NCBI GenBank assembly: GCA_002724635.1
Contig: PBPM01000084.1
Location: 1-53,335 of the forward strand
Source: Rhodospirillaceae bacterium
GTDB lineage: Bacteria > Pseudomonadota > Alphaproteobacteria > UBA6615
Length of the DNA: 53,335 bases
Direction of reading: 5' to 3'
A program made the translations under genes and the position numbers. Shown here in pieces: positions 1-53,335 of this stretch (the first letter of the stretch is position 1; every line of letters starts with the position of its first letter). The notes beneath the pieces are model-generated. The model searched no databases, was not told where the DNA came from, and saw only the letters and a list, made by a program, of their open reading frames with translations.

Positions 1-737
1 CTGAAGTGGATACCGTCTAGCGTTCCTCTCTGCATCGCAGTGTAGGAGTCCGCACCCGGCATCGAGACTTGGGTTCCGCCGATAGCAGCAATAATTTCAG
101 AGTGAATACCGCCACCTGCGCGGATCTTCATTCCTTTCACATCCTCCAGACTCCTAACTGCCTTGTTGGTCCAGAGGTGATAGGGGCTCGTGTGAGCCAC
201 ACGCGCAATCTTTACCTTAAACCGCTCATGCTCTTTCTTTAGGTACTTACCGTAAAGATGCTCGGCAGTCGCGATCGCTTCATGAGAGTTGTTGAAAAGA
301 AAAGGTAGCCCAAGACCGTGAACCAGATTGTAGTCTTTGGCGGTATAAAGTGAAAAGCACGGCGCGTAGTCGGAAAGTCCGGTCCGGGTAGCCTTACGGC
401 CTTCCTTTACACCATGCACAGTCTTGGACCAGGTGTCCTTAACCTTGATTTTGCCACCGGACATCTCTTCCAGCCGGTCAAAGCCTTTCCTCTGCAATTT
501 TGAAATTCCTGCAACTGGCGGAAGGTGACTTGATGTCCGGAGGGTAATAACAGGGCCATCATACGTGACTTTGTTGGTCCCATAATTTCCATTGCCGTTG
601 AACCAGTCCGTTGCGGCCGAGAGTAGCTTTTCAGCTTCCGCCGCATTGGATCCAGTGGGACCCGCAATGGCGCCTCCACTGGCGATCATTACAAAGCTCG
701 CAGCCACGGCAGCTGCGGTTAGGTTTCCTTTTTTCAT
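1..737 (-). CDS. TRAP transporter DctP-family solute-binding protein (partial, runs off left edge)
   Basis: Periplasmic substrate receptor of a tripartite ATP-independent transporter. I translated the minus strand from the ATG at 737. The first 245 residues are visible and no stop occurs before the window edge. Residues 1-26 form a typical Sec signal peptide (MKK, a hydrophobic run, then AIAG). The mature part has DctP-family features, including TLRTSSHLPP near the N-terminus, LPFLFNNSHEA in the middle and the GMKIRAGG strand. The start is set by a near-perfect Shine-Dalgarno (ACAGGAGGG) a few bases upstream. The gene lies 163 bp downstream of a cyclase-family hydrolase on the same strand, so the receptor may import that enzyme's substrate. 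Its permease genes would lie left of the window. The ligand is unknown. The region is visibly richer in A+T than the genes at 2-25 kb. Confidence 0.85.
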   Translation of the reverse strand, partial: MKKGNLTAAAVAASFVMIASGGAIAGPTGSNAAEAEKLLSAATDWFNGNGNYGTNKVTYDGPVITLRTSSHLPPVAGISKLQRKGFDRLEEMSGGKIKVKDTWSKTVHGVKEGRKATRTGLSDYAPCFSLYTAKDYNLVHGLGLPFLFNNSHEAIATAEHLYGKYLKKEHERFKVKIARVAHTSPYHLWTNKAVRSLEDVKGMKIRAGGGIHSEIIAAIGGTQVSMPGADSYTAMQRGTLDGIHF

Positions 738-805
738 TTTTCCCTCCTGTTTAAGAAACTCGTTAGTTAATGCGGTACATGACTTTAAGGCCACCCCATC
801 TGATC

Positions 806-865
806 TTCACACAAATTCTGTTTCAAACGTAAGCAGAACTTTAGGTTTTTTTAAGTTTGTGTGAA
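806..865. promoter_or_regulatory. Perfect 10-bp inverted repeat upstream of the TRAP receptor gene
   Basis: TTCACACAAA at 806-815 is mirrored exactly by TTTGTGTGAA at 856-865. The arms start 50 bp apart, about five helical turns. They lie in the 163-bp gap between the cyclase gene and the DctP gene, upstream of the latter. They could be paired operator half-sites for a looping repressor, or the arms of a leader hairpin. No poly-U tract follows, so an intrinsic terminator is less likely. The function is inferred. Confidence 0.4.
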
Positions 866-900
866 AACCGGAATTTCATCCATCATTGAGAAACATGAAC

Positions 901-1884
901 TTATTTAATGGCCAGCGGGTTGACGGGCGAGCCTACTGCGCCCGTGATTGGCAGTGCCGGGGCAACAAACATGAACTCGTAGACCTTGTCCTCGGCACAG
1001 TCATCGGCTAGGTCCTTAACATTAAAGATTTCGCCCATAGTTAGCCCCATTATTGGGATCACAATCCAGTGCCAAGGCTGATTGATATTTTCATCAGTTT
1101 CACAGGGACGGACTTCGTTACCCCACGTGTCAGAAGCATAAGCGGCAACTTTCTTGTTGAATATCCAGTCGCACGTTTCAAAAGCCAAGCCGGGTGCATC
1201 GCCGCCAGCGTAGCCATCCCAAGAGCCTGCATTCAGGCATCGTTCCATCATACCTGTTCGCAAAACAACGAAATCACCCTCACGAACTTCTACCCCCTGA
1301 GCTTCGCACGCTTCATCAAGGTCTTTACACGTAATAGGGTATCCATCGTCAAGGCACTCGACCCCTTTGACACGAGCCATATCTAGGAAGACCCCTCTGC
1401 CGGTCATCTTAGCCTTAGTTTTCTCGATGCCTGCCTTCTGCGCCCCGGCTGTCGTTACCTCGCGGCAGTCATAACCATTCCACATATAATCTTGGTAAAA
1501 TACATGCCCGAGGCCGTCCCACTGAGTACCGCACTGCAACGGCATCATGACTAAGTCATCGGCTCCGCGAATGCCGCGGTGATCAAGGACCCCTGAATAA
1601 GCATCCGTGCCTGTGCGGGTCATCATGTGGATGGGGTTGAAGCGGCCCATAGCTGGATAGGGGGTCTTGGCGCCCTGAGGGCCGAACTGGTCGTAGTTCA
1701 GACCCATGGACATGACCTTGCCCTTCTTGACCAGCTGCGCCGCGCCTACGACGTCGTCTTCGGTCGTGTAGTTTAGCGTGCCGATTTCGTCATCGTCGCC
1801 CCACTTGCCCCAGTTCTTGTACTTCTGGGCATACTCTTCGAGCAGCTCGTGAGTGACGCGCATGTCACTGTTGGGATTTGCCAT
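901..1884 (-). CDS. Cyclase-family (kynurenine-formamidase-like) metal-dependent hydrolase
   Basis: A 327-residue member of the putative cyclase family (PF04199), whose best-known member is KynB. The family hydrolyses formamides, lactones or similar cyclic substrates using a bound divalent metal. The motif at residues 118-127 reads CGTQWDGLGH. The KynB-type motif is HxGTHxDxxxH, so the first two histidines are replaced here, while Asp123 and His127 remain. From memory, a GTQWD version is typical of the long (about 320 aa) branch of this family, so this may be a different metal site rather than loss of function. The gene lies between a TetR gene upstream and a TRAP receptor downstream, all on one strand, which suggests a small regulated uptake and hydrolysis unit. 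The substrate is unknown. Confidence 0.82.
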   Translation of the reverse strand: MANPNSDMRVTHELLEEYAQKYKNWGKWGDDDEIGTLNYTTEDDVVGAAQLVKKGKVMSMGLNYDQFGPQGAKTPYPAMGRFNPIHMMTRTGTDAYSGVLDHRGIRGADDLVMMPLQCGTQWDGLGHVFYQDYMWNGYDCREVTTAGAQKAGIEKTKAKMTGRGVFLDMARVKGVECLDDGYPITCKDLDEACEAQGVEVREGDFVVLRTGMMERCLNAGSWDGYAGGDAPGLAFETCDWIFNKKVAAYASDTWGNEVRPCETDENINQPWHWIVIPIMGLTMGEIFNVKDLADDCAEDKVYEFMFVAPALPITGAVGSPVNPLAIK

Positions 1885-1914
1885 CGTGCAGTTTCCTTCG
1901 ATTTAGCAGTTGGT

Positions 1915-2619
1915 TCAATAAAGTGTGTGCATACTCGCGGAGGGCGCAGTCGATTGCGGAATCGTGTCGCCACGGAACATCTGGGCCAGCATGGGTACCA
2001 GATAGCCAAGCGCCGCATCGGGATCGGACGGGTCGCAAGCCTGGTCGGTGAGAATCTGAATGCGGCCCGGGTTGGCTAGGGTGTAGACCATCGCGCCTAG
2101 CAGCACGTGAAAGCGCCAGTGGAGATCATGAGCCGGCAGGTCGGGCAGCGCCTCACTAAGCGCATCAAGGAAGCGGCCGCTCGAATCGTTGAAGTGCAGC
2201 GCGTAGAGCTCGCGGGTCTGATCGTTGCTCTCGGCGAGCATGCGCCCGCGTAGCCGCGCGAAGGTCGTGCCGCCATGAGAGCCGCGCATCCCGGGCTCTA
2301 GAAATGCCGCGATGATCTGTTCGAGCACTGGCGGGCGGCCCGGCGATTCTCGGCACTCAGCAAGCAGGGCCTCGCGTTCGGTGGCGATGGCTGACGCGTG
2401 GCGCTCGAAGACAGCGTCGAGCAGGCCCTTCTTAGATCCGAAATGGTAGTGCGCGGCGGCCGAGTTCGCGCCGGCCTCGGCGGTGATGGTCCGCAGTGAC
2501 ACGCCGTTGATGCCATGTTCCGAAAACAGACGCACCGCGGCGTCCAGAATTCTTTGGCGCGTGCCCTCGCCCCTGGGTTCCGGCGCGATGCCAGCATCTT
2601 CCAATGTAAGTGCCGCCAT
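1915..2619 (-). CDS. TetR/AcrR-family transcriptional regulator
   Basis: A 234-residue one-component repressor. Residues about 18-65 hold the TetR helix-turn-helix: TRQRILDAAVRLF, then GVSLRTITAEAG, then AHYHFGSKKGLL. The C-terminal ligand-binding half is divergent, as usual for the family. I prefer the ATG at 2619 because a strong GGGAGGAACA ribosome-binding site precedes it. An upstream in-frame start at 2667 would place coding sequence over the operator-like palindrome at 2664-2683. The gene is followed 31 bp downstream by the cyclase-family hydrolase. Likely role: autoregulation and control of the downstream cyclase and transporter genes. The effector cannot be deduced from sequence. Confidence 0.9.
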   Translation of the reverse strand: MAALTLEDAGIAPEPRGEGTRQRILDAAVRLFSEHGINGVSLRTITAEAGANSAAAHYHFGSKKGLLDAVFERHASAIATEREALLAECRESPGRPPVLEQIIAAFLEPGMRGSHGGTTFARLRGRMLAESNDQTRELYALHFNDSSGRFLDALSEALPDLPAHDLHWRFHVLLGAMVYTLANPGRIQILTDQACDPSDPDAALGYLVPMLAQMFRGDTIPQSTAPSASMHTLY

Positions 2620-2663
2620 TGTTCCTCCCTGCCGCCCGTTAACCAGACGATCGTAGGGAATAT

Positions 2664-2683
2664 TCAATCAAGCGTTTGATTGA
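2664..2683. promoter_or_regulatory. Candidate TetR operator
   Basis: The 20-bp sequence TCAATCAAGCGTTTGATTGA has 8-bp perfect arms around a GCGT centre, the usual geometry of a TetR-family operator. It lies 45 bp upstream of the tetR start and 15 bp from the stop codon of the upstream hydrolase gene. This fits autorepression of the tetR-cyclase unit. Binding is inferred, not shown. Confidence 0.65.
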
Positions 2684-2698
2684 GTCAAATAGCTTCCA

Positions 2699-3886
2699 TT
2701 ATCGCCTTTCGGACCCTAGCACCTCCGCCGCCCAGTCGACCATGTATTCCACTGCGAGGACGCCGTGGTCGACTTGGCAATGCTCAATACCGCCATCGTC
2801 GACCGTAAATACCTTGAGTTCGGCGCGCGGGCTCTTGACCGCTTCGCGGATGGTCTTCTGAGCCATTTCTAGGGGGATCTGCCGGTCGCCCTCGCCATGC
2901 ACCACCAAGAGCGGGCACTCGATGTTGGGCACGGCCTCGTCGAGGTTCATCCTGTCCACCACCTCGAGAATCTCCTCCGCGGAGTTGGTGCCGAACACCC
3001 AGTTCATGTGTTCTTCCCAGTGCGACACGGACAGCTTCGTGCCGGTCCCGTCGAGGCGACCGCGAGTGATCTTGCCATAGTCGTTGATGGCGCCCCAGGC
3101 GATGGCACATTTGAGCCGGTGCTCAAAGCCAGCGGCACGCGGCACGTAGTAGCCACCGAGGCTGATGCCGGCCATGCCGATACGGCCCGAGTCCACGTCG
3201 CTGCGGCTCTCGAGGTAGTCCACAGCCGCACCGGCCGGAACCTCGGTCTCGGGGAACAGCTTGAGGCCGCGTAGGCGCAGGGCCTCGCCGACGCCGGGAT
3301 GGTCGATCAGCAATGTGGAGATGCCGCGGGCGGCATAGGCCTTCGCGACGCCGGCCAGATAGAGGAACTCCTTCATCACGTCCAGGCCGTCGAAATGGAT
3401 TATGCAGGGCGGTGGGCTGTCGCCGGTCACCGCGGCGGGATCGGCGGGATAGAATAGGGCCGGCAGGCTCGTGTCTTCGCCATTGTGCGAATAGGGGACC
3501 TCGACCCACTCGGCAGGGCCGTGCTGGCGTTCGACGCCCTTCCGGAAGACCGCGAGCATATGCTCGTAGGTCTCTATCCGGACCGGGTCATTCGACTTGC
3601 ACATGCGTTCGGCGGTCATGAAATAAACCGCCGCGCGTAGATACTTGGCGCTAGCGCTGATCCGCCGTCCGGCCGCATCGTCCTCATCGGCTAGCCGCTC
3701 GCTGCGTTCGCCGAGCATCATCCACCGCTTGAGCCAGGCCTCGTTTGCCGCGTCGTCATTGGCGGCCGCCAAGGGTTTGAGCGGCTTGAGCGCCTCGTCC
3801 ACCTCGGATAGCACCGCGCCGGCATTGATCGCCATTACCGCGGCCATGGACCAGGGATAATTGTCAGGGAAATATTCGAACATCAT
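2699..3886 (-). CDS. Alpha/beta hydrolase of the FrsA / dihydroxypseudooxynicotine-hydrolase type
   Basis: A 395-residue alpha/beta hydrolase. About 125 N-terminal helical residues precede the catalytic domain, as in FrsA-like enzymes and in the C-C bond hydrolase of nicotine breakdown. The nucleophile elbow is GISLGG with Ser242. The acid is probably Asp334 (HGEGD) and the base a histidine in IEHCQVDH near 369-374. I start at the ATG at 3886 because AAAAAGGAGCG precedes it at good spacing. An earlier in-frame ATG at 3949 has a lysine-rich leader and falls inside a REP-like hairpin. The neighbours are a tartrate-dehydratase-like enzyme and an acyl-CoA ligase on the same strand. A role in cleaving a ketone or diketone intermediate is plausible but unproven. 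Confidence 0.82.
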   Translation of the reverse strand: MMFEYFPDNYPWSMAAVMAINAGAVLSEVDEALKPLKPLAAANDDAANEAWLKRWMMLGERSERLADEDDAAGRRISASAKYLRAAVYFMTAERMCKSNDPVRIETYEHMLAVFRKGVERQHGPAEWVEVPYSHNGEDTSLPALFYPADPAAVTGDSPPPCIIHFDGLDVMKEFLYLAGVAKAYAARGISTLLIDHPGVGEALRLRGLKLFPETEVPAGAAVDYLESRSDVDSGRIGMAGISLGGYYVPRAAGFEHRLKCAIAWGAINDYGKITRGRLDGTGTKLSVSHWEEHMNWVFGTNSAEEILEVVDRMNLDEAVPNIECPLLVVHGEGDRQIPLEMAQKTIREAVKSPRAELKVFTVDDGGIEHCQVDHGVLAVEYMVDWAAEVLGSERR

Positions 3887-3943
3887 GGCGTTTCGCTCCT
3901 TTTTACTCTTCTCTTTCTTTGTCTGGGCCTCGCCTCTCGACAA

Positions 3944-3972
3944 CCTCATGCTGAGCCTGTCGAATTATGAGG
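3944..3972. repeat. REP-like hairpin
   Basis: CCTCAT and ATGAGG (6-bp perfect arms) flank a core containing GCTGAGCCTGTCGAA. This resembles the common intergenic REP-type palindrome (TGCTGAGCTTGTCGAA) seen in many proteobacteria. It lies in the 100-bp space between two co-directional genes and may stabilise or attenuate the transcript. Confidence 0.6.
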
Positions 3973-3985
3973 GCCAGCGCGGCGC

Positions 3986-5164
3986 TTAGTCTGCGGATAA
4001 CTCCGACATCACCTTGTACAGGTCGGCCTGAGCCTCGAATCCGATACCCGGGCGTTCGGGGTCCAGCTTGAGATAGCCGTCAATGATCTCTGCATCGTCG
4101 GCGAAGCCAGAGAACATTCCGAAGGTGTTGGGGTAGGATTCGCAGAGCAGCATGCCTAGGCCAGCTGCGATGTGCAGCGACATCTGGTTGCCGCCATGAG
4201 GCATGATCGAGTTGCCGGCGGCCCAACCGGAGCTGTTTAGCATTTCGACCGTGCGCGCGACGGCAACGACGCCGTAGCTCTGGGGCGGGTCGATCTGCAG
4301 TACGTCGTGGTTCTGGCGCATGCCGCCGAAGGTGACGAGGTTCTGCATGTCCTGCTGCGAGAATAGGTTTTCGCCGGTGGCGAGGGGCGGTTCGTAGATC
4401 TCCGCCAGCTCGGCCATCAGCGCATAGTCGAGCGGGTCGGTCGGCTCCTCGTACCATCGCAGCTTGTAGGGCGCGAGCTCCCTCGCATAAGCGCGTGCTT
4501 GGTCGGGCGTGAGGCCGCAGTTGGCATCTACGGCCAGATTCCAGCCGTCGTCGCCGACTAGCTTTAGCACTGCTTCGAGCCGCTCTATGTCTTCCGAGAT
4601 CGGCGCCCCCCCGACCTTCATCTTGAGCTGGGTGTAGCCCATGTCCAAATAGCCGTGCATCTCGTCGAGCAGTTCGGGGATGCCCTTGCCCGGCGCGTAC
4701 CAGCCGCCGCCTACATAGACGAACATATCGGGTTTCGCGAGGCCCGGGTTGTAGCGATCCGCGATCGACTGGTAGGCGGGTTTTTCCTCGATCTTTGCGA
4801 TCGCGTCCCACACCGCGACCTCGATAGTGCCGATGCCCACCGAGCGGTCAGAATGTCCGCCAGGCTTCTCGCCCTGCATCATGGCCGCCAGAATCGCTTC
4901 CGGATCGAGATTGTTCTGTTCTTCGTCGATCAGGCTATCGGGGTCCGAATCCATGATCCGCGGGATGAACCGCGACCGCATCTGCGCGCCGCAGGCGTAG
5001 CGTCCCGTGGAGTTGAAGGCGTAGCCGACGACAGGCTTGCCGTCGCGGATCACGTCGGTGATTACGGCGACGATTGAGGTGGTCATCTGGCTGAAGTCGA
5101 ACACCGCGTTGCGCAGGTTTGAGTTCAGCGGGATCGCGGTCTCGCGGATTTCGGTAATTTTCAT
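3986..5164 (-). CDS. D(-)-tartrate dehydratase-like enolase-superfamily protein (mandelate racemase subgroup)
   Basis: A 392-residue acid-sugar dehydratase of the enolase superfamily. It resembles, over its whole length, the D-tartrate dehydratase TarD of Bradyrhizobium as I recall that sequence. Visible catalytic features are the KxK motif (Lys181, Lys183), metal ligands Asp213, Glu239 and Glu265, general acid-base His323 (MPHGGNQMS), and Lys100 in EKPGGH, matching TarD Lys102. Such enzymes abstract the proton alpha to a carboxylate and eliminate water to give a 2-keto acid. The start at ATG 5164 (MKITEIRETAIP) matches the TarD N-terminus. It sits between an acyl-CoA ligase gene and a hydrolase gene on the same strand. 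Substrates other than tartrate are possible because several active-site loops differ. Confidence 0.85.
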   Translation of the reverse strand: MKITEIRETAIPLNSNLRNAVFDFSQMTTSIVAVITDVIRDGKPVVGYAFNSTGRYACGAQMRSRFIPRIMDSDPDSLIDEEQNNLDPEAILAAMMQGEKPGGHSDRSVGIGTIEVAVWDAIAKIEEKPAYQSIADRYNPGLAKPDMFVYVGGGWYAPGKGIPELLDEMHGYLDMGYTQLKMKVGGAPISEDIERLEAVLKLVGDDGWNLAVDANCGLTPDQARAYARELAPYKLRWYEEPTDPLDYALMAELAEIYEPPLATGENLFSQQDMQNLVTFGGMRQNHDVLQIDPPQSYGVVAVARTVEMLNSSGWAAGNSIMPHGGNQMSLHIAAGLGMLLCESYPNTFGMFSGFADDAEIIDGYLKLDPERPGIGFEAQADLYKVMSELSAD

Positions 5165-5287
5165 AACTGACTTTCTACGATGCTTGAGAGTTCGGCGCCA
5201 AGCTTCCATCGTCATCCGTGGCCTCGATCCGCGCATCTTGGGCTCGATCTGAGTGAGATGCCAGTGTTGAGCCCGGGCATGATGAGT

Positions 5288-6808
5288 TTACGGATTCGGT
5301 GATGGCAAGAAACGCTCGCGGACCTCGCGGCGCAGGACCTTGCCTACGGCGCTGCGTGGCAGATCCCCTACAATGTGCACGGCCTTGGGCGCCTTTACGG
5401 AGCCGAGCTCCGTCTTCGCATGCGCGATCAGTTCATCGGCCGACACGGACGCGCCGTCGTGCAGCTGCACCGCTGCCTCGACGCGCTCGCCCCAGTGATC
5501 GTTGGGTGTGCCGAAGACGACACATTCGTAGACGCTGGGGTGCCGCACAAGCGCGCCCTCGACATCCGTTGGGTAGACGTTGAAGCCGCCGGAGATGATT
5601 ACGTCTCGCAGCCGGTCCTTGAGGAACAGATACCCGCGCTCATCGATCAGGCCGCCGTCGCCGGTCCGAAGCCAGCCGTCTCGGAATGCTGCCGCGGTCG
5701 CCTCCGGGTTCTTGTAGTAGCCGGTCATGGTAAGGCCGCCGCGGACCACCACCTCGCCGGCCTCGCCGGGCGGCAGGATTTTGCCGTCCGGGTCCATGAT
5801 CTCGACCCGCATCAGCGGCGTCGCCCGGCCGACCGAGCCGTTGTTCGCGCCCATCTCCAGCTCGGCCGCAGTCATGGTCGTGCAGACCGAGGAGGCCTCG
5901 GTCTGGCCGTAGAGCGTCTCGAGCGCTTGCGGGAAGGCCACTTGGGCCTCGCGCACTTTCTCCGACGGCATGGGCGCGGCGCCGTATATTAGGTGGCGCA
6001 GGTTCGGGAAGTTGCGCCGTTCGATATCGGGGGCGGCCATCACCTTGTAGATCATGGTTGGCGGCATGAAGATCGTGCTGACGTCACGCTTCTCGAAGGC
6101 ATGCAGGATGCGGTCCGGGTCGGGCGTCGGCAGAACGATGTTGCGCCCGCCCGTGGCGAAGATAGGTAGCATCAGGATGAAGGCGGCGTGGCTGACCGGT
6201 GCCGCGGCCACCTGAATGTCGGTAGCGTTCAGGCCAAACACCGAAAGAACTGTGCCGATGAGCGTCGTTCCCGTTCGGTAGGGCTGCATCACAGCCTTGG
6301 GCAGGCCGGTAGAGCCACCGGTGAACTTGATCGCCTGCAGGTCGGTGTTCGGGTCGAGGAGATGGCGTTTGGGCCGCTTGCCGCGATAGGTGTCTATCAG
6401 CCCGTCGACCGTGTCGTCGGCATGGGACCGGCCGTCCGGCTCAGCAACGACGAATGGCGTATCGCCGATGTCGAAGGCTTCGCGAGCGGCGTCGTCGGCG
6501 ATCATCAGGTCCGGCTTGACCAGATCCATCAGGGCGGTGTTTTCCGACTTGCCCGAGCGCGGGTTTACGGCCACCCAGATATGCCCCGCCAGATGGGTCG
6601 CGAGGATCGCGATCACATGCTGCAGGTTGTTGAATCCGCATGCGCCGACCCGGGCCTGAGGTGTCGGCAAGCGTTCCTGAAGTGCGGCGGCGAGTGCTTC
6701 GACCCGGGCGACAAGCTCGCCGTAGGTCAGCTGGGTCGTGTCGTCCTCTAGCGCGATGCCGTCGATATTTATCTGGCGGCCTCGATAAAGCGTGTCGATG
6801 GGCAGCAT
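5288..6808 (-). CDS. AMP-forming acyl-CoA synthetase / ligase (ANL superfamily)
   Basis: A 506-residue adenylate-forming enzyme that activates a carboxylic acid with ATP and joins it to CoA. The P-loop-like motif FTGGSTGLPKAV is at residues 162-173, YGQTEAS near 300 is the A5 motif, the WLRTGDGG core motif follows, and the catalytic lysine of the C-terminal domain is Lys490 in RSAVGKVLRR. Length and motif order are complete. The acid substrate cannot be read from sequence; medium-chain, aromatic or branched acids are all possible. It begins the minus-strand run that continues with the TarD-like and alpha/beta-hydrolase genes, and is divergent from a Rid-family gene with a 106-bp shared upstream region. 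Confidence 0.88.
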   Translation of the reverse strand: MLPIDTLYRGRQINIDGIALEDDTTQLTYGELVARVEALAAALQERLPTPQARVGACGFNNLQHVIAILATHLAGHIWVAVNPRSGKSENTALMDLVKPDLMIADDAAREAFDIGDTPFVVAEPDGRSHADDTVDGLIDTYRGKRPKRHLLDPNTDLQAIKFTGGSTGLPKAVMQPYRTGTTLIGTVLSVFGLNATDIQVAAAPVSHAAFILMLPIFATGGRNIVLPTPDPDRILHAFEKRDVSTIFMPPTMIYKVMAAPDIERRNFPNLRHLIYGAAPMPSEKVREAQVAFPQALETLYGQTEASSVCTTMTAAELEMGANNGSVGRATPLMRVEIMDPDGKILPPGEAGEVVVRGGLTMTGYYKNPEATAAAFRDGWLRTGDGGLIDERGYLFLKDRLRDVIISGGFNVYPTDVEGALVRHPSVYECVVFGTPNDHWGERVEAAVQLHDGASVSADELIAHAKTELGSVKAPKAVHIVGDLPRSAVGKVLRREVRERFLPSPNP

Positions 6809-6914
6809 GGTTCATTCTTTTTTCGCGGTCCGTGTTCGCTTAGCGTTATCTTAGCAACGGAGCTGCCGTGCGTACCACAGCGCGCGCCGCAGTCTCACAT
6901 CCTAGGAGAAAAGT

Positions 6915-7340
6915 ATGGCGAAGAAGATCGAACATTGTCACTGGCCCGACGCGCCGGATATCTGGATGCCCTATGCACCGGCGATTAAAGTGACTGGCGG
7001 GACGACGGTTTATCTTGCAGGCGTGACGGCTGCGCCAGTTTATCACAGCCACCCGCACGTGCCCGAGGAGTTCGCCGACATGCCCGATGACATGGACGGG
7101 CAGGCACGCGCGGTGCTGGAAAACCTGCAAAAGGGTCTCGACGCCGTTGGTGCGACCTTCGATGACATCGTCACCGCCGACCGCTTCTTGACCAACATGT
7201 CCGATCAGGACATCCTCAACAAGGTCTGGGCAGAGTATTTCGGCGATAACAAGCCTGCAACCACGACTGTGCAAATCGTCCAGCTGGCGACCGACCCGCG
7301 CTGCGTCCTTGAGGTCAACGCGATCGCGGTGATTGACTGA
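6915..7340 (+). CDS. Rid-family (YjgF/YER057c/UK114) protein lacking the catalytic arginine
   Basis: A 141-residue Rid-fold protein, normally a trimer with ligand sites between subunits. In true RidA deaminases a conserved Arg in a PxR...VE segment binds the carboxylate of 2-aminoacrylate. The matching segment here reads PATTTVQIVQL, so the arginine is replaced and ordinary imine deaminase activity is doubtful. Such variants belong to less characterised Rid subgroups that often sit in catabolic clusters. The C-terminal RCVLEVNAIAV strand is well conserved. A good ribosome-binding site (CCTAGGAGAAAAG) fixes the start. It is divergent from the acyl-CoA ligase and convergent with the MFS gene. 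Confidence 0.85.
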   Translation: MAKKIEHCHWPDAPDIWMPYAPAIKVTGGTTVYLAGVTAAPVYHSHPHVPEEFADMPDDMDGQARAVLENLQKGLDAVGATFDDIVTADRFLTNMSDQDILNKVWAEYFGDNKPATTTVQIVQLATDPRCVLEVNAIAVID

Positions 7341-7349
7341 AGCCTCGGC

Positions 7350-8657
7350 CTAGTCACCTTTCGGCAGCGGGTCGCGATACTTCCGGATCAGCTTGTCAGC
7401 CTCAAGGGAATCCACCCGGCGCAGCTGTGGGAACATCCAGGCGAAGCTAAGTGCGACCGTGACCGTTGCCGCGCCACCGACTACCACGGCGGGGACCGTG
7501 CCCCACCAGTGGGCCGTCACGCCGGATTCGAATTCGCCCAGCTCGTTCGATGCGCCGATGAATACCGCCGTCACCGCGCTGACCCGGCCGCGCATCTCGT
7601 CGGGCGTGATGATCTGCACCAGGTTCTGGCGGATGAAAACGCTGACGGAATCGGCGAGCCCCATGACGATCAGGGCCACCGCCGACAGCCAGAAAAGCTC
7701 CGACACGCCGAAGACGATGACCCCGACCCCAAAAATGCCGACGGCGACCAGCAGCTTGATCCCGGCGCGTCGGGTGATTGGGTGCTGGGTCATATAGAGC
7801 GCGCCCACGAACGAACCCAGCGTGAAGGCAGAGCGCAGTAGGCCGAACCCGTCCGCGCCAACGTCGAGGATGTCCTTGGCATAGACCGGCAGCAGCGCGA
7901 TCGCGCCGCCGAACAGGACGGCGAACAGGTCGAGGCCAATCGCCCCGAAGATCACCTGGCGCGACGCGATGAATTTGAACCCGCCTAGGATGTTGGCGAT
8001 GGTGATCGGGGCGGAGCTGACAATCTGGACTGGCTTGCGCACCATTGCCGCGAGGATCGTCGCCAGCACGAAGATCGCGACCGACAGCACGTATACGAAG
8101 AACTCGTCCTGGCCGCGCGCGGTGCCGACGGCGATGAGCAGCCCTGAGATGGTAGGCCCGATGACCCTCGCCATCTGGAAGCCGGTCGCCGACCAGGCGA
8201 TTGCGTTGGCGAGGTCGTCCTTGGGCACGAGGTTCGGTACGATCGCCATCTGGGCCGGTGCCTGAAACGCGCGTGCCATGCCGAATAGGAGCAGTACGGC
8301 GAGGATCGTGCCGAAGTCGATGCTGTCGGTCCAAGTGCCCCACAGGAGCACCGCCGCGCAGGCGGTCTGAAGCGCTGCGCAGCCGAGGATGATGAGCATA
8401 CGCGGCAGCCGGTCAGCGGTCATGCCGGAAATTAGGAACAAAAGCGCGAACGGGGCGAACTGGGCGAAGCCAACTAGGCCTAGGTTTAGCTCGCTCGACG
8501 TTAGCCGGTAGACTTGCCAGCCGACCGTGGTGATCAGCATCTCCGTTGCCAGGATGCCCGCCACTCGTGTCGCCCAGAAGTAGCGGAAGTCGCGATGCCG
8601 AAACGCTTGCGCACCGGTCAGTTCGCTGCGCGGCGTTGGCGTGTCGGAAGTAGACAT
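7350..8657 (-). CDS. MFS transporter (EntS / MFS_3-like)
   Basis: A 435-residue inner-membrane transporter with about 12 hydrophobic segments. The N-terminus FRHRDFRYFWATR followed by a first helix is typical of the MFS_3 / enterobactin-exporter-like group. The loop GMTADRLPR between helices 2 and 3 is the MFS motif A, and a related GRVSAV segment occurs in the second half. Members export siderophores, drugs or metabolites, but the substrate here is unknown. The gene is convergent with the Rid gene (9 bp between stops) and divergent from the dehydratase gene, with 133 bp between starts. No strong ribosome-binding site is seen, so the start is less certain. Confidence 0.85.
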   Translation of the reverse strand: MSTSDTPTPRSELTGAQAFRHRDFRYFWATRVAGILATEMLITTVGWQVYRLTSSELNLGLVGFAQFAPFALLFLISGMTADRLPRMLIILGCAALQTACAAVLLWGTWTDSIDFGTILAVLLLFGMARAFQAPAQMAIVPNLVPKDDLANAIAWSATGFQMARVIGPTISGLLIAVGTARGQDEFFVYVLSVAIFVLATILAAMVRKPVQIVSSAPITIANILGGFKFIASRQVIFGAIGLDLFAVLFGGAIALLPVYAKDILDVGADGFGLLRSAFTLGSFVGALYMTQHPITRRAGIKLLVAVGIFGVGVIVFGVSELFWLSAVALIVMGLADSVSVFIRQNLVQIITPDEMRGRVSAVTAVFIGASNELGEFESGVTAHWWGTVPAVVVGGAATVTVALSFAWMFPQLRRVDSLEADKLIRKYRDPLPKGD

Positions 8658-8790
8658 GGGCCGGCTCGGGAAGGGTGGTGCCGGCTCTTGTCGGCAGGTT
8701 GCCCTACCTAGCCGGACTGAGGGAGCGTGTCAAAGCAGTGCGCCGAGAGCTATTCTTCGTGCCTCCCACCCGAAATCCGACGAGCCCGAC

Positions 8791-10521
8791 ATGACCGGTA
8801 AACGCATCTCCTTCGATCAACTCCGCAGCCGCCGTTGGTTTGACGGCGCGTCCATGCGCGCCTTCAGCCATCGCGGGCGTCTGCGTCAGCTCGCCTTCAG
8901 CTCGGAGGATTTTGATGGCAAGCCGGTGATCGGTATCCTCAACACTTGGTCGGACCTGAACACCTGTCACGGCCACTTCCTCGAGCGTGCCGAGCAGATC
9001 AAGCGCGGGGTGCTGCAGGCGGGCGGGTTCCCGGTCGAGATGCCGGCGATCACGCTGGGCGAGATCCTTATGAAGCCGACGACTATGCTCTACCGCAACC
9101 TGCTGGCGATGGAGGCCGAGGAGCTCATTCGCTCCTATCCCGTCGACGGCGTAGTTCTGATGGGTGGCTGCGACAAGACTACGCCGGCGCTCGTGATGGG
9201 CGCGGTCTCGGCCTGCCTGCCGCTAATCTTCATGCCAGCGGGTCCGATGCTGCGAGGTTTCTGGAACGGCGAGACGCTGGGTAGTGGGACGGACCACTGG
9301 AAATACTATGCCGAGTATCGCGCAGGGAACTTGGAGGCATCCGTGGTGGACGAGGTTCTGGCGGGTACCGCACGGTCGTCTGGCACCTGTATGACCATGG
9401 GGACGGCCGCCACCATGATGTCCGTGGCAGAAACACTCGGTCTGACCCTGCCGGGCGCATCGTCGATCCCCGCTCCGGATGCGAACCACGGGGTCATGGC
9501 GGCGGCAACCGGACGGCGCATTGTAGAGATGGTTTGGGAGGACCTGAAGCCGGCGGATGTTCTCACCGCCTCCTCCTTCGATAACGCGATCACCGTGGAC
9601 ATGGCGATCGGCGGCTCTACCAACGCGATCATACACCTGGTCGCCATGGCGGGGCGGGCCGGGGTGGACCTGCCGCTCGCGCGCTTCGACGAGATTTCGC
9701 GTAAGACGCCTTGGCTCGCGAACATTCGGCCATCGGGCGAGTACCTGATGGAGGATTTCTATTACGCTGGCGGCCTGCGGGCGCTGATGCGCCAGCTCGA
9801 CGATTTGCTCGACGGTAGCGCCATGACGGTGGCAGGTATTCCCATCGGCGACACTTGGGCGGACGCTAGGCTCCACAACGAGGAGGTTATCCGCCCACGG
9901 TCGAACCCACTGGGGCCCGACGGCGGCACCGTCGTGCTCACCGGTACGCTCGCGCCCGACGGGGCGGTCATCAAGCAGACGGCAGCCGACCCGTTGCTGC
10001 TAAAGCACAGCGGCCCCGCCGTCGTCTTCGCTGACCGAGCGGACCTCGATGCGAGGATCGACGATCCCGACCTGCCCGTCACGGCAGACTCGGTGCTGGT
10101 GCTTCAGAACGCCGGGCCGGTAGGCGCGCCGGGCATGCCCGAATGGGGCCAGCTGCCGATTCCCAAGAAGCTGCTCGAGGCCGGCGTGCGCGACATGGTG
10201 CGTATCTCCGATGCCCGCATGTCGGGCACCAGCTACGGCACATGTGTACTGCATGTTGCGCCCGAGGCCCATGTCGGCGGACCGCTAGGACTGGTTCAGG
10301 ACGGTGACACGATCACGCTGGATGTGGCGGAACGGAAGCTCGACCTGGAGGTGAGCCTCGACGAGATGGCGATGCGCCGTGCGGAATGGACTCCGCGCAA
10401 GCAGATCCCCGGGCGCGGCTACGTCTCGATGTATGCCGCCCACGTGACCCAAGCGAATCGGGGCTGCGACTTCGACTTCCTACACGCTGGCCCGGAGATC
10501 CCCGAGCCGGAGATCTTCTAG
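8791..10521 (+). CDS. IlvD/Edd-family dehydratase, L-arabinonate/pentonate dehydratase type
   Basis: A 576-residue iron-sulfur dehydratase that converts a sugar acid to a 2-keto-3-deoxy acid. The cluster cysteines are Cys59 (LNTCHGH), Cys127 (GGCDKTTP) and Cys200 (SSGTCMTMG). As I recall, these positions match those of the Rhizobium leguminosarum L-arabinonate dehydratase exactly. The catalytic serine lies in ARMSGTSYGT. The whole-length pattern is closer to the arabinonate/xylonate branch than to dihydroxy-acid dehydratase IlvD, so branched-chain amino acid synthesis is unlikely. The ATG at 8791 is chosen because homologous sequence begins there; an upstream GTG would add unrelated residues. 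It converges with the DRE-TIM metallolyase gene, 6 bp apart. Confidence 0.88.
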   Translation: MTGKRISFDQLRSRRWFDGASMRAFSHRGRLRQLAFSSEDFDGKPVIGILNTWSDLNTCHGHFLERAEQIKRGVLQAGGFPVEMPAITLGEILMKPTTMLYRNLLAMEAEELIRSYPVDGVVLMGGCDKTTPALVMGAVSACLPLIFMPAGPMLRGFWNGETLGSGTDHWKYYAEYRAGNLEASVVDEVLAGTARSSGTCMTMGTAATMMSVAETLGLTLPGASSIPAPDANHGVMAAATGRRIVEMVWEDLKPADVLTASSFDNAITVDMAIGGSTNAIIHLVAMAGRAGVDLPLARFDEISRKTPWLANIRPSGEYLMEDFYYAGGLRALMRQLDDLLDGSAMTVAGIPIGDTWADARLHNEEVIRPRSNPLGPDGGTVVLTGTLAPDGAVIKQTAADPLLLKHSGPAVVFADRADLDARIDDPDLPVTADSVLVLQNAGPVGAPGMPEWGQLPIPKKLLEAGVRDMVRISDARMSGTSYGTCVLHVAPEAHVGGPLGLVQDGDTITLDVAERKLDLEVSLDEMAMRRAEWTPRKQIPGRGYVSMYAAHVTQANRGCDFDFLHAGPEIPEPEIF

Positions 10522-10527
10522 GCTGCT

Positions 10528-11799
10528 CTAATCGGCCACCGCCACGATCTCGCGAAACTCGTCGTCGGTGATCTGGCGGCGCACCGCCTGTATCTTCTCG
10601 CGCAGCTTTGAAATCACCGCGGGCTCGTTGCCGTCGGTGATGGAGAGGCCAAGCTCGTTGGCCTTGGCGCGCACGGCCCATGGGCCGGAGTAGTGGCCCA
10701 GCAAGTTATGCTGGGTGTTCCCGAATATCTCCGGCTTCATGCAGAGATACGACCAGAAACCTTCCTCAGTCGGCGGTACGCAATAATGCACCTCGACTAG
10801 GTGGGAGAAGGCGGTCCGGCCCACGAACGGCATTGTGTCGGGCATCGGCCAAGGCATGGTCTCGGCGACCAACTGCGACAGTTCGGTTAGCTTCTCCAGC
10901 TTGATGCCGCAATCGATGCCGTAATACAGCTGGATCACTGATGCGACCTCGGCGAAGCAGGCAATGTGGGCGCGCTCTCCCAGCCCGTTTACGCAGGCAT
11001 CGATGATGTCGGCTCCCCCCTCCAGTCCCGCATAGAGCGCAGCGGCGGCCATGCCGACGTCGTTGTGGGTGTGCAGCGCGATCTCGGTGCCGGGCAGGCG
11101 GCGCTTCATCTCGCGCACCACATAAGTATAGACGCGGTAGATCGCCATGCCGTTGATGTCGTCGAGGCGGATCATATCGGCGCCGGCCTCGACCAGATTG
11201 CCGCAGACCTCGGCAAGTTGGTCGATCGGGATGCGCGTACAGTCCTGAATTAGGCAGCCCACCTTGCGGTCGGGCCCGGCCTTTGCGCGGGCATAGGCGA
11301 CTGAGCCCATGGCCCGCTCGATCGCCTCTTCGATGGTGATGCGCGCGCCGGCCATGGATTCGAAAAGGCACATCTGGTGCTCGGAGAACGAAAAGCATAG
11401 AGAGGCGTAGTCAGCGCCGTAGTCGTAGTTCAGATCGACCTCGGGCTTGGCCAATTCGGGGTTGAGTACGGCCGTTGGGTGGACCAGCGCGTCGATTAGC
11501 ATATGGGGGTGGCGTTTCTTCACCTCCGCCATCTCCTGCGGGTCGTCATGGTGCATTTGCACCATCGACACGCCCGTCTCGGCCAGCTTGTCGGCGATCC
11601 GTAAGACCTGGTCGCGCGTCAGCGAGACGCCGGGAAGCTGCCGGCCTTCGCGCAGCGTGATGTCACAGAGCTGGACCTTGTCGGGCAGGGTCATCTCAGC
11701 TCGGATCTCGTCGGCGAAGCAATGCTGCGAGATGCGCCACAAGTCGGTCGTGGCCTCGAATTTGTCGTTGACCGGGTAACCGGGTGCGAAACCGGGCAT
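10528..11799 (-). CDS. HMG-CoA lyase-like / homocitrate-isopropylmalate synthase family (DRE-TIM metallolyase)
   Basis: A 423-residue TIM-barrel metal enzyme that makes or breaks C-C bonds next to a carbonyl. The signature strand reads LCDITLREGRQLPG (Asp46, Arg50, Glu51), and the divalent-metal HxH pair lies in ALHTHNDVGM. GLGERAHIACFAEV matches the usual NGLGERAGN loop with changes. There is no separate C-terminal regulatory domain like that of LeuA, so it is probably catabolic or specialised rather than the housekeeping leucine enzyme. The start is supported by GGGGGACACAGTA before the ATG. Which acyl-CoA or keto acid it uses cannot be told. The neighbouring pentonate dehydratase suggests a keto-acid route. 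Confidence 0.8.
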   Translation of the reverse strand: MPGFAPGYPVNDKFEATTDLWRISQHCFADEIRAEMTLPDKVQLCDITLREGRQLPGVSLTRDQVLRIADKLAETGVSMVQMHHDDPQEMAEVKKRHPHMLIDALVHPTAVLNPELAKPEVDLNYDYGADYASLCFSFSEHQMCLFESMAGARITIEEAIERAMGSVAYARAKAGPDRKVGCLIQDCTRIPIDQLAEVCGNLVEAGADMIRLDDINGMAIYRVYTYVVREMKRRLPGTEIALHTHNDVGMAAAALYAGLEGGADIIDACVNGLGERAHIACFAEVASVIQLYYGIDCGIKLEKLTELSQLVAETMPWPMPDTMPFVGRTAFSHLVEVHYCVPPTEEGFWSYLCMKPEIFGNTQHNLLGHYSGPWAVRAKANELGLSITDGNEPAVISKLREKIQAVRRQITDDEFREIVAVAD

Positions 11800-11903
11800 T
11801 ACTGTGTCCCCCTTGTGCGTGTCGTGCTGCGTGTGCGTTATACGAAGTCTAACCGAGCTGGCGGACGTGTCATAATCGCTTTGAGAAATGCGAGGAGGGG
11901 TCC

Positions 11904-12815
11904 ATGAATATCTTCGTCACCGGCGCGACCGGCTATATCGGCGGCACCGTCGCGGTAAAGCTGATGGAGGCCGGTCACCGGGTCACGGGGCTTGCGCGCA
12001 ACGCGGAACGCGCCACACTCCTTGAGGAGCGTGGCATAACTCCTGTTGTAGGCACGCTAGATGACCTCGACGTGCTTGCCGCAGCGGCGAAAGCTGCTGA
12101 CGCCATCGCCAACACTGCCAACGCGGATCACCCGTTCGCCGCTAGGGCACTCGCCGAGGCGCTTGAGGGATCGGCCAAGACCCTACTGCACACCAGCGGC
12201 ACGACGATCATCGCCGACAACGCCACCGGCGAACCATCTGACGCGGTCTTCAATGAGGACATGCCGCGCGGCCGGCTGCCGGAGAAGGCCTCACGAATCG
12301 CCACCGACCGGCTGGTGGTGGAGACAGCGCGTCGGGGCGTGCGCGCGGTCGTGCTGTGCCCCGGTCTGGTCTATGGCGCGGGGCTCGGCGTCGCGCGGCA
12401 TAGTCCGCAGATTCCCGCCTTCATCGCAACGGCGAAGGCCGCGGGCATCCCGCGCCATGTCGGGCGCGGCCTCAACGTCTGGTCGAACGTGCATGTCGAG
12501 GATTGCGCCGATGCCTATCTCGCAGCGCTGGAGCACGGGCCGGCGGGCGCGTTCTATTTCTTGGAAGGCGGTGCGGACAGCATGATCGACGTGAACCGGG
12601 CCGTCGCGCAGATGCTCGGGCTGGGCGAGGAGACCCAGGCGATGACCCTCGACGAGGCGGCCCGCGAGTGGAACGTGCCGATGGCCCACGCCATGGGCTC
12701 TAATGTGCGGGTCAGCGCCGACAAGGCTCGCAAGGTGCTGGCCTGGATGCCGTCGCGGCCCGCGATGTGCGACGACATCGTGGGCGGTTCGTACCGGGAT
12801 TTACAATCAAGCTGA
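11904..12815 (+). CDS. NAD(P)-dependent epimerase/dehydratase family protein (extended/atypical SDR)
   Basis: A 303-residue Rossmann-fold protein. The dinucleotide motif GATGYIGG lies at residues 7-14, followed by an atypical-SDR pattern in which the middle TSGTTI segment and the late VLCPGLVYG replace the usual YxxxK environment. Proteins like this reduce or isomerise carbonyl compounds, or act as NAD(P)H-dependent reductases. The start is clear (GCGAGGAGGGGTCC before ATG). It is divergent from the DRE-TIM metallolyase gene, with 104 bp between starts. The substrate is unknown. Confidence 0.8.
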   Translation: MNIFVTGATGYIGGTVAVKLMEAGHRVTGLARNAERATLLEERGITPVVGTLDDLDVLAAAAKAADAIANTANADHPFAARALAEALEGSAKTLLHTSGTTIIADNATGEPSDAVFNEDMPRGRLPEKASRIATDRLVVETARRGVRAVVLCPGLVYGAGLGVARHSPQIPAFIATAKAAGIPRHVGRGLNVWSNVHVEDCADAYLAALEHGPAGAFYFLEGGADSMIDVNRAVAQMLGLGEETQAMTLDEAAREWNVPMAHAMGSNVRVSADKARKVLAWMPSRPAMCDDIVGGSYRDLQSS

Positions 12816-12876
12816 ATGGATATGAGAGCGTTCTCCTGCACCAAGGCTTCGGAGGAGACACCCTCGTCTAACGCAC

Positions 12877-12898
12877 TTCCGATGGCTCGCCATCTGAA
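12877..12898. other. Short hairpin downstream of tRNA-Thr
   Basis: GATGGC and GCCATC pair around a 2-base centre, extended by TTC/GAA. On the minus strand this lies about 20 bases after the 3' end of tRNA-Thr. It could assist termination or processing, but no U-tract follows. Confidence 0.3.
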
Positions 12899-12915
12899 GC
12901 TCTAACAGCGAAGGG

Positions 12916-12990
12916 TGGTGCCGCCGGAGTGAATTGAACACTCGACCTCACCATTACCAATGGTGCGCTCTACCCCTGAGCTACGGCGGC
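12916..12990 (-). tRNA. tRNA-Thr (anticodon GGT)
   Basis: A full 75-nt cloverleaf on the minus strand. The acceptor stem is GCCGCCG with CGGCGGC, the D-arm GCTC/GAGC has a short loop, the anticodon stem is CACCA/TGGTG with loop TTGGTAA (anticodon GGT), and the T-arm GAGTG/CACTC has loop TTCAATT. The discriminator is A and CCA is encoded. All stems pair perfectly. It reads ACC/ACT threonine codons. Confidence 0.97.
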
Positions 12991-13236
12991 ACAATGTGCG
13001 AAAACGCGGCGCGTTATGCCACGGGTATTGCCGTGCAGCAAGGCCGTGGTTGGCGCATCTCGCCTGCCGTGCAAAAATCCGCTCTCGTTTGACCGTAAAC
13101 CCGCGTCGGGGCTGCCGTTTTGTTCGACTGTTTCCGCTACGAATTGCAGTTTCACCGCCAGCGCCTCTTTCTCGGGGCGGTAGCGGTCGCCCGCGCGTTG
13201 GCCGAGTAGCAGCGCTATCCACAATGGAAGACAGCC

Positions 13237-13626
13237 ATGATTAAACTCGTGAACCCTGACACCCTACCGGCGCCGGCCAGCAACTATAGCCACATCGTCG
13301 AGGTGCCGGAGGGCGCGCGGCTGGCGTTCCTATCCGGTCAGGTCGGAATCGACACCGACGGCAACTGCGCCGACGATTTCGCTGGGCAGTGCAATCAAGT
13401 CTTCGCCAACATCAAAGCGGCACTGACGGCCATAGACATGCAGATGTCTGACCTGGTGCGCCTCAACGCCTATCTGATCGACGCGGCCAACGTGAGCGCC
13501 TTCCGCGACATCCGAGATTCTTGGATGGAGGGGCATGCTGCCGCGTCCACACTTGTCATGGTGCCCGCCCTGGCTGCGCCCAACTGGTTGGTCGAGATCG
13601 AGGTGGTCGCGTCCCGTTCGGCATAG
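13237..13626 (+). CDS. Rid-family (YjgF-like) protein, second copy
   Basis: A 129-residue Rid-fold protein. FLSGQVGID near residue 35 and the LVEIEVVAS strand at the end are the family hallmarks. The position of the catalytic Arg in RidA is occupied by AASTLVMVPAL, so it again lacks the arginine and should not be called a reactive-intermediate deaminase without testing. It starts the plus-strand run that leads into the housekeeping block, 246 bp after tRNA-Thr. The 5' gap shows no recognisable feature. Confidence 0.85.
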   Translation: MIKLVNPDTLPAPASNYSHIVEVPEGARLAFLSGQVGIDTDGNCADDFAGQCNQVFANIKAALTAIDMQMSDLVRLNAYLIDAANVSAFRDIRDSWMEGHAAASTLVMVPALAAPNWLVEIEVVASRSA

Positions 13627-13636
13627 GTCTGGCTCG

Positions 13637-13813
13637 GTGAGCGACGAGAATTCCCGGCGTGTGGGGAAGAAAGACGCCCCTACGGACAGCGAGCGGGCCC
13701 GCGCGGCGCGTCAGGCCAAGGCGCTGCGCGCGAACCTACGCAAGCGCAATGCCCAGCGCCGGGGGCGGCGGTCCGACGCGCCCGACTCCGGATCATCGTC
13801 CGAAGACGCGTAG
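13637..13813 (+). CDS. Small basic protein of unknown function
   Basis: A 58-residue protein starting at GTG 13637, 10 bp after the Rid gene. The core RARAARQAKALRANLRKR is strongly basic and predicted helical, flanked by acidic or serine-rich ends (GSSSEDA). From memory, short proteins with an ALRANLxRRxAQ core sit near murA in many alphaproteobacteria, which supports it as a real gene. The basic helix could bind RNA or DNA. No function is known to me. Confidence 0.65.
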   Translation: MSDENSRRVGKKDAPTDSERARAARQAKALRANLRKRNAQRRGRRSDAPDSGSSSEDA

Positions 13814-13814
13814 C

Positions 13815-13943
13815 CAAGTAAATATCTGAATATAAATATATAATTATTATCCACCGGGTGCGCTTGAGGGTGTGCGGACCATCGGCTACAAGCGTTGCTT
13901 ATCTTCGAGCGCCACGCGCGCTGGTTTTCCGGGGGTGCGTTAC
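13815..13943 (+). promoter_or_regulatory. A+T-rich leader upstream of dcd
   Basis: Bases 13818-13850 are almost all A and T, in sharp contrast to the surrounding high-GC sequence, and sit about 95 bp before the dcd start. This is the most promoter-like stretch before the dcd-murA block. I cannot assign -35 and -10 boxes with confidence. Confidence 0.35.
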
Positions 13944-14498
13944 ATGCCAATCATGCCCGATAGCTGGATCCGCCAGATGTCTCAGGATGAGGGCATGATC
14001 GAACCCTTCGTTGACGAACAGACCCGCGAGGGAGTCATCTCCTACGGCCTGTCCTCTTATGGCTATGACGCGCGGGTGTCTGGCGAGTTCAAGATTTTTA
14101 CCAACGTCCATTCGGTCACTGTCGACCCTAAGAATTTCGATGCTGGGAGCTTCGTCGACCGCGAGACCAATGTCTGCGTCATACCGCCCAACTCCTTCGC
14201 GCTGGCGCGCACGGTCGAGTATTTCCGCATCCCGCGTGACGTTCTAGTTATCTGCCTGGGCAAGTCCACCTATGCGCGGTGCGGCATCATCGTGAACGTG
14301 ACTCCACTCGAGCCTGAGTGGGAGGGGCATGTGACGCTGGAATTCTCGAACACTACCCCGCTGCCGGCGAAGATTTACGCAGATGAGGGCGCCTGTCAGT
14401 TCCTGTTCCTGAAGGGGGAGGGGGCACCCGAGGTGTCCTATGCGGACCGCAAGGGCAAGTACATGCACCAGCGCGGAATCACGGTGCCCAAGCTCTGA
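13944..14498 (+). CDS. dcd: dCTP deaminase
   Basis: A 184-residue enzyme that deaminates dCTP to dUTP, the main supply of dUMP for thymidylate synthesis in many Gram-negative bacteria. The family N-terminus [12 protein letters not shown], the [10 protein letters not shown] loop and [14 protein letters not shown] with the catalytic glutamate are all present, and the length equals the usual Dcd length. The ATG at 13944 gives the standard MxIMPDxWI start. It lies 98 bp upstream of murA in the conserved housekeeping block. Confidence 0.97.
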
Positions 14499-14596
14499 TG
14501 CTGGCGGTCCGGCGCAGCCCCGACGACGACACGCAATTGCCGCATTCCTGGTCTATCAGGCATGGCTTCGTCAAACCCGGCCGGTAAAGAGGCGAG

Positions 14597-15886
14597 ATGG
14601 ACAAGATCAGGATTCGCGGTGGCCAGACGCTGAAAGGCGTCATTCGCATCGGCGGCGCGAAGAATGCGGCCCTTCCGCTGATGGCGGCGAGCCTGCTCAC
14701 CGACGAACCCCTGGTGCTGTCGAACGTGCCGCACTTGGCGGATATCACAAGCATGGCGAACCTGTTGGGCCAGCACGGGGTGCTCGTGTCGCTGGAGGGG
14801 CAGGCCGGCAATGGGGGACATGTGGGTCGGGTCATGTCGCTCACCGCCGGCGAGATCACTAATACCACTGCGCCCTATGAGCTGGTGCGCCGGATGCGCG
14901 CGTCGGTCCTAGTGCTTGGCCCGATCATCGCGCGGGAGGGCGAGGCGACCGTATCCCTGCCGGGCGGCTGCGCCATCGGCACCCGACCTGTCGACATCCA
15001 CCTGTCGGGGCTAGAGGCGCTGGGGGCCGAGATCGAAGTTGAAGCGGGCTACATCCGCGCCAGCGCCCCCAGGGGTCTGCGCGGCGCGCGCTACGTGTTC
15101 CCAAAGGTCTCGGTCGGGGCGACCGAGAACCTGGTGCTTGCCGCCTCTCTCGCGCAGGGCGAGACGGTCTTCGAGAATGCCGCGCGTGAGCCCGAGATCA
15201 CCGATCTCTGCGAATGCCTGATCGCCATGGGCGCCAAGATCGGGGGCGTCGGTACTGCCACCCTGACGGTCGAGGGTGTGGACCGGCTAAACGGGGCCGA
15301 GCATGCGATCATGCCCGACCGGGTCGAGGCGGGGACCTATGCTATGACCGCCGCGATCACCGGCGGCATGGTGGAGCTGGAGGGCGTTCGCCTCGACCAC
15401 ATCGAGGCGGCGGCGGCGCTGCTGCGAAAGACCGGCACCACCATCGAGGCCCGCAACGGCGGCATCTTCGTCAGCCGCGCCGACACCGACTTGCTGAGCG
15501 CGGATGTGGAGACCGACCCCTATCCGGGGTTCCCGACAGATCTGCAGGCCCAGTTCCTAGCCCTAATGACCACCGCAAGGGGGGCGTCGGTCATCACCGA
15601 GACGATCTTTGAGAACCGCTTCATGCATGTGCCGGAGCTGCAGCGCATGGGGGCAGACGTGACCCTCCAGGGCAATACGGCGATCGTGCGCGGGGTCGAC
15701 ATGTTGCATGGCGCGCCGGTGATGGCGTCGGACCTGCGCGCGAGCGCGTCACTCGTGATCGCGGGGCTCGCCGCTGAGGGCGTGACCGAGGTGCGCCGCA
15801 TCTACCATCTAGACCGCGGCTATGAGCGTCTGGACGAGAAGCTTCGCTTGGTGGGCGCGGATGTTGAGCGGGTCGTGGACGACTGA
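14597..15886 (+). CDS. murA: UDP-N-acetylglucosamine 1-carboxyvinyltransferase (MurA)
   Basis: A 429-residue cytoplasmic enzyme for the first committed step of peptidoglycan synthesis, transfer of enolpyruvate from PEP to UDP-GlcNAc. The family signature GGAKNAALP contains Lys22 and Asn23. The loop [11 protein letters not shown] carries the catalytic cysteine (Cys125), which makes the enzyme of the fosfomycin-sensitive type. Length and motif positions are standard. Its stop overlaps the start of the DUF2948 gene (TGATG), so the two are translationally coupled. Confidence 0.98.
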
Positions 15887-16332
15887 TGTCCGTCGACGCG
15901 CGCCTGCTGAAGCTCTCGGCCACCGACGAAAAGGACCTGAACATCATGTCCGGTGCCCTGCAGGATGCGATCGTGCCGATCGGCGACATTACCTATCGGC
16001 CGGCCGACAAAGCCTTCGTCTTCGTCGCCAACCGGTTTCGCTGGGAGGCGGCGGAGGGTGGCGATAGTGCTGAGCGGATCAACGCCGGCGTAATCTTCTC
16101 CAACGTCGTCGATGTGAAGCGCCGCGGCATCGATTTCCGCGGTCGCGGCCGTTTTCTGAATCTTTTGGCCATCTCCTGTAAGGCCGATGGCGCCTCCGAA
16201 GGATCCAGCGTGCAATTGACCTTCTCCGGAGATACGGCTATTCGGCTGCAAATAACCGGACTCCTCTGCCATCTGGAGGATTTCGGCGAATCCTGGCCGA
16301 CCCAGTGGTTGCCCGAGCACGCGGACCCTTAG
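15886..16332 (+). CDS. DUF2948 family protein
   Basis: A 148-residue protein of the alphaproteobacterial DUF2948 family. The pattern LLKLSATDEKDLNIMSGALQDA at the start and ITGLLCHLEDFGE at the end is typical, and the gene usually lies between murA and the his genes, as here. It overlaps the murA stop by one base. No transmembrane segment or catalytic motif is visible. Function is unknown; its persistent link with murA and hisD suggests a conserved housekeeping role. Confidence 0.9.
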   Translation: MSVDARLLKLSATDEKDLNIMSGALQDAIVPIGDITYRPADKAFVFVANRFRWEAAEGGDSAERINAGVIFSNVVDVKRRGIDFRGRGRFLNLLAISCKADGASEGSSVQLTFSGDTAIRLQITGLLCHLEDFGESWPTQWLPEHADP

Positions 16333-16416
16333 CCCCGCTTTCCCTAGTTGTGAGGATGCGGGCCAGATTGCGGCTCCGGGCCGGAATTTCCGTGTCGGTA
16401 TCTGTGTGGAAGGTGC

Positions 16417-17097
16417 GTGGTGGTAACCAAGACCGAAAAACTGATCTTGGCCCTGCCGAAGGGGCGGATACTGGGTGAAGTAATGCCGTTACTCGAGCAT
16501 GTGGGCATCGAGCCCGAGGCCGCCTTCCACGATCCGAAGTCACGGCTTCTGCGCTTTGAGACATCTGTGCCGGGGGTCGACATCATCCGCGCCCGCGCGT
16601 TCGACGTGGCAACCTTCGTCGCGTTCGGGGCGGCGCATTTTGGCGTCGCCGGCTCCGACGTGATCATGGAGTTCGACTATCCCGAGCTTTATGCCCCCAT
16701 CGACCTGAATATTGGTAACTGCCGTTTGGCGGTAGCGGAGCCGCATTCGGTCGTAGCGGTTGACGACCCGGCGCGCTGGAGCCATGTGCGCGTCGCGACC
16801 AAGTATCCGAATATGACCCAGAGCCACTTCGCGCGGCGCGGGGTGCAGGCCGAATGTATCAAGCTCAACGGCGCTATAGAGCTCGCGCCGTCGCTCGGCC
16901 TGTGCCGGCGGATCGTCGACCTCGTGTCGACCGGTTCGACTCTCAAGGCTAACGGGCTGGTCGAGATCGAGACGATTGCCAAGATCAGTTCGCGTCTGGT
17001 GGTCAACCGTGCGGCCCTTAAGACCCGCGCGACGGAGATGGTGGGCTGGATCGACCGGTTCCGCGATGTGGTTGGGGATGCGAGCGATGTCGCGTAG
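16417..17097 (+). CDS. hisG: ATP phosphoribosyltransferase, short form (HisG)
   Basis: A 226-residue catalytic subunit for the first step of histidine synthesis, condensing ATP and [12 protein letters not shown] at the start and [14 protein letters not shown] (PRPP-binding loop) are present, and the C-terminal regulatory domain of long-form HisG is absent. Short-form enzymes need HisZ, which is not in this window. Translation probably starts at GTG 16417 or GTG 16420, both following GGAAGGTGC. The 3' end overlaps hisD by 11 bp. Confidence 0.95.
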
Positions 17098-18394
17098 GCT
17101 CGATGCCGCGTATGCCGATTTCGACACGTCGTTTGCGGCGCTTCTGGACGAACGGCGAGAGGCGGCCGTGGATGTGCGTGCCGACGTCGAGGCGATCGTC
17201 GCCCGGGTCCGGTGCGAGGGCGACGCGGCGTTGCTGGCGCTCACCGAGAAATTCGATCGCCTGAGCCTCGCAGCCGACGGCCTGCGGGTAGGCGCCGAGG
17301 AGATCGCCGCTGCGCGCGCGGCATGCGACGCAGATGCGCTCAACGCGCTCGAGACAGCGAGAGCTCGCATCAGCGCCTATCACGAGAAGCAGCGCCCGGA
17401 CGCGTTTGACTATGTCGATGATCTGGGGGTCCGGCTGGTCAGCCGCTGGCGGCCCGTCGCCTCCTCGGGCCTTTATGTGCCCGGCGGCACCGCGGCCTAT
17501 CCGTCCTCGGTGCTCATGAACGCGATCCCGGCGCGGGTCGCCGGCGTCGAACGTATCGTCATGGTGGTGCCTTCGCCGGGTGGCGACCTGAACCCGCTGG
17601 TGCTCGCGGCGGCCGATATCGCGGGCGTCGACGAGATTTACCGGGTGGGGGGCGCTCAGGCCGTGGCGGCCCTTGCTCATGGCACCGAGACGATTGCGCC
17701 GGTCGACAAGATCGTCGGGCCTGGCAATGCTTATGTTGCCGAGGCCAAGCGCCAAGTCTTTGGGGTGGTCGGCATCGACATGATCGCCGGTCCGTCGGAG
17801 ATCCTAGTGGTCGCCGAGGCATCTGCGAATCCTGCCTGGGTTGCGGCCGACCTGCTTAGTCAAGCAGAGCATGACGCGAGCGCTCAGTCGGTGCTGATTA
17901 CTGATGAAGCGGGTTTCGCCGATGCGGTCGAGGTCGAGGTGGCGCGCCAGATTCCGGAATTGCCGCGCCGCGCTATCGCCGGCGAAAGCTGGGCAACATA
18001 TGGTGCGACCATCATCCTGTCTGACCTCGCGGATGCTGTCGCCCTGATCGATCGGATGGCACCGGAGCATCTTGAGCTGATCGGGCCGCGGGCGGAGGCG
18101 CTGGAGCCGGCGATCCGCAACGCGGGGTCGATCTTCCTTGGCGCGTATGCGCCCGAGGTTCTGGGGGATTATCTCGCCGGACCCAACCATGTGCTTCCGA
18201 CCGCCCGCACTGCACGGTTCTCCTCGGGCCTTGGCGTGCTCGACTTTATGAAGCGCAACTCGATGTTCTCGGCCGACCGCGAAAGCTTCCGCGCACTCGC
18301 CGAGCCGGCCATGACCCTAGCGCGCGCAGAGGGGCTGGAGGCGCATGCCCGGGCCGTCGAGATCCGGATTTCGGGCGAAACGGGCGACGGCTGA
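17087..18394 (+). CDS. hisD: Histidinol dehydrogenase
   Basis: A 435-residue zinc enzyme that oxidises histidinol to histidine in two NAD-dependent steps. Visible family blocks are [50 protein letters not shown] (zinc-ligand region) and [18 protein letters not shown]. The ATG at 17087 overlaps the end of hisG by 11 bp, indicating coupled translation. Length is normal. Confidence 0.97.
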
Positions 18395-18413
18395 GGCCCC
18401 GGCCGCGCATGCG

Positions 18414-18905
18414 ATGACTGAGATTGGACACAGGATCGCACGGGTCGAAATCGACAATCCAAGCGTGGTCCGCTACCACCCTGATGTCGAACGCGAGATC
18501 CAGGTGGCCATCTACGACCTGATCGAGAGCAACGATTTTGTGCCCGAGCCGGCTCATTTTGGCGACGTGCCCGCCGGCCCCTATGCATTGACCCTGCGGG
18601 TTCGGCGGCGCCAGCTTCTGTTCGAGGTCGCGGTCGAGACGGGCGCCGACGTTGGAAGTCTGGCCCTCCCGATGACGCCTTTCCGCAAGATCATCAAGGA
18701 TTACTTCACGGTCTGCGAGAGCTATTACGACGCCATCCGTTCGGCATCGCCGGCGCGGATCGAGGCGCTGGATATGGGGCGGCGGGTGTTACACAACGAG
18801 GGCTCCGAATGCCTGCGCGACATGCTCGCGGAACGGATCGCGGTCAATCATGATACGTCGCGGCGGCTGTTCACGCTGATCTGCGCGCTACATATCCGGG
18901 CTTGA
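18414..18905 (+). CDS. UPF0262 family protein
   Basis: A 163-residue protein of the alphaproteobacterial UPF0262 family. The patterns PDVEREIQVAIYDLIE, FRKIIKDYFTVCESYYDAIR and GMRRxxHNEGSE-like sequence (GRRVLHNEGSECL) identify it. It follows hisD and precedes the LMW-phosphatase-like gene, the usual order. It is cytosolic with no known reaction. The start at ATG 18414 gives the standard family length. Confidence 0.92.
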   Translation: MTEIGHRIARVEIDNPSVVRYHPDVEREIQVAIYDLIESNDFVPEPAHFGDVPAGPYALTLRVRRRQLLFEVAVETGADVGSLALPMTPFRKIIKDYFTVCESYYDAIRSASPARIEALDMGRRVLHNEGSECLRDMLAERIAVNHDTSRRLFTLICALHIRA

Positions 18906-18907
18906 CA

Positions 18908-19357
18908 ATGGGCGGCGATCTCCCTGGGAGCGTTCTGTTCGCCTGCGACCGGAATTCCATCCGCTCGGCAATGGCCGAGGCGATTATGAAGCATCTGGTC
19001 GGCCATCGGGTCTATGTGGACAGCGCCGGCGTCCGGCTGCACGATGTCGCGGCTGACCCGCTCGCTATCGCGGTCATGCGGGAGATCGGCCTGAATATCT
19101 CGGGTCACCGGACCAAGACCTTTGAGGATTTGGCTGACAGCTCAATCGATCTGATCATCACCTTCACGCCTCAGGCGCAGCACCGAGCCGTCGAATTCAC
19201 TAGGACCATTCCCTGCGAGGTCGAGTACTGGCCGATCATGCATCCGGGAGATGTCGGCGGTTCGCGCGAGGTGCGGCTCGAGGGCTATCGCGGCGTGCGT
19301 GATGCGATTTTCGAACGGATCAAGGCGCGGTTCCCCGCCCCCGAGGCACTCGCTTAG
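18908..19357 (+). CDS. Low-molecular-weight phosphatase-like (ArsC-like) protein with an altered acid loop
   Basis: A 149-residue LMW-PTP-fold protein. The phosphate loop CDRNSIRS keeps the C(X)5R signature. In active family members a DP pair near the C-terminus supplies the general acid; here the matching segment reads YWPIMHPGDVGGSRE, so the aspartate is replaced by histidine. Activity may be altered or lost. ATG 18908 starts 2 bp after the UPF0262 stop; an overlapping TTG is also possible. The gene lies just before infA, as in related genomes. Its physiological substrate is not known. Confidence 0.85.
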   Translation: MGGDLPGSVLFACDRNSIRSAMAEAIMKHLVGHRVYVDSAGVRLHDVAADPLAIAVMREIGLNISGHRTKTFEDLADSSIDLIITFTPQAQHRAVEFTRTIPCEVEYWPIMHPGDVGGSREVRLEGYRGVRDAIFERIKARFPAPEALA

Positions 19358-19368
19358 GGGTTTTGCGG

Positions 19369-19412
19369 GACGATAATGCCCGAAAACGCTTGAATTATCG
19401 TCGGTTTTCGGG
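19369..19412 (+). promoter_or_regulatory. Interleaved inverted repeats in the infA leader
   Basis: Stem A pairs GACGATAAT (19369-19377) with ATTATCGTC (19394-19402). Stem B pairs CCCGAAAAC (19379-19387) with GTTTTCGGG (19404-19412). Both are perfect 9-bp stems, arranged A-B-A'-B' with single-base gaps between neighbours. RNA from this stretch can form either hairpin alone or a pseudoknot, but not two ordinary hairpins at once. It lies 57 bp upstream of the infA start. A third short hairpin (TCCCG/CGGGA) follows. Confidence 0.6.
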
Positions 19413-19468
19413 TTGCTTGCCTCATCCCGTGACGACGCGGGACCATTATCAATAACGCGACGATGGGT

Positions 19469-19687
19469 ATGGCGAAAGAAGACTTGCTCGAATTTTCCGG
19501 CACCGTGACCGAAATTCTGCCTAACGCGATGTTCCGCGTCGAACTCGACAATGGTCACGAAGTCCTCGCGCACACGGCCGGCAAGATGCGCAAGCACCGC
19601 ATTCGCGTTCTCGCCGGCGATAAGGTGAATGTTGAAATGACGCCCTATGACCTGACCAAGGGGCGTATCACGTTTCGCTTCAAGTAA
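19469..19687 (+). CDS. infA: Translation initiation factor IF-1
   Basis: A 72-residue OB-fold protein that binds the 30S A site during initiation. [19 protein letters not shown] at the start and the [20 protein letters not shown] core are essentially the alphaproteobacterial consensus, and the length is exact. An in-frame ATG 6 bp upstream would add two residues; the 72-residue form is preferred. The leader holds unusual interleaved inverted repeats. Confidence 0.98.
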
Positions 19688-19768
19688 GCGCGCGCTCATT
19701 CCTGGCCCGCCGCGTAAAACGGCGGGACTCCAGACACTGAATATGTTCCAATCGATAGGGGGTAAGCT

Positions 19769-20350
19769 GTGGGCCAGCGATTGATACTGGCATCCGCCTC
19801 ACCCCGCCGCCTCGAGCTGCTCGCGCAGATCGGCATCGTGCCCGCCGCCGTCCTGCCGGCGGAGATCGACGAAACCCCGCGTGCCGGGGAAATGCCGCGT
19901 GTCCTGGCGCAACGCCTGGCAACTATGAAGGCGGACGCCGTCGCGGCGCGGGAGCCCGGCAGTTTCGTTCTGGCCGCGGACACGGTAGTCGCCGTCGGCC
20001 GCCGCCAACTGGGCAAGCCCGCTGATGCAGACGAGGCGCGCGCGTTTCTGGCGTTGCTCTCGGGCCGACGCCACCGGGTGCTCGGCGGCATCTCGGTGAT
20101 CGCGCCCGACGGGCGCCGGACCGACCGGGTCTCGTCGACCACGGTCAGGTTTGCACGCCTCACTACCTCGGAGATCGCGGCCTGTCTCGCAACCGACGAG
20201 TGGCAGGGCAAGGCTGGCGGCTACGCCATTCAGGGCCGGGCCGGGGCCTTCACGCCGGCGATCAACGGCTCCTATACCAATATAGTCGGCCTCGACCTGC
20301 GCTTAGCTGAAACTATGCTCACGGGTCTGGGTTGGAGGCGCGACGCATGA
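19769..20350 (+). CDS. maf: Maf-family nucleoside triphosphate pyrophosphatase
   Basis: A 193-residue house-cleaning enzyme that hydrolyses modified nucleotides or dTTP/UTP. The motifs LASASPRRLELL, AADTVVAVG, GKPADADEA and QGKAGGYAIQGRAG are all in place. The start is GTG 19769, preceded by a purine-rich AGGGGGTAAGCT. The stop overlaps the RNase E/G start (ATGA). The order infA-maf-RNase-yacG is typical of alphaproteobacteria. Confidence 0.96.
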   Translation: MGQRLILASASPRRLELLAQIGIVPAAVLPAEIDETPRAGEMPRVLAQRLATMKADAVAAREPGSFVLAADTVVAVGRRQLGKPADADEARAFLALLSGRRHRVLGGISVIAPDGRRTDRVSSTTVRFARLTTSEIAACLATDEWQGKAGGYAIQGRAGAFTPAINGSYTNIVGLDLRLAETMLTGLGWRRDA

Positions 20351-21558
20351 GTAAGACCAGCATTATTATCGATGCCGGACCCGGGGAGCTGCGCGGCGCG
20401 CTGGTCCGTGCCGGCGCGGTCTGGGACGTGGTGCATCACAGGGACTCCGATCCGAGCCTGATTGGCGCCATATATCGCGGTCGGGTGCGCAGGGTCGATC
20501 ATGGGCTGGACGGTGCGTTCGTGGATATCGGGACGGGTGCCGAGGCCTATATGCGTGCGCGTGACGCCTCGGATTCCGACGCTAAGATGCCGCGCAATGT
20601 GCGGATAGGCGAGCGGGTCAACGAGGGCGCGCAGATCGACGTGCGGGTCGTCGCCGACGGGTTTGCTGAAAAGGGGCCGCGCGTCGCGCGCGTCACGCCC
20701 GACCCGGCGTACAAAGGCAGGCCGGTGCCAGCCTGTCTGGAGACCCCGCCGTCCCCGGTCGCATTGATCCTGACTCGCTTAGCTGGCACGGACCCAGACC
20801 GGATCGTCTGCGGCGGCGGCGCGATCGAAAAGGCCGCCCGGCAATGGGCAGCTGAGAACGCACCCGTTCTGGATGCACGGATCTCGCGCGGGTCGGGGGA
20901 TTTGTTTGCTACCCATGAGATCGAAGACGCGATCGAGGCGGCGCTCGCGCGGCGGGTCCGGATCACGGGAGGCGCCGAACTCGTCTTCGACACGACCGAG
21001 GCCATGTGCGTCATCGACATCAACTCGGCTGGTACACTAGGTAGATCGCGCCGTTTGGGCCGCGACGTGAACCTCAAGGCGGTGCCTGAGATCGCCCGCC
21101 AGTTACGCCTGCGCAACATCGCCGGCGCCGTCGTAATCGATGCGTTAAAGATGGGCGCGCGCGACGACCGCAACCGGGTCTTGTCGGCCCTGCGCAGCGT
21201 GCTCAAGGACGACCCCGGCACTTGCCATGTGCTTGGCATAACCAATCTTGGCCTGATCGAGATGACCCGTACCCGCACGGGTCTCTCGCTGGCCGACCGG
21301 ATGCTGGCGCCTGCTCCGGCCGCGAGCTTATCGCCGGACGCCGCGGCCTATGCCGCGCTGCGCGCGGTCCTGCGTGCCGCCGCCGCTACCCCGTCGAGCG
21401 GATACCGGTTGCTGGTCGCGCCGAATGTCGCCGCAGCCTTGGCGGGTCGCCTTTCGGGCGCCCGGGAGCAGGCGGCGCAGGCGGTTGGGCCCGTCGATAT
21501 TGTCGCCGAATCGGGTCGTGCCAATGATCGATTCGAGATTGTGCTAGGTTCGTACTGA
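20347..21558 (+). CDS. Ribonuclease E/G family protein, short form
   Basis: A 403-residue RNase E/G homologue with an N-terminal S1 domain (GAIYRGRVRRVDHGLDGAFVDIG) and the DNase I-like catalytic core. Candidate magnesium ligands are Asp224 (CVIDINSA) and Asp265 (VVIDALKM), matching Asp303 and Asp346 of E. coli RNase E. The CPxCxG zinc-link motif that joins dimers in RNase E is not seen, and there is no long C-terminal scaffold. It is therefore a compact RNase G-like form, probably beside a full-length RNase E elsewhere. It overlaps maf by 4 bp and sits 50 bp before yacG. Confidence 0.9.
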   Translation: MSKTSIIIDAGPGELRGALVRAGAVWDVVHHRDSDPSLIGAIYRGRVRRVDHGLDGAFVDIGTGAEAYMRARDASDSDAKMPRNVRIGERVNEGAQIDVRVVADGFAEKGPRVARVTPDPAYKGRPVPACLETPPSPVALILTRLAGTDPDRIVCGGGAIEKAARQWAAENAPVLDARISRGSGDLFATHEIEDAIEAALARRVRITGGAELVFDTTEAMCVIDINSAGTLGRSRRLGRDVNLKAVPEIARQLRLRNIAGAVVIDALKMGARDDRNRVLSALRSVLKDDPGTCHVLGITNLGLIEMTRTRTGLSLADRMLAPAPAASLSPDAAAYAALRAVLRAAAATPSSGYRLLVAPNVAAALAGRLSGAREQAAQAVGPVDIVAESGRANDRFEIVLGSY

Positions 21559-21608
21559 GTTTCACCGCGTCGCGCGCACCACCATCACGGAATCACCTTC
21601 CCCTTCCG

Positions 21609-21797
21609 ATGGCCAAGTCTTGTCCGATCTGTGCGAAAGCGGTCGTCGCGGCGCACCGCCCGTTCTGCTCGCAGCGCTGCGCGAATGTCGATCTGTCGCG
21701 TTGGCTGGGCGGGAATTACCGCATTCCGACCGACGAGGCTCCGACCGTGCATGAGGGTGGCCTCGGCGAGCAGGAGCAGGAACAGGAACAGGGGTGA
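21609..21797 (+). CDS. yacG: DNA gyrase inhibitor / zinc-binding protein YacG
   Basis: A 62-residue zinc-finger protein. CPIC at residues 5-8 and FCSQRC (CxxxC) in the middle give the four zinc cysteines of YacG, and DLSRWLGGNYRIPTDE is the family tail. The E. coli protein binds GyrB and inhibits gyrase. The end is a glutamine/glutamate repeat (EQEQEQEQG), probably disordered. It is the last protein gene of the block, 56 bp before tRNA-Phe. Confidence 0.94.
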   Translation: MAKSCPICAKAVVAAHRPFCSQRCANVDLSRWLGGNYRIPTDEAPTVHEGGLGEQEQEQEQG

Positions 21798-21853
21798 GCG
21801 CTGGACAGGTGCGTTGAATTTCCGTATATCCGCGCGGTTCAACTGACCAGTGT

Positions 21854-21929
21854 GCCCAGGTAGCTCAGTTGGTAGAGCACGCGACTGAAAATCGCGGTGT
21901 CGGTGGTTCGAATCCGCCCCTGGGCACCA
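21854..21929 (+). tRNA. tRNA-Phe (anticodon GAA)
   Basis: A 76-nt cloverleaf. The acceptor is GCCCAGG with CCTGGGC, the D-arm GCTC/GAGC has loop AGTTGGTA, the anticodon stem is CGCGA/TCGCG with loop CTGAAAA (anticodon GAA), and the T-arm has loop TTCGAAT. CCA is encoded. It follows yacG, a common arrangement in alphaproteobacteria. Confidence 0.97.
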
Positions 21930-22027
21930 CTCTTTCCATGGCAAAATGACGGCCTTTCGTCGTCCGTTTGACGCCGCACCACAGTCATGCTTCGGTTCGG
22001 CGGCAATTCTTTCCGGGGAGAAACACC

Positions 22028-22564
22028 GTGTCCGTTGCCCGTCATCCACGCCCGCCCGAACTTGTCGATGCCACGCTCGAAGAGATCATGGAAACCCATG
22101 TCGGACGCTTCCGCGACAAGGTGCCCGACTGGGAGGCGTTCGAGGACGCAAAGATCGAGGGTTATCGCCGCGCCCAGCACCGCTTTATCGGCGCCGGCGG
22201 ATCGGGTAAGCATGGCGATGCCAGTGTTATCCGCGCGCGCGCCCACACCCTGTCGATCATGTATGTTAACCCGGGGCAGGGGAATGCCGCCCACACCCAC
22301 GAGGTGGAGGAGACCTTTTTCGTCCTGAAGGGTCTGCTCAACGTATTCGTCGAGGACGAGGCGGGCAATCGCCTCGAGACCCGGCTCGGGCCTTGGGAGT
22401 GCATCACCTGCCCGCCCGGCGTTATCCACGGCTACGACAATAATTCGCTCGAGCCGGTCTGGTTTCAAGTCATGCTGGGGCGCGGCCGCCCGGAGACCAT
22501 GGGCTACGCGGACGAAAACCTTTATTCCAACCGCGACGCCCATCTGAACAAGAACGAGTCATAG
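22028..22564 (+). CDS. Cupin-domain protein
   Basis: A 178-residue single-domain cupin. The first metal motif reads HTHEVEETFFVLKG (HxH...E) and the second is PPGVIHGYDNNS with a histidine, giving a 3-His-1-Glu type site in a small beta barrel. Cupins of this kind may be dioxygenases, isomerases or binding proteins. The GTG at 22028 is preferred because GGGGAGAAACACC precedes it. It is 13 bp upstream of a cyclase gene and then an amidase gene, so it is part of a three-gene operon. The reaction is unknown. Confidence 0.82.
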   Translation: MSVARHPRPPELVDATLEEIMETHVGRFRDKVPDWEAFEDAKIEGYRRAQHRFIGAGGSGKHGDASVIRARAHTLSIMYVNPGQGNAAHTHEVEETFFVLKGLLNVFVEDEAGNRLETRLGPWECITCPPGVIHGYDNNSLEPVWFQVMLGRGRPETMGYADENLYSNRDAHLNKNES

Positions 22565-22577
22565 GAGGAGACATCAA

Positions 22578-23279
22578 ATGGCCCGAAGAATCATCGATCT
22601 GAGCCTCGACATAGAGGACAACATGCCGTCTCACAAGCTCTTCCAGAGCCCGGTCTATCTCAAGGCGATGACCCATGAGAACACAAGGGCCTTGGAGCTC
22701 GGTACGCCGGACGATCCGATCACCTTTCAGACCAACTTTATCTCCACGCTCGACCATGTGGGTACCCATGTGGACGCGCTGCGCCACTTCGACCCAAACG
22801 GCGCATCGATCGACGAGATGCCGATTGACCGCTTTTTCGGCAAGGGCGTGTGCTTCGACATGCGCCATATAGGCGATCTGGGCGATATTGACGTGGCCGA
22901 CATGGAGAAGGCGGAAGCGGAATCCGGCGTCAAGGTCGACGGGCACATCATCCTGTTGTGCACGGGGCTCCACAAGCGCCACTATCCCAATCGGGAAGTG
23001 GTGCTCTCGAATGCCGGCATCACGGTGGCCGCGACCCAGTGGATGTATGACAGGGGTTCGCGCCTGCACGGGGTAGAGGGGCCGTCCACCGACAAGCCGT
23101 CCGACAGCCTCTTCGCCCAGCACCGTATCTGCCGCGAGCTCGGCATCAGCCACATGGAGTGGCTAGTCAATCTGGAGGACCTGATCGGCCTCGGCGAGTT
23201 CGAATTCTTCGGTGTGCCGCTTCGCTTCAAGGGCGGTTCGGGCTCGCCGATCCGCGCCTTCGCCATCGTTAACGATTGA
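22578..23279 (+). CDS. Cyclase-family metal-dependent hydrolase (KynB-like)
   Basis: A 233-residue member of PF04199. Unlike the copy at 901-1884, it keeps the full motif: His60-x-Gly-Thr-His64-x-Asp66-xxx-His70 (HVGTHVDALRH). Such enzymes hydrolyse N-formylkynurenine, cyclic imides, isatin or related ring compounds. A strong AGGAGGAGACATC ribosome-binding site fixes the start. It is flanked by a cupin and an amidase in one operon, which fits stepwise opening of a cyclic amide or imide followed by hydrolysis. No kynureninase or tryptophan dioxygenase is nearby, so a kynurenine role is not supported. Confidence 0.88.
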   Translation: MARRIIDLSLDIEDNMPSHKLFQSPVYLKAMTHENTRALELGTPDDPITFQTNFISTLDHVGTHVDALRHFDPNGASIDEMPIDRFFGKGVCFDMRHIGDLGDIDVADMEKAEAESGVKVDGHIILLCTGLHKRHYPNREVVLSNAGITVAATQWMYDRGSRLHGVEGPSTDKPSDSLFAQHRICRELGISHMEWLVNLEDLIGLGEFEFFGVPLRFKGGSGSPIRAFAIVND

Positions 23280-23296
23280 TCGCTCGGGATTCACCC

Positions 23297-24703
23297 ATGG
23301 CCCATGACTTCGACTATATGAGTGCGGGCGAGCTGCGCCTGCGGATCGCCCGCAAGGACATCTCGCCCGTCGAGCTTACCCGGCGTGCGCTCGAGCGCGC
23401 GGAGGCCGTCCAAGCTGACCTGAACCCTTTCTTCGTGATGTTTCCCGCAGAGGCCATGGCGGCCGCTCGGGCGGCCGAAGACGAGGTCATGTCCGGCGGG
23501 GCGCTGGGTGCGCTGCATGGCCTGCCGATGTCGGTGAAGGACCTGATCTCGGTCGGAGGTGCGCCGTTTGCGTTCGGCTCGAAGGTCATGGCCGAGAACG
23601 TCGCTCTGGACGATGCACCCGCCGTCGAGCGGGCCCGCGCGGCGGGCGCCATCGTCATTGGCAAGACTACGACTAGTGAGTTCGGCTGCAAGCCGGTTGG
23701 CGATTCCCCGCTGACCGGCGTCACTCGGAACCCTTGGAACCGCAATAAGACCCCGGGCGGATCCAGCGCGGGTGCCGGTGCGTCCATCGCTGCCGGGGTT
23801 ACGCCGTTTGGCTTGGGAACCGACGGCGGCGGTTCGATCCGTATTCCCTGTTCGCTGACTGGGCTCGCCGGGATCAAGGGCAGCTTCGCCCGGGTGCCGG
23901 TCTGGCCGACCACGGCGACTCCGACGCTCGCCCATGTAGGCCCCATGGCGCGCAACATGCGCGATGCGGCTTTACTGTTCTCCTCGATCGCCGGCTACGA
24001 CGCGCGCGATCCGTTCGGCATCACCGGCGAAGTGCCTGACGTCGTTGCGGCCTGCGACCAGTCGGTCAAGGGCATGCGCATTGCCTGGAGCCCGACTCTC
24101 GGTTACGCGAAGCCCGATCCCGAGATCGTCGAGATCATCGGCGCCGCGGTCCGCAAGTTCGAGGATGCTGGTGCCCATGTGGAGCAGGTGGACGACGTCT
24201 TTGCCGAAGACCCGGGCGATCTCTGGTCGGCGGAGTTCTACGCCGGCGTCGGCATTAAGTTGCGGGCCGTACTCGAGAACCAGCGAGACATGCTCGACCC
24301 GGCCGTCGCCGAGATCCTTGAGCCCGCGCTCGGCCAGGAGATGCTCGACTACTACACCAAGGTGTTCGAGCGCTATGTCCTGCGTGAGCGCATGGCGGCC
24401 TTCTTTGAGAAATACGACGTGCTGATCTCGCCGGTCCTGCCCGTTAGTTCGGTCGATGTCGAGGTCAACGTCCCGCCGGGTCACGAGAATCGGAACCTCG
24501 TTTCGTGGGTCTACTACACCTACCCGTTCAACCTGACGGGGCAGCCGGCCGCGTCGGTCTGTGCTGGCATCGCGTCCGAAGGCATGCCGGTCGGCTTGCA
24601 GGTGGTGGGGCGCTACCTGGACGAGGCTTCGGTGGTGCGCGCGGCAGCCTTCGTAGAGCGGACCCAGCCGCCGGGCTACAACCTCAGCGGCTACGATGCC
24701 TAG
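23297..24703 (+). CDS. Amidase-signature family hydrolase
   Basis: A 468-residue serine hydrolase with the Ser-cisSer-Lys triad. Lys81 lies in LPMSVKDL, the cis-serine in TPGGSSAGAG (residues 153-160), and the nucleophile Ser180 in TDGGGSIRIP. Length and motif spacing are standard for bacterial AS-family amidases such as 6-aminohexanoate-cyclic-dimer hydrolases or AtzF-like enzymes. There are no GatB or GatC partners here, so it is not tRNA amidotransferase. It closes the cupin-cyclase-amidase operon and converges with the TauD-like gene. The amide substrate is unknown. Confidence 0.9.
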   Translation: MAHDFDYMSAGELRLRIARKDISPVELTRRALERAEAVQADLNPFFVMFPAEAMAAARAAEDEVMSGGALGALHGLPMSVKDLISVGGAPFAFGSKVMAENVALDDAPAVERARAAGAIVIGKTTTSEFGCKPVGDSPLTGVTRNPWNRNKTPGGSSAGAGASIAAGVTPFGLGTDGGGSIRIPCSLTGLAGIKGSFARVPVWPTTATPTLAHVGPMARNMRDAALLFSSIAGYDARDPFGITGEVPDVVAACDQSVKGMRIAWSPTLGYAKPDPEIVEIIGAAVRKFEDAGAHVEQVDDVFAEDPGDLWSAEFYAGVGIKLRAVLENQRDMLDPAVAEILEPALGQEMLDYYTKVFERYVLRERMAAFFEKYDVLISPVLPVSSVDVEVNVPPGHENRNLVSWVYYTYPFNLTGQPAASVCAGIASEGMPVGLQVVGRYLDEASVVRAAAFVERTQPPGYNLSGYDA

Positions 24704-24721
24704 GGTGGCCGGCGGAAGCCG

Positions 24722-25756
24722 TCAGGCCGCAGCCGCCTGCTTGGGGATGCCGCCCATCTCCACGAACCGGTAGCGCTCGTTCAGTACCGGGGCGAGCGGG
24801 CGGCGCTTGCCGTCGGGCAAAGCGATCCAGACGCGCAGCAGGTGCCGTTTCAGCGCGGGATCTTCATAATCCTCATAGGCCTGACGGGCATGCAGGATCG
24901 TGTGGTTGTTGATGAACTGCATGTCGCCCGGCCGGAAGTTCATCTTCAGGCGCAGCTCTTCGCGATTCGAGATCTCTTGGAACACGTCCAGCGCCTCGCG
25001 CTGGGCGTCGCTCAGCGCGAGGTTCTCGCCGTAACGTGACACGGATTCCATGAAAGACCGGTTGGTGATTCGCGCGGCGATGCGCCCGTCATGCGCCGTC
25101 AGCATCGGGATGTCGTACCAAGGCTGCGAGCCGTCCGGATGGTCGCCGCGCCAGTCCACGTGGAAGGGAGCATACATCACGTCGAGTAGGTCCGGCCGCT
25201 CGGCCAGCATCACATTGTGCACGGTGGGTGCGCTGACCAGGTAGCTGGTGCCGCCCGACTTGGCGCCGCGCAGGCAGAACAGGCCCAGAACGTCGACCGG
25301 CAGCTGGTCGCAATGGAAGTCGAGTCGGTTCTTGGTCTGATAGCCGCGTGCGTTGGGGTCGTCGAGGTTCTTCCCCTCGTCGGTGACGTGGCCCAGCAGG
25401 TGACCGCGCGCGTTCTGAGAGACCGGCGTGCCGATATGGGCGCTGATGCCCCAGTAGATGAGCCCGCACTCCTCGTCGGAGTAGCGCTCGCGCGGCACCC
25501 CGCGGATCAGTATGACGCCGAGCCCACTCAAGACCCGGTCCATCAACTCGTCTAGGCGCGCCCGGAAGGTCAGGAGCGGGAAGTCCTGTGCCGTGAACGG
25601 GATTTCGAGGTTAGCGGATTTCACGGCCTGCAGTGCTGCATCGATCTCGGCGATATCGCCGTCAGTGAGTTCGTAAAGCCAGCTCATGTCGTTCTGGACC
25701 GCCGGTCCGACCCAAGCGTCGTCAGTCGTGATTTCGTCGCGGATGATTTCAACCAC
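24722..25756 (-). CDS. TauD/TfdA-family Fe(II)/2-oxoglutarate dioxygenase
   Basis: A 344-residue non-haem iron oxygenase with the double-stranded beta-helix fold. The iron ligands are His148 and Asp150 in LDFHCDQ and the distal histidine, probably His289, in NNHTILHAR. A basic residue that would bind 2-oxoglutarate follows in HLLRVWI. Family members hydroxylate sulfonates, phenoxyacetates, carnitine precursors and other small acids. It is convergent with the amidase operon and divergent from the TAXI-TRAP transporter (254 bp between starts), so it may act on the transported compound. The substrate is unknown. Confidence 0.87.
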   Translation of the reverse strand: MVEIIRDEITTDDAWVGPAVQNDMSWLYELTDGDIAEIDAALQAVKSANLEIPFTAQDFPLLTFRARLDELMDRVLSGLGVILIRGVPRERYSDEECGLIYWGISAHIGTPVSQNARGHLLGHVTDEGKNLDDPNARGYQTKNRLDFHCDQLPVDVLGLFCLRGAKSGGTSYLVSAPTVHNVMLAERPDLLDVMYAPFHVDWRGDHPDGSQPWYDIPMLTAHDGRIAARITNRSFMESVSRYGENLALSDAQREALDVFQEISNREELRLKMNFRPGDMQFINNHTILHARQAYEDYEDPALKRHLLRVWIALPDGKRRPLAPVLNERYRFVEMGGIPKQAAAA

Positions 25757-25933
25757 CTTCTATCCTCGTATCGGTCGTTCGACAGCGGAAATCATATCGA
25801 AATCGGCATCGCGACCGCAACTCGATGTCCGAGTTGTGGATATGCCGAGGCGGACTTTGGCGGAAGTTTGTCAAAAGAAATTCGCTTGATCTGTGGCTCT
25901 GGCGCTGCCATCGTTTTGCCACGAACAACGGAC

Positions 25934-25960
25934 CCGGTTCTATGCAGAGTCGGTAACCGG
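25934..25960. promoter_or_regulatory. Inverted repeat in the dioxygenase/TRAP divergent region
   Basis: CCGGTT (25934-25939) and AACCGG (25955-25960) form a 6-bp inverted repeat with centres 21 bp apart. It lies about 50 bp upstream of the TAXI gene in the 254-bp divergent intergenic region. It is a candidate operator; this is inference from position and symmetry only. Confidence 0.35.
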
Positions 25961-26010
25961 ATTGTCTATCTTTTTGTACTCGCAAGAGTTCTTTTCAAGG
26001 GAGGAACCCC

Positions 26011-27000
26011 ATGAAATTCGTAACGACCCTTATTGCGGCCGCCAGTGTGGTGGCCGTGGCGTCCGTGGCTCAGGCTGCGGAATCCTATCGTATCGGTGGC
26101 GGGCCCGCCGGCGGTGGCTGGCATCCGTCGGTTAGCGCTGGCGCGCAAATGCTGAACAACGAGGTTGGTGCCAAGTACAAATTCAACTACTCGCCATCTA
26201 ATGGTTCGGTCGACAATGTGCGTCGCACCGCATACGGCAAGTTCGATACAGCTTGGGGTCATGTTGGACAGGTTTTTCAAGCCTGGAATGGCATTGGCCT
26301 TTTCAAGGAAGACGGTAAGCTCCAAGACTTCCGGATTATTGCGAACGTTCGTAAGCAGTCGCAGATTATTGCGGTGCTAGCTGACAGCCCGATCAAGTCC
26401 TATTCGGACATGAAGGGTAAGATTGTAAACCTTCTTAACAAGGGCTCCGGCTCCAACGTTAACTGTCGTAACATTATGAACGGCGCTGGTATCGGGGGCG
26501 ATATTGAAGTCCGTAATCTCGGTTTCTCAGACTCGGCTCGTGCGCTCGGCGATCGTCAAATCGACGTGTTTTGCTCTGCCGGCGCACCCTTCCTGATCCC
26601 GGCTCTGACGCAGTTGTCGATCACCAAGCCGGTGCGTTACATCAGCCTCACCGCTGAAGAGCAGGCCAGAGTTATTAAGAGCAATCCGTTCTACGCTGCA
26701 GTCACTATCCCGGTGCAGCCTGACGTTAAAGGTATGACCGAGCCAGCGCGTTCAATCGCCTACGACGTTTATTGGCTTGCGAACAAGTCCATGTCGGATG
26801 GTGCAATTACCGCGATGTTGGAAACTACGGCTAATCCGGCAAACCTTAAGAAGCTTGCTGCAGTTGCTGGTTACTGGAAGACATTGAACGGTAATTTCGA
26901 AAACCTGAAGGCTCTGGGCATTCCGCTGCACCCAGCTGCGGAGGCGTATTGGAAAGGTCGCGGTTTCGATACCGCAGGCGTTCCCGTTAAGGCTTTCTAA
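26011..27000 (+). CDS. TAXI-family TRAP transporter solute-binding protein
   Basis: A 329-residue periplasmic receptor of the TAXI type. Residues 1-23 are a Sec signal peptide ending VAQAA. The mature protein starts with SYRIGGGPAGGGWHP, the usual glycine-rich TAXI opening, and has DMKGKIVNLLNKGSGS in the middle. A strong GGGAGGAACCCC site fixes the start. It is followed by a fused TRAP permease, making a complete two-gene transporter. Codons here end in A or T much more often than in the genes at 2-25 kb, giving a clearly lower GC content. The ligand is not known. Confidence 0.92.
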   Translation: MKFVTTLIAAASVVAVASVAQAAESYRIGGGPAGGGWHPSVSAGAQMLNNEVGAKYKFNYSPSNGSVDNVRRTAYGKFDTAWGHVGQVFQAWNGIGLFKEDGKLQDFRIIANVRKQSQIIAVLADSPIKSYSDMKGKIVNLLNKGSGSNVNCRNIMNGAGIGGDIEVRNLGFSDSARALGDRQIDVFCSAGAPFLIPALTQLSITKPVRYISLTAEEQARVIKSNPFYAAVTIPVQPDVKGMTEPARSIAYDVYWLANKSMSDGAITAMLETTANPANLKKLAAVAGYWKTLNGNFENLKALGIPLHPAAEAYWKGRGFDTAGVPVKAF

Positions 27001-27130
27001 TCGGAAAACTCTCGCGCACTAAGTCGTGAGTAAATGCTGCAAGGCGCGGAGAGGAGGTTATCTTCTTCGCGCCTTGTCTGCATTAGTTATCAAGTTGACG
27101 TTCGGGCACTCAGCCTCGGGGACTCGTAAA

Positions 27131-29620
27131 ATGGCTATCACTACAGTTTCTGTTTTGACCAAAATTGGGATTATTGCCGACGAGATGACGCCGCCGCGTG
27201 GGCTTGCTGGCATCGTGCGCCCTGTATTCTCCGTTGTTGCGGTGGCCTATGCCTATTTCTTCATTCACATTTCATTCTTTGGGCCACCGGTCGAGGAGGT
27301 TTTCCGCGGGACCTTTGTGCTCGGGGTCGCCGTGATGTCACTTTTGGCGTTTAAGAACCGTCAGTATTCGTTCCGCAAACAAGCTGTTTGGCTTGATGAG
27401 GTATTTGCAATCATAAATCTGGCAATGCTCGGGGGGGCGATTGCGATTTGGCTGCATTATCAAGTTGGTGATCATCCTCCACGCTGGTTCCGTTACTTCG
27501 ACGATGATGTACGAGTGATCGGTTTCGTGGGCGCGGCACTCGGGTTCGTGCTCTATGTAATCGAAGGTTACCGAGTAAAACGCGGTGATGGCTTCACTAT
27601 TTCTGACGTTCTCTTTCTCAGCTGCATCGTGGTCTCAGTCCTTTGGTGGGTTGAAAATGTTCAGGAACTCAGGATTGCGACGGGGCGACCAATTCCGGTC
27701 GAGCTTTTTATCTATTCTGTTATGATGGTCGCGGTTAGCTTGGAAATCGCACGGCGCATAGTAGGCCCTTTGATTCCTCTGCTAGGTTTCCTGTTCTTTA
27801 TCTATTCGTTCGAGGATGTTGGTCAGGCTATGCCCGGGCTGCTAAATCATCCCGGCTATCAGGCCGAGGAAGTGATGGACTTCCTCATAGCCTCAACCGA
27901 GGGCATGTTTGGGCTAATCACGAACGTGTTCGCCACTTTCATCGTGATATTTGTAATTCTAGGCGCGTTTCTTGAGAAGACCGGTCTGGGCGCGGTCATC
28001 ATTAATACCGCCTATCGGATCACTGGCGCCAAGACTGGTGGTCCCGGGCTTGCTGCGGTCATTAGCTCTGGCCTCTTCGGGATGATCTCGGGTAGCGGCG
28101 TGGCCAATGTTATGACCACGGGCACGCTTACAATCCCGCTGATGAAGCGCGTCGGTTATCGGCCCGCGTTTGCTGGTGGCGTTGAAGCCGCTGCTTCGAC
28201 GGGTGGAGCATATATGCCACCGATCATGGGGGCCGGCGCCTTCCTGCTAGCGGAGCTAACCGAGACCCCATATTTTGATATCGTCAAGATCGCGGTCATA
28301 CCAGCTGTTCTATATTATCTATCGGTTGGACTGATCGTTTATTTTCGAGCAAAGCGTGATCGGTTGCATGGTGTACCGATCGAAGAATTGCCGCGTTGGG
28401 TCGATATTGTTCCTCGGCTACATCTTTTGCTCCCCATCCCAGCGATGGTTTTCTTTCTTGTTATTGGTGACTCTCCTTTCTTGGCTGCGGCTAAGACCAT
28501 CCTTTTGATCCTCATGCTAAAGTTGGTTGATCTGCTTTTATCGATACCAACGGTTAAGTCTAGGACCTCTTGGAGACCCTACCTGCTGATATCTGTTGTT
28601 GCGGGTGTGCTTGTGTTTTTTTTCGGCATGAAAGTTGGAGCGCCGTTTAACTGGTTTGTCGAGGACTATGTGGGCATTGGCTTCGGGGACGCGGCTTATT
28701 GGGTTGTTTTTACATTTATCGTTTTGAAAATTGGTGAACTGCTCATCTACGGTCGCGATGAGACGCTGGCAGCCGAACAGGCCGGCCGACAGAAGAATGA
28801 AAATATGATCGGCGTCAGCATGGACGAAACGCCGATGACTGGCCTTTTGGATGTGCTGGTTGAGATGGTTCGAACTATCTGGGTATCGCTTGAGGCGGGC
28901 GCGCGAAATACTCTGGTAGTGAGTTGTATAGCTGGTGTACTCGGCATTCTTCTGTCGGCCGCCACCAAGACCGATTTGCCGAGCACAATTGGTGGCGTCT
29001 TGATCTCGGCGAGTGGCGGCATCCTGCCTATCACTATCGTTTTAATTATTATTGCGGGCTACATCATTGGCATGGGATTACCGATTGTCGCGAGCTACGT
29101 CTTGCTGGCGATCTTCTCGGTTGGCGCGCTGGTTGAACTAGGCGTCCCTAGCTTAGCTGCGCACATGATCAGTTACTGGGTTGCGGTGGTAAGTGCCGTC
29201 ACACCACCAGTGGCTTTGGCTGCTTTTGCAGCCAGTTCGATATCTCAGTCGGATCCAGTGGCAACTGGGAATCAAGCCTTCAAAATGGCTTCTACAATCC
29301 TGATCATGCCCTTCCTTTTCGTATACACGCCCTTGCTTCTAGACGGGACAACACTTGAGATTACGATTACGGCTGCAGCCTGTATCTTTGGTGTAATCGG
29401 TTGGGCGATTTTCTTGGAAGGCTTCGGTAACGGTAGGCTTATCCGTCCGCTAGCTGGGCTTGTTGCGGCCTGCTTGCTGCTGCCGACTGGAGCGATCATC
29501 TCATTGATCTTTGGCTTCGAAAGCGAATTACTGTATGAGCTTTATGCCATTGGCGCCGTGCTGATGGTGTTTCTCTTGCTTGCGCTCTGGCGGGATCGGT
29601 TGGTTTCTGGCCGGGCTTGA
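27131..29620 (+). CDS. TRAP transporter permease, fused small and large subunits (4TM-12TM)
   Basis: An 829-residue inner-membrane protein combining DctQ-like and DctM-like parts, as normal for TAXI systems. About 16 or more hydrophobic segments are visible. The DctM region includes GMISGSGVANVMTTGTLTIPLMK and FAGGVEAAASTGGAYMPPIMGAGAF, the hallmark of TRAP large subunits, and later GMGLPIVASYV with SAVTPPVALAAFA. The start at ATG 27131 is supported by homologous-looking sequence from there and a GGGGACTCG upstream; an earlier in-frame start would add 35 unrelated residues. Transport is driven by an ion gradient. A+T-rich like its receptor. Confidence 0.93.
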   Translation: MAITTVSVLTKIGIIADEMTPPRGLAGIVRPVFSVVAVAYAYFFIHISFFGPPVEEVFRGTFVLGVAVMSLLAFKNRQYSFRKQAVWLDEVFAIINLAMLGGAIAIWLHYQVGDHPPRWFRYFDDDVRVIGFVGAALGFVLYVIEGYRVKRGDGFTISDVLFLSCIVVSVLWWVENVQELRIATGRPIPVELFIYSVMMVAVSLEIARRIVGPLIPLLGFLFFIYSFEDVGQAMPGLLNHPGYQAEEVMDFLIASTEGMFGLITNVFATFIVIFVILGAFLEKTGLGAVIINTAYRITGAKTGGPGLAAVISSGLFGMISGSGVANVMTTGTLTIPLMKRVGYRPAFAGGVEAAASTGGAYMPPIMGAGAFLLAELTETPYFDIVKIAVIPAVLYYLSVGLIVYFRAKRDRLHGVPIEELPRWVDIVPRLHLLLPIPAMVFFLVIGDSPFLAAAKTILLILMLKLVDLLLSIPTVKSRTSWRPYLLISVVAGVLVFFFGMKVGAPFNWFVEDYVGIGFGDAAYWVVFTFIVLKIGELLIYGRDETLAAEQAGRQKNENMIGVSMDETPMTGLLDVLVEMVRTIWVSLEAGARNTLVVSCIAGVLGILLSAATKTDLPSTIGGVLISASGGILPITIVLIIIAGYIIGMGLPIVASYVLLAIFSVGALVELGVPSLAAHMISYWVAVVSAVTPPVALAAFAASSISQSDPVATGNQAFKMASTILIMPFLFVYTPLLLDGTTLEITITAAACIFGVIGWAIFLEGFGNGRLIRPLAGLVAACLLLPTGAIISLIFGFESELLYELYAIGAVLMVFLLLALWRDRLVSGRA

Positions 29621-29682
29621 GTTCGGAGCGAATACACAGCCGCTTTTTCGCGCAGTTCATGAAGCCCTGGGCGGGGCTAGAT

Positions 29683-30084
29683 ATGGCGGCATGCACTATC
29701 GGACGCGTGCCGCTGATGACCTCTGTTGTCGGAAGTTGTCCCCCGCCTGACTGGCTTATTGATCGTGAGCGTCTGTTTTCAAAGGGGCCACCCCGCGTCC
29801 GCGCGCCTGATATCTGGCGTTTCGACGGTGATCCGCTAGAGGCGGCGTAGCCACGCCTCAATGCGGCGATTCTCGGGGCTCTGCCGTCGAAGACCGGCCT
29901 CCTTGGCTTGATAAGTGTGGAAACCGAAGCGGTCGAGAGCGCCGAGGAGGTGTCGGCGCATATTCGCGCGGCGCTCTCGCATGTTCCGGCGGACCGGCTT
30001 ATCGTCGCGCCCGACTGCAGCATAAAGTATCTGTCCCGCGAGTCCGCCAACGGTAAATTGCGGGCGATGGTCGGGGGCGCGTAG
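29683..30084 (+). pseudogene. MetE-like (cobalamin-independent methionine synthase family) remnant with central deletion
   Basis: Both ends of a UROD/MetE-like protein are recognisable, but the middle is gone. The 5' part reads TSVVGSCPPPDWLIDRERL, close to the family start TTVVGSYPQPDWLIDRE, and ends after GDPLEAA at a TAG (29848-29850). The 3' part continues in the same frame: LNAAILGALPSKTGLLGLISVETE, ESAEEVSAHIRAALSHVPADRL and IVAPDCSIKYLSRESANGKLRAM, the C-terminus of the family with the zinc-site region around the cysteine. It ends with TAG at 30082. A normal member is about 340-380 residues, so roughly 240 are missing. The stop codon lies at the apparent deletion junction. It is probably a decayed gene, without expression of a working enzyme. 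Confidence 0.75.
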
Positions 30085-30220
30085 GCCGTTCGCGCGGAGC
30101 CGGATTAACGTAACGTGCGTTGTTCGGCGGCGGCGGAAGGTTTATTAGTTGTGGCAAATGGCAAATGCATAAACGGGCTGTGGACGCGGTCCGGATAAAG
30201 ATATTTAGGGGAACGATGAC

Positions 30221-31903
30221 ATGGCGAAAATGACCGGTGCACAGGTGATGGCTGATATGCTCAAGGGCTACGGTGTTACCCATATCTTCTACGTTCCGGC
30301 GGTGCTGCGCACTACCATGGTGGAACTCGAAAAACGCACTGATATCAAACGTTTGCATGTACATTCCGAAGCAACGTCTGCCTACATGGCGGACGGCTAT
30401 GCCCGCGCCACCGGGAAGCCCGGTGTCTGCATGGCCCAGGTCATCGGCGCGCTGAACCTCGCCGCCGGCCTGCGTGATGCTTGGCTCGCTAAGGCGCCGG
30501 TGATCGCCATGACCGGCGGCCGCGATCCGAACACCAAGTTCCGTGGCGTCTATCAGGAAGTGGACGACGTGCCAGCTTTCGAACCCGTGACCAAGTTTAA
30601 TGCCACCGTCGACGAGGTCCACCGGTTCCCGGACATGGTCCGCCAGGCCTTCCGCGAGGCGACGACGGGTACCCCGGGCCCGGTCCATCTGCAGTTCCGC
30701 GGCAATGAGGGCCAGATAGACGCCGAGGAGGCGGATATGGAAGCGATGGTTGAGGCGGCGTTCGCGCAGACCCCTGCCTATCGGCCGGAGCCGTCGGAAG
30801 ATTCGTTGCGTGCCGCGATGGCGGCGATCGAGAGCGCCGAGCGTCCGATCATCGTCGCCGGCGGCGGTGTCCGCGCATCGGGCGCGCAGGCCGACGTGGT
30901 AGCGCTGGCCGAGCGGCTGAACATTCCGGTTGCGACCTCGCTCAATGGCAAGGATGCGATCCCGGCCAATCATCCGCTGTCCGTGGGCGTGGTCGGCACC
31001 TATTCGCGCGAGAGTGCCAACATCATCGTCAACGAGGCGGATCTAGTCGTCTATATAGGCTCATCGACCGGCGGCATGGTCACCCATTTCTGGGCGGTGC
31101 CGAAGATCGGTACGCCGGTCGTTCATATTGATATCGAGCCTGCCGAGATCGGCCGCAACTACCCGGTAGTGGCCGGCGTGCAGGCCGACGCGAAGGTCGC
31201 GCTAACTCGGATGCTGGCCATGACCAACGCCGAGTCCGCCGGCCGGCGCACGGTCTGGGCGGCGCGTGCGGCGGAGTTGGATCAGCAGTGGCGCGACAAG
31301 TACAACGACCTGCTCACCTCCGACGAGGTACCGATGCGTCCCGAGCGCATCTGCAAGGAGTTATCTGATCATCTGCCGAGCGATGCCATCGTCGTTGCCG
31401 ATACCGGCCATACCGGCATGTGGATGGGGGGCATGTTCGACCTGACCTCACCCGAGCAGAGTTATATGCGCTCGGCTGGCCATCTCGGCTGGGCCTTCTC
31501 GGCGGCGCTGGGAGCGAAGTGCGGAGTGCCGGAGCGTCCGGTCTTCTGTTTCACCGGCGATGCGGGGTTCTGGTACCACATCGGCGACGTCGAGACGGCA
31601 GCGCGCTGGGGAATCAACACGGTAACCCTAGTCAACAACAACTCGTCGGGTAACCAGTCGAAGCGTGGCTTCGACCGCGTCTATGGCGGCGAGCAGACGG
31701 ATGAGGCGCGCAGGCTTTGGCAGTTCACCGACGTGAACTTCGCTCGGATCGCTGAGGAGATGGGCGCGGTCGGCATCCGTGTCGAGAAGCCCGGCGAGGT
31801 CGCGGGCGCGATCCAGCAGGCCTTCGAGGCGGCGAAGACCCGGCCCGTCATCCTCGACGTTACCAGTGACCTGAACGCGTTGGCGCCGCTCGCGGTCAGC
31901 TGA
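30221..31903 (+). CDS. Thiamine-diphosphate-dependent enzyme (acetolactate-synthase-like)
   Basis: A 560-residue three-domain ThDP enzyme. The N-terminal pyrimidine-binding domain contains the catalytic Glu50 (HVHSEATSAYMADGYAR), a central domain follows (IIVAGGGVRASGA), and the C-terminal domain has the ThDP/Mg motif beginning GDAGFWYHIGDVE and ending VNNNSSGN. No regulatory ilvN-like gene is nearby, so this is more likely a catabolic carboligase, lyase or 2-keto-acid decarboxylase than biosynthetic acetolactate synthase. It leads a plus-strand run with a GST, FAH hydrolase, aldolase and reductase with gaps of 15-25 bp. Confidence 0.9.
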   Translation: MAKMTGAQVMADMLKGYGVTHIFYVPAVLRTTMVELEKRTDIKRLHVHSEATSAYMADGYARATGKPGVCMAQVIGALNLAAGLRDAWLAKAPVIAMTGGRDPNTKFRGVYQEVDDVPAFEPVTKFNATVDEVHRFPDMVRQAFREATTGTPGPVHLQFRGNEGQIDAEEADMEAMVEAAFAQTPAYRPEPSEDSLRAAMAAIESAERPIIVAGGGVRASGAQADVVALAERLNIPVATSLNGKDAIPANHPLSVGVVGTYSRESANIIVNEADLVVYIGSSTGGMVTHFWAVPKIGTPVVHIDIEPAEIGRNYPVVAGVQADAKVALTRMLAMTNAESAGRRTVWAARAAELDQQWRDKYNDLLTSDEVPMRPERICKELSDHLPSDAIVVADTGHTGMWMGGMFDLTSPEQSYMRSAGHLGWAFSAALGAKCGVPERPVFCFTGDAGFWYHIGDVETAARWGINTVTLVNNNSSGNQSKRGFDRVYGGEQTDEARRLWQFTDVNFARIAEEMGAVGIRVEKPGEVAGAIQQAFEAAKTRPVILDVTSDLNALAPLAVS

Positions 31904-31918
31904 TCTGACGGGCGGTCG

Positions 31919-32611
31919 ATGCCGATCATCCTTTATGACCTAGTGGGCCGTGACGATCGCCGGTTCAGCTCGAATTGCTGCAAGACCGTCTATGCGCTCG
32001 CCCACAAGGGCTTGGCGTTCGAGACCGCTCCGACGCGGTTTACGGACATCGTTGAGATCTGCGACGGTTTGTTCCAGACGATCCCGGTCATCCGGGACGG
32101 CGATTGTTGGGTTGGCGACAGCTGGGACATCGCAATCTACCTAGAAGAAACCTACGCCGAACTGCCGTCCGTGTTCGGCGGCTCAGCCGGGGTCGAATAT
32201 GCGCGCTTCATGGCGCAATGGAATGCCGCCCGCATTCAGCCGCTGGTCATGACAATGATCGTGCATGACATTTATGAGCGGCTCGACCCCGCCGATCAGC
32301 CCTATTTTTGGGAGAGCCGAGAGCAGCGGCTGGGCCGGCCGATCGACGAGGTGGTAAAGGGGCGCGAGGAGCGCCTGCCGGAGCTGCGTGCCCGGTTGGA
32401 GCCGCTGCGTAGTGTAGTGTCGGAGCAGCCCTTCCTCGGCGGCGTGGGGCCAGCCTATACAGACTATCTCGCCATGGCCCCGTTCATCTGGGGCCGGCGT
32501 GTGAGCCCTTTCGCGCTGCTGCAGCCCGATGATCCCGTTCATGCCTGGGCGCATCGCTGTCTAGACCTGTATGACGGGCTTATGCGCCACGACACGGATT
32601 TCGACTGGTAA
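31919..32611 (+). CDS. Glutathione S-transferase, LigE/beta-etherase-like
   Basis: A 230-residue GST with an N-terminal thioredoxin-like domain (ILYDLVGRDDRRFSSNCCKTVYAL, then TIPVIRDGDCWVGDSWDIA) and a helical C-terminal domain. The ordering and the motif GREERLPELRARLEPLR resemble the LigE-type beta-etherases that cleave lignin-derived aryl ethers. Similar GSTs also work as maleylacetoacetate-type isomerases. It starts 15 bp after the ThDP gene and is followed by FAH, fitting an aromatic or ether catabolic cluster. The substrate is inferred only. Confidence 0.82.
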   Translation: MPIILYDLVGRDDRRFSSNCCKTVYALAHKGLAFETAPTRFTDIVEICDGLFQTIPVIRDGDCWVGDSWDIAIYLEETYAELPSVFGGSAGVEYARFMAQWNAARIQPLVMTMIVHDIYERLDPADQPYFWESREQRLGRPIDEVVKGREERLPELRARLEPLRSVVSEQPFLGGVGPAYTDYLAMAPFIWGRRVSPFALLQPDDPVHAWAHRCLDLYDGLMRHDTDFDW

Positions 32612-32630
32612 TACCCCCGAGGAGGCCTCC

Positions 32631-33629
32631 ATGACCGACACACCCTTCAAGCTCGCGACGATATATTCTGGCCATGCGCCCTTTGTCGCGATGATTATCG
32701 ATGACCGTGGATGGGGGCTGGACGGTCTTTACAAGGCTTGGCGCCAGGGCAAGCGGGGCGGGGCGCTCGTCGGAGTGACGAGTATCCGGCTTCTCCTCAA
32801 CGACTGGGATCCGAATTTCGAGGCGTTGTGCGCGATGGCAGATTTCGTCGTAGCCGGGAATGCGCCGCCGGAGCTGGAGGTCGATATGAGTGCCGCGTGC
32901 TACGCACCGCCAATCCAAAATCCGGGCAAGATGATGTATGCCGCTGCTAACTACGGCGGGCACATCCGTGAGATGGTCGAAGCGGGGACCGCCAAGACCG
33001 AGGCGGAGCGCGAGAGTATGCTTGATCGCGACAAGGCGCGGGTACGGCCCTATTCCTTCCTCAAGGCCGCGAGTGCGCTGTCGGGGGCCTATGACGATAT
33101 TGTCATTCCGCCCGACACGACCAGGGTTGACTGGGAAGTTGAGCTGGCGCTCGCGATCGGTCGCTCGGGCAAGCGCGTTGCTGCCGAGCGCGCACTCGAC
33201 CATGTAGCCGGCTACATGACCACCAACGACGTTTCGGCGCGCGACTGGAACATGCGCGAGGACTGGCCCACCCTGCGAACAGACTGGTTTGGCGGCAAGA
33301 GCCATGACACGTTCGCGCCCATGGGGCCTTATTTTGTGCCGCGCGCCTTCGTGCCGGATTACCGGGATCTCCGCTTGACTCTCAAGGTGAGTGGCGAGAC
33401 TAAGCAGGATGGTGTCGCCGGTGAGATGGTGTTCTCCGTCGAGGAGCAGATCGAGCATTGTTCGACCCTGATCACGCTCGATCCTGGCGATATCATCTCG
33501 ACCGGCACGCCCGAGGGCGTCGGCCACGGGGCCGGGACCTATCTTCAGGCGGGTGACGTTGTCGAGACCGAGGTTGAAGGTCTGGGCGCCCAGCGCAACA
33601 ATGTCGTCGCGGAAGTAGTCGACGGGTAA
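32631..33629 (+). CDS. Fumarylacetoacetate hydrolase family protein
   Basis: A 332-residue FAH-fold metal enzyme. The metal-binding E-x-E lies in DWEVELALAIGRSG, and DPGDIISTGTPEGVG is the characteristic C-terminal loop. Family members hydrolyse C-C bonds of acylpyruvates, decarboxylate oxaloacetate-like acids or hydrate dienoates. The N-terminal 120 residues (KLATIYSGHAPFVAMIIDDRG) belong to the long form of the family. A strong GAGGAGGCCTCC site sets the start. Likely works in the same pathway as the neighbouring GST and aldolase. The other two FAH copies at 46.6-48.3 kb are of the shorter type. Confidence 0.88.
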   Translation: MTDTPFKLATIYSGHAPFVAMIIDDRGWGLDGLYKAWRQGKRGGALVGVTSIRLLLNDWDPNFEALCAMADFVVAGNAPPELEVDMSAACYAPPIQNPGKMMYAAANYGGHIREMVEAGTAKTEAERESMLDRDKARVRPYSFLKAASALSGAYDDIVIPPDTTRVDWEVELALAIGRSGKRVAAERALDHVAGYMTTNDVSARDWNMREDWPTLRTDWFGGKSHDTFAPMGPYFVPRAFVPDYRDLRLTLKVSGETKQDGVAGEMVFSVEEQIEHCSTLITLDPGDIISTGTPEGVGHGAGTYLQAGDVVETEVEGLGAQRNNVVAEVVDG

Positions 33630-33654
33630 GTCGACCAGCAACAGGAGGCCCATC

Positions 33655-34434
33655 ATGGCCAATGCCGAAATCGTCGATCTGTATCCGAGTGTGGAAGACC
33701 AAGTCTCACCTGAGGAATGGGAGACGCGGGTAAACCTCGCAGCTAGCTACCGGTTGGCGGATCTCTACGAGATGACCGACATGACCCGCACCCATATCTC
33801 GGCGCGGGTGCCCGGCGAGGAAACCTTCCTGCTCAACCCATACGGGCTGATGTTCAACGAGGTCACGGCTTCGAGCCTGATCAAGTGCGATCTAGATGGG
33901 AATGAGATCGCCAACAACGGCCCCTATAAGATCAACCGTGCGGGCTTCACGATCCATAGCGCGGTGCATGCGGCGAGGCCTGAGATCGCCTGCGTCATGC
34001 ACACCCATTCCGATGCCGGCCTCGCCCTGTCGGCGATGAAATGCGGGCTCCTGTTTATCACCCAGCATTCCATGCGCTTCTACAACCGGATTTCCTATCA
34101 CGACTACGAGGGGCCGGCGCTCGACCTGGATGAGCGTCAGCGGCTGGTCGCGGATCTTGGTGACAATCTGGCCATGGTCCTTCGCAACCATGGGTTCCTC
34201 GCCGCGGGCGGGTCTATGTCCGAGGCTTTCTCGGTGATGTTCTATCTCGAGAAATGCGCGACGAGCCAGATTCAGGCCCTGGCAGCGGGCGGACCCGACG
34301 CGCTGGTCTATCCGTCCGATGAGGTCTGCGAGAAGTCGGCGCAGCTGTTCGAGAACGCTCTGCCGGTGGCGACGCGCGACTGGGCGGGCCATCTACGCCG
34401 TCTCGACGCGCTGGATCCGAGCTACCGCAGCTGA
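33655..34434 (+). CDS. Class II aldolase/adducin-family protein
   Basis: A 259-residue zinc-dependent aldolase-fold protein. The zinc ligands are the HxH of CVMHTHSDAGLA and a later histidine in LRNHGFLAAGG. FLLNPYGLMFNEVTASSL is the substrate-loop segment of the family. Related enzymes cleave sugar phosphates such as fuculose-1-phosphate, or decarboxylate sugar acids; many adducin-like members have no known reaction. It has a strong ACAGGAGGCCC ribosome-binding site and follows FAH by 25 bp in the same run. Confidence 0.87.
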   Translation: MANAEIVDLYPSVEDQVSPEEWETRVNLAASYRLADLYEMTDMTRTHISARVPGEETFLLNPYGLMFNEVTASSLIKCDLDGNEIANNGPYKINRAGFTIHSAVHAARPEIACVMHTHSDAGLALSAMKCGLLFITQHSMRFYNRISYHDYEGPALDLDERQRLVADLGDNLAMVLRNHGFLAAGGSMSEAFSVMFYLEKCATSQIQALAAGGPDALVYPSDEVCEKSAQLFENALPVATRDWAGHLRRLDALDPSYRS

Positions 34435-34456
34435 CGTGGCTGAGTAGCGGACGCAA

Positions 34457-35470
34457 ATGCGCGCGGCTGTCCTCGCGAAGGCAGGCATCGACAATCTCGC
34501 GGTTGTCGATCTGCCGGACCCCGAGCCGGGTCTCGGTGAGGTTCTCGTGCGGGTCCGGGCTGCGACGTTGAATTACCGCGACCTTTTGACGGTCGAGGGC
34601 GGCTACGGCTCGCGCCAACGAACGGAGAATTTGATCCCCGTTTCTGACGGGGCAGGCGAGGTGGTCGCGGTCGGCGACGGTGTCACGCGGTTTGTCGTCG
34701 GCGACCGGGTGGTCGCCAACTTCTTCCAGAATTGGCTGTCGGGTGAACCCGACGAGGTTGGGCTTCACTCCGGCCTAGGCGGGATGATTGACGGGATGGC
34801 CTGCGAATTACGGGTGCTCCCGGAATATGGCCTCTGTCACACGCCGACCCACCTGACCGACGCTGAGGCGGCGGCGCTACCCTGCGCCGGCCTGACGGCG
34901 TGGAGTGCGGTCATCGATCAGGGTGGCGTGAAGCCCGGCGACCTAGTGCTGACCCAAGGTTCGGGCGGGGTCTCGGTCTTTGCACTCCAGTTCGCCAAGC
35001 TGGCCGGCGCAGAGGTGATCGCCACCTCCTCTTCGGATGCCAAGCTAGAGCGGCTCGAGTCTCTAGGCGCGGATTATCTGATCAACTATGGCAAAACACC
35101 TGAATGGGCGCGCCGCGCACGGGAAATCGCCGGGGGCAAGGGGCTCGATGTGGTGGTGGAGGTCGGCGGTGCAGGCACCCTGGAGCAATCGGTCAAGGCG
35201 GTGCGTTTGGGGGGCGCGGTCATGCTGATTGGAGTTTTGTCCGGCGCGAAGCATGATTTCCGCCTGCCGCTGGTTGTGACCCGCAAGATCCGCCTCGAGG
35301 GCGTAACCTGCGGCTCATATGCGCAATTCTCGATGATGCTAAGAGCTGTGGCGCAGAACGGCCTGAAGCCCGCTCTCGACGATCGCCGTTTCGCTCTGGA
35401 TGAGTTGCCCGCAGCGCTTGCACATCTACGCACGGGCGCCCATTTCGGCAAGGTCGTTGTCGAAATCTGA
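34457..35470 (+). CDS. Zinc-free MDR-superfamily NAD(P)H-dependent reductase
   Basis: A 337-residue medium-chain dehydrogenase/reductase. The GroES-like N-terminal domain contains VRAATLNYRDLLTVEGGY, and the Rossmann part has VLTQGSGGVSVFALQFAKLAG with the nucleotide-binding glycines. The catalytic and structural zinc cysteines of alcohol dehydrogenases are absent, placing it among quinone-oxidoreductase / NAD-dependent alcohol dehydrogenase-like enoyl reductases. It is the last gene of the ThDP-GST-FAH-aldolase run. The substrate is unknown. Confidence 0.87.
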   Translation: MRAAVLAKAGIDNLAVVDLPDPEPGLGEVLVRVRAATLNYRDLLTVEGGYGSRQRTENLIPVSDGAGEVVAVGDGVTRFVVGDRVVANFFQNWLSGEPDEVGLHSGLGGMIDGMACELRVLPEYGLCHTPTHLTDAEAAALPCAGLTAWSAVIDQGGVKPGDLVLTQGSGGVSVFALQFAKLAGAEVIATSSSDAKLERLESLGADYLINYGKTPEWARRAREIAGGKGLDVVVEVGGAGTLEQSVKAVRLGGAVMLIGVLSGAKHDFRLPLVVTRKIRLEGVTCGSYAQFSMMLRAVAQNGLKPALDDRRFALDELPAALAHLRTGAHFGKVVVEI

Positions 35471-35611
35471 CCCGCCGGGTCGCCGCGAGGATAATTCGGG
35501 CTAAAGCGGTTGCCATCGGCCCCGTTTTCGCGAATGCTTGTTCCAACGAAATAGTTGATCCACGCGAGAACAGTCAATTGCGGTGCGGATCCAAAATCTT
35601 TGGGGGGATAC

Positions 35612-36265
35612 ATGAAGAAATACCTAATTGCCGCGGGCGCGCTCCTTTCCTTGACAACACCGGCGCTTGCACATCACCCGCTCGGTGGCTTGCCAATGGA
35701 CACATTCGCCCACGGCCTCCTGTCGGGTATCGGCCACCCGATGCTGGGTTTCGACCATCTCTTCTTTATCGCCCTCATAGGCATCGCGGCGCTCTACACC
35801 GGGTATCGCTGGATCGCACCCGGGGCGTACATCGCTGCCATGCTCTTCGGCACGCTCGCCATGAGCCTTGGCCTGGCGTTGCCGGCCGCGGAAATCGTCA
35901 TTGGCCTGTCGCTTTTGGTCCTCGGCGGCGTCGTTCTGTCGGGCCGGGCGCTTTCCATAGGTCCCGCGGTGGTGTTGTTTACGCTCTTCGGCCTGTTCCA
36001 CGGCTCCGCTTTCGGCGGATTAATCGCAGCTCAGGAGGCCGGGGTCGGCGGCGGCGTCCTTGTCGGCTACTTGGTAGGGCTCGGCGCCAGCCAGTATCTG
36101 ATCGCGCTCGCGGCCGGTTGGATTCTCGGAACCGGCCTGAAGGCCGTCGATGCGTCCGCCGTGCAGGTGCGCCTCGCGGGCGCGGTCGTGGCCGGCGTCG
36201 GCGTATTCCTATCGCTGGAGAATGCCGAGGCGCTGATCTTTGCAGCCATGGGCTGGGCTGTCTGA
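35612..36265 (+). CDS. HupE/UreJ-family membrane protein, putative nickel/cobalt transporter
   Basis: A 217-residue integral membrane protein with an N-terminal signal segment (MKKYLIAAGALLSLTTPALA) and about six further hydrophobic segments. The family motif HPMLGFDHLFF lies near residue 45, and FGLFHGSAFGG carries another conserved histidine pair. Such proteins import Ni or Co for hydrogenase, urease or cobalamin. Neither urease nor hydrogenase genes are in this window. TGGGGGGATAC precedes the ATG. The upstream 141 bp was checked by eye for a cobalamin riboswitch and none could be supported. It ends at a clear intrinsic terminator. Confidence 0.9.
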   Translation: MKKYLIAAGALLSLTTPALAHHPLGGLPMDTFAHGLLSGIGHPMLGFDHLFFIALIGIAALYTGYRWIAPGAYIAAMLFGTLAMSLGLALPAAEIVIGLSLLVLGGVVLSGRALSIGPAVVLFTLFGLFHGSAFGGLIAAQEAGVGGGVLVGYLVGLGASQYLIALAAGWILGTGLKAVDASAVQVRLAGAVVAGVGVFLSLENAEALIFAAMGWAV

Positions 36266-36293
36266 CAGCGCTCGATACGGACACCCGAATTTG

Positions 36294-36335
36294 AAAAGGG
36301 CGCGGGCGCGAGCCGGCGCCCTTTTGTGTTAAAAT
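36294..36335 (+). terminator. Rho-independent terminator after hupE
   Basis: AAAAGGGCGC (36294-36303) pairs perfectly with GCGCCCTTTT (36316-36325) around a 12-base loop, and the run continues TGTGTT. This separates the hupE transcript from the selenoprotein candidate downstream. Confidence 0.85.
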
Positions 36336-36359
36336 GTCGCTAACGAAACCAATGCGACG

Positions 36360-37460
36360 ATGATTGCGATGAACCTCTACGAAGAATCTGATTTCCCGGT
36401 TCGCGCGGATCTGGAGGCGGCCCACCAAACCCAGTTTGACCGGTTCAGCCAGCCCGGTACCTGGGGTTCGGGTGCCCAGCGGGTTGCGGTGATTGCGGCT
36501 GCGCGCCAGGCCTGTATCGACGCCGGCGTGCTCGAGGCGCCCGATAACCCGGGGGTTGGCAGCAACGAGGAACTGCCCAAGGTGGTCCGAGACATCATCG
36601 CGAAGATCGCCGTATCGCCCAAGGACATAGACCTCGACTTCTACAATGCCGCCATCGGTAGCGGCCTCAGCGACGCGGAGTATACCGAGATCGTCGGACT
36701 GGTCTCCTTCATCTGCAATCTCGACGTTTTCGCCCGCGGCATCGGCGTTACGCCCCGACCCCTGCCCAAGCCGCAGCCGGGCGAGCCGTCCCGCACCCGC
36801 CCGGAAGAGGCGGTTCAGGAACACGCGTTCGTGCCCACCATCCCGAACCCGCCGGAGGGCGGCGAACGCGCCAAGGCCATGTACGGGCCGTTCAAGCCCT
36901 ACATCATGCGGGCCATGAGCCTGGTCCCTGAAGAGTTCGCGGATCACATTGCGCTTGAACGTGCCCAGTATCTGCCGCTCGAGAAGATCATGGACTTTGA
37001 CTTCGATCATCATGACGGCCTGACCCGGCCCCAGGCCGAGGTCATCGCGGGACGGGTGTCTGCGCTTAACGACTGCTTCTACTGAACCACCGGGCATGCC
37101 CGGTTCCTCCGTGAGAGTGGACAAGCGCGAAACTTGAATGTGAACCCCCAGGCTTTGGTGCGGCCGGAACAGGATATCGGCGTGCCCCATGGTAACCTGC
37201 TGCTGACCTTCGCCGAGGCGGTGATCGGTACCGATCGGGCGTCGCTGGACGCGGCCCGCGCGACGCTCGCTGAGGCGTTAGGCCCCGCGGCGATTTCCGG
37301 TGCGTCTGCGATTGCCGGCAACTTTACAAAGAATGACCGAGTGGCGAATGCGCTGGGCATACCCGTCGATCCGCCGGTGCTCAAGGGTACGGAGGACCTG
37401 CGCGAACAACTCGGCCTGAACGACTATGCTTCGGCGCAGAACACCTTCCGGCACATGTAG
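36360..37460 (+). CDS. Candidate selenoprotein: AhpD-like peroxidase-related protein with an in-frame UGA at the active site
   Basis: One frame of 367 codons including the stop, interrupted only by UGA at 37083-37085. The 241 residues before it end RVSALNDCFY; after it the frame continues TTGHARFLRESG and closes with FTKNDRVANALGIPV and DYASAQNTFRHM. Reading the UGA as selenocysteine gives C239-F-Y-U242-T-T-G-H246. This is exactly the CxxCxxxH centre of AhpD/carboxymuconolactone-decarboxylase-fold thiol reductases, with the second Cys as Sec. Residues about 20-130 look like a first, cysteine-poor AhpD-like repeat (LSDAEYTEIVGLVSF, then VFARGIGV), and 185-366 the active one. Hairpins that could act as a bacterial SECIS directly follow the UGA. 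Ordinary gene calling would split it into a 241-aa and a roughly 107-aa protein. Alternatives are a nonsense mutation or a local sequencing error; the downstream part shows no decay, which favours Sec. Needs selA, selB, selC and selD elsewhere. Likely role: peroxide or thiol redox chemistry. Confidence 0.78.
37086..37122 (+). promoter_or_regulatory. Candidate bacterial SECIS element
   Basis: Two adjacent hairpins follow the UGA. The first is the perfect palindrome ACCGGGCATGCCCGGT (37089-37104). The second (37105-37121) pairs TCC with GGA and C109 with G117 across a U-U mismatch, and exposes the 7-base loop CGTGAGA. That loop begins 24 bases after the UGA and carries G then U at its second and third positions, as SelB-binding apical loops do in E. 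coli fdhF. The second hairpin therefore fits the bacterial SECIS pattern better; the first may set its position or compete with it. Confidence 0.55.
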
Positions 37461-37480
37461 GTGGCGTTCCCGCTGCTTGT

Positions 37481-37568
37481 CGTTACGGCGCAGGCGGGAA
37501 TTCGAAGACACGTTGTCGTCCCGACTTGGGATCGGTGTTTATTGGTTCCCACCTTCGCGGGCATGACG
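37481..37568. repeat. Inverted pair of REP-like elements
   Basis: The unit at 37481-37504 (beginning CGTTACGGCGCAGGCGGGAA) and the unit at 37543-37568 (ending CTTCGCGGGCATGACG) are diverged, oppositely oriented copies of the common CGTCATTCCCGCGAAGGCGGGAAT-type intergenic repeat. They lie between the convergent ends of the selenoprotein candidate and the SDR gene and may form a bidirectional transcript end. Confidence 0.55.
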
Positions 37569-37576
37569 AGTTTAGG

Positions 37577-38317
37577 TCACCGCGCCCCCGAGATGTTAAC
37601 CTTGGTGCCGGCGATGTAGGATGCTTCGTCCGACAGTAGGAACAGGATCGCGTTGGCGACTTCCGGCGCTTGGCCCACGCGCTTCATTGGTAGGCTGGGG
37701 CCTACTGCCTCGACCCGGCCCTCGGGCTGGATCTCGGTGTCGATGACGCCCGGGCTCACTGCGTTCACCCGGATGCCCTCGGCCGCCACCTCCTGAGCCA
37801 TGCCCCAGTTCATCGAATCAACGGCGCCCTTCGACGCTGCATATGGCACGTTGACCCCCGCGCCGCCCAGATGCGACGCCGCCGAAGACAAATGCACGAT
37901 CGCGCCGCCCTTGCCGCCATGCTTGGTGGACATGCGCTTAATTGCCTCGCGCGAGCAGACCAGCGTCGCCGTGATATTGAGAGTCCACAGTTTCTCGAGC
38001 GCGTTCCAGTCGTTGAGTTCGTCAACACGGGCATAGGGCCCGACGATACCCGCGCTGTTCACCAAGTGCGTGATCGTGCCGAGTTCCTTGTCCACCGTCT
38101 CGAACATGCGGAAGATGTCGACCTCCTTGGTGATGTCGGCCTGGACGGCGATGGCCTTGGCTCCCGCCGTTTTGCAGGCCGCTACGACTTGGTCGGCGCG
38201 TTCCTTGTTGCCCACATAGTTGACACAGATCGCCTCGTAGCCCTGCTCGGCCGCGCCAATACAGGTCGCGGCGCCCAGACCCCGGCTGCCGCCGGTCACA
38301 ATCAGCACTCTCGACAT
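37577..38317 (-). CDS. Short-chain dehydrogenase/reductase (classical SDR)
   Basis: A 246-residue classical SDR. The cofactor motif TGGSRGLG is at residues 7-14, VNSAGI is the structural NxAG block, the catalytic Ser lies in IVHLSSAASHLGG, and YAASKGAV carries the Tyr-x-x-x-Lys pair. NYVG after the second strand, lacking a following acidic residue, suggests NADP preference as in FabG-like members. The start at 38317 is chosen for the TCGGAGGACGAGCC site; an upstream in-frame ATG has none. It is divergent from the OsmC gene. The substrate is unknown. Confidence 0.9.
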   Translation of the reverse strand: MSRVLIVTGGSRGLGAATCIGAAEQGYEAICVNYVGNKERADQVVAACKTAGAKAIAVQADITKEVDIFRMFETVDKELGTITHLVNSAGIVGPYARVDELNDWNALEKLWTLNITATLVCSREAIKRMSTKHGGKGGAIVHLSSAASHLGGAGVNVPYAASKGAVDSMNWGMAQEVAAEGIRVNAVSPGVIDTEIQPEGRVEAVGPSLPMKRVGQAPEVANAILFLLSDEASYIAGTKVNISGAR

Positions 38318-38363
38318 GGCTCGTCCTCCGAAATGATCGTTCTTGATGTTGTCCATGCATAAC

Positions 38364-38382
38364 GAACCGAACGGCTTGGTTC
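38364..38382. promoter_or_regulatory. Possible operator between SDR and OsmC genes
   Basis: GAACC and GGTTC (5-bp perfect arms) flank a 9-base centre GAACGGCTT in the 135-bp divergent promoter region. The composition resembles TetR-type operators (ACCGAACGG cores). No regulator gene is adjacent, so support is weak. Confidence 0.3.
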
Positions 38383-38452
38383 AATCTCGCCTCAACAGCA
38401 CCGATGCGGCACACTCCCTCCAGACCGGAACCAACCCTGCAGGACGGAGACA

Positions 38453-38947
38453 ATGGCGGAAGACGATCTAAAGAGTTTCGATGTGGCTTTCGAGTGTGAC
38501 GCCACGGGCGTCGGCAAGATGCGCTGCGAAATGGACGTACGGCTCATGGTACCGGAGCTCATCGAGTGGGAGATGGCGTCCGACGAATATGGTTTCCACG
38601 GCGGCGACGGTTCAGCCCCGCTGCCCATCGCGTACTTCATTGCCGGGTTGACCTCTTGCTTGATGACCCAGATGCGGGCTTTTTCCAAGCGGCTGCGGGT
38701 CGATATCGAAAACCCGAAGATTTCGTGCCGCTGCGAGTGGGTGGCGACCCAGCGCGGCCGCGAGCCCTATGAGAGCGCCCCCAAGTCAATAGCTTTGGAT
38801 ATCTCCTTCGACACCGACGCGTCGCTCAATGATCAGCTGCACCTGATCGAGGTTGCGAAGAAAGGCTGTTTCATCGAGGCCATGCTGACCCCTCAGAACG
38901 AGATCGCCCACCGCCTCAAGACCTCCGACGGATGGGTGGATTGCTAG
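38453..38947 (+). CDS. OsmC-family protein
   Basis: A 164-residue OsmC/Ohr-fold protein. The two redox cysteines are Cys69 in AGLTSCLMTQ and Cys139 in AKKGCFIEAML, the spacing expected of organic hydroperoxide reductases. GDGSAPLPIAYFIAG matches the GGxGxxPxP..L segment of the family. It would reduce organic peroxides, using dihydrolipoyl or thiol donors. It lies about 1 kb from the AhpD-like selenoprotein candidate, so two thiol peroxidase-type proteins sit close together. The start is weakly supported by GGACGGAGACA. Confidence 0.88.
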   Translation: MAEDDLKSFDVAFECDATGVGKMRCEMDVRLMVPELIEWEMASDEYGFHGGDGSAPLPIAYFIAGLTSCLMTQMRAFSKRLRVDIENPKISCRCEWVATQRGREPYESAPKSIALDISFDTDASLNDQLHLIEVAKKGCFIEAMLTPQNEIAHRLKTSDGWVDC

Positions 38948-39113
38948 CGGCCATCAGCACGCAGGCGGGTTGCGGATCCGCGCCCACTGTCGCCGATGGA
39001 AACCGCAGGGGCGGCTTTCAAACCCGCTCGGGCTTTCATGCCGCGTATGAACGAGGGTGAGCTGATCAAGTTCGCGCATGACTTATTGAGGCTGGACTTT
39101 GAACTGCAAGAGC

Positions 39114-39133
39114 CGTCATGCCCGGGATTGACC
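39114..39133 (+). repeat. Short dispersed repeat, copy 1
   Basis: CGTCATGCCCGGGATTGACC differs by one base from the sequence at 46501-46520. It is the common CGTCATGCCCGGGCTTGACC half of an intergenic palindrome found in many alphaproteobacteria. The rest of the 265-bp gap (38948-39212) holds no recognisable gene. Confidence 0.6.
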
Positions 39134-39212
39134 AACGCATCTCATCGCGAGCTTGTTCGCCGCGCGCGAACCCGCGATAACAGAGTCTTGGTATGCCCCA
39201 AGGATTTATCGA

Positions 39213-39995
39213 ATGCTGAAATTATCCTCCTGCATCATGATGATGTTCACCGAGCTGCCGCTGCCCGAGCGTATCACGGCCGCTGCCGACGCAGGCTTCG
39301 CCGGCGTTGAGATCCAGCGCCCCTATGATCAGGACCTGACGGAGCTAGCCAAGCGCCTGGAGCGAGCAGGGGTTGAATGTACGCTGCTGAACACGCCCTA
39401 TGGCGACACCGAGGCGACAAAGTTCGGCCGCGCGGCAATCCCGGGTGAGGAGGGGGGCTTCGCCGAAGACCTGAAGCTCGCCATGGATAGCGCTGAAGCG
39501 CTGGGCTGCACGCGGGTCCACGTCATGTCCGGAACCGTCCCCGAAGGCGGCGATCCGGTGGCCCACCGCCAGACGCTTCTTTCAAATCTCCGCGCGGGTG
39601 CGGTCGCGGCTTCCGCGCGCGGGATGATGCTCCACATCGAGCCACTCAACCTGACCGATAATCCGGGGTACTTCCTGATTGGTCAGGCGATGGCCCATTC
39701 GATCGTGGAAGAGGCTGGGATGGACAATGTGGGCGTCCAATTCGACCTGTATCATGCTCAGATGTCTGAGGGGTTCATCGCCGACAAGGTTGAGCGGTTC
39801 CTCGCGAAGTCCGCCTATGTACAGTTCGCGGGCGTGCCTGGCCGCCACGAACCCGACGACGGTGAGATGAACTACGATTTCCTGTTCGGCATGCTGGAAG
39901 ACGCGCGCTACGACGGCTGGGTGGGTGCGGAGTACCGCCCCCGCGGTGAGACGCTGGCCGGTCTCGGCTGGGCAAAGAAATACGGGATCGTATAG
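39213..39995 (+). CDS. Hydroxypyruvate isomerase-like TIM-barrel protein
   Basis: A 260-residue sugar isomerase/epimerase-fold protein, close to the size of Hyi (about 258). FTELPLPERITAAADAGFAGVEIQRPYD at the start, MLHIEPLNLTDNPGYFL in the centre and GVQFDLYHAQMSEG carry the metal-binding Glu, Asp and His of the family. It interconverts hydroxypyruvate and tartronate semialdehyde in the model enzyme. With a tartrate-dehydratase-like gene elsewhere in the window, a C3/C4 acid role is plausible, though 2-oxo-tetronate isomerase activity is an alternative. The ATG at 39213 follows AAGGATTTATCG. Confidence 0.85.
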   Translation: MLKLSSCIMMMFTELPLPERITAAADAGFAGVEIQRPYDQDLTELAKRLERAGVECTLLNTPYGDTEATKFGRAAIPGEEGGFAEDLKLAMDSAEALGCTRVHVMSGTVPEGGDPVAHRQTLLSNLRAGAVAASARGMMLHIEPLNLTDNPGYFLIGQAMAHSIVEEAGMDNVGVQFDLYHAQMSEGFIADKVERFLAKSAYVQFAGVPGRHEPDDGEMNYDFLFGMLEDARYDGWVGAEYRPRGETLAGLGWAKKYGIV

Positions 39996-40001
39996 CCCCG
40001 T

Positions 40002-40889
40002 CTACTTATCCGGCGTCCACAGAATGTCCGTCGTGATTGAGCGTTCGTCTCGCATCTCCCAGCGACCGGCATCGACCCGCGCGATGAAATCCCCCAGCAT
40101 CTGGTTAAATAGCGCCGGCTCCTCTAGGTTGATGAGGTGGCCGGAGCGGGGCAGCAGCACCAGCGCGGATGAGTGGATGTTCCGCTTCATGAACAGGCCG
40201 ACGTCGAGGCATGGGTCGTCTTCGTCGCCGTTCATGATGAGAGTCGGCACCCGGAGCGCCTGCATCTCCTCGGCGGAATCGTAGAGGGACGGTCGCCCGC
40301 CTTGGACCGCCCGCATGGTATTAGCCGAACCCCTCGTCGAATGGTCGGCGAGTTCCTTGGCGAAGGCCTCCCAGCCGCGCGGATCCTTGTTGGCGTACTG
40401 CACGCGCGTCGGGCCGATGGCGTAGATCTTTGAGAACTCGGCCATGGTATCGGCTTCGATCCGCGACGCCACTTCCCTCGTCTCATCTGCAAACTGCGCA
40501 TGCACATCCGGGTGAGCGCCGTAGCCCGCCCCCGCGACGGTCAGTGACAGGGCGCGGTCGGGATACTGGAAGCCAAAGTGGAGCGCCGCGAAGCCGCCCA
40601 TGGACAAGCCGACGATGTGAGCCGCGTCGATCATAAGGGCATCGAGTACGGCGAGGATGTCGTCCACAGCGCGGAACTGGCCGTACATCTCGACGTCTTC
40701 GGGCACCTCTGAAGGCGGATAGCCGCAGGCGTTGAATGCGATTGCCCGGTAGTTCCGCGCGAAATGTCTGAGCTGCGGTTCCCAGCTTCGAATGTCGCCG
40801 CCGAACTCATGGACGAAAACGACGGGCGTACCGCTGCCATGCTCTTCGACCCAGAGGTTTACGCCGTCGTCGGTTTTAATGTGCGTCAT
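40002..40889 (-). CDS. Alpha/beta-fold hydrolase
   Basis: A 295-residue alpha/beta hydrolase of the haloperoxidase / 3-oxoadipate enol-lactonase-like group. FVHEFGGDIRSW gives the oxyanion region, the nucleophile Ser96 lies in GLSMGG, the acid is in NGDEDDP and the catalytic histidine in RSGHLIN. It converges with the isomerase gene (6 bp apart) and lies 27 bp after the crotonase stop on the same strand, so the two are probably one operon. A stretch of eight C residues (40903-40910) lies just upstream of its ribosome-binding region. The substrate is not known. Confidence 0.88.
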   Translation of the reverse strand: MTHIKTDDGVNLWVEEHGSGTPVVFVHEFGGDIRSWEPQLRHFARNYRAIAFNACGYPPSEVPEDVEMYGQFRAVDDILAVLDALMIDAAHIVGLSMGGFAALHFGFQYPDRALSLTVAGAGYGAHPDVHAQFADETREVASRIEADTMAEFSKIYAIGPTRVQYANKDPRGWEAFAKELADHSTRGSANTMRAVQGGRPSLYDSAEEMQALRVPTLIMNGDEDDPCLDVGLFMKRNIHSSALVLLPRSGHLINLEEPALFNQMLGDFIARVDAGRWEMRDERSITTDILWTPDK

Positions 40890-40916
40890 CGTTCGGTCCC
40901 CGCCCCCCCCGGAGCC

Positions 40917-41708
40917 TCAGCCCTTCTTCTCCATCGCTTTTAAAAGCGCATTAACTGCGTCGTCATGCTCGCTGGTGTGATGGGCCAGTGCCTGGAAGGC
41001 GGCGGCCATGTCGAGTACCGTCTCGAGGCGTGAATGCATGCCCTCGCGCAGCAGTTTTTTCGACATACGCAACGAATGGCCCGGATTGGCAGCGATCTTG
41101 CCGGCTAGGATATGTGCCTCATCCATCAGGCTCTCATGGGGTACCACCTGTGAGATCAGGCCGCAGGCGAGCGCCTCCTCGGCGCCAATCATGTCGCCGG
41201 TAAAGGTCATCTCTGCGGCCTTGGACATGCCCACCAGCTTCGGCAGCAGGAACGCGCCGCCGTCGCCGGAGATGATGCCAAGTTTGACGAAGCTCTCAGC
41301 GAAGCGCGCCTTCTCCGACGCGATCCGGATGTCACACATGCAGGCGAGATCGCAGCCCGCGCCCACGGCCGCGCCGTTCACGGCGGCGATAGTTGGAACT
41401 TCGAGATTGTATAGGGTCAGGGGGATATTGTGAATATCGCGCTTATAGTTGTTACGGATCTGGTAGGGTCCACCTTTGGATAGGCCCTTGCGGTCGCGCA
41501 TGTCTTTTACATTCCCGCCTGCCGAGAAAGCACTGCCGGCACCTGTCAGGATCACACATTTCACGCCATCGTCGCGGCTGATCCGATCCGTGGCGTTAAG
41601 GAAGGCTTCATACTGGCTTTCGCCCGATAGCGGGTTGCGGGCATCGGGTTGATTCATCTTCAGGGTGACGACCGCGCCGTCCTGTTCGTAGATAAGAAAA
41701 TCACTCAT
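40917..41708 (-). CDS. Enoyl-CoA hydratase/isomerase family protein
   Basis: A 263-residue crotonase-fold protein. AFSAGGNVKDM forms the first oxyanion-hole segment, and NGAAVGAGCDLACMCDIRIAS the second. A catalytic glutamate candidate lies in FAESFVKLG; the second position usually acidic in hydratases reads ISGDGG, so an Asp may serve. It acts on acyl-CoA thioesters. The start has a strong GGGAGGACG site. It is co-directional with the alpha/beta hydrolase, suggesting an acyl-CoA or ring-cleavage pathway together. Confidence 0.9.
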   Translation of the reverse strand: MSDFLIYEQDGAVVTLKMNQPDARNPLSGESQYEAFLNATDRISRDDGVKCVILTGAGSAFSAGGNVKDMRDRKGLSKGGPYQIRNNYKRDIHNIPLTLYNLEVPTIAAVNGAAVGAGCDLACMCDIRIASEKARFAESFVKLGIISGDGGAFLLPKLVGMSKAAEMTFTGDMIGAEEALACGLISQVVPHESLMDEAHILAGKIAANPGHSLRMSKKLLREGMHSRLETVLDMAAAFQALAHHTSEHDDAVNALLKAMEKKG

Positions 41709-41855
41709 TCGTGCGTCCTCCCTAGGAAAATGTTTCGGGGTCCGGTTTTAAACCGGCAGCGCGAATGAGGAAAGCGTGAGGGCGGGTCTGTGAGCCGCTC
41801 GGCTGCGAGCGCTTGGGTGGATTAGAAACCTGCCCCTACATGAACTGCGCGAGGG

Positions 41856-42641
41856 TCAGTCGTAGGCGGCGGTCGGGTCGTCGACTAGATCCTTGGGGCC
41901 ATCGGGCACGTAGAGCGCTTCGACGCGCAGGCCGAGGTCTAGGACTCGAATGGCCTCGATATTTTCGTCGAGCTCGCGATCGGATGGTGGCTCACGAACA
42001 ATTCGGTCGAGTGCCGAACGCCGATACAGGTAGACCGGAATGTGGCAGAAAACATCTTCCGAACCGAGGCGGTCCGCCCTGCGAGAAAACTGCTGGATCG
42101 TCCCGACCCGGGCTTCCGGCATGACGTAGACCTTGCGGTTTTCTATCCATTCGACCCGGACCTTCGGGGCATCTACCCGTGCGTCGTAGGAGGGCGGCCC
42201 GACGAGGGTCGCCATCGCCACCTCGTTAGACGCGAGGGGATACATCAGCGCGCGCAAATAGCGCGGGTCGATGTCCGCGAAATGCTCGGGCATGTGGATG
42301 ATTAGGTCGTGATTGCAGTGCCTGTCGAAGCGTGTGACTGTATGGGCCACCCGGGCGATTCCGGAGGGCATCTTGTAATTGTGGGTCGGCGGGATCTCGC
42401 TCAGATCCGTCCTTACGGTGTAGGCGCCGGCCTCGCGGGCGGCTGCTTCCGAGGCATCGTCATGACAGTCTACGATCGCGCAGCCGATATCGGCGGATTC
42501 CGCGCGGCGTACGGCCGTGGCGATGTTCGAGTGGTCCGAGGTGACGCTACCGCGCGCATTGGCCTCGCGCGCGGCAGTGTCTATTCTCGACGAAACCACA
42601 ACGAGTGGATTCCGTTCCATACGGCGACGTTCTTCCGACAC
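41856..42641 (-). CDS. Degenerate KdsB-like (cytidylyltransferase-fold) protein
   Basis: A 261-residue protein with a faint but full-length resemblance to CMP-KDO synthetase: a Rossmann-like start (NPLVVVSSR), ATLVGPPSYDARVDAPKVRVEW in the middle, VFCHIPVYLYRRSALDRIV, and a final VPDGPKDLVDDP matching KdsB's DTPEDL. The nucleotide-binding IPAR..SxRxxGKxL loop and the metal-binding NVQGDEP are not there; the second position reads IHMPEHFADI. So CMP-sugar synthesis is doubtful. It starts at GTG 42641 directly after the M24 gene's stop (no gap), or at ATG 42620. Tight coupling implies a shared function with the M24 protein, unknown to me. Confidence 0.65.
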   Translation of the reverse strand: MSEERRRMERNPLVVVSSRIDTAAREANARGSVTSDHSNIATAVRRAESADIGCAIVDCHDDASEAAAREAGAYTVRTDLSEIPPTHNYKMPSGIARVAHTVTRFDRHCNHDLIIHMPEHFADIDPRYLRALMYPLASNEVAMATLVGPPSYDARVDAPKVRVEWIENRKVYVMPEARVGTIQQFSRRADRLGSEDVFCHIPVYLYRRSALDRIVREPPSDRELDENIEAIRVLDLGLRVEALYVPDGPKDLVDDPTAAYD

Positions 42642-43988
42642 CTATTTGTGGGTCGGATAACCCGCAAGCGACGGGTGATGGAAGTCGCCGACGCGATAGT
42701 CGCCGACCGCCTCTTCCATGTGCTCCATCTTCGTGAAGATGATGGGGCCGTCCGGGCCGACGAGAACGTTCTCCTCTAGGCGGCAGGTCTGCGGGAGGCC
42801 CGGATGACCGGCAAAAGTCTCGATCGCGAAGTACATGTTCTCTTTGATCTCTGCCGGATACTTCAGCGAGTAGGCGCGGCTCATCCACATGCCCTCGTAG
42901 AGGGTGATGCCGATGGAGTGCGCGAACTGCTGAAGCGTCACAGTCCCGAACTTGTCATCGTCATACTCGGGGAACCTGGAGACCACATCGGCCGACGTGT
43001 TGCCCGGCTTTAGGTATTCCATACCCGCATACAAGGAGTCGTACGTCTCCCGGTATAGGTCGATCTCCTGCTGGGTCATCTTGGCCGCGCACTTGAATGT
43101 GCGGACAAAGTCAACGTAGTAGCCGCCCGGTCCGACCGCGTTGATGTCAACGATCATCAGGTCGCCCTGTTGGACGATCTTGTCGGTAGCCCAACGGCGA
43201 TACGGGCTGGTGTTGCCACCCGATGCGACGATGATGTCGTAGATGATCTCGCAACCGCGATCGAGCATGAACTTGTGGACTTCTGCCTCGATCTGCCGCT
43301 CGGTCACGCCCGGGCGCAGCCACTCGTGCTTGATGTGCCACATGGCTGCATCGCCGATGGCAGCAGACATCTTGATCTGCTCGATCTCGTCAACGGTTTT
43401 CACGACGCGCGCGCGCGACATGGCCGGCCAGCCGTTGACGATGCGCAGACCCGCCTTCTCGAAGGCGTGCAGGATCGGGAAGTCGAGATTGTCCACGCCG
43501 ATCTTCTCCTTTTCGACGCCGTGCTCCTTGAGCACGTCCATCACGGAGGCAACCATCTTATCGGCCATTTCGCTGACCGCGCCCTCGGCCCACTGCCAGG
43601 TCATGGCGGGGCGGATGCGATCCTTCATCCAGGGCAAGTCGAGCATGGCGTTGCGCATGTCCGAACCGGCCGTCTCGAAGAGATAAGGCTCGCCATCGCG
43701 TGGAATGACCGCGTAGCGGATGTTGATGTTGTACTTCCAGTTACCCTGATATGAACCGGTGAGATAGCGAATGTTCGCACCGGCGAACACCACCAGCGCG
43801 CCCAAGTCGTCGGCTTCCATCTCTGCGCGCGCCCGTGCCAGACGTTCCTGACGCATACGCTCATGATCGACGCGATACTGCCAGTCTGCACCTGACCCGC
43901 TGTAGAGACGGCGCGGGTTGTTGTGGTGCGGCTCCTGGATGAAGCTCGTGTCGAGATCGTAGCCGCTATAGTCTTTATTGAACGACAT
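42642..43988 (-). CDS. M24-family (pita-bread fold) metalloenzyme: aminopeptidase P / creatinase / DddP-like
   Basis: A 448-residue protein with an N-terminal creatinase-like domain (GALVVFAGANIRYLTGSYQG) and a C-terminal pita-bread domain. Metal-ligand candidates are Asp in VDINAVG, Asp in YYVDFVRTF, His in AHSIGITL, Glu in AIETFAG and Glu in RLEENVLV, so the five-ligand set appears complete. Members hydrolyse Xaa-Pro bonds or creatine, or cleave DMSP (DddP). The substrate cannot be chosen from sequence; DddP is only a distant possibility. Start supported by GAGGAGAACCC. Coupled without gap to the KdsB-like gene. Confidence 0.85.
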   Translation of the reverse strand: MSFNKDYSGYDLDTSFIQEPHHNNPRRLYSGSGADWQYRVDHERMRQERLARARAEMEADDLGALVVFAGANIRYLTGSYQGNWKYNINIRYAVIPRDGEPYLFETAGSDMRNAMLDLPWMKDRIRPAMTWQWAEGAVSEMADKMVASVMDVLKEHGVEKEKIGVDNLDFPILHAFEKAGLRIVNGWPAMSRARVVKTVDEIEQIKMSAAIGDAAMWHIKHEWLRPGVTERQIEAEVHKFMLDRGCEIIYDIIVASGGNTSPYRRWATDKIVQQGDLMIVDINAVGPGGYYVDFVRTFKCAAKMTQQEIDLYRETYDSLYAGMEYLKPGNTSADVVSRFPEYDDDKFGTVTLQQFAHSIGITLYEGMWMSRAYSLKYPAEIKENMYFAIETFAGHPGLPQTCRLEENVLVGPDGPIIFTKMEHMEEAVGDYRVGDFHHPSLAGYPTHK

Positions 43989-44354
43989 TTGGATGGGTTC
44001 TCCTCGTCAGTTTTTCTGGAAATGCTTATGTGGCCCGGTGGGCGGCGGGGTGCCGCGCGTTTCTGCAGGGATTGGTTTGCACCCCGAACGGAGCGCTGAC
44101 CGGACCGTTAATGTTGCCTCGCGCGTCGTGCGAAATCTCGTCGAGTGGCATCATTTCGATTGCCATGGACCTTCTCTGTTTGGAGCTTCGGAACCCAGCG
44201 TAATGCAAGCAGAACGATACTTTATAACGAAACGTATGAATATATAACGTAACATACACATGCAAGCCGTCATGGGTGGCGAATGCGGTACAAGACTTGG
44301 CGTTTCGCTACGCAAAATCGCGATGCCTCGTTAGACTGCTTGTTGAGGGTACAT
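43989..44354. other. 366-bp divergent intergenic region
   Basis: This separates the M24 and acyl-CoA dehydrogenase starts. No coding sequence is convincing. Its right half is unusually A+T-rich (44210-44260) and holds the direct repeats described separately. The left half is ordinary high-GC sequence in which I see nothing. Confidence 0.6.
44223..44256. promoter_or_regulatory. Tandem 14-bp repeats in the M24 / acyl-CoA dehydrogenase promoter region
   Basis: TATAACGAAACGTA (44223-44236) and TATAACGTAACATA (44243-44256) match at 12 of 14 positions and start exactly 20 bp apart, two helical turns. GTATG/CATAC arms also frame the second copy. The spacing suits a regulator binding twice on one face of the DNA, upstream of either divergent gene. 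Confidence 0.45.
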
Positions 44355-45512
44355 ATGCTATTGATCTCCTTCGAGCCGTGCGAACTGCCGGCCGGCGCGG
44401 ATGCGCTGCGGGCCGAGGTGCGCGCGTTCCTGAACGAGGAGCTGGCGGACTTTCCGGTCCCCGCGCAGGCGCGCTCCTGGGGCGGTTTCGACGCAGAGTT
44501 CTCTCAGAAACTTGGGCAGCGCGGCTGGCTAGGCATGACCTGGCCGGCCCCCTTTGGGCCCGGGCGGACCGCGCTCGAGCGCTACGTCGTTATCGAGGAG
44601 CTGCTTGCCGCCGGCGCGCCGGTGGCGGCCCACTGGATCGCCGAGCGTCAGTCCGGTCCGCTCCTGCTGCGCTTCGGCACCGACGAACAGCGCGCGGCGC
44701 TGCTGCCGGGTATCGCAGCGGGTGAGACCTACTTCTGCATAGGCATGAGCGAGCCCGATTCCGGGTCCGATCTCGCATCGATCCGCTCACGGGCGGTACC
44801 TGCGCAGGTTGATGGGGAGAAGGGCTGGGTCGTCAACGGACGTAAAGTCTGGACCACCTACGCCCAGCACTCCCGCTACATGATCGCGCTCCTGCGCACG
44901 GGCGAGCCCGGAGAGAACCGCCACGACGGGACTACCCAGTTCATTGTCGATCTGGCGGCGCCCGGCGTGACCGTGCAGCCGATTCGTAACATGATTGGTG
45001 ACGAGGAATTCAACGAGGTTACTTTCGACGATGTGTTCGTGCCCGAGACCATGGTCGTTGGCGAGGTTGGCAATGGCTGGCGCCAGGTCACGGCGGAGCT
45101 CGCCTTTGAGCGCAGCGGCCCGGACCGTTTCCTGAGCGCGTTCGCGCTCCTCAAGGCGTTGGTTGCCGTCGCGGGTGAGAAACCCTCGGACGCCGCTGCC
45201 GCGGCGATCGGGCGGCTGCACGCTCATCTCGCGATCCTGCGCGCCATGTCCCTGTCCGTCGCGGCCCAGCTGGACGCTGGCGCGGAGCCGGTGCTGGAGG
45301 CGGCCTTCGTCAAGGACCTGGGTGTCAACTTCGAGAAGTCGATCCCGGAGATCGCCCACCAGGTAATCGGCGCGTCGCCGCGGATCGACGGTGGCAGCGA
45401 CTTTGAACAGGCACTCGCCTATGTGCAGCAGGCGTGCGTGTCCTTCTCCCTGCGCGGCGGCACGACTGAAATTATGCGCGGCGTCATTGCGCGGGGGCTG
45501 GGGTTGCGATGA
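44355..45512 (+). CDS. Acyl-CoA dehydrogenase, subunit 1
   Basis: A 385-residue flavoprotein that introduces an alpha-beta double bond into an acyl-CoA. MSEPDSGSDLASIRSRA, KVWTTYAQHSRYM and the FAD-contact region are typical, and the C-terminus has GGTTEIMRGVIARGLG with the candidate catalytic Glu. Start at ATG 44355 is favoured by GAGGGTACAT; an earlier in-frame ATG would add 24 residues without a ribosome site. It overlaps the next gene by 4 bp. The pairing of a full-length and a short ACAD is typical of heterotetrameric enzymes acting on bulky CoA esters, as in steroid side-chain degradation. Confidence 0.92.
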   Translation: MLLISFEPCELPAGADALRAEVRAFLNEELADFPVPAQARSWGGFDAEFSQKLGQRGWLGMTWPAPFGPGRTALERYVVIEELLAAGAPVAAHWIAERQSGPLLLRFGTDEQRAALLPGIAAGETYFCIGMSEPDSGSDLASIRSRAVPAQVDGEKGWVVNGRKVWTTYAQHSRYMIALLRTGEPGENRHDGTTQFIVDLAAPGVTVQPIRNMIGDEEFNEVTFDDVFVPETMVVGEVGNGWRQVTAELAFERSGPDRFLSAFALLKALVAVAGEKPSDAAAAAIGRLHAHLAILRAMSLSVAAQLDAGAEPVLEAAFVKDLGVNFEKSIPEIAHQVIGASPRIDGGSDFEQALAYVQQACVSFSLRGGTTEIMRGVIARGLGLR

Positions 45513-46486
45513 CCGACGAACGCGCACTAATCGCCGAAACCTGCGACCGGCTATTCGCTGAACAGCTCGACGAGACCGTGTTCGCCGCCGCCGAGACCGG
45601 CATATTTCCGCAACGCCTGTGGGACGCTATTACGGATAATGGGCTTGACCGAATTCTGATGCCGGATGACCGGGATGGTAGCGGGCTCGGCTGGGAGGAC
45701 GCCCATGTCGTGCTGCTGGCGGCGGGGCGGCACGCCGCACCTGTGCCTCTGGCCGAGGCGATCGCGGCGGGCTGGTTACTGTGCCGTGCCGGTGTGGAAA
45801 TTCCCGACGGGATCCTTTCCCTCGGGACGCCCATGGTTGGCGGCGGGATCGAGGTGCCTTGGGGACGACACGCAGCCCATGCGGTCGTCGCGGACGCCGA
45901 TGGTGCTCGCTGTATCTCTCTGGAAGGTGCGGAGATCATGCACGACCGGAATATCGGCCGTGAGCCCCGGGACAGTGTCGCGGGGGTCGATATCCCGGCG
46001 GTGGCGGACGATTCCGTTTGGGCCGCCGGGGCGCTTACACGCGCCTGCCAGATGGTGGGGGCGGCGGCAGCGACGCTGGATTTGTGTGTGGACTATGCCA
46101 ACGCACGTGTGCAGTTCGGCCGTCCAATCGGACGGTTCCAGGCGATTCAGCAGCAACTGGCGGTAATGGCCTCCGAGGTGGCCGCGGACGGCGTGGCGGC
46201 GCGGGATGCCTGCCGAGCGGTCGACGCGGGCGGCGATATCCACTTGGCGGCAGCGTCGGCGAAGATCCGCAGCGGTGAAGCGGCCGGCAAGGCCGCGAAC
46301 ATCGCCCACCAGGTCCATGGTGCGATCGGCTTCACCTATGAGTACCGGCTAAGCCACCTGACCCGACGGCTCTGGGCCTGGCGGTCGGAGTTCGGCGCGG
46401 AGAGCGAATGGGCCGGTTGGCTGGGCGCGCAGGTGATCGCGCGCGGTGCAGACCGTCTCTGGCCGGACCTGACCGACAGAGCCTGA
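45509..46486 (+). CDS. Acyl-CoA dehydrogenase, subunit 2 (short partner)
   Basis: A 325-residue ACAD-fold protein. The C-terminal part shows YANARVQFGRPIGRFQAIQQQLA and AHQVHGAIGFTYEYRLSHLTRRLWAW, while the N-terminal and middle domains are shortened (full ACADs have about 380 residues). The GTxE-type catalytic Glu of the partner is missing. It is therefore likely to work only as part of an alpha2-beta2 complex with the preceding gene, with which it overlaps (ATGA). Confidence 0.88.
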   Translation: MTDERALIAETCDRLFAEQLDETVFAAAETGIFPQRLWDAITDNGLDRILMPDDRDGSGLGWEDAHVVLLAAGRHAAPVPLAEAIAAGWLLCRAGVEIPDGILSLGTPMVGGGIEVPWGRHAAHAVVADADGARCISLEGAEIMHDRNIGREPRDSVAGVDIPAVADDSVWAAGALTRACQMVGAAAATLDLCVDYANARVQFGRPIGRFQAIQQQLAVMASEVAADGVAARDACRAVDAGGDIHLAAASAKIRSGEAAGKAANIAHQVHGAIGFTYEYRLSHLTRRLWAWRSEFGAESEWAGWLGAQVIARGADRLWPDLTDRA

Positions 46487-46500
46487 CGGCACCCAAATTT

Positions 46501-46520
46501 CGTCATGCCCGGGCTTGACC
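46501..46520 (+). repeat. Short dispersed repeat, copy 2
   Basis: CGTCATGCCCGGGCTTGACC, one base different from the copy at 39114-39133. It sits 14 bp after the ACAD operon stop. Only one arm of the usual palindrome is preserved. Confidence 0.6.
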
Positions 46521-46651
46521 GGTGTATCTTGGCCGTAGGTGCCGAAGATGCGTGGACCTCGTTTAGGCATGGCGGTGTGCTTCTGCCGGAAGCACCGCTT
46601 GGTTGCGCGATACCCAGCCGATATGCTTGGCAGTTACTTAGGGGGAAACAC

Positions 46652-47488
46652 ATGCGGTTCGTCAGTTTCGTATCAGGCGGGAAGCCGACTTGGGGGCTCG
46701 TCTCGGGTGACGGCGTGATCGATCTCGGCGCGCGCGGCCCCCATGCCGTTCTGAAGGACGCCATCGCGGCTGGCGATATAATGGAGATCGGTGCGGCGGC
46801 GCACGGAGAGGTTCCCGATGTCGCACTGTCGGACATCGCCTTTCTGCCGACCATTCCCGATCCGACCCACATTTTCTGTGCCGGTAAGAACTATAAGGAC
46901 CATGTGACGGAGATGGGCTTCGAGATGCCCGACAATCTTTCGCTGTTTCTCAAGGCGAACTCGACGCTTGTGCCCCATGGCGGCGCGATGATCCGGCCGA
47001 AGGTGTCCGAATGCCTCGATTTCGAGGGTGAGATTTGCGCCGTGATCGGTCGCGAGGCGCGCCATGTCTCGGAGGACAATGCGCTGGATTACGTGGCCGG
47101 CTACACGATCATGGTCGACGGCTCCGTACGCGACATCCAGAAACACTCGGTGACCGCGGGCAAGAATTTCGTGGGCACGGGGCCGCTGGGCCCGGTGCTG
47201 AAGACGGCGGACGAGATTCCGGACCCGTCGCAGCTTCATGTAACCACCCGTCTCAACGGCGAGGTTGTTCAGGATTGCGGGGCCGATATGCTGATCTTCG
47301 ATATTCCATATATCATCGCCTATGTCTCGCGGATCACAACGCTGCTACCCGGCGACGTGATTGCGACGGGATCGCCCGCTGGGTCGGGCGCGGGGCGGAC
47401 GCCGCTCCTATGGATGAAGGCTGGGGATAGGCTCGAGGTCGAGGTGCCGAAGATCGGCAACCTGACCGTGGATATTGTCGACGAATAG
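46652..47488 (+). CDS. Fumarylacetoacetate hydrolase family protein (tandem copy A)
   Basis: A 278-residue FAH-fold enzyme of the short type. IFCAGKNYKDHVTEMG opens the catalytic domain, and DFEGEICAVIGREA holds the metal-binding E-x-E. The loop DVIATGSPAGSGAGRTP differs from the usual DVIATGTPxGVG of copy B: SPAG in place of TPSG. The start is ATG 46652, after AGGGGGAAACAC. It is 14 bp upstream of copy B; they are clear tandem duplicates. A likely role is hydrolysis of an acylpyruvate-type product. Confidence 0.9.
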   Translation: MRFVSFVSGGKPTWGLVSGDGVIDLGARGPHAVLKDAIAAGDIMEIGAAAHGEVPDVALSDIAFLPTIPDPTHIFCAGKNYKDHVTEMGFEMPDNLSLFLKANSTLVPHGGAMIRPKVSECLDFEGEICAVIGREARHVSEDNALDYVAGYTIMVDGSVRDIQKHSVTAGKNFVGTGPLGPVLKTADEIPDPSQLHVTTRLNGEVVQDCGADMLIFDIPYIIAYVSRITTLLPGDVIATGSPAGSGAGRTPLLWMKAGDRLEVEVPKIGNLTVDIVDE

Positions 47489-47502
47489 TTGGGACGGAAT
47501 GC

Positions 47503-48342
47503 ATGAAATTTATCAGTTACCGGGTCGGTGACGGCCCCGACACCTGGGGTCTGATCCGCGAGGACGGGGTCGTCGATCTGGGCGCTCGGGGACGGCACGT
47601 CACAATGCGGGCGGCCATCGCGGCGGGCGATCTGGCGTCGCTGGGAGAAAGCGGCATGACCGGGGACCCGGACACGGTATTGCCCGACGTCACCTTTCTG
47701 CCGGTGATCACCGATCCCGACAAGATTCTCTGCGCCGGCCTTAACTACAAGGACCATGTGACCGAGACGGCCAACACCCTGCCGTCGGAGTTGCAGCTGT
47801 TCATGCGTTCGACCAACACGCTAGTCGGCCATTGCGGCGAGATGGAGCTGCCGAAGGTGTCGGAGCATTATGACTTCGAGGGCGAGCTCACGGCTATCAT
47901 CGGCACGGGCGGGCGCCACATCAGCGAGGCCGACGCGCTCGACCATGTCGCCGGCTACACTATCTTCATCGACGGCTCGGTCCGCGATTACCAGAAACAC
48001 TCGGTGACGGCTGGCAAGAATTTTCACAAGTCTGGGCCGCTCGGGCCTTGGATGGTGAGCGCGGACGAAATTCCCGACCCGGCGACGATGGAGCTGATGA
48101 CTCGGCTAAACGGCGAGGTGGTGCAGAATTCGACGACGGACATGCTGCTCTTCTCGGTTCCTTATATCATCTCCTACATCTCGCGCTTCACGCCGCTGGA
48201 GCCCGGCGACGTGATCGCGACGGGGACGCCGAGCGGTGTCGGTGCGCGCCGCAACCCGCCGCTGTGGATGAAGGCGGGCGACCGGATCGAGGTCGAGATT
48301 TCAAAGATCGGCACCCTGTGGGCCGATGTGGTCAAAGAGTAG
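47503..48342 (+). CDS. Fumarylacetoacetate hydrolase family protein (tandem copy B)
   Basis: A 279-residue paralogue of the preceding gene, recognisable along its whole length (VTFLPVITDPDKILCAGLNYKDHVTE, then DFEGELTAIIGTGG with the E-x-E, and DVIATGTPSGVG). Retention of both copies suggests different substrates or a heteromer. It is followed after 18 bp by a VOC-fold protein, consistent with ring cleavage followed by hydrolysis. Confidence 0.92.
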   Translation: MKFISYRVGDGPDTWGLIREDGVVDLGARGRHVTMRAAIAAGDLASLGESGMTGDPDTVLPDVTFLPVITDPDKILCAGLNYKDHVTETANTLPSELQLFMRSTNTLVGHCGEMELPKVSEHYDFEGELTAIIGTGGRHISEADALDHVAGYTIFIDGSVRDYQKHSVTAGKNFHKSGPLGPWMVSADEIPDPATMELMTRLNGEVVQNSTTDMLLFSVPYIISYISRFTPLEPGDVIATGTPSGVGARRNPPLWMKAGDRIEVEISKIGTLWADVVKE

Positions 48343-48360
48343 AGGCGGAGGAACGCAGTC

Positions 48361-49260
48361 ATGACGATTACCCGTGTCGAGAAGCTGATCTATGGCCTCG
48401 AGGATATGGACGCCGGTGCGAACTATTATCGCGACTGGGGCGTGGAGGAGGTCGAGTCTGGGCCGGAATGCACGATCTTCCGGACCCGTACGAACCAGAC
48501 TATCGAACTGCGCCCGGCCGACGATCCGTCGCTGCCGCCGTCACCCGACCCGGCGAAGTCGACCCTCAGGCGCGCCGTGTGGGGCGTGCGCGACGGGCCT
48601 GGGCTCAAGGAGATGGGGTCGGATCTCGCCCGCGACCGGGAGGTTAAAGACGAGGATGGCACGCTCTGCTTCGCCGACGAGAGCGGCAACGGCCTTGGCC
48701 TCATGGTCGCCGATCCCACCGAAACCGATGTCGAGATCATCCCGCACAACGTCAACACGAGCGAGCCGCGGATGAATGTAGTCATCGATCCCGCGGCCCA
48801 GGCGAACCCGATCCGGATCGGCCATGTAGTCTATGCGATCGAACTGGCGGACCGCGAGAAGGCGGTCGCTTTCTATCTCGACCGGCTGCGCTTCCGTCTG
48901 TCGGATAGCACGAAGACCGGCGGCGACTTCATGCGCTGCGAGGGCGGGCACGACCATCACAATCTGTTCTTGATCAGCCGCGCCGATCGCAACGAGTTCG
49001 ATCACGCCTCCTTCGAGGTCGAGAATTTCGACATGGTTATGATGGGCGGCAAGTTCATGAAAGCGAAAGGCTGGGAGGCGGACACGACGCCCGGCCGGCA
49101 CATCCTCGGCTCGAACTACTACTGGTATTTCAGGAACCCGGCTGGCGGCCGCACCGAGTACTTCGCCGACATGGACCGGATGGACGATAGCTGGGAGCCG
49201 CGCATCTGGGACGAGAGCCCCGGCTTCGCGCTCTGGACCGTCGACGACGCGACTCTGTAG
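48361..49260 (+). CDS. VOC-superfamily protein, extradiol dioxygenase-like
   Basis: A 299-residue two-module VOC-fold protein of the size of BphC-type ring-cleaving dioxygenases. The second module has His in IGHVVYAIE, His in FDHASFEVEN and Glu in RTEYFADMD, in the order of the 2-His-1-Glu iron site. The motif SNYYWYFRNPAGGRTEYF matches the extradiol C-terminal signature with changes. Start supported by GAGGCGGAGGAACGCAG. With two FAH hydrolases immediately upstream it likely cleaves a catechol-type ring, but other VOC activities cannot be excluded. Confidence 0.85.
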   Translation: MTITRVEKLIYGLEDMDAGANYYRDWGVEEVESGPECTIFRTRTNQTIELRPADDPSLPPSPDPAKSTLRRAVWGVRDGPGLKEMGSDLARDREVKDEDGTLCFADESGNGLGLMVADPTETDVEIIPHNVNTSEPRMNVVIDPAAQANPIRIGHVVYAIELADREKAVAFYLDRLRFRLSDSTKTGGDFMRCEGGHDHHNLFLISRADRNEFDHASFEVENFDMVMMGGKFMKAKGWEADTTPGRHILGSNYYWYFRNPAGGRTEYFADMDRMDDSWEPRIWDESPGFALWTVDDATL

Positions 49261-49267
49261 GCGCGCG

Positions 49268-50395
49268 TCAGGCGCCCAGCACCGCCGCCATCGCCTCGAG
49301 ATGCCCGGCACCGAAGGCCCGGCAGCGATCCGGCGACCAGCCGAAGGTCGGGTCGGGTCGGTCGGCATTGTCCTTGAACGGCATCTCGAGGGTCAACGCT
49401 AGGCAGCCGAATTCCTCCGCGACCCAGTTCGAGCACAGCGTCATGTTGCCCTCGCCGGGTTTGGCGACGGGATAGCCGTACTTCGTCTGGAAATCCGGGC
49501 TCGACGCCAGCAGCGCGCCGGAGAAGATCTCCTGCAATGTCTTCTGGCGGTCCGACAGGGAGGGGATGCCCATCATGCCGGCTAGGAAGTTGTAGGGCAG
49601 TGCCTCGTCACCATGGACGTCGAGGCAGAAATCGACGCCAGTTTCCTGCATGCGCGCGCGGACCAAGAACACCTCTGGGCTGCGGTTCAAGGCGGGATCC
49701 GCCCATTCGCGGTTGAGGTTCGCGCCGGCGGCGTTGGTGCGCAGGTGGCCGCGCCGCGACCCGTCCGGGTTCATGTTCGGGACAACGTGGAACACTGCCC
49801 GGTCGAGCAGCGCCTGTGCGGTTTTGTCCGACGGGTCGAGCAGCCGCGCGAGGAAGCCCTCTATCCACCATTCGGCCATGGATTCGCCGGGATGCTGGCG
49901 GGCGATCACCCAGAAGTGCTGCTTCCCATCGCCGGGTTCTCCAATGGTCAGCAGGTCCATCGCTTGGCCGTCGAGGGTCTCGCCGAGCACCTCAAGGATC
50001 ACCCGATCGTCGCGCTGGGTCCGGGCGATTAGGTCCGCGTGGCGCTCCATCGAGTAGGGGGCGAAGTAGGCGTACCATACGCTGTCCGCCGCCGTCGTAT
50101 GTTCGATGGTGAGTATGCCGTTCTCGTAACGGGTCGGGACGCGCACCCAAGTCTCGCGGTCGCTCGACGCGACGGCGCGGTAGTCCTCCCAGCCTTTCGG
50201 GTAGGCGCCGCCGCCCGCGTTCATGATCTTCAGGGTGCAGGGTGTGTCGCGCACGCCGGTGAGCCGGAAGTGGAACCACATGTAAAAGTCGGACTGGTTG
50301 TCTTTTGCTATCTCCAGCCGGATGTCGCCGGGGTCGGATGCGTCCAGGCAGACGATGTTGCCACTGTCAAAATTGCTGGAGATGTGGAGGGGCAT
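49268..50395 (-). CDS. M14-family zinc carboxypeptidase (cytosolic carboxypeptidase-like, M14_6 group)
   Basis: A 375-residue metallopeptidase. The N-terminal beta domain (FDSGNIVCLDASDPGDIRLEI, then MWFHFRLTG) is typical of bacterial CCP-like enzymes. The zinc ligands are His and Glu in ARQHPGES and His in CLDVHGDE; NPDGSRRGHLR and GANLNREW are substrate-binding motifs, and LTLEMPFKD holds the catalytic Glu. It has no signal peptide, so it is cytosolic. Start at ATG 50395, with AAGGACTTACCC before it. It lies 20 bp downstream of the PRISE-type SDR on the same strand. Its native peptide is not known. Confidence 0.9.
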   Translation of the reverse strand: MPLHISSNFDSGNIVCLDASDPGDIRLEIAKDNQSDFYMWFHFRLTGVRDTPCTLKIMNAGGGAYPKGWEDYRAVASSDRETWVRVPTRYENGILTIEHTTAADSVWYAYFAPYSMERHADLIARTQRDDRVILEVLGETLDGQAMDLLTIGEPGDGKQHFWVIARQHPGESMAEWWIEGFLARLLDPSDKTAQALLDRAVFHVVPNMNPDGSRRGHLRTNAAGANLNREWADPALNRSPEVFLVRARMQETGVDFCLDVHGDEALPYNFLAGMMGIPSLSDRQKTLQEIFSGALLASSPDFQTKYGYPVAKPGEGNMTLCSNWVAEEFGCLALTLEMPFKDNADRPDPTFGWSPDRCRAFGAGHLEAMAAVLGA

Positions 50396-50415
50396 GGGTA
50401 AGTCCTTTATATGAA

Positions 50416-51462
50416 TCACGGAATGATCCGGTTGTCGCGCAGCTTCTGTAACTGCCAGGTGATGGTCGCCGGCGTGTCGCGGAACCCGGTCCAACCGGCG
50501 CCGACGATCTTTGTCAGGCTGGAGACCTGGTCCCGATCGTTGCCGAGCGCCGTGTCGAGATAGGCCCAGTTGACCAGCTGGTCCAGCGCGTAGTGCCGGA
50601 GATCGTGCCGGTCCACCAGCTCCGTCCAGAGCGCCGCCTTGGGCGCCATCGTCTCGGCGATCGGTATCGGCGCGGGATCGCCCGTCTCCATCCCGAAGAG
50701 TTCGGCGATGCGCGGCCAGACCTCGTGCCAGCGGAACAGATCGCCGTTGGTGATGTTGAAGGCGTTGTCGGCCGCCGCCGGCGTGGTCGCGGCCCAGACC
50801 ATGGCCTCGGCCAGCAGTTCTGCGTCGATCAGCTGGTAGAGCCGGTCGAAGAAGCCTGCATTGCCGGGCCATTGAAGCGGCTTGCCCTCGGCCTTCGACA
50901 GCGCCGCATAACAAGCGATACCCGTCAGCAAATTCATGGCACTGCCGGTCGAGAAGCCCCACACCCCGTGGGGGCGGAGCGCCGACCAACTCCAGCCGGC
51001 ACCCGCGCGGCGCGACTCCAGCCAGTCCTGCTGGGTGTGATAGAAATGCTCGACCGCGGGCCTGGGATCGTCCTCGCGCGCGGGCGTCTTGTAGGCGCCG
51101 AGGAAGGTCCCGTACCACTTGGCGCCGTGCATCATCTGCACATGTTCGAGGCCCGTCGCGGCGGGTTCCACCGCGTCCATTAGGTTCGCGAGCATCGCGA
51201 CGTTCACCGGGATCTCGGCGGCCACCGTCTCCCGCTGGCTGTAGGCCGTGTAGAAGATGTGGGTAATGTCGCCATGGGCCGCGAGTTTCGCCCGGCAGTC
51301 TGCAGGGTCATTCAGGTCGGGCGAGATGAACGCGGCCCGGGTCTCGAAGTCCGGCGACCGGCGCGAGATTGCGGCGATTTCCCAGCCGGGCAGGCCCTCC
51401 AGGTGATGAAGAAGCGCGCGTCCCGTGACGCCCAGCGCGCCCGCAATCAGTGCTTTTGGCAT
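50416..51462 (-). CDS. PRISE-type SDR (progesterone 5-beta-reductase / iridoid-synthase-like)
   Basis: A 348-residue extended SDR. It starts with GALGVTGRALLHHL, and keeps the PRISE active-site signatures: a Lys in MMHGAKWYGTF (plant TGxKHYxGPF) and a Tyr in EHFYHTQQDWLES (plant NFYYxxED). In plants these enzymes reduce the activated C=C of enones such as progesterone or 8-oxogeranial with NADPH. Bacterial members are less known. Strong GAGGGAGAGAT site before ATG 51462. Divergent from the AGPS-like flavoprotein. The likely role is enone reduction in terpenoid, steroid or lipid breakdown. Confidence 0.88.
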   Translation of the reverse strand: MPKALIAGALGVTGRALLHHLEGLPGWEIAAISRRSPDFETRAAFISPDLNDPADCRAKLAAHGDITHIFYTAYSQRETVAAEIPVNVAMLANLMDAVEPAATGLEHVQMMHGAKWYGTFLGAYKTPAREDDPRPAVEHFYHTQQDWLESRRAGAGWSWSALRPHGVWGFSTGSAMNLLTGIACYAALSKAEGKPLQWPGNAGFFDRLYQLIDAELLAEAMVWAATTPAAADNAFNITNGDLFRWHEVWPRIAELFGMETGDPAPIPIAETMAPKAALWTELVDRHDLRHYALDQLVNWAYLDTALGNDRDQVSSLTKIVGAGWTGFRDTPATITWQLQKLRDNRIIP

Positions 51463-51555
51463 ATCTCTCCCTCGCTGGCCCACCTTACGCGGCGGGCCGG
51501 TGCGCGATACTATCAGGGCAAAGCACAACACCGAAGCATGGGGAGCAAGGGCGCC

Positions 51556-53166
51556 ATGGCCGCCACGGACAAACGCAGGCTGAAATACTGGGGCTGGGGC
51601 TACGAGGACGCCGGCCTCGACGGGGACCAGACCAAAGCGCTGCTGGCAACGTTTGCGGACGATTTCAGCATCCAGCCGTCGCGTGACGGCGCATTTCCGG
51701 CCCTCGACGCGATTGATCTCTCGAAATCCCGCCTCGACGTGCCCTCGAACCTTGCGAATGTCTGCACCGACGACCGGTTCGAGCGAATCTATCACGCCTT
51801 CGGCCAGTCCCAGCCGGACTCGATCCGCACCTATGACGGGGACTTCGCCCACGCGCCCGATGTCGTCGCGTTCCCCGAGAGCGAGACCCACATCGCCGAG
51901 ATCTACGAGTGGGCCGACAAGGCTGGCGCGGCCGTCATCCCCTGGGGCGCGGGCTCGTCGGTGGTCGGCGGCGTCACCTCCGACGTGGGTTCGGGCTTCA
52001 ACGGCACCATCTCGGTCGACATGGGCCGACTGAACAAGGTACTGGATGTGGACGAAGTCTCCCGCGCTGCGCGGATCCAGGGTGGCGCCCGCGGCCCCGA
52101 GCTCGAGGCCCAGCTCAAGCCCTACGGCCTGACCCTGCGGCACTTCCCGCAATCCTTCGAGCATTCGACCTTCGGCGGCTGGGTCGCGACCCGCTCGGGC
52201 GGCCACTTCGCGACCCTCTACACCCATATCGACGACCTGGTGGAGGCAACGAGCACCGTCACCCCGACCGGGAACATCGTCTCCCGCCGCCTGCCGGGCA
52301 CCGGCGCCGGCCCCAGCCCCGACCGGTTCGTCGCCATGGGCTCCGAGGGGGCGCTAGGCATCATTACCGAGGGCTGGGTGCGGCTCCAGGGCCGGCCGAC
52401 CTTCAAGGCGACGGCGGGATACCGGTTCACCGACTTCTTCGACGCCGCCCGCGCCGTCCGCGCCGTCTCCCACGCCGGGCTGTTCCCGGCGAACGTCCGC
52501 ATCGTCGACGCCACGGAGCTGCAGGTGAACGGCGCCGGCGACGGCTCCTTCACCCTCATGGTCGTCTCCTTCGAGAGTGCGGATCACCCGGTGGACGCGT
52601 GGATGGAACGCGCCGACCAGTGCTGCCTCGATCATGGCGCGGTGGTGGACGTCCCGTGGCGTGACAACCCCGACGCCCATCTCCAGGGTGCGGTGGGCGC
52701 GTGGCGCACGGCCTTCATCCGCATGCCCTACAACCGGGAGCAGCTCACCCCGCGGGGCATCATCTCCGACACCTTTGAGACGGCGATCACCTGGGACCGG
52801 TTCGAGGAATTCTACGGCGCCATCAGGAAGGCGACTCAGGCCGCCATCAGGGACGTGACGGGCCACGACGGGGCGGTTTCCTGCCGCTTCTCCCACGCCT
52901 ATCCCGACGGCCCGGCGCCCTATTTCGCGTTCCACGCGCCGGGAGACCCCGGCGCGATGCTCCAGCAGTGGCAGGAGATCAAGACCCGCGCGTCCGACGC
53001 GCTCATCGAGCATGGCGGCACCATCACCCACCATCACGCCGTTGGGCGCGACCACCAGAAATGGTACGAGCAGCAGCGCCCCGCGCTGTTCGGCGACGTG
53101 CTGTCGGACGCGAAGAAGCGGCTGGACCCGAAGGGGATGCTCAACCCGGGCGTGATTGTGGGGTAA
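51556..53166 (+). CDS. FAD-binding oxidoreductase, alkyldihydroxyacetonephosphate-synthase-like
   Basis: A 536-residue VAO/PCMH-type flavoprotein. The FAD-binding domain contains VIPWGAGSSVVGGVTSDVG and QSFEHSTFGGWVATRSGGHFATLYTHIDD. The C-terminal domain has ITHHHAVGRDHQKWYEQQ, matching the HHH-containing loop of alkyl-DHAP synthase, and ends DPKGMLNPGVIVG. Bacterial homologues often act on other lipids or as 2-hydroxyacid dehydrogenases, so true ether-lipid synthesis is not certain. The start is ATG 51556 (AAGG spaced 6 bases) or ATG 51538. Divergent from the PRISE gene. Confidence 0.88.
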   Translation: MAATDKRRLKYWGWGYEDAGLDGDQTKALLATFADDFSIQPSRDGAFPALDAIDLSKSRLDVPSNLANVCTDDRFERIYHAFGQSQPDSIRTYDGDFAHAPDVVAFPESETHIAEIYEWADKAGAAVIPWGAGSSVVGGVTSDVGSGFNGTISVDMGRLNKVLDVDEVSRAARIQGGARGPELEAQLKPYGLTLRHFPQSFEHSTFGGWVATRSGGHFATLYTHIDDLVEATSTVTPTGNIVSRRLPGTGAGPSPDRFVAMGSEGALGIITEGWVRLQGRPTFKATAGYRFTDFFDAARAVRAVSHAGLFPANVRIVDATELQVNGAGDGSFTLMVVSFESADHPVDAWMERADQCCLDHGAVVDVPWRDNPDAHLQGAVGAWRTAFIRMPYNREQLTPRGIISDTFETAITWDRFEEFYGAIRKATQAAIRDVTGHDGAVSCRFSHAYPDGPAPYFAFHAPGDPGAMLQQWQEIKTRASDALIEHGGTITHHHAVGRDHQKWYEQQRPALFGDVLSDAKKRLDPKGMLNPGVIVG

Positions 53167-53169
53167 GTG

Positions 53170-53189
53170 TAGTTGGACTAGTTCAACTA
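53170..53189. promoter_or_regulatory. Near-perfect 20-bp palindrome upstream of the lipocalin-like gene
   Basis: TAGTTGGACTAGTTCAACTA is symmetric at 18 of 20 positions, with a central ACTAGT. It lies 52 bp upstream of the ATG at 53242. The AGTTG/CAACT arms resemble MarR- or TetR-type operators. Inferred from symmetry and position. Confidence 0.45.
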
Positions 53190-53241
53190 TTGCGAAATGC
53201 AGGCAGTTAGACCGAGTGGTGACATCGGAAGGATAAGCCCC

Positions 53242-53335
53242 ATGACCAAACACATCGGCACCTGGGAGCTCGTCCGGGTCGAGGCGGTCGACGCGGACGG
53301 CGCGCCCGTCTCGCCGCAGCCCTATGGCGACGGGA
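53242..53335 (+). CDS. Lipocalin-like domain protein (partial, runs off right edge)
   Basis: The first 31 residues are visible (IGTWELVRVEAVDADG follows MTKH). The GTWELVxxEAxDADGxxVxP pattern is the start of the lipocalin-like domain (PF13924), a small beta-barrel protein with no settled function. A ribosome site CGGAAGGATAAG precedes the ATG. Confidence 0.75.
   Translation, partial: MTKHIGTWELVRVEAVDADGAPVSPQPYGDG

Follow-up and report, generated by a model that had tools for sequence, protein, structure and literature searches.

Do positions 36360-37460 of the window (the whole stretch of 53,335 nucleotides analysed here, contig C78 of a 2.95 Mb, 137-contig assembly) encode a single selenoprotein, or is this a damaged gene, or a pair of neighbours that happen to share a frame? 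Two open stretches of the forward strand, in the same frame and parted by one UGA, were found on re-reading, and the coordinates and motif given in the initial annotation proved exact. Read with TGA as selenocysteine (Sec), the gene encodes 366 residues, contains one internal UGA at codon 242 (37083-37085) and ends with TAG (37458-37460). The UGA lies within the active-site motif C239-F-Y-U242-T-T-G-H246 (37074-37097, forward strand). The standard list of open reading frames gives two pieces, as had been anticipated for ordinary gene callers.

An open frame alone is weak evidence, since bridged frames also arise between ordinary neighbours: frames joined across a single TGA are present at 30221-32611, 40002-41708 and 45509-47488 of the window, and these are ordinary adjacent genes by appearance. 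Such true neighbours, as well as the two pieces of the standard list, would suit a reading in which a gene at 36360-37085 is followed by a shorter one starting from TTG 37134. This arrangement is very improbable, because one family model covers both parts, the UGA falls inside the AhpD motif itself, and the sequence from the UGA to the TTG is the most conserved stretch; it was rejected for this conservation across the junction. The case for one gene rests on the position of the UGA at the catalytic codon, on its conservation and on the hairpin downstream of it, and 36360-37460 is very probably a genuine selenoprotein gene with selenocysteine encoded by the internal UGA.

For profile searches the UGA was read as Cys. 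The translation matched the NCBIfam model NF041238 ('AhpD_rel_CFYUT, alkylhydroperoxidase-related (seleno)protein') over residues 14-358, corresponding to positions 1-357 of the 357 in the model (E 5e-111, 371.4 bits against a cut-off of 175), and the CFYUT/CxxU motif of this family is present as C239-F-Y-U242-T. One match thus spans both segments, bearing out the claim that the sequence past the UGA belongs to the same protein. The Pfam domain CMD (PF02627) was found at residues 211-255 (24.4 bits, cut-off 23), while the scores for TIGR01926, a peroxidase-related enzyme (40.4 bits), and TIGR00777, AhpD proper (13.9 bits), were below their cut-offs of 81.8 and 191.95, respectively. The protein carries the features of an AhpD-like member of the Pfam CMD superfamily, namely a two-helix motif with the dyad and with the His and the Glu of the proton relay, and with Sec as the second Cys of the dyad.

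The family was known before this window was examined, given its description in 2005 and its equation with NF041238 in a later review. The 2005 paper on the Sargasso Sea selenoproteome (PMC1088965) described its hypothetical protein 1 from four Sec-containing sequences that have CxxU and a hairpin of SECIS-like form, and it also listed Cys homologues; a 2026 review identifies NF041238 as 'AhpD-related protein (hypothetical protein 1, Sargasso Sea metagenome)' with CxxU (PMC13188914). The window protein resembles this family in its full-length match, in CFYUT and CxxU and in the hairpin after the UGA. The AhpD-like 1 and 2 proteins of the marine GOS selenoproteome (COG2128, pfam02627; PMC2398784) have an AhpD-type CxxU centre as well, but they are classed as families separate from hypothetical protein 1, and the window protein falls under the TIGR01926 cut-off. 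The gene had been called unannotated, which holds for generic gene callers but not for NCBI, where a dedicated model exists for a family dating from 2005. A search of open papers found none that names CFYUT and no biochemistry or functional assay for the NF041238 family.

The UGA codon is conserved far beyond the window. NF041238 exceeded its cut-off in 27 of the 385 genomes of the class (49 hits, up to four copies per genome), and the next-best hits in the class scored 66 bits and below. Each of the 49 hits has exactly one internal TGA, and in the 27 that were read it is this codon. In a separate named collection, TGA stands here in 80/80 of the best 80 of 334 relatives, although one of the two search patterns specified Cys at this position, so that Cys forms were not selected against. 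One same-genus genome (G298, contig C9, 214157-216428, L053) carries a tandem pair of NF041238 genes with one TGA each, and the genome of the window (G000) contains a second copy of the family (C15:6-644; L052, L152) with the motif CFYUTNGH, cut by the contig end.

A nonsense mutation that split an ordinary CxxC AhpD-like gene would likewise leave a frame interrupted by a UGA. There is virtually no chance that the gene is such a pseudogene, because relatives belonging to several phyla share the UGA at this codon, both halves are under equal protein constraint and genomes with NF041238 always have selA; for these three reasons the pseudogene was rejected. Compared with the two nearest relatives, the protein is 84% identical before the UGA and 85-86% identical after it, and third codon positions carry most of the changes on both sides. 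This equal constraint speaks against decay of either half, and where independent decay of the halves was looked for in the nearest relatives, neither was decaying. The initial argument that a chance nonsense mutation is unlikely at this codon is therefore upheld by the conserved UGA and by the equally constrained halves.

One expectation was not borne out in the sample. A Cys form had been expected in relatives that lack selenium genes, but none was found among the full-length NF041238 members sampled (the class survey and the best 80 of the 334 named relatives); all of them have UGA, and those of the class survey are in genomes with selA. Over the class, selA exceeded its cut-off in 56 of the 385 genomes, including 27/27 of those with NF041238 (hypergeometric p 3e-26, ignoring kinship). 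As the 2005 paper lists Cys homologues, 'Sec-only' describes this sample. A phylum sample of 398 genomes contained no NF041238 member outside the genome of the window and, accordingly, no Cys forms.

The machinery for selenocysteine was searched for in the window's own genome family by family, and selA, selB, selC and selD, which the initial annotation had proposed as a check, are all present. The selA and selB genes are adjacent on contig C103. The tRNA-Sec gene (selC) occurs at the ends of C103 (L003) and C64 (L002), which share 97 identical bases; two selC genes were rejected in favour of one gene at a contig break, repeated on the 97-base overlap of the contig ends. This overlap would bring selA, selB, selC and a selD together in a single region. 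The selD gene was found twice, on C88 (L017) with an in-frame TGA in GGGUGCK, and on C64 (L018) inside a 776-residue open frame, which may be a fusion. The estimated contamination of the assembly is 6.15%, which leaves the linkage between the window contig and the sel contigs short of proof; for the same reason the two selD genes may not belong to one organism. The same pairing of the family gene with sel genes is found in two genomes of the same family with 1% contamination (G298 and G376). In seven other genomes (G007, G091, G123, G185, G227, G279 and G357) a copy of the family is located no more than about 5 kb from selA, an arrangement seen in only some distant members.

A SECIS-like hairpin is conserved after the UGA, as the selenoprotein reading had predicted. 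It extends from +21 to +39 counted from the U of the UGA (37103-37121, forward strand), is kept family-wide, and has GCUGCUC-CGUGC-GAGCGGC as its commonest form; its apical loop spans 37110-37114 and carries a G at 37111. In the alignment 84.6% of the hairpin cells are paired, against 30-50% when the pairing was slid. Covariation is modest, because the inner stem hardly varies, and codon usage is a sharper signal of the hairpin than compensatory changes. Just after the UGA synonymous codons are frozen (Leu CTC in 100/101, Arg CGT/CGG in 99/99, Ala GCG in 55/55 and Ser AGC/AGT in 99/99), whereas all six Arg codons are in use at an invariant Arg ten codons upstream. The stem of the window gene reads CCUC-CGUGA-GAG-U-GG, with a bulge in place of the 24-36 pair, as in close relatives, and folding of this single sequence after the UGA was no better than that of shuffles (z -0.38). 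An additional G+C-rich hairpin of 6 bp, immediately downstream of the UGA (37089-37104, forward strand), was seen only in close relatives.

The frame would also be open if a variant code, or readthrough that needs no SECIS, gave the UGA a different amino-acid meaning (Trp or Cys, for example). This is highly unlikely, since the genome has complete Sec machinery, TGA serves as a normal stop for genes of the window, the UGA codon is followed by a conserved hairpin, and SelD on C88 also has a TGA inside its family match; this reading was rejected. The sel genes, the conserved hairpin and the conserved UGA support selenocysteine, as the initial annotation had proposed.

The structure of the protein was predicted with confidence (pLDDT 92.5), and its C-terminal half is like AhpD-like, peroxidase-related structures by sequence and by fold. 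The proton-relay residues Glu36/Cys48/Tyr50/Cys51/His55 of PA0269 (2O4D) correspond to Glu227/Cys239/Tyr241/Sec242/His246 with identical spacing, which agrees with the earlier claim that the UGA stands at the second Cys of the AhpD CxxC. Glu227 (codon 37038-37040, forward strand), Cys239, residue 242 and His246 are invariant in 22 sequences, and Tyr241 is nearly so. Equal spacing of the relay residues is shared with PA0269 and with AhpD of Mycobacterium tuberculosis, and a Tyr before the second catalytic residue with PA0269 (PMC3141380); unlike both proteins, the window protein has Sec for the second Cys and an additional N-terminal half.

The chain probably holds two AhpD-type halves. In a profile comparison the N-terminal half matched the C-terminal one with E 1.3e-4 but a probability of 53%, pairing the N-terminal CxxC of most members with CxxU, and the model of the N-terminal half matches AhpD folds weakly (E 0.14). 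An origin of the chain from a duplicated AhpD is likely. Two pseudo-symmetric AhpD-like halves in one chain would be a likeness to human Sestrin2 (PMC4674687), with which Foldseek aligned nearly the whole length at a TM of about 0.46; given the rmsd of 14-15, this likeness is a resemblance only. The active site of Sestrin2 is N-terminal with a single Cys125, while that of the window protein is C-terminal with CxxU. The N-terminal CxxC is present in 75/107 of the compared proteins, but the window protein, unlike most of the family, belongs to a group of 26 rows without it (support 100/96), which spans Alphaproteobacteria, Gammaproteobacteria and Myxococcota. On this tree the pattern fits loss of the N-terminal CxxC as well as its gain. 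A speculative and rather doubtful view is that NF041238 is an essentially Sec-only, sestrin-like double-AhpD family, in which the N-terminal CxxC and C-terminal CxxU halves normally exchange electrons, and that the clade of the window works without the N-terminal dithiol.

The product of 36360-37460 is in all likelihood a Sec-containing, AhpD-related oxidoreductase of the known NF041238 family, with Sec242 presumably inserted by SelB and with putative hydroperoxide chemistry. SelB and Sec-tRNA, guided by the hairpin 21-39 bases past the UGA, would insert Sec at residue 242, the position of the second Cys of the AhpD CxxC in the C-terminal AhpD-type domain. By analogy with AhpD and Sestrin2, from which the mechanism is derived, Glu227, Tyr241 and His246, together with a water, would keep the selenol reactive. 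The selenol would then attack a hydroperoxide, which is probably organic, and resolution of the product by Cys239 would give a selenenylsulphide for a cellular donor to reduce. The peroxidase assignment draws on distant AhpD-fold relatives, some of which, like PA0269, are weakly active (PMC3141380). The computation itself supports a single gene of this family with a conserved UGA and hairpin, Sec machinery in the genome, the relay spacing and the predicted fold; Sec insertion, peroxidase chemistry, substrate and reductant are putative assignments, and the peroxidase or thiol-reductase activity named in the initial annotation may be taken in the same sense.

There is also an appreciable, if smaller, chance that the protein is a real selenoprotein whose main role is not hydroperoxide reduction, and that it acts as a thiol-disulphide or AhpC-adaptor reductase or as a reductive dehalogenase similar to Bmp8. 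AhpD acts as an adaptor of AhpC, structures of the AhpD-fold debrominase Bmp8 were among the fold matches, and in close relatives, which share catabolic genes near the family gene, the selenoprotein gene sits among these; but the protein retains the five relay residues that make up a peroxidase-type AhpD site, and no conserved AhpC or dehalogenation neighbour occurs in the loci examined. The neighbourhood of the family gene in these loci indicated no function. In the window, a HupE/UreJ gene (Pfam) is located upstream, and a terminator-like hairpin between the two genes (36304-36321, forward strand), found by a consensus scan only, suggests a separate transcript for the selenoprotein gene. Downstream are a convergent SDR gene and an OsmC-like gene, with nearby counterparts in close relatives only. 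The OsmC-like gene (38453-38947), which in the closest relatives (L053, L054, L072-L075) also lies close to the family gene, encodes another protein of the thiol-peroxidase type and is possibly a chance neighbour.

The relay-residue spacing, the probable two halves, the clade without N-terminal CxxC and the lack of a Cys form in the sample are what this analysis adds. The gene is a new sequence in a known family and changes no concept; what ordinary callers split is recognised here as one complete selenoenzyme gene, from an alphaproteobacterial lineage that metagenome assemblies have made known. UGA is used by all full-length members examined, which makes the family a reasonable subject for the question of why certain redox enzymes do not fall back to Cys.
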